The notes under the pieces were generated by a model. It searched no databases. It saw only the letters and a program-made list of their open reading frames with translations, and was not told the origin of the DNA. Shown piece by piece: positions 1 through 43,276 of a DNA stretch of 43,276 nt (its first letter is position 1; each line of letters begins with the position of its first letter). Source of the stretch: Flavonifractor plautii ATCC 29863 (lineage in GTDB: Bacteria > Bacillota > Clostridia > Oscillospirales > Oscillospiraceae); the NCBI RefSeq assembly GCF_000239295.1, contig NZ_JH417666.1, positions 1 through 43,276 on the forward strand. The letters run 5' to 3'. The translations under genes were made by a program, and so were the position numbers.

Positions 1-55
1 GCGGCCCTGCGGGCCGCCTGTTCCGCCCCGCCCCGCCCGGCGGCGGGGGTGGGCC

Positions 56-280
56 TCACCAGGGCCGCCGCGTCAGCGCTTCCCGGAACGGCACCCCCTC
101 CCGCTTGCACAAGTCGATCAGCTCAGTGTTTATCAAACTCTCGCATCGGTACTTGTATTCCAGCCTGTCCCGCTCTGCCCTGGCCGCCTCCGCCTGGGCC
201 TCCAGCTCCGCCACCCTGGCCCGCAGGGCCAGCACCTCATCGTCCGGGCTCAGCCGGACGTGGATTTCGATGGGCTCCAT
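56..280 (-). CDS. Small coiled-coil hypothetical protein
   Basis: This 74-residue protein has no recognised family. An ATG at 280 follows a good ribosome-binding site (AGGAGGGG), which supports it as a real gene. Residues about 15-45 are rich in Ala, Glu, Arg and Leu with heptad-like spacing (LRARVAELEAQAEAARAERD), so a short coiled coil is likely. The C-terminal part contains an acidic/basic stretch with one Cys. It diverges from the XRE repressor at 468, and a perfect TTGACA -35 on its strand (413-418, 17-bp spacer, poor -10 TAAGCT at 390-395) lies inside the inverted repeats between the two genes. Small proteins of this kind occur in phages and integrative elements, but nothing here proves such an origin. 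Confidence 0.6.
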   Translation of the reverse strand: MEPIEIHVRLSPDDEVLALRARVAELEAQAEAARAERDRLEYKYRCESLINTELIDLCKREGVPFREALTRRPW

Positions 281-381
281 GCGCTCCCCTCCTGTCTGTC
301 AAATCCCACTTTACACTCCGGGGCCGTAGGGCCGCTTTGTGGCCCGCCCCCGTCTCCCCTGCTCGGAAAGTCAATTCCTAT

Positions 382-445
382 TTGACGCAAGCTTACTACA
401 GATGTGACCTTGTGTCAACACTTCTGTAGTAAACCGTGGTATGAT
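382..445. promoter_or_regulatory. Divergent promoter/operator with two interlaced inverted repeats
   Basis: Two inverted repeats interlock between the coiled-coil gene and the XRE gene. The first is TTACTACAGA (393-402) with TCTGTAGTAA (423-432), 10/10 complementary around a 20-nt spacer. The second is TTGACGCAAG (382-391) with CTTGTGTCAA (409-418), 9/10 complementary. A -10-like TATGAT lies at 440-445 for the XRE gene, with no strong -35. On the minus strand a perfect TTGACA is at 413-418. Repeats overlapping both promoters are what an autoregulating XRE repressor would need; its binding here is inferred. Confidence 0.6.
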
Positions 446-467
446 ACCCGCAAAGGAGGCGGTTTCC

Positions 468-686
468 ATGGACTACACCCAGCGCCTGCGCGACCTGCGC
501 GCCGACCATGACATGAGCCAGGCGGCCATTGCCGCCGCGATTGGCATCGATCAGAAGCAGTACAGCCGCTACGAAACCGGCATAAACGAGCTACCGCTTC
601 GCTACCTGGTGAAGCTGTGCCAGGTCTACCAAGTCAGTGCGGACTATCTTCTGGGCCTGCCCCGGGGGCTGAGTTGGCCCCGCTGA
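468..686 (+). CDS. XRE-family helix-turn-helix repressor
   Basis: This 72-residue protein is essentially a single HTH_3 domain. The motif runs from about residue 8 to 62 (LRADHDMSQAAIAAAIGI, then QKQYSRYETGINELPLRYL and a third-helix region ending in SADYLLGL). The ATG at 468 follows AAAGGAGG with an 8-nt spacer and is preferred over the upstream in-frame ATG at 441, which has no ribosome-binding site and lies on the -10 element. The protein is the size of phage- or conjugative-element Cro/CI-type repressors and of some antitoxins. It has no ligand or peptidase domain, so it probably acts only as a DNA-binding dimer. The inverted repeats just upstream are its likely operator, implying autoregulation (inference). 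Confidence 0.85.
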   Translation: MDYTQRLRDLRADHDMSQAAIAAAIGIDQKQYSRYETGINELPLRYLVKLCQVYQVSADYLLGLPRGLSWPR

Positions 687-762
687 CGCGGGGGATGTTG
701 TTCAGGGGCGGCCCCCTTCTGAGGGGGCGCGCGGGGTGGTTGTTCATGCCCTGCGGGCATAC

Positions 763-794
763 AAAAAAGGGGCGGAATACTCCGCCCCTTTTTT
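763..794. terminator. Bidirectional intrinsic terminator
   Basis: A GGGGCGGA/TCCGCCCC stem with a 4-nt loop is flanked by A6 on the left and T6 on the right, so it can end transcription both from the XRE gene (+) and from cwlD-radA (-). A separate ATGCCC/GGGCAT hairpin lies just before it at 745-760. Confidence 0.9.
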
Positions 795-870
795 GGGTAC
801 AATATCTGAACTGAAAGGTTTTTATTTTGTTGAGTTGGAGATATACCCCCTCTCGATTGGAGTGATACCG

Positions 871-1065
871 GTGAGCCTGATAGCCTGCACCAGTGCGTGT
901 GTCTATCAACAGGACGGATACTGCAGATTGGAGCGCGCATCCTCCTGCGGCGTGCCCTGTGCGGAATCTCCTTGCGTCAATTTTGTGCCACGGCGGAACT
1001 GCGGTACAACCGCGCCGCCTACAAAAGCGCGGCCAGCGCCTCGCGGATGTTGCGAACCGGAATGA
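871..1065 (+). CDS. Cys-rich microprotein, possible metal-binding domain
   Basis: A GTG at 871 follows GGAGTGAT and opens a 64-residue frame. The N-terminal 35 residues carry five cysteines in the pattern C-x3-C-x6-C-x8-C-x3-C, followed by a sixth (ACTSACVYQQDGYCRLERA, then CGVPCAESPCVNF). This resembles the short Clostridia proteins with a C..C-[IV]-Y-x-x-x-G-x-C core that databases often mislabel as hydroxymyristoyl-ACP dehydratase. The function is unknown; the cysteines suggest Zn or Fe-S binding. The final 16 codons overlap the 3' end of radA on the opposite strand, so the true end may be real overlap or a lost stop. No terminator is visible downstream. Confidence 0.55.
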   Translation: MSLIACTSACVYQQDGYCRLERASSCGVPCAESPCVNFVPRRNCGTTAPPTKARPAPRGCCEPE

Positions 1066-2392
1066 GCTGCAGGCCATCCGGGGTGTCCAGCTTTCCGCCG
1101 GTACGGGCTGGGATCAGGCACTTTGTGAACCCCAGACGGCGCACCTCGCTCAGCCGCTGGCCCAACGCATTGACTGAGCGCAGCTCTCCGGTCAGGCCAA
1201 CCTCGCCGATGGCGGCCAGATCTCCAGACACGGGCTTGTCTCGGAAGCTGGAAGCCAGTGCGACGATCATGGCTAGGTCGGCGGCGGGCTCGTCCAAAAA
1301 CAAGCCGCCGATGACGTTAATATAGGCGTCACAGGAACTGACCATCAGTCCACCCCGCTTTTCCAGAACAGCCAGCAACAGATTCGCCCGGTTGAAGTCG
1401 AAGCCGTTGGCGGTCCTGCGCGGTACATTGAAGCTGGTGGGCGCCAGCAGGGCCTGTACCTCGGCCAAAACAGGCCGCACTCCCTCCATGACGCAGGTGA
1501 CGCAGGTGCCAGGGGTGTCCTGAGGCCGTCCCGAGAGCAGCATCTCTGATGGATTGGGCACTTCGCTCAGGCCGGAGTCCTCCATCTCAAAGACGCCGAT
1601 CTCATTGGTGGCGCCGAAACGGTTCTTTGCCGCGCGCAGAATGCGGTAGGAGTTCTGCTGCTCACCTTCGAAATAGAGCACGCAGTCCACCATGTGCTCC
1701 AGCACCTTGGGGCCTGCGATAGACCCCTCCTTATTGACGTGTCCGATGACAAAGACGGTGATCCCCTGCCCCTTCGCCAACTGCATCAGCGCCATAGTAC
1801 AGTCCTTTACCTGTCCCACGCTGCCGGGAGCGGTGGTCAGATCCCCGTTGTAGAGGGTCTGGATGGAGTCCACAATTAGCACGTCTGGCTTCAGCTCGTT
1901 GACCGACTCCAGCACATCCTCCAGGTTGGTCTCAGCCAGAAGGTACATTCCCTCTCCACGGACATGGAGCCGCTCCGCCCGCAGCTTGATCTGCCGCTCC
2001 GACTCCTCCCCGGAGACATAGAGCACAGAGGCAAAACGGCACAGGTTGTCGCAGATCTGGAGCATCAGGGTGGACTTGCCGATGCCGGGGGCACCCCCCA
2101 CCAGCACCAGAGAGCCCTTCACCGCTCCCCCGCCCAGCACCCGGTCCAGCTCATTCATCCCGGTTTCAAAGCGGAGCTCGTGGGTGGTTTCCACCTCGCG
2201 CATGGGCCTGGGCCGGTTGCCGGTTCCCCGCAGGCCGCCCCCAGCGACAGAGGCGGCGGCCGCACTCCTTTTTTTCGGCTCTGCCGGCCGCTCCACAAGG
2301 GTATTCCATGCCCGGCAGGCGGGACATTGGCCGGACCACTTTGGGGTTTCATTTCCGCACTCGGTACAATAAAACAGTGTTTTTGCTTTCAT
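1019..2392 (-). CDS. radA: DNA repair protein RadA (Sms)
   Basis: RadA is a RecA-like ATPase that promotes branch migration during recombinational repair. The 457-residue protein starts with a four-Cys zinc finger (C9, C12, C23, C26; CTECG and CPAC), then Walker A GGAPGIGKST at 99-108, the RadA signature KNRFGATNEIG near residue 255 and a C-terminal Lon-protease-like domain. Length and domain order are normal. The ATG at 2392 overlaps the cwlD stop as ATGA, so the two genes are translationally coupled. A longer in-frame start at 2551 would add 53 residues that only mirror cwlD in another frame and is rejected. Transcription should end at the 763-794 terminator. Confidence 0.96.
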   Translation of the reverse strand: MKAKTLFYCTECGNETPKWSGQCPACRAWNTLVERPAEPKKRSAAAASVAGGGLRGTGNRPRPMREVETTHELRFETGMNELDRVLGGGAVKGSLVLVGGAPGIGKSTLMLQICDNLCRFASVLYVSGEESERQIKLRAERLHVRGEGMYLLAETNLEDVLESVNELKPDVLIVDSIQTLYNGDLTTAPGSVGQVKDCTMALMQLAKGQGITVFVIGHVNKEGSIAGPKVLEHMVDCVLYFEGEQQNSYRILRAAKNRFGATNEIGVFEMEDSGLSEVPNPSEMLLSGRPQDTPGTCVTCVMEGVRPVLAEVQALLAPTSFNVPRRTANGFDFNRANLLLAVLEKRGGLMVSSCDAYINVIGGLFLDEPAADLAMIVALASSFRDKPVSGDLAAIGEVGLTGELRSVNALGQRLSEVRRLGFTKCLIPARTGGKLDTPDGLQLIPVRNIREALAALL

Positions 2393-3141
2393 TCTGAGGC
2401 GACGCCTCCCTTTTGTAGTGAAAAGCCTTCCCCTCTCCCCTCCTCGTCCAGCCATTGCAGCCAGGAGGCGGCCAAGGCGGAGGCCAGCTTGGTCTGATAG
2501 GCGCCGGATTGCAGCAGCAGATCTTCCTCTGCATTGGACAGGAAGCCGCATTCCACCAGGATCGCCGGACAGGTGATGTGGTTCATCAGATAGACGCTGT
2601 CCGGGATGGGCTTTGCCTCACGGGTGTTGCCCGGGTCCAGTGCGGCCCGCAGTGTCTCCTGTGTGAGTTGTGCCAGAGGTTGACTGAGCTCTCCGTTGGA
2701 ATAGAACACCTGAGCGCCGTGGTACTTCCCGTCCGGAAAGGTATTCTGGTGTACGCTGAGCAGGACAGCATGCTCCGTCTCCTCGATCCGGGCCACACGG
2801 TTGTGGAGGTCGGAGACTTTTTTCTCCCGGAGGGTTTGCGCGCTGTCATCATGGAGGGAGATATCCTCACTGCGCAGCAGAAGCGGCGCCTCGCCGTACA
2901 ATCCCAGAAGCTGATCCAGCTTCTGCACAATGGCCAGATTGATTCCGCTCTCCGGCACACCGGAGAGCGAGACCGCGCCTCCATCCTCCCCGCCGTGACC
3001 TGCATCCAGAACCAGGGTCTGCCCGCCGCTGCGGACGGGAGAAAAGGCCGCCAAAGCAGCCCGGCCCGGCCAGAACCAGAAAAAATAGACCGTACCGACG
3101 GCCAACGCGGCCAGCAGGACCCAGCTTCCGATTTTCTGCAT
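2389..3141 (-). CDS. cwlD: Germination-type N-acetylmuramoyl-L-alanine amidase CwlD
   Basis: CwlD removes the peptide from muramic acid during spore cortex synthesis, the first step to muramic-delta-lactam that lets germination lytic enzymes recognise the cortex. The 250-residue protein has an N-terminal membrane anchor or signal (about 7-24) and one Amidase_3 domain. Zinc ligands and catalytic residues are visible in DAGHGGEDGG (46-55), VHQN (131-134) and VECGFLSN (E198). The size fits the CwlD group, which lacks cell-wall-binding repeats. It is the first gene of a cwlD-radA pair. Its Shine-Dalgarno lies in the 3' arm of a small hairpin at 3152-3176. Confidence 0.88.
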   Translation of the reverse strand: MQKIGSWVLLAALAVGTVYFFWFWPGRAALAAFSPVRSGGQTLVLDAGHGGEDGGAVSLSGVPESGINLAIVQKLDQLLGLYGEAPLLLRSEDISLHDDSAQTLREKKVSDLHNRVARIEETEHAVLLSVHQNTFPDGKYHGAQVFYSNGELSQPLAQLTQETLRAALDPGNTREAKPIPDSVYLMNHITCPAILVECGFLSNAEEDLLLQSGAYQTKLASALAASWLQWLDEEGRGEGFSLQKGGVASE

Positions 3142-3151
3142 ATCAAACGCC

Positions 3152-3176
3152 CCCTCTCACACACGGTATGAGAGGG
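3152..3176 (-). promoter_or_regulatory. Hairpin overlapping the cwlD ribosome-binding site
   Basis: CCCTCTCA (3152-3159) and TGAGAGGG (3169-3176) form a perfect 8-bp stem with a 9-nt loop in the cwlD leader. On the cwlD strand the 3' arm runs into GAGAGGGGG, the likely Shine-Dalgarno. The stem could therefore limit translation initiation. On the opposite strand it is followed by TATTTTTTATT and looks like a terminator, but no plus-strand gene precedes it. Confidence 0.45.
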
Positions 3177-3184
3177 TATTTTTT

Positions 3185-3193
3185 ATTATAACA
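3185..3193 (-). promoter_or_regulatory. Extended -10 promoter for cwlD-radA
   Basis: The minus strand reads TGTTATAAT, an extended -10 (TG-n-TATAAT). No good -35 lies 17 bp upstream. Transcription would start immediately before the 3152-3176 hairpin. A sporulation sigma factor could also read this region, but I find no clear match. Confidence 0.4.
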
Positions 3194-3210
3194 CACCTCA
3201 TAAATTTTTG

Positions 3211-3239
3211 TTGCCTTTTGCGTGCAGACGCGATAGGAT
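3211..3239 (+). promoter_or_regulatory. SigA-type promoter for the YhcH/YjgK gene
   Basis: TTGCCT (3211-3216), a 17-bp spacer and TAGGAT (3234-3239) lie 30 bp upstream of the start at 3269. It is back-to-back with the cwlD promoter. Confidence 0.55.
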
Positions 3240-3268
3240 AAAGGCAGGAAACAATGGAGGTGCTTTCT

Positions 3269-3727
3269 ATGGTCGTTGACAAAATCGAGCATGCGTCCCT
3301 CTACTATGGTCTGGGGGAACGGTTCCGGACGGCATTGGAGTGGCTGGCGTCGGCGGACGCTGGCGCATTGACGCCCGGCCAGCGGGTGGACATCGACGGG
3401 GACAATGTGTTTGCAACGCTCTTTGAGGTGGACACGCTGCCGCCTGAGGCGTGCAAGCTGGAGTGCCACCAGAACTATGCGGACATTCAATACCTGCTCT
3501 CCGGCATGGAGGGGGCGGGCTACGCCCTGCCCGACGCAGAGCTCCACGCACTGAGCGAGTACGATCCGAAGGGCGACATCCAGTTTTATACGGCCGAGTG
3601 GGACACGCTCACCATCCGGCCGGGTACCTTCTACATCGTCTGGCCCCAGGATCTCCACGCCCCCCGTGTGGCGCTGGGACAGCCTGGGCCGGTGCGGCGT
3701 CTGGTGGCAAAGGTAAAATTAAAATAA
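3269..3727 (+). CDS. YhcH/YjgK/YiaL family protein (DUF386)
   Basis: This 152-residue cupin-like protein belongs to the family that includes E. coli YhcH, YjgK and YiaL, linked to sialic-acid and sugar-acid metabolism; its biochemical role is not settled. Conserved blocks are visible: ECHQNYADIQYLL, the acidic FYTAEW segment, and PGTFYIVWPQDLHAP, whose His and acidic residues probably bind a metal. The ATG at 3269 is preferred because GGAGGTG precedes it by 8 nt and itself overlaps the upstream in-frame ATG at 3254. It stands alone between its own promoter and a terminator, with no sugar-catabolic neighbours. Confidence 0.85.
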   Translation: MVVDKIEHASLYYGLGERFRTALEWLASADAGALTPGQRVDIDGDNVFATLFEVDTLPPEACKLECHQNYADIQYLLSGMEGAGYALPDAELHALSEYDPKGDIQFYTAEWDTLTIRPGTFYIVWPQDLHAPRVALGQPGPVRRLVAKVKLK

Positions 3728-3777
3728 GATACAGCGCAAGGCGGAAAAACCGGCTGTCGGCCGCCGCCTGATTTCAA

Positions 3778-3828
3778 AACCCGCTCCATCGCCCGCGTTC
3801 GGGCCGATGTGGGCGGGTTCCCTTTTTC
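3778..3828 (+). terminator. Intrinsic terminator after the YhcH/YjgK gene
   Basis: A long hairpin pairs AACCCGC (3778-3784) with GCGGGTT (3813-3819). It has inner pairing CATCG/CGATG and CCCG/CGGG and is followed by CCCTTTTT. Confidence 0.75.
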
Positions 3829-3913
3829 TCTCCCTGCATAGAATGTGACGAAGGGGGCTGGTGGGAGCCGCCTCCCCCCTTCCCTCTTCAATCTATATAA
3901 GGAGGAACTGCGT

Positions 3914-4372
3914 TTGTATCCCGACAACAATATGCCGAATACCTGCGGAGACGCCTGCGGTACCATGCCTGAGTGCGCCCCGCTGGCGGTCCCGTATGTC
4001 CCCTTCCAGCAGACCAATCCCAAGCGCTACTCCCAGCAGGATGCGCTGAATAACGGTACGCTTTTCCCCGGCCTGAACCTCCCCTTCCGCGTCAAGCCGG
4101 ACGCGGCAAAGGTGATGGGCGGCGCGCTGGCGGAGCTCCAGGCCCTGGAGTTTGTTCTGGTGGAGCTGGGTCTCTACCTGGACACCCACCAGGGCGACGC
4201 GGAGGCCTTTGAGCTCTATAAGCAGTATGCCGCAATGGAAAAAGAGGCCCGGGAGAAATACGAGGCCATGAACGGGCCGGTCACTCAAATGGCCACTGCC
4301 AACGCGAAGACATGGGCCGCCTGGCTGAGTGAGCCCTGGCCCTGGAACTATCAGGAAGGAGGCATGAAGTAA
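3914..4372 (+). CDS. cotJA-cotJB: CotJA-CotJB fusion spore-coat protein
   Basis: The 152-residue product joins two coat proteins usually encoded separately. Residues 23-58 match CotJA (PLAVPYVPFQ, then DALNNGTLFPGLNLPF). Residues 70-148 match CotJB (LAELQALEFVLVELGLYLD and the C-terminal W-x5-EPWPWNY). In B. subtilis cotJABC is transcribed in the mother cell by SigE and its products enter the coat. The start is inferred to be TTG at 3914, 8 nt after AAGGAGG; the ATG at 3932 is too far from the site, and a frame opening at 3845 has no ribosome-binding site. The stop abuts the cotJC start. A weak SigE-like -10 (CATAGAAT, 3837-3844) lies upstream without a matching -35. Confidence 0.85.
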   Translation: MYPDNNMPNTCGDACGTMPECAPLAVPYVPFQQTNPKRYSQQDALNNGTLFPGLNLPFRVKPDAAKVMGGALAELQALEFVLVELGLYLDTHQGDAEAFELYKQYAAMEKEAREKYEAMNGPVTQMATANAKTWAAWLSEPWPWNYQEGGMK

Positions 4373-4969
4373 ATGTTTATTTACGAGAAGAAGCTGCAGT
4401 ATCCGGTCAAGATCGCCAACTGCAACCCCAAGCTGGCCTCCTTCATCATCAGTCAGTACGGCGGGCCGGACGGCGAGTTGGGCGCCTCCCTGCGTTATTT
4501 GAGCCAGCGCTATTCCATGCCCTACCCCGAGCTCAAGGGCCTGCTGACCGATATCGGCACCGAGGAGCTGGGGCATCTGGAGATGATCGGCGCCATCGTC
4601 CATCAACTGACCCGCAATCTGAACGATGAGCAGGTGCGGGAGGGCGGCTTTGCGCCCTATTTCGTCGACCACACCACCGGCGTCTACCCCACCGCCGCCT
4701 CCGGCTTCCCCTGGAACGCCGCCTCCATGGCGGTCAAGGGCGATGTGATCTGCGACCTGTCCGAGGACATGGCCGCCGAGCAGAAGGCCCGGGTTACCTA
4801 TGACAACATCCTGCGCATGTCCGACGATCCAGATGTCAACAACGTCATCCGGTTCCTGCGTGAGCGGGAGGTGGTTCATTTCCAGCGCTTCGGCGAGGCG
4901 GTGCGTCTGGCCAAGGAGAAGATGGACCAGAAAAACATCTACTTTACCAACCCGGCGTTTGACAAATAA
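4373..4969 (+). CDS. cotJC: Spore coat protein CotJC (manganese-catalase family)
   Basis: CotJC is a coat protein of the ferritin-like Mn-catalase family. The 198-residue sequence begins MFIYEKKLQYPVKI and keeps di-metal ligands in the helical bundle (TEELGHLEM near 61-69, EDMAAEQKARVTY, and REREVVHFQRFGEA). The C-terminus is short, as is normal for CotJC compared with longer soluble Mn-catalases. It starts directly after the CotJA-CotJB stop, with GGAGGCATG inside the upstream coding end as ribosome-binding site, so the two proteins are co-translated. It may both build the coat and detoxify peroxide. Confidence 0.93.
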   Translation: MFIYEKKLQYPVKIANCNPKLASFIISQYGGPDGELGASLRYLSQRYSMPYPELKGLLTDIGTEELGHLEMIGAIVHQLTRNLNDEQVREGGFAPYFVDHTTGVYPTAASGFPWNAASMAVKGDVICDLSEDMAAEQKARVTYDNILRMSDDPDVNNVIRFLREREVVHFQRFGEAVRLAKEKMDQKNIYFTNPAFDK

Positions 4970-4978
4970 AACCATTAG

Positions 4979-5010
4979 AGCCCCCGCACAGCTTTCGTGC
5001 GGGGGCTTTT
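4979..5010 (+). terminator. Intrinsic terminator after cotJC
   Basis: AGCCCCCGCAC (4979-4989) pairs perfectly with GTGCGGGGGCT (4997-5007) and is followed by T4. Confidence 0.93.
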
Positions 5011-5026
5011 CCTGTCGCCACTGGGC

Positions 5027-5055
5027 TTGCGTTTTTTGCCGCTTGGCGCTATGAT
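5027..5055 (+). promoter_or_regulatory. SigA-type promoter of the ABC transporter operon
   Basis: TTGCGT (5027-5032), 17-bp spacer, TATGAT (5050-5055). The leader to the ATPase start is about 70 nt and AT-rich. It contains a loose TTTCG...CGAAA inverted repeat (around 5093-5117) that might be an operator. Confidence 0.65.
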
Positions 5056-5132
5056 CTAATATAGAAGAAAAAAATAAAGAGAAGCGGAAGAATTTCGTCA
5101 AATTCACTATAGCGAAAATGGAGTGGGCGCGT

Positions 5133-5834
5133 ATGGCAGGGGTCCAATTGGAACATGTGGTGCGGGAGTACACCATGGGAAGGACAACCATTCGGGCGGT
5201 AGACGACATTAGCTTTACCATACCGGAGGGGAAATACACCATCATTTTGGGGGCCAGCGGCGCGGGCAAATCTACGGTACTCAACATCTTGGGCGGCATG
5301 GACTCCCCTACCTCCGGCCGGGTGACAGTCAATGGCAGGGAGATCTCCGGCTTCAACAAGCGTCAGCTTACGGAGTACCGCCGGGAGAGCATCGGCTTTG
5401 TCTTTCAGTTCTACAACCTGATGCCCAATCTGACGGTGCTGGAGAACGTGGAGCTGGCCAGCCAGATCTGTAAGAATCCTCTGGACGCCCGGCAGGTGCT
5501 GGCCATGGTGGGGCTGGGAGACCGGCTAAACAACTTCCCAGCCCAGTGCTCCGGCGGAGAGCAGCAGCGCGGCGCCATCGCCCGTGCGCTGGCCAAGAAT
5601 CCCGATGTCCTGCTCTGCGACGAACCCACTGGGGCGCTGGACTACCAAACCGGAAAGGCTATTCTGGCCCTGCTGTACGACCTGTGCAAAAAGAGCCGGA
5701 AGACGGTGGTGGTGGTCACCCACAACGGGGCGCTGGCGCCGACGGCGGACGTGCTCATTCGGATGAAAAGCGGAAAAATCGAATCCTTTGAGGAGAATCC
5801 GAGCCCGGTGCCTGTGCAGGAGCTGGAGTGGTAG
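5133..5834 (+). CDS. ABC transporter ATP-binding protein (MacB/LolD type)
   Basis: This is a 233-residue ATPase that energises an FtsX-type permease. Visible motifs are Walker [10 protein letters not shown] (40-48), a Q-loop in [20 protein letters not shown], signature SGGEQQR (140-146), Walker B plus D-loop [11 protein letters not shown] (160-170) and the switch His in VVVVTHN. The FYNL-x5-VLENV block is typical of the MacB/LolD/BceA subfamily. The ATG at 5133 is chosen because GGAG precedes it by 9 nt; an in-frame ATG at 5118 would use that site as coding sequence. The permease ATG follows one base after this stop. The substrate is unknown. Confidence 0.93.
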
Positions 5835-5835
5835 G

Positions 5836-8148
5836 ATGATCTGGAAAAACTTTGTGCGGGATCTGCGCCGCACGGCCTCCCGCCTGATCTCGGTCAGCAT
5901 CATCACCATGATCGCGGTGATGGTCTATACCGCCCTGAGCGGCATCCTCACCAATATAGAGCGCATCTCCGCCTCCTATCTGGAGGGGCAGAATGTGGCG
6001 GACTACTGGCTCACGGGCGTCAATCTGGACCAGGGGGACTGCCGGACGCTGGAGGGTATCGCCGGGGTGACCGGGGTGCAGCCCCGGGTAGTTCTGGACG
6101 CGGAGGAGCGCCACGACAGCAGTGTGACCCTCCAGCTCTATGCCGTCCCCGGGGACTACGCCATCAACACGCCCTATGTGGTGGAGGGCCGCCTGCCGGA
6201 GAGCAGCCGGGAGATCGTGCTCAGCGATACGCTGGCAAGGGCCCGGGGGCTCCATCCCGGGGACTGGTACGAGCTGACACTGACGGGAACCGGCCGGTAC
6301 CTGCGGGTACGGATCAGCGGACTGGTCAAAGACCCGGAGTGCCTTTACTATGTGAATACCACAACGCCGGCCCCGGATTTGACCCACTATGCCTTTGCCT
6401 ATGGAAATGAGACGCTTTTGCAGGAGCTGATGGGGGCAAACCGCTACAATCAGATCTGCATCACCACCGACGGGAGCCTCTCTGCGGCGCGGCTCCGGCT
6501 GGCGGTGGACGCGGCCCTGGGGGACCGGGTCGTGAACATCCTGTCACTGGAGGACAATACCCAGGCCTACTATCTGCTGGAGATGCGGGACAACCTGGCG
6601 CCCATACTCAACATTTTCCCGGTGCTCTTTTTCCTGTGCGCGGTGCTGATGATGGTGAGCACCATGAACCGGCTGATCGAGAACGCCCGCTCGGATATCG
6701 GAACCTTCAAGGCGCTGGGGTACTCTGACGCCAAAATCATGTGCTATTATCTGCTCCACGCCCTCCTGGTGGTCTTGGTAGGGTTCCCGGTGGGCGCATG
6801 GCTGGGGCGGTATGTATCCGCCCTGATCGTTTCCACCATCGCCATCGGGTGTGATCTGCCGCCCTATACGGTGGTACACGACTTTGCCGCCTGGGGGCGG
6901 GCTCTGGGGCTGACCGCCCTGTGCTGCATCGGGAGCGCCTGGCTGGTGGCCCGCTCGCTGCTGAAGGAGACCCCGGCCCAGTGTATGCGGCCCAAGCCGC
7001 CCAGGAGCACGAAGCCCGTGGCGCTGGAGCGGCTCGGCCCGGTCTGGCATCGGCTGGGCTTTAATCAGAAGTACATCATCCGCAATACCCTCCGCAACAA
7101 AGTGCGTATGGCCACCTGTATCTTCGGTATTGCCTTCTGTATGGCACTGGTCTTTCTGGCCTTTGCTCTGCGGGACTCCATTCAGGCCTACTCGGACGCG
7201 CTGGCCGAGCGGCAGAACCGCTACGACCTCATGGTGGATCTGAGCACGTCGGTGACTGAGGGGCAGTACCGGCGGCTCACCAATGACGTGGGTGTAACGG
7301 AGGCGGAGCTGGAGATGAGCACCGCCTGCTGGCTCTACACGGACTCGCAGCGGGCCACGGCGGCGCTCACAGTGACGGAGGATCAGGTCTCGCTGAAGCG
7401 GTATGACCCCTATGCCGAGGGCGCGCTCACCCTTCCGAAAAACGGGCTGGTACTGGAGGAGTCCCTGGCGAATGAGCTGGGACTGCGGGCCGGCGACCGG
7501 GTGACGCTCCGGTTTACCGGGGACAGCCGGTATTACTCCGTGTTCGTGGCGGAGGTCAACCGCTGTGTCAGCGGGGCCTGCCTGAGCCGCAGCCTGTGGC
7601 GGAGCCTGGGCCTGGCTTACACGCCCACGGCCGCCTACCTCACCAGCGATGGGCCGGAGGCGCTGGCCGCGCGGTTGGGGGACTATGACTTCGTGGACGC
7701 ATGGCAGACCCGTCAGGCCGCCACAGCCGCCGCGGTGGAGCGGCTGAGCAGCATGTCCATGGTAGTCTATATCCTGATCCTGTTCGGCGGCGGGCTGGCC
7801 TGCATCGTCATTTACAATCTCGGTATCATGAGCTTCTTTGAGCAGCTCCGCAGTCTGGCGACTTTGATGGTGCTGGGCTTTTATGAGAAGGAGATCAAGA
7901 CCCTTCAGTTAAGCGAAAACATCATTTTCGCCGTGTGTGGGATTCTCCTGGGCATCCCGTTGGGGGTTTCCCTGAACCGCATGATCCTGGTCTCCATCAC
8001 CACCATGCCTCTGATGGAGGCTACCAGGCCGGCCTCTCTGGCCCTGTCCTGTGCGGTGACGCTCCTGTTCGCATTGGCAATCAACGTGGTGATCGGGCGT
8101 AAAATGCGGGAGATCGACATGCTGGGCGCGCTCAAGAGCGTGGAATAA
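5836..8148 (+). CDS. FtsX-like ABC transporter permease
   Basis: This 770-residue membrane protein is the permease partner of the preceding ATPase. It has an N-terminal membrane segment (about 17-37) and a large extracytoplasmic domain. A first FtsX core follows (LAPILNIFPVLFFLCAVLMM, then a RSDIGTFKALGYS coupling loop). It continues with a second single membrane segment, a second extracytoplasmic domain, and a C-terminal FtsX core (VVYILILFGGGLACIVIYNL, then LATLMVLGFYEKEIKTLQ). This duplicated layout is seen in Gram-positive FtsX-family transporters rather than in MacB itself, which has four segments. The start at 5836 follows GGAGTGG in the end of the ATPase gene. Confidence 0.92.
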   Translation: MIWKNFVRDLRRTASRLISVSIITMIAVMVYTALSGILTNIERISASYLEGQNVADYWLTGVNLDQGDCRTLEGIAGVTGVQPRVVLDAEERHDSSVTLQLYAVPGDYAINTPYVVEGRLPESSREIVLSDTLARARGLHPGDWYELTLTGTGRYLRVRISGLVKDPECLYYVNTTTPAPDLTHYAFAYGNETLLQELMGANRYNQICITTDGSLSAARLRLAVDAALGDRVVNILSLEDNTQAYYLLEMRDNLAPILNIFPVLFFLCAVLMMVSTMNRLIENARSDIGTFKALGYSDAKIMCYYLLHALLVVLVGFPVGAWLGRYVSALIVSTIAIGCDLPPYTVVHDFAAWGRALGLTALCCIGSAWLVARSLLKETPAQCMRPKPPRSTKPVALERLGPVWHRLGFNQKYIIRNTLRNKVRMATCIFGIAFCMALVFLAFALRDSIQAYSDALAERQNRYDLMVDLSTSVTEGQYRRLTNDVGVTEAELEMSTACWLYTDSQRATAALTVTEDQVSLKRYDPYAEGALTLPKNGLVLEESLANELGLRAGDRVTLRFTGDSRYYSVFVAEVNRCVSGACLSRSLWRSLGLAYTPTAAYLTSDGPEALAARLGDYDFVDAWQTRQAATAAAVERLSSMSMVVYILILFGGGLACIVIYNLGIMSFFEQLRSLATLMVLGFYEKEIKTLQLSENIIFAVCGILLGIPLGVSLNRMILVSITTMPLMEATRPASLALSCAVTLLFALAINVVIGRKMREIDMLGALKSVE

Positions 8149-8164
8149 CAAAGAGGTGGATGGA

Positions 8165-9619
8165 ATGAAACGATTGAAACAGGGTGCGGCTGCGCTGACC
8201 GGTGTGCTACTTCTGCTGAGCGGCTGCTCCGGCGGCGTGGATGAATACCAATGTGTGCATCCGGAGACCGGGACTCTGGTGCAGCAGCTTGTGGAGGGCA
8301 CAGGGACGGTGAGCTATCGGGAGGAGTATTCCGTCATCCCTACCGTCAGCGCCAAGATCCTCTCCTGTTCCATCGAGGAGGGGGACACGGTTACGGCCGG
8401 ACAGGTGCTCTATGTGCTGGACTCCGGCGCTCTGGAGGATCAGATCACCCAGGCCCGCCTGTCCCTGAACAGCGCGCAGGCATCCTATGCCCAGGCGGTG
8501 GACGCCTGTACGGATCTGACCGTTCCCGCCCATGCCTCGGGGACGGTGACGGAGGTCTATGTCCACGTGGGAGACTATGTGAATACGGGAACCGCCATCG
8601 CATCACTGGTGGACAGCGCCAACCTCACCCTGACGGTGCCCTTTGCGGCGGAGGACGCGGCGGCTATGGCCCCGGGCAATACCGCGGCGATCACCTTTCC
8701 GGGACAGGCAGGTACCGTCACTGGGACGGTAGAACGGGTGTACGACACGTCCACGGCACTCTCCGGCGGCCGGGAGGGCGTCTATGTGGAGCTCACCTTC
8801 CGCAATCCGGGCGCGGTGCTGAGCGGGACGGCGGCTCTGGCCTCGGTGGGCGGTGCCGCCTGTATGGAGGCCGGAACAGTGGCCAACGCCACGGAGCAGT
8901 CCATCTACGCCACCCAGTCCGGCCAGGTGGCCTCCCTGCCCATCCAGGCGGGAACCGCCGTCACTGCCGGTCAGACGGTGATGACCTTGCAGAACGCCAG
9001 CCTGACCAACGCCGTAACCAACGCCTCTCTCTCGGTAGAATCGGCGCAGGTCAACCTGGCCCAACTGGAGGCCAAGCGGGCGGACTACACCGTGACGGCG
9101 CCCGTGGACGGCACGGTGCTGGAGCGCCCGTTCAAGACCAGCGACTACGCGGCGGCGGCCACCTCCCTGGCCACCCTAGCCCAGCCGGATTCCCTGTGTG
9201 TCTCTGTGGAGATTGATGAGCTGTATATCAATCAGGTGGGGGTTGGCCAACAGGCGCGGATCACCTTTGCGGACGGCCAGACCCATGAGGCGCGGGATTA
9301 CGACGGGATTGTAAGCCGTATGGATGACACCGGCGTGTCCTCCGGCGGGGTGACGGACTACAGCGTAGAGATCAGCCTGACCCGTACCGAAGAGCTGAAG
9401 GCCGGGATGAACGTCACGGTGGAGATCCTGGTGGCCCAGAGCGAGGACTGCATGAGTGTTCCCTCTGAGGCGGTGACAGGCGGTGTGGTCCGCGTGCTAC
9501 GGGACGGCGCGCGGGAGCCGGTGGAGGTGCCGGTGGAGACCGGACTGTCCGGGGATGGCGTGACCGAGATCCGCTCCGGCCTGTCGCCGGAGGATTGGGT
9601 CGTCGTGGATGCTTATTAA
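8165..9619 (+). CDS. Lipoprotein membrane-fusion adaptor (HlyD/MacA-like)
   Basis: The 484-residue protein begins with a lipoprotein signal (hydrophobic stretch, lipobox LLSGC near residues 16-20), so it should be anchored outside the membrane. The body has the adaptor layout: a lipoyl/barrel-sandwich half (IEEGDTVTAGQVLYVLDSG), a helical hairpin, a second half-motif (TVTAPVDGTVLERP), and a beta-barrel region ending in an efflux-adaptor C-terminus (VPVETGLSGDGVTEI). A second biotinyl-lipoyl-like repeat (GQVASLPIQAGTAVTAGQ) is present. It works with the ATPase and permease, probably in export of a drug, peptide or lipid. The ATG at 8165 follows GAGGTGG; a GTG at 8156 overlaps that site. Confidence 0.9.
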   Translation: MKRLKQGAAALTGVLLLLSGCSGGVDEYQCVHPETGTLVQQLVEGTGTVSYREEYSVIPTVSAKILSCSIEEGDTVTAGQVLYVLDSGALEDQITQARLSLNSAQASYAQAVDACTDLTVPAHASGTVTEVYVHVGDYVNTGTAIASLVDSANLTLTVPFAAEDAAAMAPGNTAAITFPGQAGTVTGTVERVYDTSTALSGGREGVYVELTFRNPGAVLSGTAALASVGGAACMEAGTVANATEQSIYATQSGQVASLPIQAGTAVTAGQTVMTLQNASLTNAVTNASLSVESAQVNLAQLEAKRADYTVTAPVDGTVLERPFKTSDYAAAATSLATLAQPDSLCVSVEIDELYINQVGVGQQARITFADGQTHEARDYDGIVSRMDDTGVSSGGVTDYSVEISLTRTEELKAGMNVTVEILVAQSEDCMSVPSEAVTGGVVRVLRDGAREPVEVPVETGLSGDGVTEIRSGLSPEDWVVVDAY

Positions 9620-9636
9620 GATGGGGTGTCGATAGG

Positions 9637-10782
9637 ATGGGAAACGAAATCAAGACGGTATTGCTGAAATCAGTACAACTGTACGATCCAGATCCCAAAG
9701 GGATCTGCGACCTCTTTCTGTGCGGCGGGCGGGTCGCTGCCGTCGGCCGGGGGCTAGCCCCCAACCTGCCCGGCGTGGCCGTGCTGGACGGAAGCGGCCT
9801 GACGGCCTTTCCGGGCCTAGTGGATCAGCACGTCCACTTTACCGGCGGCGGCGGAGAGTGCGGCTTCCGCAGCCGTGTGCCGGAGCTGTCCCTCACGGAT
9901 TTTACTACCGCGGGTGTCACCACGGCGGTGGGACTGCTGGGTACCGACAGCGCCACCCGCAGCCCCAAGGCCCTGCTGGCCAAGACCAAGGCGCTGAATG
10001 AGGAGGGGCTCACGGCCTATTGCCTGACAGGGGCGTATGACATCCCCTCCCCTACTGTCACCGGCTCCCTGAAGGATGATGTGACCTACCTCTCAGAGGT
10101 TCTGGGCGTCAAGGTGGCACTGTCGGACCACCGGGGCGGCCACCCCACACTTGAGCAGTTCATCCATATGGCCTGTCAGGTGCGGCTAGGGGCCCTGACC
10201 GCCGGAAAGCCCGGTGTGGTACACATCCATATGGGCAGCGGAAAACGGGGACTCGGCCTGGTCTATGACTTGCTGGAGGCCACGGATCTGCCCATCTGGC
10301 ACTTCCGTCCCACCCACATGAGCCGTTGGCAGAGCGAGGCTGCGGCGTTTGCCAGGAAGGGCGGGATGGTGGACTTTACTGCCAATGCCGACCCGGAAAA
10401 GTGCGCCCTGCCTGTGCTGCGCACCATGGAGGAGGTGCCGCTGGAACGTATTACCATCAGCTCCGACGCCGGAGGGAGCATGCCGCGATGGTCGGAGGAT
10501 CACTGTACCATGCTAGGCATGGGGGTGGGCAAGATGGACAACCTCCTCCCCACCATCCGCTGTCTGGTGCGGGAGCACCGAGTCCCGCCCGAGCGGGCCA
10601 TCCGTCTTTTGACGCAGAATGTGGCCGATGGGCTCTGCCTCTCACGCAAGGGCCGCCTGACAGTGGGAGCGGATGCGGATGTGCTGCTGGTGGACCGGGA
10701 CTGGAACATCCACACGGTACTGGCCGGCGGAGAGATCATGGTGTCGGACGGGCAGGTGGTTAAACAACCCTATATTTCTTAA
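9637..10782 (+). CDS. iadA: Isoaspartyl dipeptidase (beta-aspartyl peptidase)
   Basis: IadA hydrolyses beta-aspartyl dipeptides that arise from damaged Asp/Asn residues. The 381-residue protein is an M38-family amidohydrolase. Counterparts of all the zinc and catalytic residues known for E. coli IadA appear by position: H65 and H67 (QHVHFTGGGGE, with E74), Y134, K159 (probably carboxylated, VKVALSDHR), H198 (HIHMG), H227 (RPTH) and D277 (ISSDAGGS). The C-terminus matches the family and is complete. The ATG at 9637 lies 17 nt after the adaptor stop, so it is probably the last gene of the transporter operon, an unusual partnership. It could instead have its own weak promoter. Confidence 0.93.
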   Translation: MGNEIKTVLLKSVQLYDPDPKGICDLFLCGGRVAAVGRGLAPNLPGVAVLDGSGLTAFPGLVDQHVHFTGGGGECGFRSRVPELSLTDFTTAGVTTAVGLLGTDSATRSPKALLAKTKALNEEGLTAYCLTGAYDIPSPTVTGSLKDDVTYLSEVLGVKVALSDHRGGHPTLEQFIHMACQVRLGALTAGKPGVVHIHMGSGKRGLGLVYDLLEATDLPIWHFRPTHMSRWQSEAAAFARKGGMVDFTANADPEKCALPVLRTMEEVPLERITISSDAGGSMPRWSEDHCTMLGMGVGKMDNLLPTIRCLVREHRVPPERAIRLLTQNVADGLCLSRKGRLTVGADADVLLVDRDWNIHTVLAGGEIMVSDGQVVKQPYIS

Positions 10783-11115
10783 GAAAGCAAGTGGACGGCA
10801 TTTGTGGCGGACTACCCCTTTAAGGCGGACTCCATGGAGCGTGAGTGGCGCTTTACCCTGACCGATCCGATTCTGGAGTGTAACCAGGGCGCGTTTCGGC
10901 TGTGCATCTCCCAAAACGGACAGGGGCGGGCGGAGCGGATTTCGGAACCGTGTGCCGACCAGATCAGTATTCAGACGATGACCACCATGCTGATGGGATA
11001 TAAGCGCCCGGACTACCTGGCCAAGATAGGGCGCCTGAACGCTGACGAAGCCACCATCGATATGCTGGAGGATACCATTGAGCAGCAAGCACCCTATATC
11101 TCCGACTATTTTTAA
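10783..11115 (+). pseudogene. C-terminal remnant of an Eis-like GNAT/SCP2 protein
   Basis: The open frame begins exactly at the codon after the iadA stop. It encodes about 110 residues that resemble the C-terminal SCP2-type domain of Eis-family acetyltransferases: TAFVADYPFK (the end of the preceding linker), LTDPILECNQGAFRLCI, the ADQISIQTMTTMLMGY core and the terminal YISDYF. The roughly 290 residues carrying the two GNAT domains are absent, and no good ribosome-binding site precedes the first usable start (GTG 10804). It therefore looks like a deletion remnant, though a stand-alone SCP2-like protein from GTG 10804 cannot be excluded. A strong terminator follows, consistent with a former full gene. 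Confidence 0.65.
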
Positions 11116-11145
11116 GAGGACGCGTCGCTTGGTGCCCTCTGCCTT

Positions 11146-11193
11146 AAAAAAGCATTTGCGTGCGCAATTGACCGCGCACACAAATGCTTTTTT
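11146..11193 (+). terminator. Intrinsic terminator of the transporter-iadA region
   Basis: A long stem pairs AAAAAAGCATTTG with CAAATGCTTTTTT and, inside, GTGCGC with GCGCAC. The T6 tract ends at 11193. The A-rich 5' side could also make it work on the minus strand. Confidence 0.9.
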
Positions 11194-11230
11194 AGCCTGT
11201 CCTACGGCGGAACCGGGCGATTAAACCAGA

Positions 11231-11267
11231 AGAAAAGAGCGGGGAGAGAATTTCTCCTCTCCCCGCT
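11231..11267 (-). terminator. Intrinsic terminator of fba
   Basis: AGCGGGGAGAG (11238-11248) pairs with CTCTCCCCGCT (11257-11267). On the minus strand it is followed by CTTTTCTTCT. It lies 12 bp after the fba stop. Confidence 0.88.
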
Positions 11268-11279
11268 TCCGGGCAGATG

Positions 11280-12248
11280 TTACGCCTTGCCGTCGCAGCC
11301 CAGCACATGGATGAGCTTGTGCTTGACCATCTCCTTGATGTTGGCCCGGGCGGGCTTCAGATACTCGCGGGGGTCGAACTTGTCGGGGTGCTCGGCAAAG
11401 AACTGGCGGATGGTGCCGGTCATGGCCAGGCGCAGATCAGAGTCGATGTTGATCTTGCACACGGCCAGACGGGCAGCCTGGCGGAGCTGCTCCTCAGGAA
11501 TACCCACGGCATCGGGCATCTTGCCGCCGTTTTCATTGATCATCTTTACGTACTCCTGGGGGACAGAGGAGGAGCCATGGAGCACGATGGGGAATCCAGG
11601 CAGGCGCTTGGAGACCTCGTCCAGAATGTCGAAGCGCAGAGGCGGGGGTACCAATTCGCCCTTCTCGTTGCGGGTGCACTGGTCGGCGGTGAACTTGTAG
11701 GCGCCATGGCTGGTGCCGATAGCAATGGCCAGGGAGTCGCAGCCGGTCTTGGAGACGAACTCCTCCACCTCTTCGGGATGGGTGTAGTGGGACTCCTCGG
11801 CGGAGACCTGCACGTCGTCCTCAATGCCGGCCAGCGCGCCCAGCTCGGCCTCCACCACCACGCCGTGGTCGTGGGCGTACTCGACCACCTTGCGGGTGAT
11901 CTCGATGTTCTCGGCAAAAGGCTTGGAGGAGGCGTCGATCATCACGGAGGTGAAGCCGCCGTCAATGCAGGACTTGCAGGTTTCAAAATCCGGGCCGTGA
12001 TCCAGGTGCAGGGCAATGGGGATCTCGGGGCACTCAATGACCGCCGCCTCCACCAGCTTGACTAAATAGGTGTGGTTGGCATAGGCGCGGGCGCCCTTCG
12101 ACACCTGGAGAATCATGGGGGCGCAAACCTCTCTGGCCGCCTCCGTGATGCCCTGAACAATCTCCATATTGTTTACATTGAACGCACCGATGGCGTAACC
12201 GCCGTCATAGGCCTTTCGGAACATTTCCTTCGTGGTAACCAGTGGCAT
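11280..12248 (-). CDS. fba: Class II fructose-bisphosphate aldolase
   Basis: The enzyme cleaves fructose 1,6-bisphosphate into dihydroxyacetone phosphate and glyceraldehyde 3-phosphate using a divalent metal. The 322-residue protein keeps class II motifs: LHLDHGPDFETC (metal-binding His and catalytic Asp), SVMIDASS, VVEAELGALAG, AIAIGTSHGAYK and the phosphate-binding LHGSSS and KINIDSDLR segments. The ATG at 12248 follows GAAGGAGATGA; in-frame extension to 12311 would cover the promoter and is rejected. Transcription runs from a strong promoter that overlaps the divergent promoter of the PPi-phosphofructokinase, its metabolic neighbour. Confidence 0.96.
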   Translation of the reverse strand: MPLVTTKEMFRKAYDGGYAIGAFNVNNMEIVQGITEAAREVCAPMILQVSKGARAYANHTYLVKLVEAAVIECPEIPIALHLDHGPDFETCKSCIDGGFTSVMIDASSKPFAENIEITRKVVEYAHDHGVVVEAELGALAGIEDDVQVSAEESHYTHPEEVEEFVSKTGCDSLAIAIGTSHGAYKFTADQCTRNEKGELVPPPLRFDILDEVSKRLPGFPIVLHGSSSVPQEYVKMINENGGKMPDAVGIPEEQLRQAARLAVCKINIDSDLRLAMTGTIRQFFAEHPDKFDPREYLKPARANIKEMVKHKLIHVLGCDGKA

Positions 12249-12282
12249 AGAGGGCTCATCTCCTTCGTTTATTTGCCACATG

Positions 12283-12327
12283 ATTCTATCAGTTTTCATT
12301 GCCAATTGCAAGAGGACGTGCTATGAT
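12283..12327. promoter_or_regulatory. Overlapping divergent promoters of fba and PPi-PFK
   Basis: Minus strand (fba): TTGCAA (12306-12311), 17-bp spacer, TAGAAT (12283-12288). Plus strand (PFK): TTGCCA (12299-12304), 17-bp spacer, TATGAT (12322-12327). The two -35 boxes lie inside one palindrome-like TTGC-N5-GCAA (12299-12311), so the two polymerases cannot bind at once. This arrangement could couple or balance two consecutive glycolytic steps. Confidence 0.75.
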
Positions 12328-12385
12328 ATTTACGCAAAAACCGCTAGGTTCACCAAACTAAACTACGGTCAGGGAGGTACGATTC

Positions 12386-13636
12386 ATGAGTGAATTGAGA
12401 GGAGCCTGCATCATCGGGCAGTCGGGAGGCCCCACTGCGGTCATCAATGCCAGCGCGCTCGGGGTGATCCGCACGGCCCTGGACACGGACTGCATCACAC
12501 GGGTGCTGGGGGCGGCCAACGGAATCCAGGGCGTCCTGGAGGACCGGCTGTACGATATGGGGCAGGAGGATGCCGGGGAGCTGGAGCTGCTGCGGTACAC
12601 CCCGTCCTCCGCGCTGGGCTCCTGCCGCTACAAGCTGGCTGAGCCCAGCCAGGATGACACCGACTACCGCCGTATTCTCGAGATTTTCCGCAAGTATGAT
12701 GTGCGCTATTTCTTTTACAACGGCGGCAACGACTCCATGGACACATGCAACAAAATCTCCAAGTACATGCAGTCCGTGGGCTATGCGTGCCGCGTCATCG
12801 GCGTGCCCAAGACCATTGACAATGACCTCAACGGCACCGACCACTGCCCGGGCTTCGGCTCCGCAGCCCGGTACATCGCTACCACCTGCATGGAGGTCCA
12901 ACGGGATACCCATGTGTACGACAACGGAACCATTACCGTTCTGGAGATCATGGGACGCCACGCCGGCTGGCTGGCCGGCTCGGCTGCTCTGGCTGCCTGG
13001 GCGGGCTACGGCCCGGATCTCATCTACCTTCCCGAGGTGGATTTTGACATGGAACGCTTTCTGGCGGATGTCCACCAGGTCTATCAGGCGAAGAACAAGT
13101 GCCTGATCGCGGTCTCTGAGGGAATCCACCGGGCGGACGGCGCCTTCATCGCCGAAGGAGTTTCCGCCGCCGCCAACGACGGCTTCGGCCACACCCAGCT
13201 TGGGGGGCTGGCGGCGCTGCTGGCCGACCTTCTCCGGCAGCGGGAGCCCTCCGCCAAGGTGCGGGGCATCGAGTTGTCCCTACCCCAGCGCTGCGGCGCC
13301 CACAGCGCGTCCCAGACCGACATCGACGAGGCGTTTCTGGCGGGCAAGGCGGCCGTGGAGGCTGCGGTCGCCGGGTATTCCGACAAGATGGTGGCCTTCC
13401 GGTGCACCCGGGAGGGAGGCTACCGCTGCGAGACTGTGCTGGAACCCCTGGATATTGTGGCCAACGCGGAAAAGACGGTTCCCCGCGCCTGGATCAACGC
13501 CGATGGGAACGGCCTGGAGCAGCCCTTCATCGACTACGTGCTCCCCCTGATTCAGGGCGTCCCTCGGGCCCCGCAGGAACACTCCCTCCCCCGCTATGCA
13601 CGGCTGAAAAAGGTGCTGGTCTCTCAGGAGGCGTAA
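12386..13636 (+). CDS. pfp: Pyrophosphate-dependent 6-phosphofructokinase
   Basis: The enzyme phosphorylates fructose 6-phosphate with pyrophosphate in a reversible reaction. The 416-residue protein carries the features that separate PPi from ATP enzymes: GGNDS (113-117) where ATP-PFK has GGDGT, and PKTIDND (141-147) with Lys in place of the Gly of PGTIDND. The N-terminal GQSGGPTAVINAS and the later MGRHAGWLAG motifs are intact. Its length is that of the Firmicute PPi-PFK group. AGGGAGG precedes the ATG at 12386 by 8 nt. It has its own promoter and terminator and so is a single-gene unit, next to fba and close to an ATP-dependent pfkA. Confidence 0.92.
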   Translation: MSELRGACIIGQSGGPTAVINASALGVIRTALDTDCITRVLGAANGIQGVLEDRLYDMGQEDAGELELLRYTPSSALGSCRYKLAEPSQDDTDYRRILEIFRKYDVRYFFYNGGNDSMDTCNKISKYMQSVGYACRVIGVPKTIDNDLNGTDHCPGFGSAARYIATTCMEVQRDTHVYDNGTITVLEIMGRHAGWLAGSAALAAWAGYGPDLIYLPEVDFDMERFLADVHQVYQAKNKCLIAVSEGIHRADGAFIAEGVSAAANDGFGHTQLGGLAALLADLLRQREPSAKVRGIELSLPQRCGAHSASQTDIDEAFLAGKAAVEAAVAGYSDKMVAFRCTREGGYRCETVLEPLDIVANAEKTVPRAWINADGNGLEQPFIDYVLPLIQGVPRAPQEHSLPRYARLKKVLVSQEA

Positions 13637-13645
13637 AACTTGCTG

Positions 13646-13683
13646 AAAAAGCGGCCCTGTGCATTTGCACAGGGCCGCTTTTT
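13646..13683. terminator. Bidirectional intrinsic terminator
   Basis: AAAAAGCGGCCCTGTGC pairs with GCACAGGGCCGCTTTTT around an ATTT loop. It ends transcription of the PPi-PFK gene (+) and of the purB-pfkA-TIGR04076 operon (-), whose last stop is 8 bp away. Confidence 0.95.
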
Positions 13684-13690
13684 ATCTGGC

Positions 13691-14038
13691 TCAGTCCAGG
13701 AAATTTCCTTTGAAAAAGTTCTCGTTTCCCAGTTTTTTTGCCGTCAGGCGAAAGAGAACGCAGCCGTCGGGGCACACAATATCCTTGCAGTAGGGGCCGC
13801 TTCCGCCTACGTTTTCCAGATCGCCGCCGCTTCGGACGGCCTCCATGAGGGGGAAAAGCAGTAGCATGGCCTTGGAGCAGATCCCCTGCCCGTCCTGATT
13901 GACCGGGCAGCCATAGGTACAGGTATACCGGTCTCCGACCTCCTCTCCGTTGCGGCAATACCGCTCAGTATGGTCGCCCCGGAGGAAGCCGGTTACCTCG
14001 ACCTGAAACTCGTACTCCTCATCGTACCACTTTTTCAT
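13691..14038 (-). CDS. TIGR04076 family protein (Cys-rich, unknown function)
   Basis: This 115-residue protein resembles the TIGR04076 family of small cysteine-rich proteins found mainly in anaerobes; no function is established. Cysteines lie in HTERYCRNGEEV, TCTYGCPVNQ, GICSKA and GPYCKDIVCPDGCVLF, suggesting a metal site. The family-like N-terminus (YEFQVEVTGF) and the PLMEAVRSGGD helix are present. The ATG at 14038 follows GGAG by 9 nt and lies 13 bp after the pfkA stop, making it the last gene of the purB-pfkA operon. A longer frame from 14086 would overlap pfkA and has no site. Confidence 0.7.
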   Translation of the reverse strand: MKKWYDEEYEFQVEVTGFLRGDHTERYCRNGEEVGDRYTCTYGCPVNQDGQGICSKAMLLLFPLMEAVRSGGDLENVGGSGPYCKDIVCPDGCVLFRLTAKKLGNENFFKGNFLD

Positions 14039-14051
14039 GCCCGCTCTCCGC

Positions 14052-15035
14052 TCAATGCACGCCGGTGAGGGCGCGCATGACCTCATAGGTGTGCTGATCC
14101 AGACTCTTGGTCATCTGGAGGGCCTCGGTGATGTCATAGTCCACATAGTTCTCCCCCTGAAGGGCCACCACCCGGCAGGTCTTGCCCTCGGCCAGCAGGC
14201 GCACCGCCTCATAACCCATGTAGGTAGCGGTGATCCGGTCGCGGGAGGAGGGGGAGCCGCCCCGCTGGATGTGTCCCAGCACAGTGACCCGGGTATCCAG
14301 GGCGGTAGCCTCCTCGATGACCTTGCCGATGGAGTAGGCGCCGCCCTCTACGCCCTCGGCCACGATGATCATGAAGTGGGTACGGCCGGCCAGACGGGCC
14401 CGGCGGATGGGCTCCAGCAGGTCGGCTTCATAGTCCACAGGGTGCTCCGGGACGATCACGGCAGTAGCGCCGCAGGCCACGCCCACGGTAAGGGCCAGAT
14501 GGCCCGCCCGGTGGCCCATGACCTCCACCACGGAACAGCGCTCGTGAGACTGCATGGTGTCCCGCAGCTTGTCGATGGACTCCAGCGCGGTGTTGCAGGC
14601 GGTGTCATAGCCGATGGTATAGCTGGAACAGGCAATGTCGTTGTCAATGGTGCCGGGAATGCCCACAACGGAAAGTCCTCTCTTGGCCAGGCAGAGCAAG
14701 CCGCTGAAGGTACCATCGCCGCCGATGCCCACTAGGGCGTCCAGCCCCAGCATCTTGCAGGTAGCCACCGCCCTCTCCTGGCCAGCAGGGGTTTTGAACT
14801 CCTCACTGCGGGCGGAGTAGAGCATGGTGCCGCCCCGACGGGACAAGTCGCTTACGCTCTCAAAGGTCAGCTTGGTGAAATCGCCGTTGATCAGACCGTG
14901 GTAGCCCCGGCGGATGCCCACACATTCAATCCCCATGTGCAGAGAGGTACGCACCACTGCCCGGATGGCGGCATTCATACCAGGGGCATCGCCCCCGCTG
15001 GTAAACACGCCGATGCGGCGTACTGCTTTTTCCAT
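14052..15035 (-). CDS. pfkA: ATP-dependent 6-phosphofructokinase
   Basis: PfkA phosphorylates fructose 6-phosphate with ATP, the committed glycolytic step. The 327-residue protein has the ATP-type signatures GGDGT (105-109) and PGTIDND (127-133), the N-terminal FTSGGDAPGMNAAIR and the substrate segment MGHRAGHLAL. Its length is typical of bacterial group I enzymes. The ATG at 15035 sits 9 nt after AGGAGG; an in-frame TTG two codons upstream is less likely. It lies 16 bp downstream of purB, as its second gene. Its presence beside a PPi-PFK gives the cell two routes for the same step. Confidence 0.95.
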   Translation of the reverse strand: MEKAVRRIGVFTSGGDAPGMNAAIRAVVRTSLHMGIECVGIRRGYHGLINGDFTKLTFESVSDLSRRGGTMLYSARSEEFKTPAGQERAVATCKMLGLDALVGIGGDGTFSGLLCLAKRGLSVVGIPGTIDNDIACSSYTIGYDTACNTALESIDKLRDTMQSHERCSVVEVMGHRAGHLALTVGVACGATAVIVPEHPVDYEADLLEPIRRARLAGRTHFMIIVAEGVEGGAYSIGKVIEEATALDTRVTVLGHIQRGGSPSSRDRITATYMGYEAVRLLAEGKTCRVVALQGENYVDYDITEALQMTKSLDQHTYEVMRALTGVH

Positions 15036-15051
15036 ATTCAATATCCTCCTC

Positions 15052-16488
15052 TTAAACCTTCAGTTCCGTCTCTTTGCCCTGTAGGGCGGCAGCATAGCGC
15101 TCCAACACGGGCTGGACATCGTGAGCAAGGAAATCCTCCACCTGCTGCGGGCAGCGCCCAATATAGCGGGCCGGCTCCAAATGGGCGGTCAGCTCCTCCC
15201 GGCTCAGCATGGAGAAGGCCGGGTCGGCGGCGATGAGCTCAATCAGGTTGTTGCTAAGGCCACAGTCCTTTACGTTGGCTCCTGCCTCCTGGGAGAGCAC
15301 GCGGATACGCTCGTGGAGCTCTTGCCGGTTGCCGCCCCGCTTCACAGCGTCCATCAGGATGTTCTCACTGGCCATGAAGGGCAACTCCTCCCGCACGTGG
15401 CGCTCGATCACTTTCTCATGGACCACCAGTCCTCCGGCCACGTTGGCATAGATGCTCAGAATGGCATCCACCGCCAGGAAAGCCTCGGGCACGGACAGAC
15501 GCTTGTTGGCCGAGTCGTCCAGAGTACGCTCGAACCACTGGGCGGAGGCGGTGACCGCAGGGTTGACCGCGTCGGCCATCACATAGCGGGCCAGGGCGCA
15601 GATGCGCTCGCAGCGCATGGGATTGCGCTTGTAGGGCATGGCGGAGGAACCGATCTGGTTTTTCTCAAAGGGCTCCTCCACCTCCTTCAGGTGGCAGAGC
15701 AGGCGCAGATCGGTGGCGAACTTGCTGGCAGACTGGGCAATGCCGGAGAGGGTGGACAACACCGCATAGTCCATCTTGCGGGAATAGGTCTGACCCGAAA
15801 CGGGCACCACGGCGTCGAAGCCCATCTCGGCGGCGATCTTCCGCTCCAGCGCCCGGCATTTCTCATGGTCTCCCTCGAACAGCTCCAGGAAGGATGCCTG
15901 AGTGCCGGTGGTGCCCTTGCTGCCCAGCAGCTTCAGAGAGGCGATGCGGTGCTCCACCTCCTCCAGATCCATCAGCAGCTCGTTCATCCAGAGGGTGGCC
16001 CGCTTCCCCACCGTCACCAGTTGAGCGGGCTGGAAGTGGGTGAAGCCCAGGGTAGGCAGGGCCTTGTACTGCTCCGCGAACTCCGCCAGGCGGGCCAGCA
16101 CCTGTACCAGCTTGTCGCGCACCAGCAGAAGGGCCTCCCGCATGAGGATCACGTCGGTGTTGTCCCCCACATAGCAGCTCGTGGCTCCCAGGTGGATGAT
16201 GGGCATAGCTTTGGGGCACGCCTCGCCATAGGTGTGGACGTGTGCCATCACGTCGTGGCGGAGCTTCTTTTCATACGCCGCGGCTTTGTCGTAGTCAATG
16301 TCGGTGAGGTGGGCCTCCAGCTCGTCCACCTGCTCCTGGGTCACCGGCAGTCCCAGCTCCATCTCGGCCCGGGCCAGGGCGACCCACAGGCGGCGCCAGG
16401 TGGAAAATTTCTTGTCGGGCGAAAAGATATACTGCATCTCGTCGCTGGCGTAGCGGGAGGACAGCGGGCTCTCATAACGGTCGTGCAT
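15052..16488 (-). CDS. purB: Adenylosuccinate lyase
   Basis: PurB removes fumarate from SAICAR and adenylosuccinate in purine synthesis. The 478-residue sequence carries the fumarase/aspartase-superfamily signature [15 protein letters not shown] (the mobile catalytic-Ser loop), the [13 protein letters not shown] segment and [16 protein letters not shown], which includes the catalytic His. Length matches the longer PurB group. The ATG at 16488 follows AGAGG. It leads an operon with pfkA (16-bp gap) and the TIGR04076 gene, so purine and glycolytic flux genes share a transcript. Confidence 0.96.
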
Positions 16489-16522
16489 GCAAAGACCTCT
16501 TTCTCCTCAGATTTCACTGGCT

Positions 16523-16551
16523 AGAATATCATAAAACGGGGGCGGACACAA
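16523..16551 (-). promoter_or_regulatory. Possible purB promoter inside the aspartate aminotransferase terminator
   Basis: On the minus strand TTGTGT (16546-16551), 17-bp spacer and TATTCT (16523-16528) fit a weak SigA promoter. It overlaps the terminator hairpin at 16533-16569. Without it purB would depend on readthrough. Confidence 0.35.
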
Positions 16552-16569
16552 GTTCCGCCCCCTGTTTTT
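16533..16569 (-). terminator. Intrinsic terminator of the aspartate aminotransferase gene
   Basis: A GGGGGCGGA/TCCGCCCCC stem with a 6-nt loop is followed on the minus strand by GTTTTATG. The plus side carries T5 as well. Confidence 0.85.
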
Positions 16570-16576
16570 GCCGTTG

Positions 16577-17767
16577 TCATTCCGCCAAAAATTTTTCCAG
16601 ACGGTCCAGGCCCTCTTTGATATTTTCCATAGAAGTGGCGTAGGACCAGCGGACGAAGTTGGGCGCTCCGAAGCCGGAGCCAGGTACCACCGCCACCAGG
16701 CCGTACTTCAGGAAGGCGTCGGCGAACACGTCGTCATTGGTGATCTCCACCCCGTGAATGGTCTTGCCGAGAAGCTGCTCCAGGTTCATCATCACATAGA
16801 ACGCCCCCTCCGGCTGGATGCAGCTCACGCCGGGGATGGCGTTCATCCGCTCCACAATGTAGTTGCGGCGCTGCTCAAAGGCCTGGCGCATGGTCTCAAT
16901 CTCCGCCTGGGAACCGGAGAGGGCCACGGCGGCGGCCCTCTGGGAGATGGCCACCGGAGAACCGGTGGAGTGGCTGACGTAATTGGCCATCACCTTGGCG
17001 ATGACGTCGTTGGCGCAGGCGTAACCGATGCGCCAGCCGGTCATGGCGTATGCCTTGGATACGCCGTTGACCAGGATGGTGCGCTCCTTGGCGTCGGCGC
17101 TGAGGGAGGCGAAGCTGGTGAAGGTGCGGCCGTCGTAGGCCAGGCAGGCGTAGATCTCGTCGGAAATCACATAAATATCCGCCTGGGTACACACAGCGGC
17201 GATGGCCTCCAGCTCCTCCCGGTCGTACATCATGCCGGTTGGGTTGGAGGGATTGTTGAGCAGAATGGCCTTGGTCCTGGGGGTGATGGCGGCAGAGAGC
17301 TTTTCCGCTGTCAGCTTGAAGTGTTCTGCCTCGGTGGCGGTCACAACCACCGGCACGCCGCCCACCATCTTGATGAGCTCAATGTAGCTCACCCAGTAGG
17401 GCGCCGGCAGAATGACCTCGTCACCGGGGTTGACCACTGCCCGCAAAGCCAGGTAGACCAAGTGCTTGGCGCCGCTGCTCACCACCACTTGGCTGGGCTT
17501 GTACTCCAGTCCGTAGTCGGCCTTCATGCGGCCGCACACCGCCTGACGCAGCTCCACCGTGCCGGCTGCGGGGGGATAGCGGGTGACGTTCTGCTCAATG
17601 GCCGCAATGCCGGCTGCCTTGATGTTGTCAGGGGTGTTGAAGTCGGGCTCCCCCGCTCCGAAGCCGATCACATCCACACCGTCGGCCTTCATCTGCTTGA
17701 ACATGGCGTCGATAGCCATGGTGGTGGAGGCCTGTACGGCCGATGCAATCCTGGACAGCTCTTTCAC
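16577..17767 (-). CDS. aspC: Aspartate aminotransferase (class I/II PLP enzyme)
   Basis: This 396-residue fold-type I aminotransferase probably converts aspartate and 2-oxoglutarate to oxaloacetate and glutamate; the subgroup (Ib, AspB/AspC-like) can also accept aromatic substrates. Visible are GAGEPDFNTP, the PLP-contacting NPSNPTG, SDEIY, the Schiff-base lysine in VNGVSKAYAMTGWRIGY, and a terminal substrate-Arg segment (NFVRWSYA). The start is GTG at 17767 after GGGAGCG. It is a single transcription unit with a strong promoter (17803-17831) and a terminator. Confidence 0.92.
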   Translation of the reverse strand: MKELSRIASAVQASTTMAIDAMFKQMKADGVDVIGFGAGEPDFNTPDNIKAAGIAAIEQNVTRYPPAAGTVELRQAVCGRMKADYGLEYKPSQVVVSSGAKHLVYLALRAVVNPGDEVILPAPYWVSYIELIKMVGGVPVVVTATEAEHFKLTAEKLSAAITPRTKAILLNNPSNPTGMMYDREELEAIAAVCTQADIYVISDEIYACLAYDGRTFTSFASLSADAKERTILVNGVSKAYAMTGWRIGYACANDVIAKVMANYVSHSTGSPVAISQRAAAVALSGSQAEIETMRQAFEQRRNYIVERMNAIPGVSCIQPEGAFYVMMNLEQLLGKTIHGVEITNDDVFADAFLKYGLVAVVPGSGFGAPNFVRWSYATSMENIKEGLDRLEKFLAE

Positions 17768-17802
17768 TGAAATCGCTCCCTTGTACTTTAAAATCGTATT
17801 TT

Positions 17803-17831
17803 ATTATATGCGGCTTTGCGACGTTTTGCAA
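17803..17831 (-). promoter_or_regulatory. SigA promoter of the aspartate aminotransferase gene
   Basis: On the minus strand TTGCAA (17826-17831), 17-bp spacer, TATAAT (17803-17808): near consensus. The start codon lies about 36 bp downstream of the -10. Confidence 0.8.
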
Positions 17832-17841
17832 GTCCTTAATC

Positions 17842-17884
17842 CTAAAAATGCAAAATCGGCGCCTGCCGACTGGCAGACGCCGAT
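17842..17884 (-). terminator. Intrinsic terminator after the ECF S-component gene
   Basis: On the minus strand ATCGGCG-CTGCC pairs with GGCAG-CGCCGAT (17855-17884) with one mismatch and is followed by TTTTGCATTTTTAGG. Confidence 0.85.
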
Positions 17885-17888
17885 AAAC

Positions 17889-18500
17889 TCAGGAGTGGCT
17901 CCGGGCGCTGACCACGCGGACAATCACCGTGCTGAGCACCAGGTTAATCAACAGTTCCAGAACAAAATTGATGCTGACCATAGTAAAGATCATATAAGTA
18001 ATGACCGTCTGCCCAGCACCGGTGGCCCATGCCTCCAAATAGGTCGGGAACAGGAAAAACAGACCCAGCAGGAACAGGCCGGTATTGACCACCGGGCTGA
18101 CGATGCCAGCGGCAATGGAGCCGCCCAGCATACGACCGCTGCTGTGGGATTTGCCGCCCCAGGCGATGGCCCGATAGACCAGGCCGGCAGCCAGACCGGC
18201 CAGGATGCCCTTGCCCAAGCAGACCAAGGCGGTCAGGAAGGGATTGGCATTCCACAGGATCGCTCCACCGGGGTCCCAGCCCAAAATGCAGGCCAACAAT
18301 ACGACGGCACCGAATACCCCGCCCAGGCACGCGCCTGCCTTCGGGCCGTACAGGGCCGCGCCGATCAGGATCGGCGCCAGGGCCAGCGTGATGGTGAAGG
18401 GGCCGAACTTGACAAAACTGGCGACTACCTGCAGGACAACAATAATGGCCGTCATCAGGGCCAGTCCGGTCAGGCGTCTGGTCTTTTCGCTTGCTCTCAT
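17889..18500 (-). CDS. panT: ECF transporter S component, probably for pantothenate
   Basis: The 203-residue protein has about six hydrophobic segments and the layout of an ECF substrate-binding S component: an N-terminal LALMTAIIVVLQVVASF helix, the FGPFTITLALAPILIGAALYGPKAGACLGGVFG stretch and a GGSIAAGIVSPVVNTGLF helix. S components capture a vitamin and share the EcfAA'T energising module encoded elsewhere. Pantothenate is inferred because the gene follows coaX (pantothenate kinase) on the same strand 100 bp away; the sequence alone does not fix the substrate. The ATG at 18500 has only a modest AGGCGG site. No other ECF gene is in the window. Confidence 0.78.
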   Translation of the reverse strand: MRASEKTRRLTGLALMTAIIVVLQVVASFVKFGPFTITLALAPILIGAALYGPKAGACLGGVFGAVVLLACILGWDPGGAILWNANPFLTALVCLGKGILAGLAAGLVYRAIAWGGKSHSSGRMLGGSIAAGIVSPVVNTGLFLLGLFFLFPTYLEAWATGAGQTVITYMIFTMVSINFVLELLINLVLSTVIVRVVSARSHS

Positions 18501-18582
18501 ATGAAATTACCGCCTGCTGCCGCTCCTTACCTGGAAGGATGCAGCGCAATTTATTTACCCACGGCAGACAGCCGTTGAGTAC

Positions 18583-18606
18583 AAAAAATGGCGTGGCCGG
18601 TCACGC
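18583..18606 (-). terminator. Weak terminator or attenuator after coaX
   Basis: A short GCGTG/CACGC stem overlapping the coaX stop is followed by CATTTTTTG on the minus strand. The five-base stem suggests partial termination, letting some transcripts continue into the S-component gene. Confidence 0.4.
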
Positions 18607-19389
18607 TTTCCGGTACTTTTTTGCGTTTTTCTGGTAGAGCAAATAAAGTCCGGTCATGATCAGATCGGCGTCATATTGAATGGGACGCTTGCAGTAGCGC
18701 AGAATCCGAGGGGCATTTCCGCCGGTGGCCACGGTGGTGACGCTTTGGCCTATGCTCTCCTCAATGCGCTCCAGCATCCCGTCCACCATGCTGGCGTGTC
18801 CGTAGAGCACGCCGGAGCGCATGGCCTCCTCTGTGGTGTGGCCCATGAGGCCCACCGGGGAGGCGGTTTCAATGGAGATAGGCGGAAGAGCGGCCGCCCG
18901 CTCCGACAGAGCGTCCAGCGCCAGGGCCAGCCCCGGCATAATGATGCAGCCCTCGTATACGCTGCCTACAATGAGGGACAAAGAGGTGGCCGTACCCATG
19001 TCCACCATGACAATGGGGCTTGGATATTTGGCGATCGCCGCCACCGAAGAGGCCACGATGTCACTGCCCAACTGGTTGTGGATCTCGGCCTTGATGTTCA
19101 AACCGGTCCTGATGCCAGGGCCCACCACCATGGGGGGGATGCCGGTCAGGCGGGCGATGGCATCGGTGAAGATGGTAGTCAGCGGCGGAACGACGCTGGA
19201 GAGGATGGCCCCGTCTACCGTGCACGCATCCGCCCCATAGAGCTGAAAGACGCCCAGGAGCTCGATGGCGCACTGATCCCGGGTCTTGCTGCGGGAGGTC
19301 TCCAGCAGGGCGCGGAACAATAACTCCCCTGTACCGTTGAACAGGCCGACCGTCGTATTGGAATTGCCCACGTCTACCGCCAGAATCAT
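18601..19389 (-). CDS. coaX: Type III pantothenate kinase
   Basis: CoaX phosphorylates pantothenate, the first step of coenzyme A synthesis; the type III enzyme is not feedback-inhibited by CoA. The 262-residue protein has the ASKHA-fold phosphate motif DVGNSNTTVG (6-15), the PGIRTGLNIK segment, the VMVDMGTATSLSLI motif and ATGGNAPRIL. The ATG at 19389 follows GGAGGGGG; seven in-frame codons upstream lie on the ribosome-binding site and are excluded. It is followed by an ECF S component, giving an uptake-plus-phosphorylation pair. Confidence 0.95.
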   Translation of the reverse strand: MILAVDVGNSNTTVGLFNGTGELLFRALLETSRSKTRDQCAIELLGVFQLYGADACTVDGAILSSVVPPLTTIFTDAIARLTGIPPMVVGPGIRTGLNIKAEIHNQLGSDIVASSVAAIAKYPSPIVMVDMGTATSLSLIVGSVYEGCIIMPGLALALDALSERAAALPPISIETASPVGLMGHTTEEAMRSGVLYGHASMVDGMLERIEESIGQSVTTVATGGNAPRILRYCKRPIQYDADLIMTGLYLLYQKNAKKYRKA

Positions 19390-19421
19390 AACATATCCCC
19401 CTCCCCACAAATATTTTTATT

Positions 19422-19451
19422 ATTATAGCAATAAATACAGCGAAAGATCAA
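19422..19451 (-). promoter_or_regulatory. SigA promoter of coaX
   Basis: On the minus strand TTGATC (19446-19451), 18-bp spacer, TATAAT (19422-19427). Confidence 0.7.
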
Positions 19452-19468
19452 GCTGGTATCTGCTGTTC

Positions 19469-19954
19469 CTACCCCTTTTCGGAGCTTGGAACTGTGTTCA
19501 GGAGTTTGGTCAAGTCTCCTATGGAGGCACCCATTTTGACCGAAACCTCCTCCATAGTCATGCCGGAAGCCAGAAAACGGCGGATTACCATCCCCATGTC
19601 CTCCCCCACTTCAATGAGGTGCCCATCTGGATCGTAAAAGCGTGCCACCCGCTGGCCCCAGTCGTGTTCGATGATGCCGCCAAGCCGTTCTATACCCGGA
19701 TAGGCATCCAGCTTTTCAATAAATCCATCAAAATCCGTCTCTTCAAAGACCAATTCCATATTGTTGGGCTTTTTCCGCACGTGCATACTCGGCACTCCAA
19801 TTAGCCAGTCAAAATCCTGTTGCAGCGCCAGCCCACAGGTAAAGGCAATATTTCTCCCGTAATCCTGGGCCACCTCCAGACCAAACAATTCCTGATAAAA
19901 CGCTTTTGCAGCGTGAATGTCCCTGACAGACAGAAGTGCGCAGATATATTTCAT
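19469..19954 (-). CDS. VOC-family (glyoxalase/bleomycin-resistance-like) protein
   Basis: The 161-residue protein has a vicinal-oxygen-chelate fold in residues 1-110: it opens with MKYICALLSVRDIHAAKAFY and ends the domain with RVARFYDPDGHLIEVGEDM, where the last Glu is a usual metal ligand. A C-terminal helical extension of about 45 residues (RRFLASGMTMEEVSVKMGAS) is reminiscent of a small helix-turn-helix and is not part of the basic VOC fold. The substrate is unknown. The coding sequence is visibly lower in GC than its neighbours, suggesting recent arrival. The ATG at 19954 follows GAGAGGGG. It has its own promoter. Confidence 0.85.
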   Translation of the reverse strand: MKYICALLSVRDIHAAKAFYQELFGLEVAQDYGRNIAFTCGLALQQDFDWLIGVPSMHVRKKPNNMELVFEETDFDGFIEKLDAYPGIERLGGIIEHDWGQRVARFYDPDGHLIEVGEDMGMVIRRFLASGMTMEEVSVKMGASIGDLTKLLNTVPSSEKG

Positions 19955-19988
19955 TGGTTTGTTCCCCTCTCCGTTACAAGATAGAGCC

Positions 19989-20017
19989 AGTATACCATAT
20001 GAAGTGGGCAAACACAA
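19989..20017 (-). promoter_or_regulatory. SigA promoter of the VOC gene
   Basis: On the minus strand TTGTGT (20012-20017), 17-bp spacer, TATACT (19989-19994). It begins at the edge of the leuB terminator. Confidence 0.65.
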
Positions 20018-20018
20018 G

Positions 20019-20048
20019 AAACAGGGCAGCCTTTTGGCTGCCCTGTTT

Positions 20049-20049
<1 letters not shown>
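20019..20049 (-). terminator. Intrinsic terminator of leuCDB
   Basis: AAACAGGGCAGCC pairs with GGCTGCCCTGTTT around a TTTT loop and directly touches the leuB stop codon. On the minus strand it is followed by CTTGTGTTTG. Confidence 0.85.
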
Positions 20050-21124
<1,075 letters not shown>

Positions 21125-21128
<4 letters not shown>

Positions 21129-21610
21129 TTCGCCGCACCTCTCGCCTTCAGGGATTTGAGCAGGCCGCCGTTGTCCACGATGCCCTGGACGAAGGCGGGA
21201 AGGGGCGCGGCCTGATAGGTCTTGCCGGTGGTCTCGTCGGTGATCACGCCGGTACCGAAGTCCACGCTCACCGTGTCGCCGGCCTGAATGCCCTCCGCCG
21301 CCTCGGCGCACTCCAGAATGGGAAAGCCGATGTTGATGGCGTTGCGGTAGAAGATGCGGGCGAAGGAGGGCGCGATGACGCACTTGACGCCGCAGGCCTT
21401 GATGGCCAGGGGGGCGTGCTCCCGGGAGGAGCCGCAGCCGAAGTTGGCCCCAGCCACGATGATGTCGCCCGGCTCCACGGTGGAGGCGAAGCCGGCGTCG
21501 ATGTCCTCCATACAGTGGGAGGCCAGGGACTTTTCATCGGGGGCGTTGAGATACCGGGCGGGAATGATTACGTCGGTATCCACGTTGTCGCCGTATTTGT
21601 AAACCTTCAT
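21125..21610 (-). CDS. leuD: 3-isopropylmalate dehydratase, small subunit
   Basis: LeuD is the swivelling domain that completes isopropylmalate isomerase with LeuC. The 161-residue protein has the aconitase-swivel signature [14 protein letters not shown] and an N-terminal [17 protein letters not shown], in the short form typical of archaeal- and clostridial-type enzymes. It lies between leuC (15-bp gap) and leuB (4-bp overlap), so all three are one operon. Confidence 0.95.
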
Positions 21611-21625
21611 TGCCTTACACCTCCA

Positions 21626-22885
21626 TCAGAGCTTGCGGGGATCCGCCACACAGCCCGCCACGGCGGACGCGGCGGCCACCGCGGGGTTGGCCAGGATGAT
21701 CTCGGAGCTGACGGGGCCCATGCGGCCCACGAAGTTGCGGTTTGTGGTGGAGATGGCCCGCTCCCCGTCGGAGAGCACGCCCATGTGGCCGCCCAGGCAG
21801 GGGCCACAGGTGGGGGTGGACACGGCACAGCCAGCCTCGATAAAGGTCTGGATCAGCCCCTCGGCCATGGCGTCCAGGGTGATCTGCTGGGTGGCGGGGA
21901 TGACGATGCAGCGCACTCCGGCGGCCACTTTGCGGCCCTTGAGCACTGCCGCGGCCTGGCGGAGATCCTCCAGACGGCCGTTGGTGCAGGAGCCGATCAC
22001 CACCTGGTCAATGTGGGTGCCCGCCGCCTGATCCACGGTGCGGGTGTTGGAGGGCAGGTGCGGCAGGGCAACCGTGGGCTGGAGGGTATCCAGATCGATG
22101 ACCACCTCCCGCTCGTACTCGGCGTCGGCATCGGGCTCCACGGCCTCCCAGGCGCGGGTGACCCGGCCGTCCAGATAGGCCCGGGTCTTGTCGTCCACGG
22201 GAAAGATGCCGTTCTTGGCCCCGGCTTCAATGGCCATGTTGGCGATGGTGAAGCGGTCGTCCATGGACAGGGAGGCTACCCCTTTCCCGCCGAACTCCAG
22301 GGACTTGTAAAGGGCGCCGTCCACGCCGATGGTGCCGATCAGGTGGAGGATCACGTCCTTGCCGGATACACAGGGCTGGAGTTTGCCCTTGAGGGTGACC
22401 TTGATGGCGGAGGGGATGCGGAACCAAGCCAGCCCCGTGGCCATGCCCGCGGCCATATCGGTGGAGCCCACGCCGGTGGAGAACATGTTCACCGCGCCGT
22501 AGGTGCAGGTGTGGGAGTCGGCGCCGATCATGGCCTCGCCGGGGGCGGTCAGGCCCTGCTCGGGCAGGAGGGCGTGCTCTACACCCATGCAGCCCACATC
22601 GTAGAAATGGGTGATGTCAAAGCGCTTGGCGAACTCCCGTACCTGGGCGCAGAGCTGGGCGGCCTTGATATCCTTGCAGGGGGTGTAGTGATCCAGAACC
22701 AGCGCGATCTTTTCCCGGTCGAACACCTGGGTCAGCCCCGCCTTGTTGAACTCGGCGATGGCCACCGGGGTGGTGATATCGTTGCCCAGCACCAGATCCA
22801 GCTTGCCCTCCACCAGCTGGCCGGGGACAACATGCTCCAGGCCGGCGTGCCTGGCCAGGATCTTTTGAGTCATGGTCATTCCCAT
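21626..22885 (-). CDS. leuC: 3-isopropylmalate dehydratase, large subunit
   Basis: LeuC isomerises 2- to 3-isopropylmalate with a [4Fe-4S] cluster. The 419-residue length marks the archaeal/clostridial class rather than the longer LeuC of enterics. Cluster-binding cysteines are visible in [13 protein letters not shown] and [13 protein letters not shown], and the active-site [19 protein letters not shown] and [11 protein letters not shown] blocks are present. The ATG at 22885 follows AAGGAGG by 9 nt. The leader to the divergent regulator is only about 100 bp, too short for a T-box, so control may come from that regulator. Confidence 0.95.
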
Positions 22886-22934
22886 GGTTGGGTGCCTCCT
22901 TTTTATTTCAGTGGCACCAGAATAGCATGGCCCC

Positions 22935-22964
22935 TTGCCAAAAGAATGTAAAGCGTGTTACAAT
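22935..22964 (+). promoter_or_regulatory. Promoter of the Crp/Fnr-type regulator with an internal palindrome
   Basis: TTGCCA (22935-22940), 18-bp spacer and TACAAT (22959-22964) form the promoter. A perfect TGTAA-N6-TTACA palindrome (22947-22962) covers the spacer and most of the -10. Its 5-6-5 geometry is that of Crp/Fnr-superfamily operators (Crp itself prefers TGTGA-N6-TCACA). Repressive autoregulation by the gene's own product, and perhaps control of divergent leuC, is inferred. Confidence 0.65.
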
Positions 22965-22987
22965 TGACCAAACAGGAGGTGAACGCA

Positions 22988-23611
22988 ATGGCGCAGGACC
23001 ACATCTGGGCGCCGCTGGCGGAGGGGCAGCCCACCCACCATCGAGAGCCGGGGCAGATGATCTATTTACAGGACACGGAGGCCGCGCAGTTTTACTATAT
23101 CCTCACCGGAACGGTGAAGTGCTTTATCAGCTCTCCCGACGGGGACGAGCGCACCCTGGCCCTCCACCACGGCGGGGAGCTCATCGGCGAGGCGTCCTTC
23201 TTTGACCGGCAGCCACGGGTCTCCTCCGCCGTGGCGGTCACCCCGTGCGAGCTGATCTCGGTGAACCGGCAGCATCTGGAGGCGGTGTTTGCCCGCCGGC
23301 CGGACCTGGCCATCTCCATGCTGGAGTATCTGGCCCGCACGGTGCGCCTGCTCTCTGGCCATGTAGACAGCGCCTTTTTGCAGGCGGACAAGCGCATCGC
23401 CCGCCATCTGCTGGCCCTCGAGCCGGACGCCAGGGGTCTGCTCCACTGTACCCATGAGGAGATCGGCTCCTCTGTGGGGGTGAGCCGGGTAACGGTGAGC
23501 CGGGTGCTGGGGGACTTCGACCGACGGGGCTGGGTGGAGACCGGCTATAAGAGCCTGAAGCTCTGCAACCGGCAGGCGATTGCGGATTTTCTGACCGAGG
23601 GGGTGGGGTGA
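22988..23611 (+). CDS. Crp/Fnr-family transcriptional regulator
   Basis: The 207-residue protein has an N-terminal cyclic-nucleotide-binding-like beta-roll (about 15-125: YYILTGTVKCFISSPDGDE, then GELIGEASFFDRQPR), a long dimerisation helix (SMLEYLARTVRLLSGHVDSA) and a C-terminal winged helix (CTHEEIGSSVGVSRVTVSRVL). There is no Fnr-type N-terminal cysteine cluster, and the cAMP-contact Arg-Ser pair of E. coli Crp is not evident, so the effector is unknown. The ATG at 22988 follows a perfect AGGAGGTGA. It diverges from leuC and overlaps the next gene by GTGA. Confidence 0.92.
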   Translation: MAQDHIWAPLAEGQPTHHREPGQMIYLQDTEAAQFYYILTGTVKCFISSPDGDERTLALHHGGELIGEASFFDRQPRVSSAVAVTPCELISVNRQHLEAVFARRPDLAISMLEYLARTVRLLSGHVDSAFLQADKRIARHLLALEPDARGLLHCTHEEIGSSVGVSRVTVSRVLGDFDRRGWVETGYKSLKLCNRQAIADFLTEGVG

Positions 23612-24231
23612 GCGTGGGCTGGTATTTCCTGCTGGCGGCGGCCGGGCTGGATCTGCTCCTCCCCTTCCTGCTGGCCCCATTTTACCCCGGCTACTCCCAC
23701 CGGCGGCAGGTCATGAGCGTGCTGGGCAGCCCGGAAAGTCCGGTGCGGTGGGTGTACCGGGTGTGGCTGGTGGCGCTGGGGCTGCTCCTGTGCGCCGCCA
23801 CACCAGACCTATGGGCTGCCTTTGGAAACCGCTCTCCTGTCCTGACCGGGCTGCTGATCGCGGTGCTCTGCGTGTTCGCCCTGGGGGCAGGGGTACTGGC
23901 CGGGCTGTTCAGCGTCAATGCCGACAAAGCGGTGGAGACAGCGGCCTCCCGCATCCACGGCGTCGGCTCGGTTCTGGGCTTCCTGGCCCTGGCCTTTGCT
24001 CCCCTTCTGGTGGCGCTGCTGGCTTTTCGGGATGGTGCCGGCGGGGCCGGGGTATTCTCCCTGATCTGTTTTGCCCTCGATGTGTGCTGTTTCACCCTCT
24101 TTGTTATGGCGGACAAGGAGGCGTGGCGTGGCACCCGGCTGGCCCAGGAGGGCACATGGCAGCGGCTTACCCTCCTGTTTATGTACCTGCCGCTGGCCGT
24201 TCTGGCTGCCTCACAGCTCATTCAGAAATAG
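23608..24231 (+). CDS. DUF998-like integral membrane protein
   Basis: This 207-residue protein has about six hydrophobic segments and resembles the DUF998 family: an N-terminal FYPGYSHRRQVMSVLGSPESP loop and a middle segment ending in ASRIHGVGSVLGFLAL with the conserved His. No function is established for the family. Translation begins at a GTG overlapping the stop of the Crp/Fnr-type regulator as GTGA, so the two proteins are made together and this may be its dedicated target or sensor. A strong terminator follows 5 bp after the stop. Confidence 0.75.
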   Translation: MSVGWYFLLAAAGLDLLLPFLLAPFYPGYSHRRQVMSVLGSPESPVRWVYRVWLVALGLLLCAATPDLWAAFGNRSPVLTGLLIAVLCVFALGAGVLAGLFSVNADKAVETAASRIHGVGSVLGFLALAFAPLLVALLAFRDGAGGAGVFSLICFALDVCCFTLFVMADKEAWRGTRLAQEGTWQRLTLLFMYLPLAVLAASQLIQK

Positions 24232-24235
24232 ACCA

Positions 24236-24271
24236 CGAGGGGGCGTCCCATCTGGGACGCCCCCTCGTTTT
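24236..24271 (+). terminator. Intrinsic terminator of the regulator-DUF998 operon
   Basis: CGAGGGGGCGTCCC (24236-24249) pairs perfectly with GGGACGCCCCCTCG (24254-24267) and is followed by TTTT, touching the spoIVA stop. On the minus strand there is no T-tract. Confidence 0.93.
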
Positions 24272-25748
24272 ACAGAATGATGCAGATCAGTCCGCCGGAG
24301 CCCTCGTTGATGATGCGCTGGAGTGTCTCCTGGAGCTTGGCGCGGGCGTCGTCGGGCATGCGCTTGAGCTTGCCGTTCAAATCCTCGCTGACCAGCTCAT
24401 GGAAGGACTTGCCGAAGATATTGGACTGCCAGATGGCCTTGGTGTCCCCCTCGAACTCCTGAAGCAGGAAATTGACCATCTCCTCGCTCTGCTTTTCGTT
24501 GCCCACGATGGGCGAGACCTCGGTTTCGATGTCCGCACGGATCATGTGGATGGAGGGGGCGGAGGCCTTCAGGCGCACGCCATAGCGTCCCCCCTGCTTG
24601 ACGATCTCCGGCTCCTCCAGCACCAGCTCGTCGGTGCTGGGCACCACGATGCCGTAACCGGTGGACTTAACCTCTTCCAGCGCCCCGGCTACCTTGTCAT
24701 ACTCCGTTTTGACGTGGGCAAGGCTGGAGAGCAGCTCCATGAGATCACCATCGTCGTGGATGGTGAAGCCGGACTGCTCGGAGAGCGTATCGTAGAACAG
24801 CCCCCGGGGCAGCTCCAGCTGGGCGGCGGCCAGACCGGTGCCCAGGCTGATGGAGGTGATACGGGCGCTGCTGACAGTGTCGCACTCCCCAATGGCGGTG
24901 ACCGTACGCTCCACATCCCGGATGCGGTGCATCCCGGCCGCCCCCTCCCGGATGGCCGTATACAGGCCGCTCTTGATGGGGTGGTCGTAAGGCAGGGCGT
25001 CCACCCAGGGGGGCAGGAACAGATCCAGCTCCTTCACCGGGAACTCGTAGAGCACCCCCTTGATGATGGCGGTTACCGCCGCCTCGTCCAGCTCCAGGCA
25101 GTCGGCGCACACACACGTCACGTCATAGCGGGAGGCGATGTCCGCCCGGATGGCCTGTGCCCGGTCGGAATTGGGGTAGGACGAGTTGAGCACCACCAGG
25201 AAGGGCTTTCCCAACTCCTTGAGCTCGGTGATCACCCGCTCCTCCGCCTCCAGATAGTCCTCCCGGGGGATGTCGGTAATGGAACCGTCTGTGGTGACCA
25301 CGATACCGATGGTGGAATGCTCCGCAATGACCTTGCGTGTGCCGATCTCCGCGGCCTCGGTCATGGGGATCTCATAGTCAAACCAGGGGGTGGTTACCAT
25401 GCGGGGGCTGTCGTCCTCCAGGGAGCCCACCGCGCCGGGAACCATATAGCCTACGCAGTCGATGAGGCGGACGGAGAAGGCCGCCCCGTTGTCCATGGTG
25501 ACCTGAACGGCCTCCTCCGGGACGAATTTGGGCTCGGCGGTCATGATGGTGCGCCCGGAGCCGCTCTGGGGCAGCTCATCCCGGGCCCGCTCCCGGCGGT
25601 ACACGTTGTCGATATTGGGGATGACCATGGTCTCCATGAAGCGTTTGATAAAGGTCGATTTTCCCGTCCGCACCGGCCCCACGACGCCGATATAGATATC
25701 CCCCTCGGTACGCAGGGCAATATCTTCATAGATCTTGCGTTGTTCCAC
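24270..25748 (-). CDS. spoIVA: Stage IV sporulation protein A, coat basement-layer ATPase
   Basis: SpoIVA polymerises on the outer forespore membrane by ATP hydrolysis and forms the platform for the spore coat; it is anchored by SpoVM. The 492-residue product has the same length as the B. subtilis protein. It shows the N-terminal Walker A GPVRTGKS (24-31), the DELPQSGSGRTIMTAEPKFVP block, LIDCVGYMVPGA, STIGIVVTTDGSITDI and the very conserved C-terminus ERIINEGSGGL-type ending in Ile-Leu. The start is GTG at 25748, 7 nt after AAGGAGG; eight in-frame upstream codons lie on the site. A SigE-like promoter precedes it. Confidence 0.97.
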   Translation of the reverse strand: MEQRKIYEDIALRTEGDIYIGVVGPVRTGKSTFIKRFMETMVIPNIDNVYRRERARDELPQSGSGRTIMTAEPKFVPEEAVQVTMDNGAAFSVRLIDCVGYMVPGAVGSLEDDSPRMVTTPWFDYEIPMTEAAEIGTRKVIAEHSTIGIVVTTDGSITDIPREDYLEAEERVITELKELGKPFLVVLNSSYPNSDRAQAIRADIASRYDVTCVCADCLELDEAAVTAIIKGVLYEFPVKELDLFLPPWVDALPYDHPIKSGLYTAIREGAAGMHRIRDVERTVTAIGECDTVSSARITSISLGTGLAAAQLELPRGLFYDTLSEQSGFTIHDDGDLMELLSSLAHVKTEYDKVAGALEEVKSTGYGIVVPSTDELVLEEPEIVKQGGRYGVRLKASAPSIHMIRADIETEVSPIVGNEKQSEEMVNFLLQEFEGDTKAIWQSNIFGKSFHELVSEDLNGKLKRMPDDARAKLQETLQRIINEGSGGLICIIL

Positions 25749-25793
25749 TTGCGATTCCTCCTTCGGCCGCATGAGCCGGTCGTTTTCTCTACA

Positions 25794-25822
25794 TACCTAT
25801 GGGGATAAGCCGTAAATTATGC
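25794..25822 (-). promoter_or_regulatory. SigE-like promoter of spoIVA
   Basis: On the minus strand GCATAAT (25816-25822), 14-bp spacer, CATAGGTA (25794-25801). This resembles the mother-cell SigE pattern (an ATA-containing -35, 14-15 bp, CATA-type -10). spoIVA is SigE-dependent in B. subtilis. The assignment is by eye. Confidence 0.5.
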
Positions 25823-25841
25823 CTCGTCCCCGGACAGAACC

Positions 25842-25873
25842 AAAAAGCCCGCCCGGCATTTGCCGGGCGGGCT
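25842..25873 (-). terminator. Intrinsic terminator between sipL and spoIVA
   Basis: AGCCCGCCCGGC and GCCGGGCGGGCT pair around ATTT; on the minus strand TTTTTG follows. spoIVA therefore needs its own promoter. Confidence 0.92.
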
Positions 25874-25877
25874 GGTT

Positions 25878-27404
25878 TTACCGCTTGCGTGGGATGAGCA
25901 GGAGCTGCCCCTCCGGGGCCACGTCCTCCTCCAGCGCGTTGGCGCACATGATGTCCTGTGCGGTGGTACCGTAAGACTTGGCAATGTCCCAGAGCCGTTC
26001 CCCGTTTCCTACCATACGCAGAACAATGGAGGGCTGGCCGGAGTGATCCCGGGGGGTACCCTCATCCATATGGACCGCAGACACGGCGGCTGTGGTGCGG
26101 CTGGTCATGGCCGTGTACCGGAAACCCACCGGGAAGCGCACCTCAATGCCACCCGTCGTCGGGGTGGCAAAGACAGGGGCGGTACAGCCGCAGTGGCAGG
26201 AGCAGGACGCCTCCTCAGGCAGCTCCAGGGGGCAGGCGGCCTGGAGCTGCCGGGTGATGGAGGTGCGGGCGCCGTCCTCCGTGAGGTAGAGCACCGTCAC
26301 GTTGGCCTCGGCGGTCAGCGTCACCCGTCTCCCGTCCCGGCTCTGGGTGATGGCGCCGATGGTCACATAGGCGTCCGACACCTCCTGGGCCAGCATCCCG
26401 GTTTCCAGGATCTCCCGCACTGTCAGCTCCTTCTCCCCGTGCTCCACCAGACGGCCCAGCGTATAGGTCCGGCTCTCCGCCGTAAGCTGGAAGGCGGTAG
26501 AGTACACATCCGTCAGCATCTGGAGCGTGCGCTCCTCCCGCACCACCGCTTGGGCCAGCAGCCCCATGGAGACGCTGATGGTGCGGCCGTCGCCGCTGTC
26601 CAGGGCGCAGTCCAGGCCGGTCAAAACCACGTACACATCACAGGTGGACTCCTCCCCCGCCCCGGTAATCTCCATGATCTGGGAGAAGGGCAGCTCATAT
26701 TCCGCTGTGCACAGTCCGCCGGCGGAGGAGCGGTAGAGCATCTGAAGCTGGCCCTCCCCCTTGAAAATAAGCTTGTTTCCGATGACCTTGGACTCACTGC
26801 ACCGCAGGGCAGCGCGGCACTTCAGCAGCTCTTCCGCCTCCGGCTTGCTGCCGGACAGGCTGATTTCATCAGAAAATGTAAAGGGCTTCTCCTGCACGCA
26901 GACTGTGGTACAGGCATCACACTGCTCAGACATCTGCTGCACACCAGCTTCCTCCGGAGCCAGCACTCCGCTGCAGATGTCATCCTCCACCGGGGCATAG
27001 ACCTGCACACAGAAAGCCAGATCCACCCGGACCAGCACCTTGCGGGGGTTGATCAGCCGGGCGTCTGCCCCCTGTACCCGCGGCAGGGCTACCACGCGGC
27101 ACAGAGGCGTCAGCGCCGGGTGCTCCAGAGTACAGGAAAAGGGCAGTTCCACCTCCATCCGGCGTATCCCCTCTTCACCGTCCGGGAGGTAGAGCAGCGC
27201 CGCCCGTACCGAGCCGGAGAGCTCCACCCGACCATCCTGGAGCACCTTGTCCCGCAGGCATACCACGCCCTCGGTATCGCAGATGCGAAGGATATCCGGA
27301 CAGGCATCCGGTACAATGCTCTCCAGTGTCTCCTCGCGGCAGACGGTTGTATCCAGTACGGCCTCATAGCCGCTCCGTTGAGTCCGATCCAGTTCCAGCT
27401 CCAT
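25878..27404 (-). CDS. sipL: SPOCS/DUF3794-LysM spore-coat protein (SipL/SpoVID-like)
   Basis: The 508-residue protein is built of repeated SPOCS (DUF3794) domains (segments such as CPDILRICDTEGVVCLRDKV and a later repeat around VYSTAFQLTAES) and ends in a LysM domain (about 462-506: VGNGERLWDIAKSYGTTAQDI...GQLLLIPRKR). This order is that of C. difficile SipL, which binds SpoIVA through its LysM domain to encase the forespore; B. subtilis SpoVID is the functional counterpart. Location directly upstream of spoIVA and downstream of spoVM supports the role. The ATG at 27404 follows AAGGAG; frames from further upstream are rejected. The exact number of SPOCS domains needs a profile search. Confidence 0.88.
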   Translation of the reverse strand: MELELDRTQRSGYEAVLDTTVCREETLESIVPDACPDILRICDTEGVVCLRDKVLQDGRVELSGSVRAALLYLPDGEEGIRRMEVELPFSCTLEHPALTPLCRVVALPRVQGADARLINPRKVLVRVDLAFCVQVYAPVEDDICSGVLAPEEAGVQQMSEQCDACTTVCVQEKPFTFSDEISLSGSKPEAEELLKCRAALRCSESKVIGNKLIFKGEGQLQMLYRSSAGGLCTAEYELPFSQIMEITGAGEESTCDVYVVLTGLDCALDSGDGRTISVSMGLLAQAVVREERTLQMLTDVYSTAFQLTAESRTYTLGRLVEHGEKELTVREILETGMLAQEVSDAYVTIGAITQSRDGRRVTLTAEANVTVLYLTEDGARTSITRQLQAACPLELPEEASCSCHCGCTAPVFATPTTGGIEVRFPVGFRYTAMTSRTTAAVSAVHMDEGTPRDHSGQPSIVLRMVGNGERLWDIAKSYGTTAQDIMCANALEEDVAPEGQLLLIPRKR

Positions 27405-27458
27405 AGCGTTCCACTCCTTGTACGGGCCGCAGCCCTTTTTCATGCATTCTGCTACAGA

Positions 27459-27487
27459 ACTATATGTACAAGGTGGGAAGACTATGC
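27459..27487 (-). promoter_or_regulatory. SigE-like promoter of sipL
   Basis: On the minus strand GCATAGT (27481-27487), 14-bp spacer, CATATAGT (27459-27466). It has the same spacing and nearly the same -35 as the candidate before spoIVA. It starts just after the spoVM stop and suggests co-expression of the basement-layer genes in the mother cell. Confidence 0.55.
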
Positions 27488-27494
27488 CCGTGGC

Positions 27495-27572
27495 TCATGC
27501 GCCCCGGATGCCGAAAATGGTCTTGAGTATTCCGCGCAGCGCTTTGGGTGATTTAACCACGACGATCTTCAT
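27495..27572 (-). CDS. spoVM: Stage V sporulation protein SpoVM (micropeptide)
   Basis: This 25-residue peptide begins MKIVVVKSPKALRGIL and ends in FGIRGA. B. subtilis SpoVM (26 residues, beginning MKFYTIKLPKFLGGIV) has the same plan: a short N-terminal strand, a central Pro (here P9), then an amphipathic helix that recognises the convex forespore membrane and anchors SpoIVA. The ATG at 27572 follows AGGGAGG by 8 nt and overlaps the stop of the 56-residue gene upstream as ATGA. The position after thiN matches the B. subtilis thiN-spoVM order. It would be missed by usual length cut-offs. Nothing else of this size and pattern is known to me at this locus. Confidence 0.88.
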   Translation of the reverse strand: MKIVVVKSPKALRGILKTIFGIRGA

Positions 27573-27739
27573 AGCACAGCCTCCCTGTCGTCCCAAATTC
27601 GTTTGAGCCAGTCTCTGCCCCGGCTACCCGCCCAAGCACCCGCACCGAAGGCGATCAGACAGGCCGGATGGAGCAGCAGGGCTGCCCCCCCCACGCACAG
27701 CGCTGCCGTTCCCAGGCGCTTTCTGGTTTGTAGCGTCAA
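27569..27739 (-). CDS. Unrecognised 56-residue membrane protein coupled to spoVM
   Basis: The protein has a basic N-terminus (TRKRLG), one long Ala/Gly/Leu-rich hydrophobic segment (about 10-38, perhaps a kinked or double hairpin around H24-P25) and a charged tail with Trp residues (GRDWLKRIWDDRE). The start is TTG at 27739, 8 nt after AAAGGAGG; another TTG at 27760 lies upstream of that site. Its stop overlaps the spoVM start by four bases, so the two are translated together. I do not recognise a family. The position suggests a forespore-membrane partner of SpoVM, which is inference only. Its ribosome-binding site is buried in the 27743-27793 stem-loop. Confidence 0.75.
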   Translation of the reverse strand: MTLQTRKRLGTAALCVGGAALLLHPACLIAFGAGAWAGSRGRDWLKRIWDDREAVL

Positions 27740-27742
27740 AAT

Positions 27743-27793
27743 GGCCGCCTCCTTTCGCAACTGGTTCTGTACCAGTATACGCAGGAGGCGGCC
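27743..27793 (-). promoter_or_regulatory. Large stem-loop burying the ribosome-binding site upstream of spoVM
   Basis: GGCCGCCTCCT (27743-27753) and AGGAGGCGGCC (27783-27793) are perfectly complementary. Inside lies ACTGGT (27760-27765) with ACCAGT (27771-27776), separated by two symmetric 6-nt internal loops and a 5-nt apex. On the minus strand the 3' arm contains the AGGAGG used by the 56-residue gene. It begins 16 bp after the thiN stop and is followed by ATTTTG, so it may instead be, or also be, a weak terminator of the thiN operon. A -10-like TATACT sits in the internal loop; RNA starting there would lack the 5' arm and free the site. Confidence 0.6.
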
Positions 27794-27809
27794 AAGGGTT
27801 CCCAGTTCA

Positions 27810-28442
27810 TCAGACGCGCTGGCTCCGGATCAGCAGGGCGCGGCCGGCGGAAAGGCAGATCTCCACCTCGTCGCCCAGCGGCTCATTACTCACTGAGAGG
27901 GTGTCGCCGCGAGTGAGTACCGCGTCGGTCAGCGGATATTTGAGTCCCCGCAGGGTGACGCCGGTCACGCGGCGATCCAGAGGAACCAGAGAGAGGTAGT
28001 GATAGCAGGGACGGTTGGTTAGCCGCAGCACTCCACTGTCCAGCAGGCGCACCTCATTATCGGCATCCACCAACAGCGCCCGGCCGCCGTGGTCGGCGAT
28101 CCACTCCAGAAGCACCAAGTTGGAGGCGGTATGGTCCAGCCGTCCCCCAGTACAGCCGCACAGCAGGAGCTCCCGGTAATCCAGCTCCAGTGCCTGATCC
28201 ACCGCTGCCTGGAGGTCTGTCATATCCTTTTCCACCGGAAGCGTGATGCAGGGGACATCGCCCTCCGGCGCACCGCCGGAGTCCCAGTCGCCGATCAGAT
28301 AGTCCGGCCGCAGTCCGGCCGCACGGGCGTTGCGTACCCCGCCGTCGGCACAGAAGACCGTCCATCCGCCACCGTCCAGATAAGGGCGGAGAAAGGCCCC
28401 GTCTCCGCAGGGGACTGAGCCGAAAAGCAGCGCGCGCTTCAT
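27810..28442 (-). CDS. thiN: Thiamine pyrophosphokinase
   Basis: ThiN transfers pyrophosphate from ATP to thiamine to form the cofactor TPP. The 210-residue protein has the family motifs ADGGVRNA (32-39), DYLIGDWDS (47-55), the PVEKDMTDLQ segment and GCTGGRLDHTASN, plus a C-terminal beta-domain (VTLRGLKYPLTD, SNEPLGDEVEI). The ATG at 28442 overlaps the rsgA stop as ATGA. The rpe gene that lies between rsgA and thiN in B. subtilis is missing here. No TPP riboswitch is visible; expression comes from the upstream operon. Confidence 0.95.
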   Translation of the reverse strand: MKRALLFGSVPCGDGAFLRPYLDGGGWTVFCADGGVRNARAAGLRPDYLIGDWDSGGAPEGDVPCITLPVEKDMTDLQAAVDQALELDYRELLLCGCTGGRLDHTASNLVLLEWIADHGGRALLVDADNEVRLLDSGVLRLTNRPCYHYLSLVPLDRRVTGVTLRGLKYPLTDAVLTRGDTLSVSNEPLGDEVEICLSAGRALLIRSQRV

Positions 28443-29320
28443 TTCCGTTCCCATTCGGGCACTTCCTTTGCCTGCTGATACAGCCGTACATAGCTGGCGT
28501 GACGGCTGGGGGCGATCTCTCCAGCCTTTACCGCAGCAAGAACTGCACAGCCCTTTTCCTTTACATGAGAACAGCCGGTGAATCGGCATTGCTCCAGATA
28601 AGGGGCGAACTCCCGAAAGGTATATTGCAGTTCCTCAGGGCGACGGAGCTCTATCTCCTCCGTGTCGAAGGAGGAGAAGCCGGGGGTATCTGCCACAATG
28701 GCGCCGGAGCGGAGCCGAAACAGCTCCACATGGCGGGTAGTATGGCGGCCACGGCCCAGCTTGTCGGAGACCTCCCCCACCTGGAGGCGGAAGCCGGGCT
28801 CCAGGGCGTTGAGTATGCTGGATTTGCCCACACCGGAATTTCCTGTAAAGGCAGAAACCTTTCCAGCAATTGCCCCAGAGAGCTCCTCCAGTCCCTCCCC
28901 TGTCTCGGCGCTCACCCGGAGGGTGGGGAACCCGGCAGCGCGGTAGGTCTGGTAGAGCTCCTCCGCCGCATCCAGGTCGCACTTGTTGATGCAGATGACC
29001 GGCTGGCAGTTCCGCCCCTCCGCAATGGAAACCACGCGGTCAATCAGGAATGGGTCGGTAACTGGAATGGCGCCGGAGGCAATGACTACGAGCTGATCAA
29101 TGTTGGCCACCGCCGGTCGCTGAAATTCGTTCCTGCGGGGCAGGATTTCATCGAGAATCCCCGCCCCGTTATCCAGAGGGGTGAAGATGACCTTGTCCCC
29201 CACCAGGGGGGTGATCCTCTGATGGCGGAACTTTCCCCTTCCGCGGCAGGCGACCAGAACCCCATCTACGCCGTCCACGTAATAGAAGCCGCTGATGGCC
29301 TTTAAAATAATCCCTTCCAT
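28439..29320 (-). CDS. rsgA: Ribosome small-subunit biogenesis GTPase RsgA
   Basis: RsgA is a circularly permuted GTPase that checks late 30S maturation. The 293-residue protein has an N-terminal OB domain (1-65), then the permuted G motifs in order: NKCD (112-115), GNSGVGKSS (160-168) and DTPGFSSF (about 212). A C-terminal zinc-binding domain follows (CRFTGCSHVKEKGCAV with a later SRH). The start overlaps the prkC stop by one base (TGATG) and its stop overlaps thiN. In B. subtilis (CpgA) it is linked to PrkC phosphorylation, and the two genes are adjacent here as well. Confidence 0.96.
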   Translation of the reverse strand: MEGIILKAISGFYYVDGVDGVLVACRGRGKFRHQRITPLVGDKVIFTPLDNGAGILDEILPRRNEFQRPAVANIDQLVVIASGAIPVTDPFLIDRVVSIAEGRNCQPVICINKCDLDAAEELYQTYRAAGFPTLRVSAETGEGLEELSGAIAGKVSAFTGNSGVGKSSILNALEPGFRLQVGEVSDKLGRGRHTTRHVELFRLRSGAIVADTPGFSSFDTEEIELRRPEELQYTFREFAPYLEQCRFTGCSHVKEKGCAVLAAVKAGEIAPSRHASYVRLYQQAKEVPEWERK

Positions 29321-31449
29321 CAGCCGAAGTTCATCATGCGGGTCTCGGAGAGCTGCCCGTCAAGATAGACATCCACTTGCTGGAAGCCGGTTCCATAAAG
29401 TGTTACCACCCGGACGCCTAGTACGGTCTGTACGTCCTCATTGAACTGATCCTGCCCGTTGACTGTGACCCGGACACGGACAGTCTCCTTGTCGGAGCTG
29501 GCCAGATTTACCGTATAGCTGATGGGCTTCAGCGCACCTCCGCTGCCTGGTGTGGGGGAAACCTCCGGGTCGGTAGAGGCCCCCGGCGTGGGAGTCGGGG
29601 TGATCTCCGGGGCGGGAGAGGTGGAGGGATCTGCCCCTTTGCTCAGGCGCAGATGGATGGTGGAACCCTTATCGACCTCGGTACCCGTCTGGATGGACTG
29701 CCAGCAGACCAGACCCTCGGCGTAGTCATTGCTATACTGAGGCTCGTCAAATACGACCACCAGTCCCAGCGTTCCCTCGGCCTTAGCGCGGGCCTCCTGC
29801 TCTGTCATGCCGAGGAACGGGATAATAACAGAGGTTTCCGTCTTGACACCGCTGCTGACTACAAGAGTGACCTTCTCCACATCGGCCAGATCGGTCTCCG
29901 CCACCGGGTCGGTGGAAATCACATAGTCCTTGGTTACATCCTCCGAGGTCTCCTCCCGGATAACCAGATTACCGGCCTCCTCGGTGAAGCCGAGTTCCCG
30001 CAGGGTATTGATGGCCAGACGCTTATCCTGATTCACCAGGTTGGGCATCCGGTTCTCCTCCACGTCGGTGCTGCCGCTGCCGTTGCTGATATCGACAGTG
30101 ATGGTGGTTCCCGCCGCAGCGTTGCGTCCCGATTGCGGATCCTGGTTCACAATCTGTCCTTTGGGTAAAGTGCTGTCCACTTCCTGCCCCTCTACGACCT
30201 GAAATTGAGCCACGGTTACGCCGCTGTCCGCCCGCGCTTCCTCGATGGTCTTACCCACCAGATTAGGGACATTGTAGACAGTCTGCCCCGGGCTGCTGAA
30301 GAAGGAGACCCAGAGAAATACGCCGATGCCGACTACAAACACGGCCACTGCTGCAATAGCCAGAATAATGGGCAGACGACTGCCGCCCCCATCCCGCCGG
30401 TCCGGATAGTCGTCGTAGTCCACCTCGTCCTCAAGGGGAACCGCACGGCTTTTGCGGGGCTTCGGTGTGGGACGGGCATAGGGCTCCTCCGACGCGGCCC
30501 GGCTGGCATGGGCCGGCTGGGAACGCACGGTATGGGGTGTGTTGGCGCCCAGAATCTGAGTAGGCTCGTCGCCGTCGGCGATGAGCAGATCGGCGGGCGT
30601 ATAGTCGAAATTGATGCTGGGATTCTTGCGGAACTCCTCCAGATCCATCAGCATGGCGTCTGCCGATACATAGCGCTGGTTGACATCCGAGGCCATAGCT
30701 TTCATGGTGATGGCCTCCAGAGCCTCTGGGATCTCTGGGTCGATCTCCCGTGGGGAGAGCGGAATGGAGTTGATGTGCTGGATCGCCACCGCCACCGGGG
30801 ACTCCCCCTCATAGGGCAGGCGGCCAGTGATCATCTCATAGAGTACCACACCGGCGGAGTAGATATCGCTGCGGGCGTCGATATGGCTGCCGCGGGCCTG
30901 CTCCGGCGAGATATAGTGTACTGAGCCCAGGGCCTCCTGGGTCAGGGTGGCCTGGGCGGCGGAGGTGAGCCGGGCGATGCCGAAATCGGCCACCTTCAGG
31001 CTGCCGTCCCGCAGCACCATCATGTTGTGGGGCTTGATATCCCGGTGGATAATCCCCCGGCTGTGGGCGTGGGAGAGGGCCTTCATGATCTGAGTGATGA
31101 AGTGCAGTGCCTCCCGCCAGGCCAGCTTGCCTCCCTTCTTCTGCATATACTGCTTGAGGGTGATGCCGTCGATGAGCTCCATAACGATGTAATCCAGCTC
31201 CGTGGAGTGGGACACATCGTAGACCGCCATGATGTTGGGATGGGAGAGCATGGCGACGGCCTGGGACTCATCGTGGAACCGGCGGCGGAACTCAGCGTCC
31301 TGAGCCAGCTCCTCCTTGAGAATCTTCACCGCCACCAGCCGGTTGAGGCGGTGATCCCGCCCCTTGTAGACCACGGCCATACCGCCCGTCCCGATGCGCT
31401 CAATAATCTCATATCGGTTGTCGAGTAATTTCCCTATGTACTGATCCAT
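29320..31449 (-). CDS. prkC: Serine/threonine kinase PrkC with PASTA domains
   Basis: PrkC is a membrane kinase that senses muropeptides or lipid II and affects germination and cell-wall control. The 709-residue protein has a kinase domain (about 10-270: GTGGMAVVYKG, catalytic loop HRDIKPHN, DFGIARL, YISPEQARG). A basic juxtamembrane linker and one membrane segment (about 355-380) follow. Three extracellular PASTA repeats come next (YNVPNLVGKTIEEA, MPNLVNQDKRLAINTL, IPFLGMTEQEARAKAE). The C-terminus is unusual: a Pro/Thr/Ser-rich linker (PEITPTPTPGASTDPE) and a beta-rich tail of about 75 residues. It is paired with the phosphatase PrpC 16 bp upstream. Confidence 0.95.
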   Translation of the reverse strand: MDQYIGKLLDNRYEIIERIGTGGMAVVYKGRDHRLNRLVAVKILKEELAQDAEFRRRFHDESQAVAMLSHPNIMAVYDVSHSTELDYIVMELIDGITLKQYMQKKGGKLAWREALHFITQIMKALSHAHSRGIIHRDIKPHNMMVLRDGSLKVADFGIARLTSAAQATLTQEALGSVHYISPEQARGSHIDARSDIYSAGVVLYEMITGRLPYEGESPVAVAIQHINSIPLSPREIDPEIPEALEAITMKAMASDVNQRYVSADAMLMDLEEFRKNPSINFDYTPADLLIADGDEPTQILGANTPHTVRSQPAHASRAASEEPYARPTPKPRKSRAVPLEDEVDYDDYPDRRDGGGSRLPIILAIAAVAVFVVGIGVFLWVSFFSSPGQTVYNVPNLVGKTIEEARADSGVTVAQFQVVEGQEVDSTLPKGQIVNQDPQSGRNAAAGTTITVDISNGSGSTDVEENRMPNLVNQDKRLAINTLRELGFTEEAGNLVIREETSEDVTKDYVISTDPVAETDLADVEKVTLVVSSGVKTETSVIIPFLGMTEQEARAKAEGTLGLVVVFDEPQYSNDYAEGLVCWQSIQTGTEVDKGSTIHLRLSKGADPSTSPAPEITPTPTPGASTDPEVSPTPGSGGALKPISYTVNLASSDKETVRVRVTVNGQDQFNEDVQTVLGVRVVTLYGTGFQQVDVYLDGQLSETRMMNFG

Positions 31450-31465
31450 AGTTCATTACCCCCTT

Positions 31466-32203
31466 TTAAACGATCTGAAAGAGGACCGCCGTAACGTTGT
31501 CCGGCGCGCCTCTGGACAGAGTGATGTGGAGCAGGCGCTGGCAGCAGTCCGACGGCTCCCCGCCGTGGATGGCCTCGTAGAGCAGCTCCTGGTCCGTGAC
31601 GATGTTGCTCAGCCCGTCGGAGCAGAGCAGCAGGAAGTCCCCCGGCTGGAGCTCCTTCTCGTACAGATCTGCCCGGATGCGCTCCTCAGAGCCCAGTGCC
31701 CGGGTGATCAGGTTCTTCCGGGGATGAGTACGGGCCTCCTCGGGGGTGATGTCCCCCCGCGCCACCATGTCCTCCACCACCGAGTGGTCCCGGGTCAGGC
31801 GGGTGATCCCGTCTTCATTGATGTGATAGGCCCGGCTGTCTCCGATGTTGAGCAGATAAGCGGTCTGCTCCACCACCAAGGCCGCCACCATAGTGGTGCC
31901 CATGCCGCGGCAGTCCGGGTCAGTGACGGCCCGGTGATAGACTGCCGTATTGGCGGTCTCCGCGGCCCGCGAAAGAACGGCGGCTGGCCCCGCCTCGCCA
32001 TCGCCATCCGGCTGCATGCCCTGCAGGGCGTCCACGAAGGTTTCCACGGCGATGAGACTGGCGATATTGCCCGCCTTGGCCCCGCCCATCCCGTCGCACA
32101 CGACGCCGACCGCCAGGTGCTCTGAAGGAACGTCTAAGTAGAAACCGTCCTGATTTTGTGTTCTTACCGCGCCTTTGTCGGTAATACCCCATGCGTGTAT
32201 CAT
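31466..32203 (-). CDS. prpC: PP2C-type phosphatase PrpC (Stp)
   Basis: PrpC removes phosphate from Ser/Thr on PrkC and its substrates. The 245-residue PPM phosphatase keeps the metal-binding aspartates in TQNQDGFYL, VCDGMGGAKAGN, LNIGDSRAY, LLLCSDGLSNIV and the final GAPDNVTAVL. The ATG at 32203 follows AGAGG; an in-frame start at 32245 has no site. It lies 74 bp downstream of rlmN, as in the B. subtilis order rlmN-prpC-prkC. Confidence 0.95.
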   Translation of the reverse strand: MIHAWGITDKGAVRTQNQDGFYLDVPSEHLAVGVVCDGMGGAKAGNIASLIAVETFVDALQGMQPDGDGEAGPAAVLSRAAETANTAVYHRAVTDPDCRGMGTTMVAALVVEQTAYLLNIGDSRAYHINEDGITRLTRDHSVVEDMVARGDITPEEARTHPRKNLITRALGSEERIRADLYEKELQPGDFLLLCSDGLSNIVTDQELLYEAIHGGEPSDCCQRLLHITLSRGAPDNVTAVLFQIV

Positions 32204-32277
32204 ACTGAACTTGCCTCTTTCCCGCGCCAGTCTGCCTCTGTTCACGCCCTGCGCGGCCAGGCGTGAGCCGACTTATG

Positions 32278-33306
32278 TTAAGTGTGTTCCTGCTGCATTG
32301 TCTTGCGGCGGAGCTGACCGCAGGAGGCGTCAATATCGCCCCCCAGCTTGCGGCGTACCGTGGCGGTGATGCCGTGGCTCTCCAGCCGCTTCTGGAAGGC
32401 CGCCACCCGCCTGCTGGGCTTGAGGGGGCTCTCCTCCACATTGTTGAGGGGAATCAGGTTCACATGCCCCGGCGTCCCCTTCAGGTGCCGAGCCAGCAGA
32501 TCTGCCTGCCAGTCGGCGTCGTTAACTCCGTCAATCATGGCGTATTCATAGGAGATCCGTCGGCCGGTCTTTTCAAAATACCGGCGGCAGGCGGCGAACA
32601 GCTTCTCCACCCCTACGCTCCGGTTGACCGGCATGATGCGGCTCCGGGTTTCGTCGTCGGGGGCGTGCAGGGACACAGACAACGTTAATTGTAACTGATA
32701 GTCGGCCAATTTGTCAATTTTTTCAGTCAGGCCGCAGGTGGACAGCGAGATGTGCCGCATACCGATGTTCAGGCCGTCGGGGCTGTTGACCAGCTCCAGA
32801 AAGCGGAGCACCGTGTCGAAGTTGTCCAGCGGCTCCCCAATGCCCATGAGCACGATGTTGCTGACCGGGGCTCCGGAGTCCATCTGGGTGAAAAGCACCT
32901 GATCCAGCATCTCAGCGGGTGTTAAGTCCCGCACCTTGCCCCCTAGTGTGGAGGCGCAGAAAGCACAGCCCATGCGGCATCCCACCTGAGAGGAGATGCA
33001 CACAGTATTCCCATGATGATAGCGCATCAAAACCGTTTCAATACAGTTTCCGTCTCCCAGCCGCCACAGGTACTTGATGGTGCCGTCCAGGGAGGAGACC
33101 TGCCTGCGCTCCACCTGGGGCGCGTAGAGGATACAGGAGGCGGCCAGCTTCTCCCGCAGAGGCTTGGAGAGGTTGGTCATCTCGTCAAAAGAGAATACGC
33201 CCCGGTGAAGCCACTGGAACACCTGCTTGGCTCGGAACGCCGGCTCCCCCAGCTCCTTGAAATAGGCGGCCATCTCGGTCAGATTCATGGATTTGATGTC
33301 GGTCAT
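32278..33306 (-). CDS. rlmN: 23S rRNA (adenine-C2) methyltransferase RlmN
   Basis: RlmN is a radical-SAM enzyme that methylates A2503 of 23S rRNA and A37 of some tRNAs. The 342-residue protein has the cluster motif CRMGCAFC, the SAM-contact GMGEP-like LMGIGEPLDNFD, and the two catalytic cysteines: one in STCGLTEKI (N-terminal of the pair in the fold) and one near the end in DIDASCGQLR. The ATG at 33306 overlaps the stop of the preceding hypothetical gene as ATGA. A longer in-frame start at 33441 would lie in that gene. Confidence 0.95.
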   Translation of the reverse strand: MTDIKSMNLTEMAAYFKELGEPAFRAKQVFQWLHRGVFSFDEMTNLSKPLREKLAASCILYAPQVERRQVSSLDGTIKYLWRLGDGNCIETVLMRYHHGNTVCISSQVGCRMGCAFCASTLGGKVRDLTPAEMLDQVLFTQMDSGAPVSNIVLMGIGEPLDNFDTVLRFLELVNSPDGLNIGMRHISLSTCGLTEKIDKLADYQLQLTLSVSLHAPDDETRSRIMPVNRSVGVEKLFAACRRYFEKTGRRISYEYAMIDGVNDADWQADLLARHLKGTPGHVNLIPLNNVEESPLKPSRRVAAFQKRLESHGITATVRRKLGGDIDASCGQLRRKTMQQEHT

Positions 33307-33920
33307 GCGTTCTCTCCCCCGCCGGGCCTCCCCGGCGGCTCCAGTCCGTATTTTTTTGCCACCGCTGCCAGACGCTCCGGTGGGATGGGCGCTGGCTCCT
33401 CCTGCCGCAAAAACCAGGAATCGTAATCCGGGGCAGGGCACTCCCTCAGAGGGAAATCAGCCCGGAACTGATCCGACTGCACCCAAACCTGAAGGAAATA
33501 CCAACCGCGCTGATAATCTGTAAAGGGATCCCGGGTAATCATACGCTGAAAGCCGGGTTCTTTCAGCAGTTTAGGGTGATAAGGTTCCTCCCGCCACAGC
33601 TCCAGTCCCAGCACCGGAAAGTTGTAAGTATCCGCCAGGTCATGATCCACACAGTCGCACACAAAGCCGGACTCCTTTGACAGGACGGCAATCACATCCT
33701 CCACATGGGTGTGGATCAGATCCTGACCACGGTACAAAATCCGGATATTCTCCGACGTATTCAGTCCGATCCGGGACAAGCAGCCTTCTTCATACTCCAG
33801 GTAAAAGGAGTCAGGGGGCTTAGGCAGGCCCAGCCGGTTCCGGAGTTTCTCCGCCTCCTCCTGTGTCATGCCCAAGCGGAAAGGCCCCAGCCCAACACGG
33901 GGATACACCTCATAATCCAT
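33303..33920 (-). CDS. Hypothetical protein inserted between rsmB and rlmN
   Basis: I do not recognise this 205-residue protein. It is acidic and aromatic-rich, with no membrane segment or signal. It opens with VYPRVGLGPFRLGMTQEEAE, a pattern seen in several uncharacterised cytoplasmic proteins, and has a central YNFPVLGLELWREEPYHP block. Codon and base composition are less GC-rich (about 53-55% in sampled stretches) than rsmB (near 70% in one stretch), which points to a later insertion in the conserved rsmB-rlmN order. It is fully coupled: the ATG at 33920 uses AGGAGG inside the end of rsmB, and its stop overlaps rlmN. It might be an immunity-type or housekeeping accessory protein; this is not supported by motif. 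Confidence 0.75.
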   Translation of the reverse strand: MDYEVYPRVGLGPFRLGMTQEEAEKLRNRLGLPKPPDSFYLEYEEGCLSRIGLNTSENIRILYRGQDLIHTHVEDVIAVLSKESGFVCDCVDHDLADTYNFPVLGLELWREEPYHPKLLKEPGFQRMITRDPFTDYQRGWYFLQVWVQSDQFRADFPLRECPAPDYDSWFLRQEEPAPIPPERLAAVAKKYGLEPPGRPGGGENA

Positions 33921-33921
33921 C

Positions 33922-35232
33922 TTAAATCCTCCTGAGCTTGGCAAAGAAAAAGCCGTCGGTGCCGTGGCGGTGGGGCCAGCAGGTGAGCATGCCGGTGTCT
34001 GTATCCAAGAAGGGGCCAGAAACTTGGAATCCCTCTAGTGTAAAGTCTCTCTGCTTGTCCAAAAACGCTCTCACGACCCCCTCATTCTCCCGCTCCAGCA
34101 GGGTGCAGGTGGCGTAGAGAAGCACGCCGCCCGGGCGCACATAATCCGCCACATTGTCCAGAATGGCGGCCTGCACACGGGGCAGGTTCTCCAGAGGCTC
34201 AGGATCCTTGTAGCGAATGTCCGGCTTCTTGCGGATGATACCCAAGCCGGAGCAGGGTACATCGGCGATTATCAGATCAAAGCTGTTAAGTAATTCGGCT
34301 TTTCGCTCCTTGCCGTCCAACAGGTTTGCATGGATGATATCCAGGCCCAGCCGCTGATAGCCCGCCTCGATCAGGCGCAGCTTGTGGGGGTGAATATCAC
34401 AGGAGGTGACGCTCCCCCGGTTCTCCATGGCGATAGCGGCGGCGAAGGATTTGCCTCCAGGGGCTGCACAGGCGTCCAGCACCCTCCACCCCGGCTGCGG
34501 CGCGGCGGCCAGCACCGCCAGATGGGCGGCGGCATCCTGGATGTAAAAGTACCCCTTCTGGAACGCCTCCAGGTGTTCCAGACTTCCGGTGCCGTTCAGG
34601 AACAGGCAGTCCGGCAGCCAGGGATGGGGTTCCACTGCCACCCCCTCGGCCGTCAGCATGGCAGCCAGCTCCTCTGCGGAGATTTTGAGGGTGTTTACCT
34701 GGGCACAGGTGGGGGGCTCGCCGTTGTCGGCGGCCAGCAGGGCCTCCGCCTCCTCTCTGCCCAGCCGGGCAACGAAGGAATCCACCAGCCACTGAGGATG
34801 GCTGTACCGGGTGGAGAGGTCGGCGGGCGGCTCCAGCGCCTCCCGCTGGCGGATCAGGCTGCGGAGCACCCCGTTGACCAGCCCTGCGGCCCTGGGATTT
34901 TTGGCCTTCTTTCGGGCCAAGGACACCGCCTCGCTGACGGCGGCGTGATCCGGCACCCGGTTCAGATACAAAAGCTGATAGGCTCCCAGGCGCAGCAGGT
35001 TGCGGATAGACGCCTCCAGCTTGTGCAGCGGGGTGGCACACAGCTTTGAAAGGTAAAAATCCAGCAGCATCCGGTTTTGGAGTACACCGAAGCACAGCCG
35101 GGTCGCCAGAGCGGCATCCCGGCCGTCCAGCTTCGCTCCGCCGATGGCCTTTTTCAGATATCCGTCTGACCACGCGCCCTGCCTCTCGCAGGCAGTAAGG
35201 GCGTCCAGTGCCACTTCTCGGGCCTGCTTCAT
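33922..35232 (-). CDS. rsmB: 16S rRNA (cytosine-967-C5) methyltransferase RsmB
   Basis: RsmB makes m5C967 in 16S rRNA. The 436-residue protein has an N-terminal NusB-like RNA-binding domain (about 1-140, with NLLRLGAYQLLYLNRVPDHAAVSEAV) followed by a Rossmann methyltransferase. This has SAM motif I DACAAPGGKS, the first cysteine in DVPCSGLGIIRKKPD and the catalytic cysteine in LYATCTL. The start directly abuts the yugP stop and uses GGAGGG in its end. Length is normal. Confidence 0.95.
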   Translation of the reverse strand: MKQAREVALDALTACERQGAWSDGYLKKAIGGAKLDGRDAALATRLCFGVLQNRMLLDFYLSKLCATPLHKLEASIRNLLRLGAYQLLYLNRVPDHAAVSEAVSLARKKAKNPRAAGLVNGVLRSLIRQREALEPPADLSTRYSHPQWLVDSFVARLGREEAEALLAADNGEPPTCAQVNTLKISAEELAAMLTAEGVAVEPHPWLPDCLFLNGTGSLEHLEAFQKGYFYIQDAAAHLAVLAAAPQPGWRVLDACAAPGGKSFAAAIAMENRGSVTSCDIHPHKLRLIEAGYQRLGLDIIHANLLDGKERKAELLNSFDLIIADVPCSGLGIIRKKPDIRYKDPEPLENLPRVQAAILDNVADYVRPGGVLLYATCTLLERENEGVVRAFLDKQRDFTLEGFQVSGPFLDTDTGMLTCWPHRHGTDGFFFAKLRRI

Positions 35233-35931
35233 CTAATCCCTCCGTCGTCCTGCAAAGGCCAGCAGGAACCGCAGCAGTTGAGCCAGGGAGACCAGCAGGG
35301 CTGCCACATAAGTCATGGCGGCAGCCCCCAGCACCTTGCGGGCACCCCGAAGCTCATCGTCCTCCAGCAGATGGGTGCCCTCCAGGCTGGCAATGGCCCG
35401 GCGGGAGGCGTTGAACTCCACCGGCAGCGTTACAAGCTGGAACACCACCGCCGTGGCAAACAGCAGCACGCCCACGCCGAACAGGGGCTTGGAGTAGAGC
35501 AGCAGGCCGATGACGATCAAAATCAGGGAGAGCTGGGAGCCGATATTGCAGATGGGCACCAGGGCGGAACGCAGCTTAATGGGGCCATACCCCACCGCGT
35601 ACTGCACCGCATGGCCCGCCTCGTGGGCGGCCACTCCCACCGACGCAATGCTGTTGGAGCCGTACACCGCGTCGGACAGGCGGATGACATTGCTCCGGGG
35701 ATCGTAGTGGTCGGTCAGCCGGCCGGAGACCCGCTCAATGCGCACATTTTGAATGCCGTGGGCCCGCAATACTGCTTCCGCCGCCTGGGCGCCGGTAAAG
35801 CCCCGGCGGCTGGCCATACGGGAGTAACGGTTGAAGGTGGAGGACACATTGAGCTGGGCCAGCAGGGCGATCAGCATGGCCGGTACCAGGATCATCCAGT
35901 AATAGGGGTCATAATAGTAGAAAAACGGCAT
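35233..35931 (-). CDS. yugP: YugP-type zinc metallopeptidase
   Basis: This 232-residue integral membrane protein belongs to the YugP/Zn-peptidase family. It has an N-terminal membrane helix (about 12-28), the zinc-binding HEAGHAVQYAVGYGP motif near residue 102, two central membrane helices (LSLILIVIGLLLY and VGVLLFATAVVFQL), the third-ligand region PVEFNASRRA and a C-terminal helix. Its substrate is unknown. It is not part of the B. subtilis version of this operon. It abuts rsmB and follows the mannosyltransferase by 13 bp. Confidence 0.92.
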   Translation of the reverse strand: MPFFYYYDPYYWMILVPAMLIALLAQLNVSSTFNRYSRMASRRGFTGAQAAEAVLRAHGIQNVRIERVSGRLTDHYDPRSNVIRLSDAVYGSNSIASVGVAAHEAGHAVQYAVGYGPIKLRSALVPICNIGSQLSLILIVIGLLLYSKPLFGVGVLLFATAVVFQLVTLPVEFNASRRAIASLEGTHLLEDDELRGARKVLGAAAMTYVAALLVSLAQLLRFLLAFAGRRRD

Positions 35932-35944
35932 GGAATCCCTCCGT

Positions 35945-37198
35945 TCACATAATCTGCCCGCCCAACAGGTAGCACCACAGGTTCGCCAGGAACCCGACCC
36001 CCATCCCGCCCGCCAGCAGGGCGGTGAGCCGGGGCCGTTTTTCCGTCAGCCCTGCGGCGAACAGGAAGAACGGCAGGGCGCAGGACAGGTAGCGCCCGGC
36101 GCTGAGCAGCCAGGACAGGGAGTAGTTGAGCACCAGATAGGCGAAGGCATAGAGCGTATACATGCTCCGAAACCGCCCGCGGGCGTACCAGAGCAGTGGG
36201 AAAAAGGCGGCAAAAAGCAGCAGGGTGGGAATCCAGATCTGAATCCGTATCGCCTCGTCATAGTAGGACAGGGCATTTTGCAGCACATACCACAGAGTGT
36301 CTGAGATCCAGCATAAGCCCTGGCTCCAGTGCTCCTGCATCACCGTAAAGGCAAAGGGAGCCCCCGCCACGGCGGCGTTGAGGCCGAGATAGGCCAGGCT
36401 GCCCACAGCGGGCAGTAGTACCGCCGGCAGGCGGCGGAGGATGGCCCTCCCGTCAAATTTCCCCAGACTCTCTACCAATTCCGCTCCCGCCGCCCCAATG
36501 AGTAACAGACCATGCATGCGGGTCATAGCGGCCAAAACACCCCACATACCCGCCCGCCACCAACGGTGGCGGCGGATGTGCCAGAGAGCGGCGGCCGTAG
36601 TCAGCAGGAATAGCCCCTCGGTCATCACCCCGCCGAAGAAAAAGGCATATGGAAAGAGAGACAAAAAGAGAACCGTCCGCCGGGCGGCACCTTTCCCCAG
36701 CTCCCAGGCCGCCAGCCGGTACAGATAGACGCACCCCGCGGAATAGCACAAAAAGGACACCATCAAGCCCGCCGCCATGGTATTATGCCCCGTCAAGGGG
36801 CAAACCAGCCGCACCAGCCAGGGATAGAGGGGGAAAAAGACCAGAAACAGGGGTCTGCCGTCCTCCCAATAGCCGGTGTAGCCCAGTTCGGCCAGGCCAA
36901 CGTAGTGCCATGCATCCCATTTCTTCCAGATATCCGTGGCCCAGGACAGACCGGTACCCGGGTAGAGCACCAGGCAGGCCAGCGCGGCCACCGCCAGAAA
37001 GACGGTCAGGCGGAAGAGCAGGGCGGCGGAGAACACATGCAGAAGCTCCCGGCGGCTTACCTCACAGCCTCTGGAGGCAGATGCCGGTACGGCACAGGGC
37101 GCCGGAAGTCCGGCGGCCCCCAGCCACCGGAGCAACAGAGACAGCCCCAGGGCCAGCACTACTCCAGAGACCGCCAGCGTCCAGAGCAGATGGATCAT
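35945..37198 (-). CDS. PIG-V-like membrane mannosyltransferase family protein
   Basis: The 417-residue protein has about ten hydrophobic segments and the hallmark of PIG-V/GPI18-like GT-C transferases: an early luminal WKKWDAWHYVGLAELGY (acidic catalytic loop) followed by FPLYPWLVRLV and MTEGLFLL. Such enzymes move mannose or other sugars from a polyprenyl donor to a lipid or protein acceptor outside the membrane. The bacterial substrate is unknown. It overlaps fmt by ATGA, which ties a cell-surface glycosyltransferase to the formyl-methionine genes by transcription; this is probably an operon invasion rather than a pathway link. Confidence 0.8.
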   Translation of the reverse strand: MIHLLWTLAVSGVVLALGLSLLLRWLGAAGLPAPCAVPASASRGCEVSRRELLHVFSAALLFRLTVFLAVAALACLVLYPGTGLSWATDIWKKWDAWHYVGLAELGYTGYWEDGRPLFLVFFPLYPWLVRLVCPLTGHNTMAAGLMVSFLCYSAGCVYLYRLAAWELGKGAARRTVLFLSLFPYAFFFGGVMTEGLFLLTTAAALWHIRRHRWWRAGMWGVLAAMTRMHGLLLIGAAGAELVESLGKFDGRAILRRLPAVLLPAVGSLAYLGLNAAVAGAPFAFTVMQEHWSQGLCWISDTLWYVLQNALSYYDEAIRIQIWIPTLLLFAAFFPLLWYARGRFRSMYTLYAFAYLVLNYSLSWLLSAGRYLSCALPFFLFAAGLTEKRPRLTALLAGGMGVGFLANLWCYLLGGQIM

Positions 37199-38115
37199 CC
37201 CACAGGGATGGGGTGCCCCCGCAGATAGTCGGCGGCCTTCATGCGCTTGCCGCCGTCGGCCTGAAGCTCGTCAATGCGTAGCACCGTGCCGCCGCCGCAG
37301 GCCACCTGAATTCCCTCCTTCCCGGCGGCCAGAATGGTGCCGGGGGCGGCGGAAGTCGTGGCGCCCAGTACGGAAGCGGAAAATACTTTACAGCGATTGC
37401 CGCCCAGTTCAGTGACAGCGGCGGGCCAGGGGACCAGCCCCCTAACCTGGTTATGCAGCGCCCGCGCCGGGCGGCTCCAGTCCATGGGGGAGAGCTCCCG
37501 GCTCAGCATGGGGGCCAGGGTGGCCTTGCCGTGCTCCTGGGGGGTGCGTGTGGCTGTTCCGGCGGCAATGTCCGCCACCACGTTCACCAGCAGCTCCGCT
37601 CCCAGCACCGCCAGGCGGTCATGAAGAGCTACCACAGTCTCGTCGGGATCAATGGGGGTGGCGGCCTGGGCGATGATGTCGCCGGCATCCAGATCGTGGG
37701 CCATGTGCATGATGGTCACGCCGGTTTCGCTGTCCCCATTGAGCACTGCCCAGTGGATGGGCGCCGCCCCCCGGTATTTGGGCAGCAGGGACGAGTGGAC
37801 GTTGATGCATCCCTTGGGGGGCGCGGCCAGGATCTCATCCGGCAAGATGCGGCCGTAGGCGGCCACCACGATCAGCTCTGGGGCCAGTTCCTGAATCAGC
37901 GCCAGAGCCGCTCCGTCCCGCAGCTTGACGGGCTGATAGACCGGGATATTGTGGGCCAAAGCGCACACCTTGACCGGCGGTGCCTGGAGCTTCATGCCAC
38001 GGTTCCTGGGCTTGTCGGGCTGGGTGAATACCCCGCAGACCGTGTGCCCGGCGGCAATGAGCGCTTCCAGGGAGGGTACAGCAAAATCGGGGGTGCCCAT
38101 AAACAGAATTCTCAT
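37195..38115 (-). CDS. fmt: Methionyl-tRNA formyltransferase
   Basis: Fmt adds a formyl group to initiator Met-tRNA from 10-formyl-THF. The 306-residue protein has the formyltransferase core NVHSSLLPKYRGAAPIHWA and NGDSETGVTIMHM with catalytic Asn, His and Asp (LDAGDI), and the C-terminal tRNA-binding domain (VRGLVPWPAA). Overlap with def upstream (ATGA) and the mannosyltransferase downstream shows tight coupling. def-fmt adjacency is conserved across bacteria. Confidence 0.96.
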   Translation of the reverse strand: MRILFMGTPDFAVPSLEALIAAGHTVCGVFTQPDKPRNRGMKLQAPPVKVCALAHNIPVYQPVKLRDGAALALIQELAPELIVVAAYGRILPDEILAAPPKGCINVHSSLLPKYRGAAPIHWAVLNGDSETGVTIMHMAHDLDAGDIIAQAATPIDPDETVVALHDRLAVLGAELLVNVVADIAAGTATRTPQEHGKATLAPMLSRELSPMDWSRPARALHNQVRGLVPWPAAVTELGGNRCKVFSASVLGATTSAAPGTILAAGKEGIQVACGGGTVLRIDELQADGGKRMKAADYLRGHPIPVG

Positions 38116-38603
38116 TCTCCCTGCTCCTCCATCATGCGGTCCAGCTCCTCAGTGGTGTAGAGCCGGTCGGCATGCTCGGTGAACAGGTGGCCGTCCAGAT
38201 GCTCAATCTCGTGGCAGAAGCATCGGGCCACGATCTCCTCCCCCTCGGCCTCAAAGAAATTGCCGTTGCGGTCCTGGGCGCGCACCCGTACCTTGTAGGG
38301 GCGCTTGACCACGCCCCAGCGGCCGGGCACCGACAGGCAGCCCTCAAAGCCCTCCTGCTCCCCCTCCTGGGAGACAATTTCGGGGTTGACCAGCTCCAGC
38401 ATGTTGTCCTCGGCGTCCACCACAATGACCACCCGGCGGAGAATCCCCACCTGGGGGGCGGCCAGGCCAGCCCCGTTGGCATCGGCCAGGGTCTCCTTCA
38501 GATCGTCCAGCAGCGTGTGCAGGCGGGCATCAAAGCTGGTGACCGGGCGGCACATCTTGTGCAGGGCAGTGTCTCCATCCGTCAAAATCTTGCGCAGGGC
38601 CAT
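38112..38603 (-). CDS. def: Peptide deformylase
   Basis: Def removes the formyl group from new proteins. The 163-residue enzyme has all three motifs: GAGLAAPQVG (about 45-54), EGCLSVPG with the metal-binding Cys, and the HEIEHLDG form of HExxH. The sequence CFCHEIEH fits type 1/2 hybrids of Firmicutes. The ATG at 38603 follows AAGGAGG by about 8 nt and the gene lies 12 bp after priA. Confidence 0.96.
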   Translation of the reverse strand: MALRKILTDGDTALHKMCRPVTSFDARLHTLLDDLKETLADANGAGLAAPQVGILRRVVIVVDAEDNMLELVNPEIVSQEGEQEGFEGCLSVPGRWGVVKRPYKVRVRAQDRNGNFFEAEGEEIVARCFCHEIEHLDGHLFTEHADRLYTTEELDRMMEEQGE

Positions 38604-38615
38604 GGTGTTTCCTCC

Positions 38616-41078
38616 TTAATCCAGTGGGTTCACGTCCGCCGAGACGGACACCCCCTTGTTTTCCTTGTCGGTTTGCGCACAGCGGACCAGATGGGCCACC
38701 ATGGCGCGAATTTCCTTTGTATTTTGTGCCGCCAGAGTCAGGCGGTAGCGGTAGCGGTCGTTGATCTTGGCCACGCTGGCCGGGGCGGGGCCAAGGACGG
38801 TCAGCTCCCAGTCCCGAAACGGCGGCTGGGCCAGCCACCCCTCCAGGGAGCGCCGCAGGCGCATACAGGTGCGCAGCACCGCGCTCTCCAGCGGCCCCGA
38901 GGCCGTCAGGACAAACAGCTCCCGAAAGGGCGGGCACAGGCGCATCCGGCGCAGCTCGATCTCCTGCTCATAGAAGCTGTCGTAGTCCTGACGGGCGGCG
39001 CAGCGGATCACGTCATTCTCCGGGGTAAAGGTCTGGATGACCGCCCTCCCCTGTTTGGCACCCCGCCCGGCCCGGCCCACCACCTGGGTGAGCAGGGAAA
39101 AGGTGCGCTCCCCCGCCCGGTAGTCGTCCACATACAGGGAGAGATCGGCGGAGATCACCCCCACCAGGGTGACATTCTCAAAATCCAGCCCCTTGGCCAC
39201 CATCTGGGTGCCCACCAGCACGGGAATCCGCTCCTTCTCAAACCGGGAGAGCAGCTTCTCGTGGCTCTGGGTGGCGGAGACGGTGTCGGTGTCCATCCGC
39301 AGGATCTCCCGCCCCGGAAAGGCGGCGTGGAGCTCCTCCTCCACCTTCTGGGTGCCGTAGCCGAGGAAGTTCAACGCCCCGCCGCAGGAGGGGCAGGCGT
39401 CGGGCAGCGGCTCGGAGTGGCCGCAGTAGTGGCACATGAGCCGACCGTTGGCCGAGTGGTAGGTCAGGTGGACGGAGCAGCGGGGGCACGTGGGCACCTC
39501 GCCGCACTCGCCGCAGGTGACCATGCGGCTGGCCCCCCGGCGGTTGAGGAAGAGAATACTCTGCTCCCCCGCCTCCATGGCGGCGGCCAGCCCGGCCCTG
39601 AGGGGCCCGCTGAGTGAGGTGCCGTTGCCGGCGCGGAGCTCCTTTTTCATGTCGGCGATAAGCACCTCCGGCAGGGCCTGCTCGTTGTACCGGCGGCGCA
39701 GGGTGAACAGGCGGTAGTCCCCCCGCTTGGCGTGGTACATGCTCTCCACCGACGGGGTGGCGGAGCCCAGTACCAGCAGGGCGTCATTCTGAGCACAGCG
39801 GTATTTTGCCACGTCGCGGGCGTGGTATTTCGGGACGTTCTCCGATTTGTAGGTGGACTCCTGCTCCTCGTCCAGAATCAGCAGCCCCAGATTCCGCAGG
39901 GGGGCGAACACGGCGGAGCGGGTACCGATGACCACCCGGGCCTGACCGCTCCGCACCCGCTTCCACTCGTCGTACCGCTCCCCCGCCCGCAGGGACGAGT
40001 GGAGCACAGCGATGTCGTCCCCGAAGTGGGAGGCGAAAATGCGCAGGAGCTGGGGGGTCAGGGCGATCTCGGGCACCAGCACCATGGCGGTACGGCCCCG
40101 GGCCAGTGCCTCATAGATCAACCGGAGATACACCTGGGTCTTGCCGCTGCCCGTCACCCCGTACAGCAGGGCGGCAGCGGGTCTTCCGACCGCCGCCAGG
40201 GCGTCCAGTCCCTCAAAGGCCGCCTGCTGCTCGGCGTTGAGCACCGGGGGAGCGGCCCGCTCCCCCGCCTCCACCGTCACCCGACGGAACACCTCACGGT
40301 GTTCCAGGCGCAGGATACCGCTCTTTTCCAAAGAGCGCAGGGTGGCGTTGGCGGCCCCGGTGAAGTAGCACAGCTCCTTAGCCGAGGCGCTGCCGAGGGC
40401 GCACAGCAGCTCGGTCACGGCATACCGCAGGGGCGCGGAGCGGCGCCTTGGCGTGACCAGGGCCATGGCCTCCTCGGGCGGGATGGCCAGCGAGGCCACC
40501 AGCTCTTTCTTGTCCCCCACCCCCCGGGAGGCGCTGGTTTCCAAGGTGAGAATGCCCTTGTCCCGCAACAGCTTGAGGGCGGGATTGGGATCTTTTGTCC
40601 CGAACGCCTCCTTGATTTGGGCCACATCCGCCTCCCGCCCCGAGGCGAAGAGCAACTCCACGATGCGCCGGGCGTGCTCTGACCGGCCCGCCGCCGCATA
40701 GGCCGCCTCCCGGTCCACGCCGGGGGCCAGCTTCCAGCGATCCTGAAGGGAGAAGTACAGCCCCGCCGGGAGCATGGCCCGGGCCGCGTCGTACACGGTG
40801 CAGAACCAGCGTTCCCGCATCCACAGGGCCAGCCGGAGGGCCTCGCCGTCCAGCACCGGCTCTTCGTCTAGAACGGTGAGAATGCTCTTGCGCCTTGGGT
40901 CGTCCGGGTACCCGCCCTCCAGCGCCAGGACGATGCCCTCCGTCCGGCGGTTGCCCGCCCCGAAGGGGACGACCACCCGCATACCGGGGCGCAGGGTGTC
41001 CAGCAGCTCCGGCGGTACCTGGTAGTCGTAGGGCTTGTCGATGGCGTAGGTAGCGGCCTGCAACGCGATCTTGGCCAC
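38616..41078 (-). CDS. priA: Primosomal replication restart helicase PriA
   Basis: PriA recognises stalled forks and reloads the replicative helicase. The 820-residue protein has the N-terminal 3'-DNA-binding domain (AKIALQAATYAIDKPYDYQVP), a winged-helix region, helicase motifs (YGVTGSGKT Walker A, LLILDEEQEST with the DEEQ-type box, LVLGSATPS) and two pairs of zinc-binding cysteine motifs (CGECGEVPTCPRCS and CHYCGHSEPLPDACPSCGG). The GTG at 41078 is chosen because GGAGGGG precedes it by 6-8 nt; an in-frame ATG at 41093 would add five residues. A terminator-like hairpin precedes it. Confidence 0.95.
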   Translation of the reverse strand: MAKIALQAATYAIDKPYDYQVPPELLDTLRPGMRVVVPFGAGNRRTEGIVLALEGGYPDDPRRKSILTVLDEEPVLDGEALRLALWMRERWFCTVYDAARAMLPAGLYFSLQDRWKLAPGVDREAAYAAAGRSEHARRIVELLFASGREADVAQIKEAFGTKDPNPALKLLRDKGILTLETSASRGVGDKKELVASLAIPPEEAMALVTPRRRSAPLRYAVTELLCALGSASAKELCYFTGAANATLRSLEKSGILRLEHREVFRRVTVEAGERAAPPVLNAEQQAAFEGLDALAAVGRPAAALLYGVTGSGKTQVYLRLIYEALARGRTAMVLVPEIALTPQLLRIFASHFGDDIAVLHSSLRAGERYDEWKRVRSGQARVVIGTRSAVFAPLRNLGLLILDEEQESTYKSENVPKYHARDVAKYRCAQNDALLVLGSATPSVESMYHAKRGDYRLFTLRRRYNEQALPEVLIADMKKELRAGNGTSLSGPLRAGLAAAMEAGEQSILFLNRRGASRMVTCGECGEVPTCPRCSVHLTYHSANGRLMCHYCGHSEPLPDACPSCGGALNFLGYGTQKVEEELHAAFPGREILRMDTDTVSATQSHEKLLSRFEKERIPVLVGTQMVAKGLDFENVTLVGVISADLSLYVDDYRAGERTFSLLTQVVGRAGRGAKQGRAVIQTFTPENDVIRCAARQDYDSFYEQEIELRRMRLCPPFRELFVLTASGPLESAVLRTCMRLRRSLEGWLAQPPFRDWELTVLGPAPASVAKINDRYRYRLTLAAQNTKEIRAMVAHLVRCAQTDKENKGVSVSADVNPLD

Positions 41079-41113
41079 GGTATTCCCCTCCATCTCTCCG
41101 CCCCCTTTCCTCC

Positions 41114-41153
41114 AGAAAAGGCAAGCGCCGGGCGCTTCCCCGTCGCTTGCCTT
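41114..41153 (-). terminator. Terminator or attenuator between rpoZ and priA
   Basis: AAGGCAAGCG (41118-41127) and CGCTTGCCTT (41144-41153) form a perfect 10-bp stem, followed on the minus strand by TTTTCTGG. It lies where coaBC sits in B. subtilis and would split or attenuate the long operon. Confidence 0.75.
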
Positions 41154-41157
41154 ATGC

Positions 41158-41355
41158 TCACTCCTCGTCGTTCAGCTCAACCTTGCCCTCGGCCACCTCA
41201 CGGATAGCGATGGTCACGGGCTTGTCGTCCAGCGGAATCCCGGCATCCTCCGCCTCGCTGGCCACCTGGCGGGCCCGCTGGGCCACTACGTTCACCAGCA
41301 TATAGCGGCTGGGTACCTGCTTGAGCAGTTGGTTCATCGGGGGTTCGAGCATCAT
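41158..41355 (-). CDS. rpoZ: RNA polymerase omega subunit
   Basis: Omega helps assemble RNA polymerase and binds ppGpp in some bacteria. The 65-residue protein has the family core: an early PSRYMLVNVVAQRARQV helix and the KPVTIAIREVAEGKV segment. The short length is normal for Clostridia. The start is ATG-ATG at 41355 after AAGGAG. It follows gmk by 6 bp, as in most Firmicutes. Confidence 0.93.
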   Translation of the reverse strand: MMLEPPMNQLLKQVPSRYMLVNVVAQRARQVASEAEDAGIPLDDKPVTIAIREVAEGKVELNDEE

Positions 41356-41361
41356 ATTGGA

Positions 41362-41973
41362 TCAGACTCCTTCCACAAGATTGATTCGGTGCTTGGTACG
41401 GCAGCTCTCCGCCGTCAGGATGGCGATGATCTCGCCCGCGGCCTCGGATACCTTGTCGTTGACCACCAGATAGTCATAATTGGGGATCTGCTTGCACTCC
41501 TCACGGGCCTTCTGGAGGCGGCCCTGGATGACCTCCTCCGCGTCGGTGGCCCGGCGGTGCAGGCGGCGGGAGAGCTCCTCAAAGGAGGGGGGGATGATAA
41601 AGATAAAAACCGCGTCTGGGCACTTGGCCCGCACCTTGGCCGCGCCCTGCACCTCAATATCCAGCAGCACGTCGGTGCCGGCGGACAGCTTCTCCTCGAT
41701 CAGGCGAAGGGAGGTGCCGTAGTAATTATGGACATATTCGGCGTATTCCAACAGCTCACCGCCGGAAATCATGGACTCAAACTGCTCCCGGCTGACAAAA
41801 TTGTAGTTGACGCCATCCTCCTCTCCCACCCGCGGCTGGCGGGTGGTGAAAGAAACGGAGAAGTAGATGTTTTCCCGTTCGCTCAGGAGCTCGGAAATCA
41901 CCGTGCTCTTGCCCACACCAGACGGGCCGGAGAGCACAATGAGCTGCCCCCTGGTTTTCTTTTTCAGGTTCAT
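41362..41973 (-). CDS. gmk: Guanylate kinase
   Basis: Gmk converts GMP to GDP with ATP. The 203-residue protein has the P-loop [10 protein letters not shown] (about 15-24), the GMP-binding segment [21 protein letters not shown] and the lid region [17 protein letters not shown]. It overlaps remA by ATGA and precedes rpoZ. Confidence 0.96.
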
Positions 41974-42242
41974 GCGTCCTCATCCTCCTCTGGGGCGGGC
42001 TCGTTCTCCCGGCCGCCCAGCCGCCCGGCCACTGTCTCTGGCTGTAGGGCCGAGAGAACGATGTGGTCGCTGTCCATGATGAGCACCGCCCGGGTGCGCC
42101 GCCCATAGGTGGCATCAATGAGCACACCCCGGTCCCGGGCCTCCTGGACCATGCGCTTGATGGGGGCCGACTCCGGGCTGACAATGGCGATGAGCCGTCC
42201 GGCGGAAACCATATTTCCAAATCCGATATTGATAAGCTTCAT
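41970..42242 (-). CDS. remA: RemA-family DNA-binding regulator (DUF370)
   Basis: RemA is a ring-forming DNA-binding protein that activates matrix and osmoprotectant genes in B. subtilis. The 90-residue protein has the family start [20 protein letters not shown], the [20 protein letters not shown] block, in which Arg and Lys contact DNA, and [16 protein letters not shown]. An acidic tail of about 14 residues (PAPEEDED) follows. Its place between yicC and gmk is conserved across Firmicutes. Confidence 0.94.
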
Positions 42243-42256
42243 CCTGCCCCACCGCC

Positions 42257-43135
42257 TTACTCGATGTTCTGGATCTGTTCCCGGATCTTCTCGATCTCGG
42301 CCTTGATATCCACCACGTATCCGGCGGTCTCAATATCATTGCATTTGGAGCCGATGGTGTTGGCCTCCCGGTTGAACTCCTGGATCAGAAAGTCCAGCTT
42401 GCGGCCTACGGGGCCCTCCTGGGCCAGCATGTGGTCCAGTTGGGACAGGTGACTGCGCAGGCGGACGGTCTCCTCGTCCACAGCCACCTTGTCGGCATAG
42501 ACGGCGGCCTCGGTGAGGATGCGGCTCTCATCAAGCTGGGTGTTCTGAAGCACCTCCGCCATTTTGGCGCTCAGGCGGGCCCGGTAGTCGGCCACAATGC
42601 CGGGGGCGCGCTCCTCCACCCTGGTAGTGAGGGCCTCGATGGTGTGTGCCCGGCCGGTCACATCCTGGAAGAGCTTTTCGCCCTCCCGCGCCCGCATGGC
42701 GTCAAAGTCCTGAAGGGCCAGCTCCAGCACGGAGCAGATGTCCGCGCTCACGGCCTCCAGATCCTCCTGGGTCTTCTCTACCAGGAAGACATCCTGGAAC
42801 CGGGAGAGCAGGGAAACCGAAATGTCGTCCTTTAAGCCGTAGCTGTCCCGCAGCGCGCACAGCGCGGCATAGTAGCCATCCGCCACAGGCTTGTTGACCG
42901 AGATGGATACATCCCCGTTCTCCGACGGGCCGATGGTGACGAACACATCCACCTTGCCCCGGGAGATATGGGCCTGTACCTTGGATTTGATGGCGTCCTC
43001 CGCAAACACATAGATGCGGGGCAGCTTGATGGTGCAGTCCAGATAGCGGTTATTGACGGAGCGCAGCTCCACAGTGATGGAGCGGCCATGGACCACGGCC
43101 TCTCCCCTGCCGTAGCCCGTCATACTTTTCACCAA
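42257..43135 (-). CDS. yicC: YicC/YloC-family endoribonuclease
   Basis: YicC proteins are endoribonucleases that act on RNA stability in enterics and Bacillus. The 292-residue protein has the N-terminal [12 protein letters not shown] and [15 protein letters not shown] blocks and the conserved C-terminal [17 protein letters not shown] with a long central coiled coil. The start is inferred as TTG at 43135, 8 nt after AGGGGG, giving an N-terminus M-V-K-S-M-T-G-Y-G usual for the family; a GTG one codon on is also possible, while the ATG at 43156 has no site. It heads the operon after a near-consensus promoter. Confidence 0.92.
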
Positions 43136-43184
43136 CGCGGGTTCCCCCTGTTCCATTCGTCTTTTGTTCTGAGGCTATTCAAAA

Positions 43185-43213
43185 ATTATACCAGACTAGG
43201 AAGTCTTTCGCAA
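43185..43213 (-). promoter_or_regulatory. SigA promoter of the yicC-remA-gmk-rpoZ operon
   Basis: On the minus strand TTGCGA (43208-43213), 17-bp spacer, TATAAT (43185-43190), about 50 bp upstream of the yicC start. This is the only strong promoter I see for the block down to thiN. Confidence 0.82.
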
Positions 43214-43276
43214 TACCCTGTCCACCCGGGCCACATAAAAGGAGTGTAGGACTACAATACATATTGGACATCTGAA

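Follow-up and report, generated by a model that had tools for sequence, protein, structure and literature searches.

Several genes are known whose translation start is hidden in RNA started upstream of them. For the transposases of IS10 and IS50, RNA started outside the element folds over the transposase start, and no such fold forms in RNA that starts at the element's own promoter. In phage T4, early RNA of gene e (lysozyme) and of I-TevI folds over the ribosome-binding site, and the late promoters of these genes give RNA without the 5′ strand, which is translated (PMC3014915, PMC2988022). In Bacillus subtilis, a hairpin of 20 or more pairs at sigG (spoIIIG) has been suggested to keep readthrough RNA from being translated; it does not form in RNA from sigG's own promoter (PMC5942855).

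In this study, a putative element of this kind was analyzed upstream of spoVM in Flavonifractor plautii ATCC 29863, within a window of 43,276 nucleotides (the whole stretch of DNA analyzed; contig NZ_JH417666.1, positions 1 to 43,276). IS10 and IS50 differ from it in being mobile elements without a sporulation promoter. With sigG it shares a sporulation gene located downstream of another operon and a predicted readthrough-blocking hairpin that, at spoVM, would be absent from own-promoter RNA. Gene, sigma factor and sequence are different, and the available text of the sigG report describes a translation block, not a terminator; at spoVM, in contrast, the loop contains the -10 and the design is shared by many genera. 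In T4 gene e and I-TevI the ribosome-binding site is hidden in upstream-started RNA, as is predicted at spoVM, but they are phage genes dependent on a late phage sigma factor, with no terminator role described in the text available from those reports, whereas spoVM is a chromosomal developmental gene. The principle is already known from T4 gene e and I-TevI and has been proposed for sigG; the spoVM case looks new, and word-matched searches of the open-licence literature found no report of such an element at spoVM or, in sporulation, of a promoter placed within a terminator.

Read along its minus strand, the window has the gene order prkC, rsgA, thiN, the hairpin, a 56-aa ORF, spoVM, sipL and spoIVA. 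By profile matches, thiN (thiamine diphosphokinase, 27810-28454) closes the run prkC-rsgA-thiN upstream of the hairpin, and its stop codon lies 15 nt from the stem of the hairpin. The order of these genes suggests that they form one operon whose transcripts would reach the hairpin. The small ORF (27569-27739), hydrophobic by eye, begins just past the stem with TTG at 27739 and matched nothing in Pfam or NCBIfam at E 0.01. Its stop at 27569 overlaps the start of spoVM (ATGA, 27572-27569), a layout that agrees with the coupled small gene of an earlier note on this DNA and from which translational coupling would be expected. The 25-aa spoVM (27495-27572) scored 30.3 bits against NCBIfam SpoVM_broad, slightly below the cut-off of 31. 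It is followed by sipL (25878-27443; SipL/SPOCS domain and LysM, by domain matches) and spoIVA (24270-25772; profile matches). In other genera, short hydrophobic ORFs (by eye) occupy the corresponding place. In seven loci (L086, L088, L090-L093, and L096), a small ORF was followed by a sipL-like gene, judged by eye, and no spoVM was seen between them.

Folding of the minus strand, as suggested in the earlier note, gave an outer stem in which 27783-27794 pairs perfectly with 27742-27753; these 12 pairs exceed by one the 11 claimed there for a perfect GC-rich stem. Inside it are two inner stems, one of 4 pairs (27778-27781 with 27756-27759) and one of 6 (27771-27776 with 27760-27765), whose 5′ strand (27771-27781, with one unpaired base between the two) includes the -10-like motif described below and whose 3′ strand is 27756-27765. 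The Shine-Dalgarno sequence of the small ORF, AGGAGG (27748-27753), is entirely within the 3′ arm of the outer stem and is left uncovered by the inner stems; the earlier note had it covered by both the outer and the inner 6-bp stem. TATACT is in the loop of the outer stem at 27779-27774, where that note had placed it. The stem is followed by a T-tract (27738-27741) of 4 T, compared with 5-8 in many relatives. The minimum free energy of the hairpin was -39.2 kcal/mol, against a mean of -17.8 (sd 3.1, z -6.85) for 200 dinucleotide shuffles, none of which was as stable (energies being predictions at 37 C), and the outer stem was predicted to persist when a longer transcript was folded. The 71-nt hairpin region is single-copy in the genome. 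Since 18 inverted repeats with arms at most 60 nt apart, this stem among them, were found in the window, an inverted repeat is by itself nothing unusual in this DNA. The hairpin itself is real and was confirmed.

Among 20 congeneric genomes, 17 contained thiN and 17 the exact loop motif, with one exact site each; the other three were 75-82% complete and had no thiN match. Across named genomes, the exact motif was found in 17 records, 13 from Flavonifractor, 1 from Pseudoflavonifractor, 2 with order-level names and 1 from Veillonella. The Veillonella match was discarded as a chance one, the flanking arms being all absent. The 17 congeneric loci and L019, from another genus, fold into related hairpins, in which the outer arms differ between relatives yet stay paired, G-U wobbles included. 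In the alignment of these 18 sequences, 6 of 17 pairs had changed on both sides, which none of 500 shuffles reached and slid partners matched less well, and one of five covariation measures (further pair types) was unexceptional, with 59 of 500 shuffles reaching it.

A covariance model built from the 18 aligned sequences, carrying no gene information, was searched against 300 genomes of the family; the genomes compared were mostly drafts. The best 24 matches outside the genus (34.6-53.5 bits) all fell in the operon for the basement of the spore coat: 17 precede spoVM, and the other 7 precede a small ORF with a sipL-like gene (by eye) behind it; one of the 24, L077, is the same site as the training sequence L019. 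The first match off the operon was L204 (34.2 bits). Fourteen weaker matches, taken for inspection because they scored below 34.6 bits (L196-L209, about 24-34 bits), comprised 6 at spoVM and 8 elsewhere; among the remaining weak matches are extra sites in congeneric genomes. An order-wide search (295 genomes, E ≤ 1e-4) gave one match outside the family, L273, at a different gene. The hairpin is present repeatedly within Flavonifractor and also in many further genera of the family Oscillospiraceae.

For a test of pairing independent of the model, spoVM loci were gathered by a DNA pattern for spoVM itself, blind to hairpins; among the pattern matches listed, the loci used were those judged to be spoVM by translation and not every match. 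The pattern missed 5 of 17 congeneric loci (L009, L010, L012, L014, and L016), and L130 and L193 gave no spoVM. Pattern loci, congeneric loci and model matches together made 99 loci, 96 of them with a promoter-like site; L142, L164, and L179 (promoter score <17) were excluded from the pairing, hairpin, terminator and Shine-Dalgarno counts. The 5′ spacer of each locus was paired with its own leader and with leaders of other genera. Among 73 loci chosen without the model, own-arm pairing was stronger in 21 of 22 genera, and none of 1000 permutations reached the observed own-pairing mean. A strict hairpin was present in 69 of 96 loci, compared with 643 of 2824 swapped cross-genus pairs, 23% of swapped arms passing because spacers are C-rich and leaders G-rich. 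Loci of one genus are not independent. Counted by genus, most loci had a strict hairpin in 23 of 32 genera, and at least one locus had it in 25 of 32. A further alignment, A3, was fitted to the model and includes copies of some hairpins from the opposite strand, and weight was therefore placed on the permutation test. The possibility, raised in the earlier note against its own proposal, that the arms are not conserved or do not covary was not borne out; across genera, the sequences indicate that the arms are conserved as pairing and co-adapted.

The locus has a GC-rich stem followed directly by a T-tract, as in an intrinsic terminator. A lenient hairpin definition gave 79 of 96 loci, with poor calls among them (e.g., L135, L138, L150, L162, and L172). 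Right after the stem, a run of at least 4 T was found in 54 of these 79, a count that is too low where the stem takes up Ts. The 3′ arm contained a Shine-Dalgarno-like sequence in 61 of 79 and lacked one in 18, so the translational lock would not be universal. In 20 of 79 (L162 and L172 being poor calls), spoVM starts at most 16 nt from the stem with no small ORF between.

Loci without the hairpin often have another terminator. A separate upstream terminator was detected in 16 of 26 loci without a strict hairpin, in 5 of 70 with one (L146 being assigned hairpin-positive by hand in this count) and in 0 of 96 shuffled regions; the trade-off clusters in genera g103, g105, and g109, and its p of 8.6e-8 therefore overstates independence. 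In g103 and g105, 11 of 13 loci without a strict hairpin had a separate terminator before the promoter. Neither a strict hairpin nor a detected terminator was found in 10 of the 26. These counts supersede an earlier greedy terminator scan (2 of 64 vs 4 of 32, p 0.09). Two Flavonifractor loci, L011 and L013, have a separate terminator before the promoter together with a G.A mismatch in the outer stem, and look as if the hairpin were relaxing.

Folding predicts a stable hairpin over the ribosome-binding site in upstream-started RNA. Across the 58 loci whose Shine-Dalgarno is buried, the mean predicted unpaired probability of this site was 0.06 in readthrough RNA and 0.43 in loop-started RNA, being higher in the latter in 57 of 58; in the window, the values were 0.00 and 0.39. 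The predicted opening is moderate in many species, the loop-started leader being more than 0.5 open in only 22 of 58 loci. From these comparisons, termination is probably the wider function of the hairpin and the Shine-Dalgarno lock an addition to it. With only 4 T, termination in the window may be partial.

The -10-like motif in the window, CGTATACTG (27773-27781, minus strand), is within the outer stem and is near-invariant in the family, reading C[G/A]TATACTG among the loci. Upstream of it is a sigmaK-like -35 element, GAACC (27797-27801), in which ACC is followed after 15 nt by the -10-like motif (consensus from PMC3789822 and PMC517825). With the -10 as the sole criterion for picking sites (91 of 99 loci, from 31 genera), AC occurred 15-17 nt upstream with a genus-weighted frequency of 0.90, compared with 0.10-0.25 when four other ranges of offset were taken. 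In g103 and g105, where the hairpin is mostly missing, a related -10 and the AC spacing are kept. As motif and upstream AC are kept without a hairpin, they behave as a DNA promoter and not as an RNA motif. The reading of loop motif and upstream AC as a promoter, with the 5′ arm (27783-27794) as most of the spacer between -35-like and -10-like elements, is well supported by this comparison, and the earlier note's guess of a promoter in the loop gains from the near-invariant motif and its fixed distance from AC. Motif and spacing put the predicted start in the loop, at 27766-27768 by spacing from the -10-like motif only, and RNA from this promoter would lack the 5′ strand.

An ECF-sigma promoter (GAAC...CGTATA) was considered for the loop motif and rejected, with 6 genome sites against 19 for the reversed control and no sign of a regulon. 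The pattern ACN16CRTATACTG had 7 sites in four congeneric genomes, of which 2 were the spoVM element; the other 5 were all preceded by TTG (TTGAC[AT]) and were read as ordinary housekeeping promoters. In L154, L155, L184, L185, L187, and L189, from g103 and g105, the promoter spacer is without an overlapping hairpin and holds GGACAG or GGACAA, which we take to resemble a SpoIIID box.

In B. subtilis, spoIIIAA is a sigmaE gene and dpaA a sigmaK gene. In the genus of F. plautii, all 18 spoIIIAA loci examined had ATA upstream (spoIIIAA matches being mostly just below the curated cut-off, with 2 of 20 above), and AC was found before dpaA in 14 of 19 loci, counted among the two top sites listed, the window's own dpaA not being among the 14; this comparison excludes two weak matches, L253 for dpaA and L272 for spoIIIAA. 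SigmaE and sigmaK promoters have a common -10 and different -35 elements, ATA for sigmaE and AC for sigmaK (PMC3789822), and the gap in sigmaK promoters of B. subtilis is 14-16 bases (PMC517825). The spoVM promoter has AC instead of ATA, a gap in this range and a -10 resembling that of sigmaE and sigmaK, C[G/A]TATACTG and not plain CATA. Within 400 nt above the hairpin, no ATA-type promoter was found in any of the 17 congeneric loci. The sipL promoter provides a contrast: in all 17 loci it is ATA-type, that is sigmaE-type, and in the window it reads GCATAGT-14-CATATAGT (27459-27487, minus strand).

On the basis of the AC -35 and the spacing, the spoVM promoter is probably sigmaK-like. This is at odds with B. 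subtilis (PMC517825) and Clostridioides difficile (PMC5607322), in which spoVM is sigmaE-dependent. The gene is the same in all three, and mother-cell control would be shared; according to the text available from those reports, the control is by sigmaE, plus SpoIIID in B. subtilis, whereas the -35 here is sigmaK-like.

Similar hairpins were seen at other genes. At L202 (501-556, genome G322), a sigmaK-like promoter, ACC-15-CATATACTG, is within a similar hairpin with a buried Shine-Dalgarno and precedes an unrelated small gene (MPKIDELLNSRQAAGLLK...); the hairpin design may thus be reused beyond spoVM. L273 (1501-1555) is in genome G589, which belongs to a different family of the order. There a small ORF and a second ORF are preceded by a similar hairpin, whose loop contains GCATACTGG, and by a T-tract and a start codon, with no AC at the -35 distance.

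We regard it as quite probable that terminator, sporulation promoter and ribosome-binding site are interleaved at spoVM, three signals packed in about 60 bases. The -35/-10 spacer would encode the 5′ arm, the -10 would sit in the loop, and the leader with its Shine-Dalgarno would encode the 3′ arm, with the T-tract and the start codon after it. Transcripts of prkC-rsgA-thiN would form the complete hairpin, at which polymerase would terminate; if polymerase read past it, the Shine-Dalgarno would be closed in that RNA. Mother-cell polymerase, suggested by the sigmaK-type -35 although sigmaE is also possible, would initiate RNA within the loop. Because such RNA lacks the 5′ arm, it is proposed neither to terminate nor to hide the Shine-Dalgarno, and the small ORF would be translated from it and spoVM by coupling. 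The switch outlined in the earlier note is largely supported; the terminator role, the sigmaK-like -35 and the known precedents were absent from it.

The same hairpin might be a plain intrinsic terminator of the prkC-rsgA-thiN operon, holding the Shine-Dalgarno in its 3′ arm because a G-rich leader was at hand, with no role for occlusion. The frequent T-runs, the discrete terminators substituting at loci without a strict hairpin, and the hairpins without a buried Shine-Dalgarno, as in g67 and g98, all agree with this. The earlier note had named as its own counter-case a structure that is only the thiN terminator, and the terminator-like half of this stands. The other half, that it is nothing else, does not sit well with a Shine-Dalgarno in the arm of 61 of 79 hairpins or with arms that flank the -10 at a fixed place, which would be superfluous for a terminator alone; the T-tract in the window is also short for so stable a stem. 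We therefore consider a plain terminator unlikely.

Two further explanations are much less probable still. The loop, GCGUAUACUG, is more conserved than the stem, as would be anticipated if it were a regulated RNA element that governs readthrough into spoVM by binding a protein or ligand; the survival of motif and upstream AC in g103 and g105, mostly without the hairpin, fits a DNA promoter instead, and an Rfam covariance search of the window gave no match at gathering, the best weak one being a plant microRNA (E 0.22), so that we give this explanation very little weight. Equally improbable is a repressor-binding operator in the DNA, a palindrome lying across the promoter, in which complementarity would reflect dimer symmetry and not RNA pairing. 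The inner repeat ACTGG...CCAGT, which overlaps the -10-like motif, is of the form that an operator would take, but outer arms that vary and keep their pairing, G-U wobbles included, are an RNA signature, and the stem is followed by a T-run in 54 of 79 hairpins. The interleaved terminator, promoter and ribosome-binding site remains the reading that we prefer.

Taken more widely, and only tentatively, Oscillospiraceae may use the promoter-in-terminator as a developmental check valve, with the architecture kept over many genera while the sequence turns over and some members swapping to a terminator followed by a promoter, and spoVM may have moved from early sigmaE to late sigmaK control. If this is true, SpoVM would appear later than sipL and spoIVA, which is not the order in Bacillus and Clostridioides. 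The arrangement suggests a clean insulation of a developmental gene inside a housekeeping cluster, in which about 60 bases would serve as terminator, promoter spacer and ribosome-binding site. The many natural variants, together with the genera in which a separate terminator stands in for the hairpin, could help to separate the roles of termination and occlusion. The sigmaK-like -35 raises the question of when the base of the spore coat is laid in gut Oscillospiraceae.
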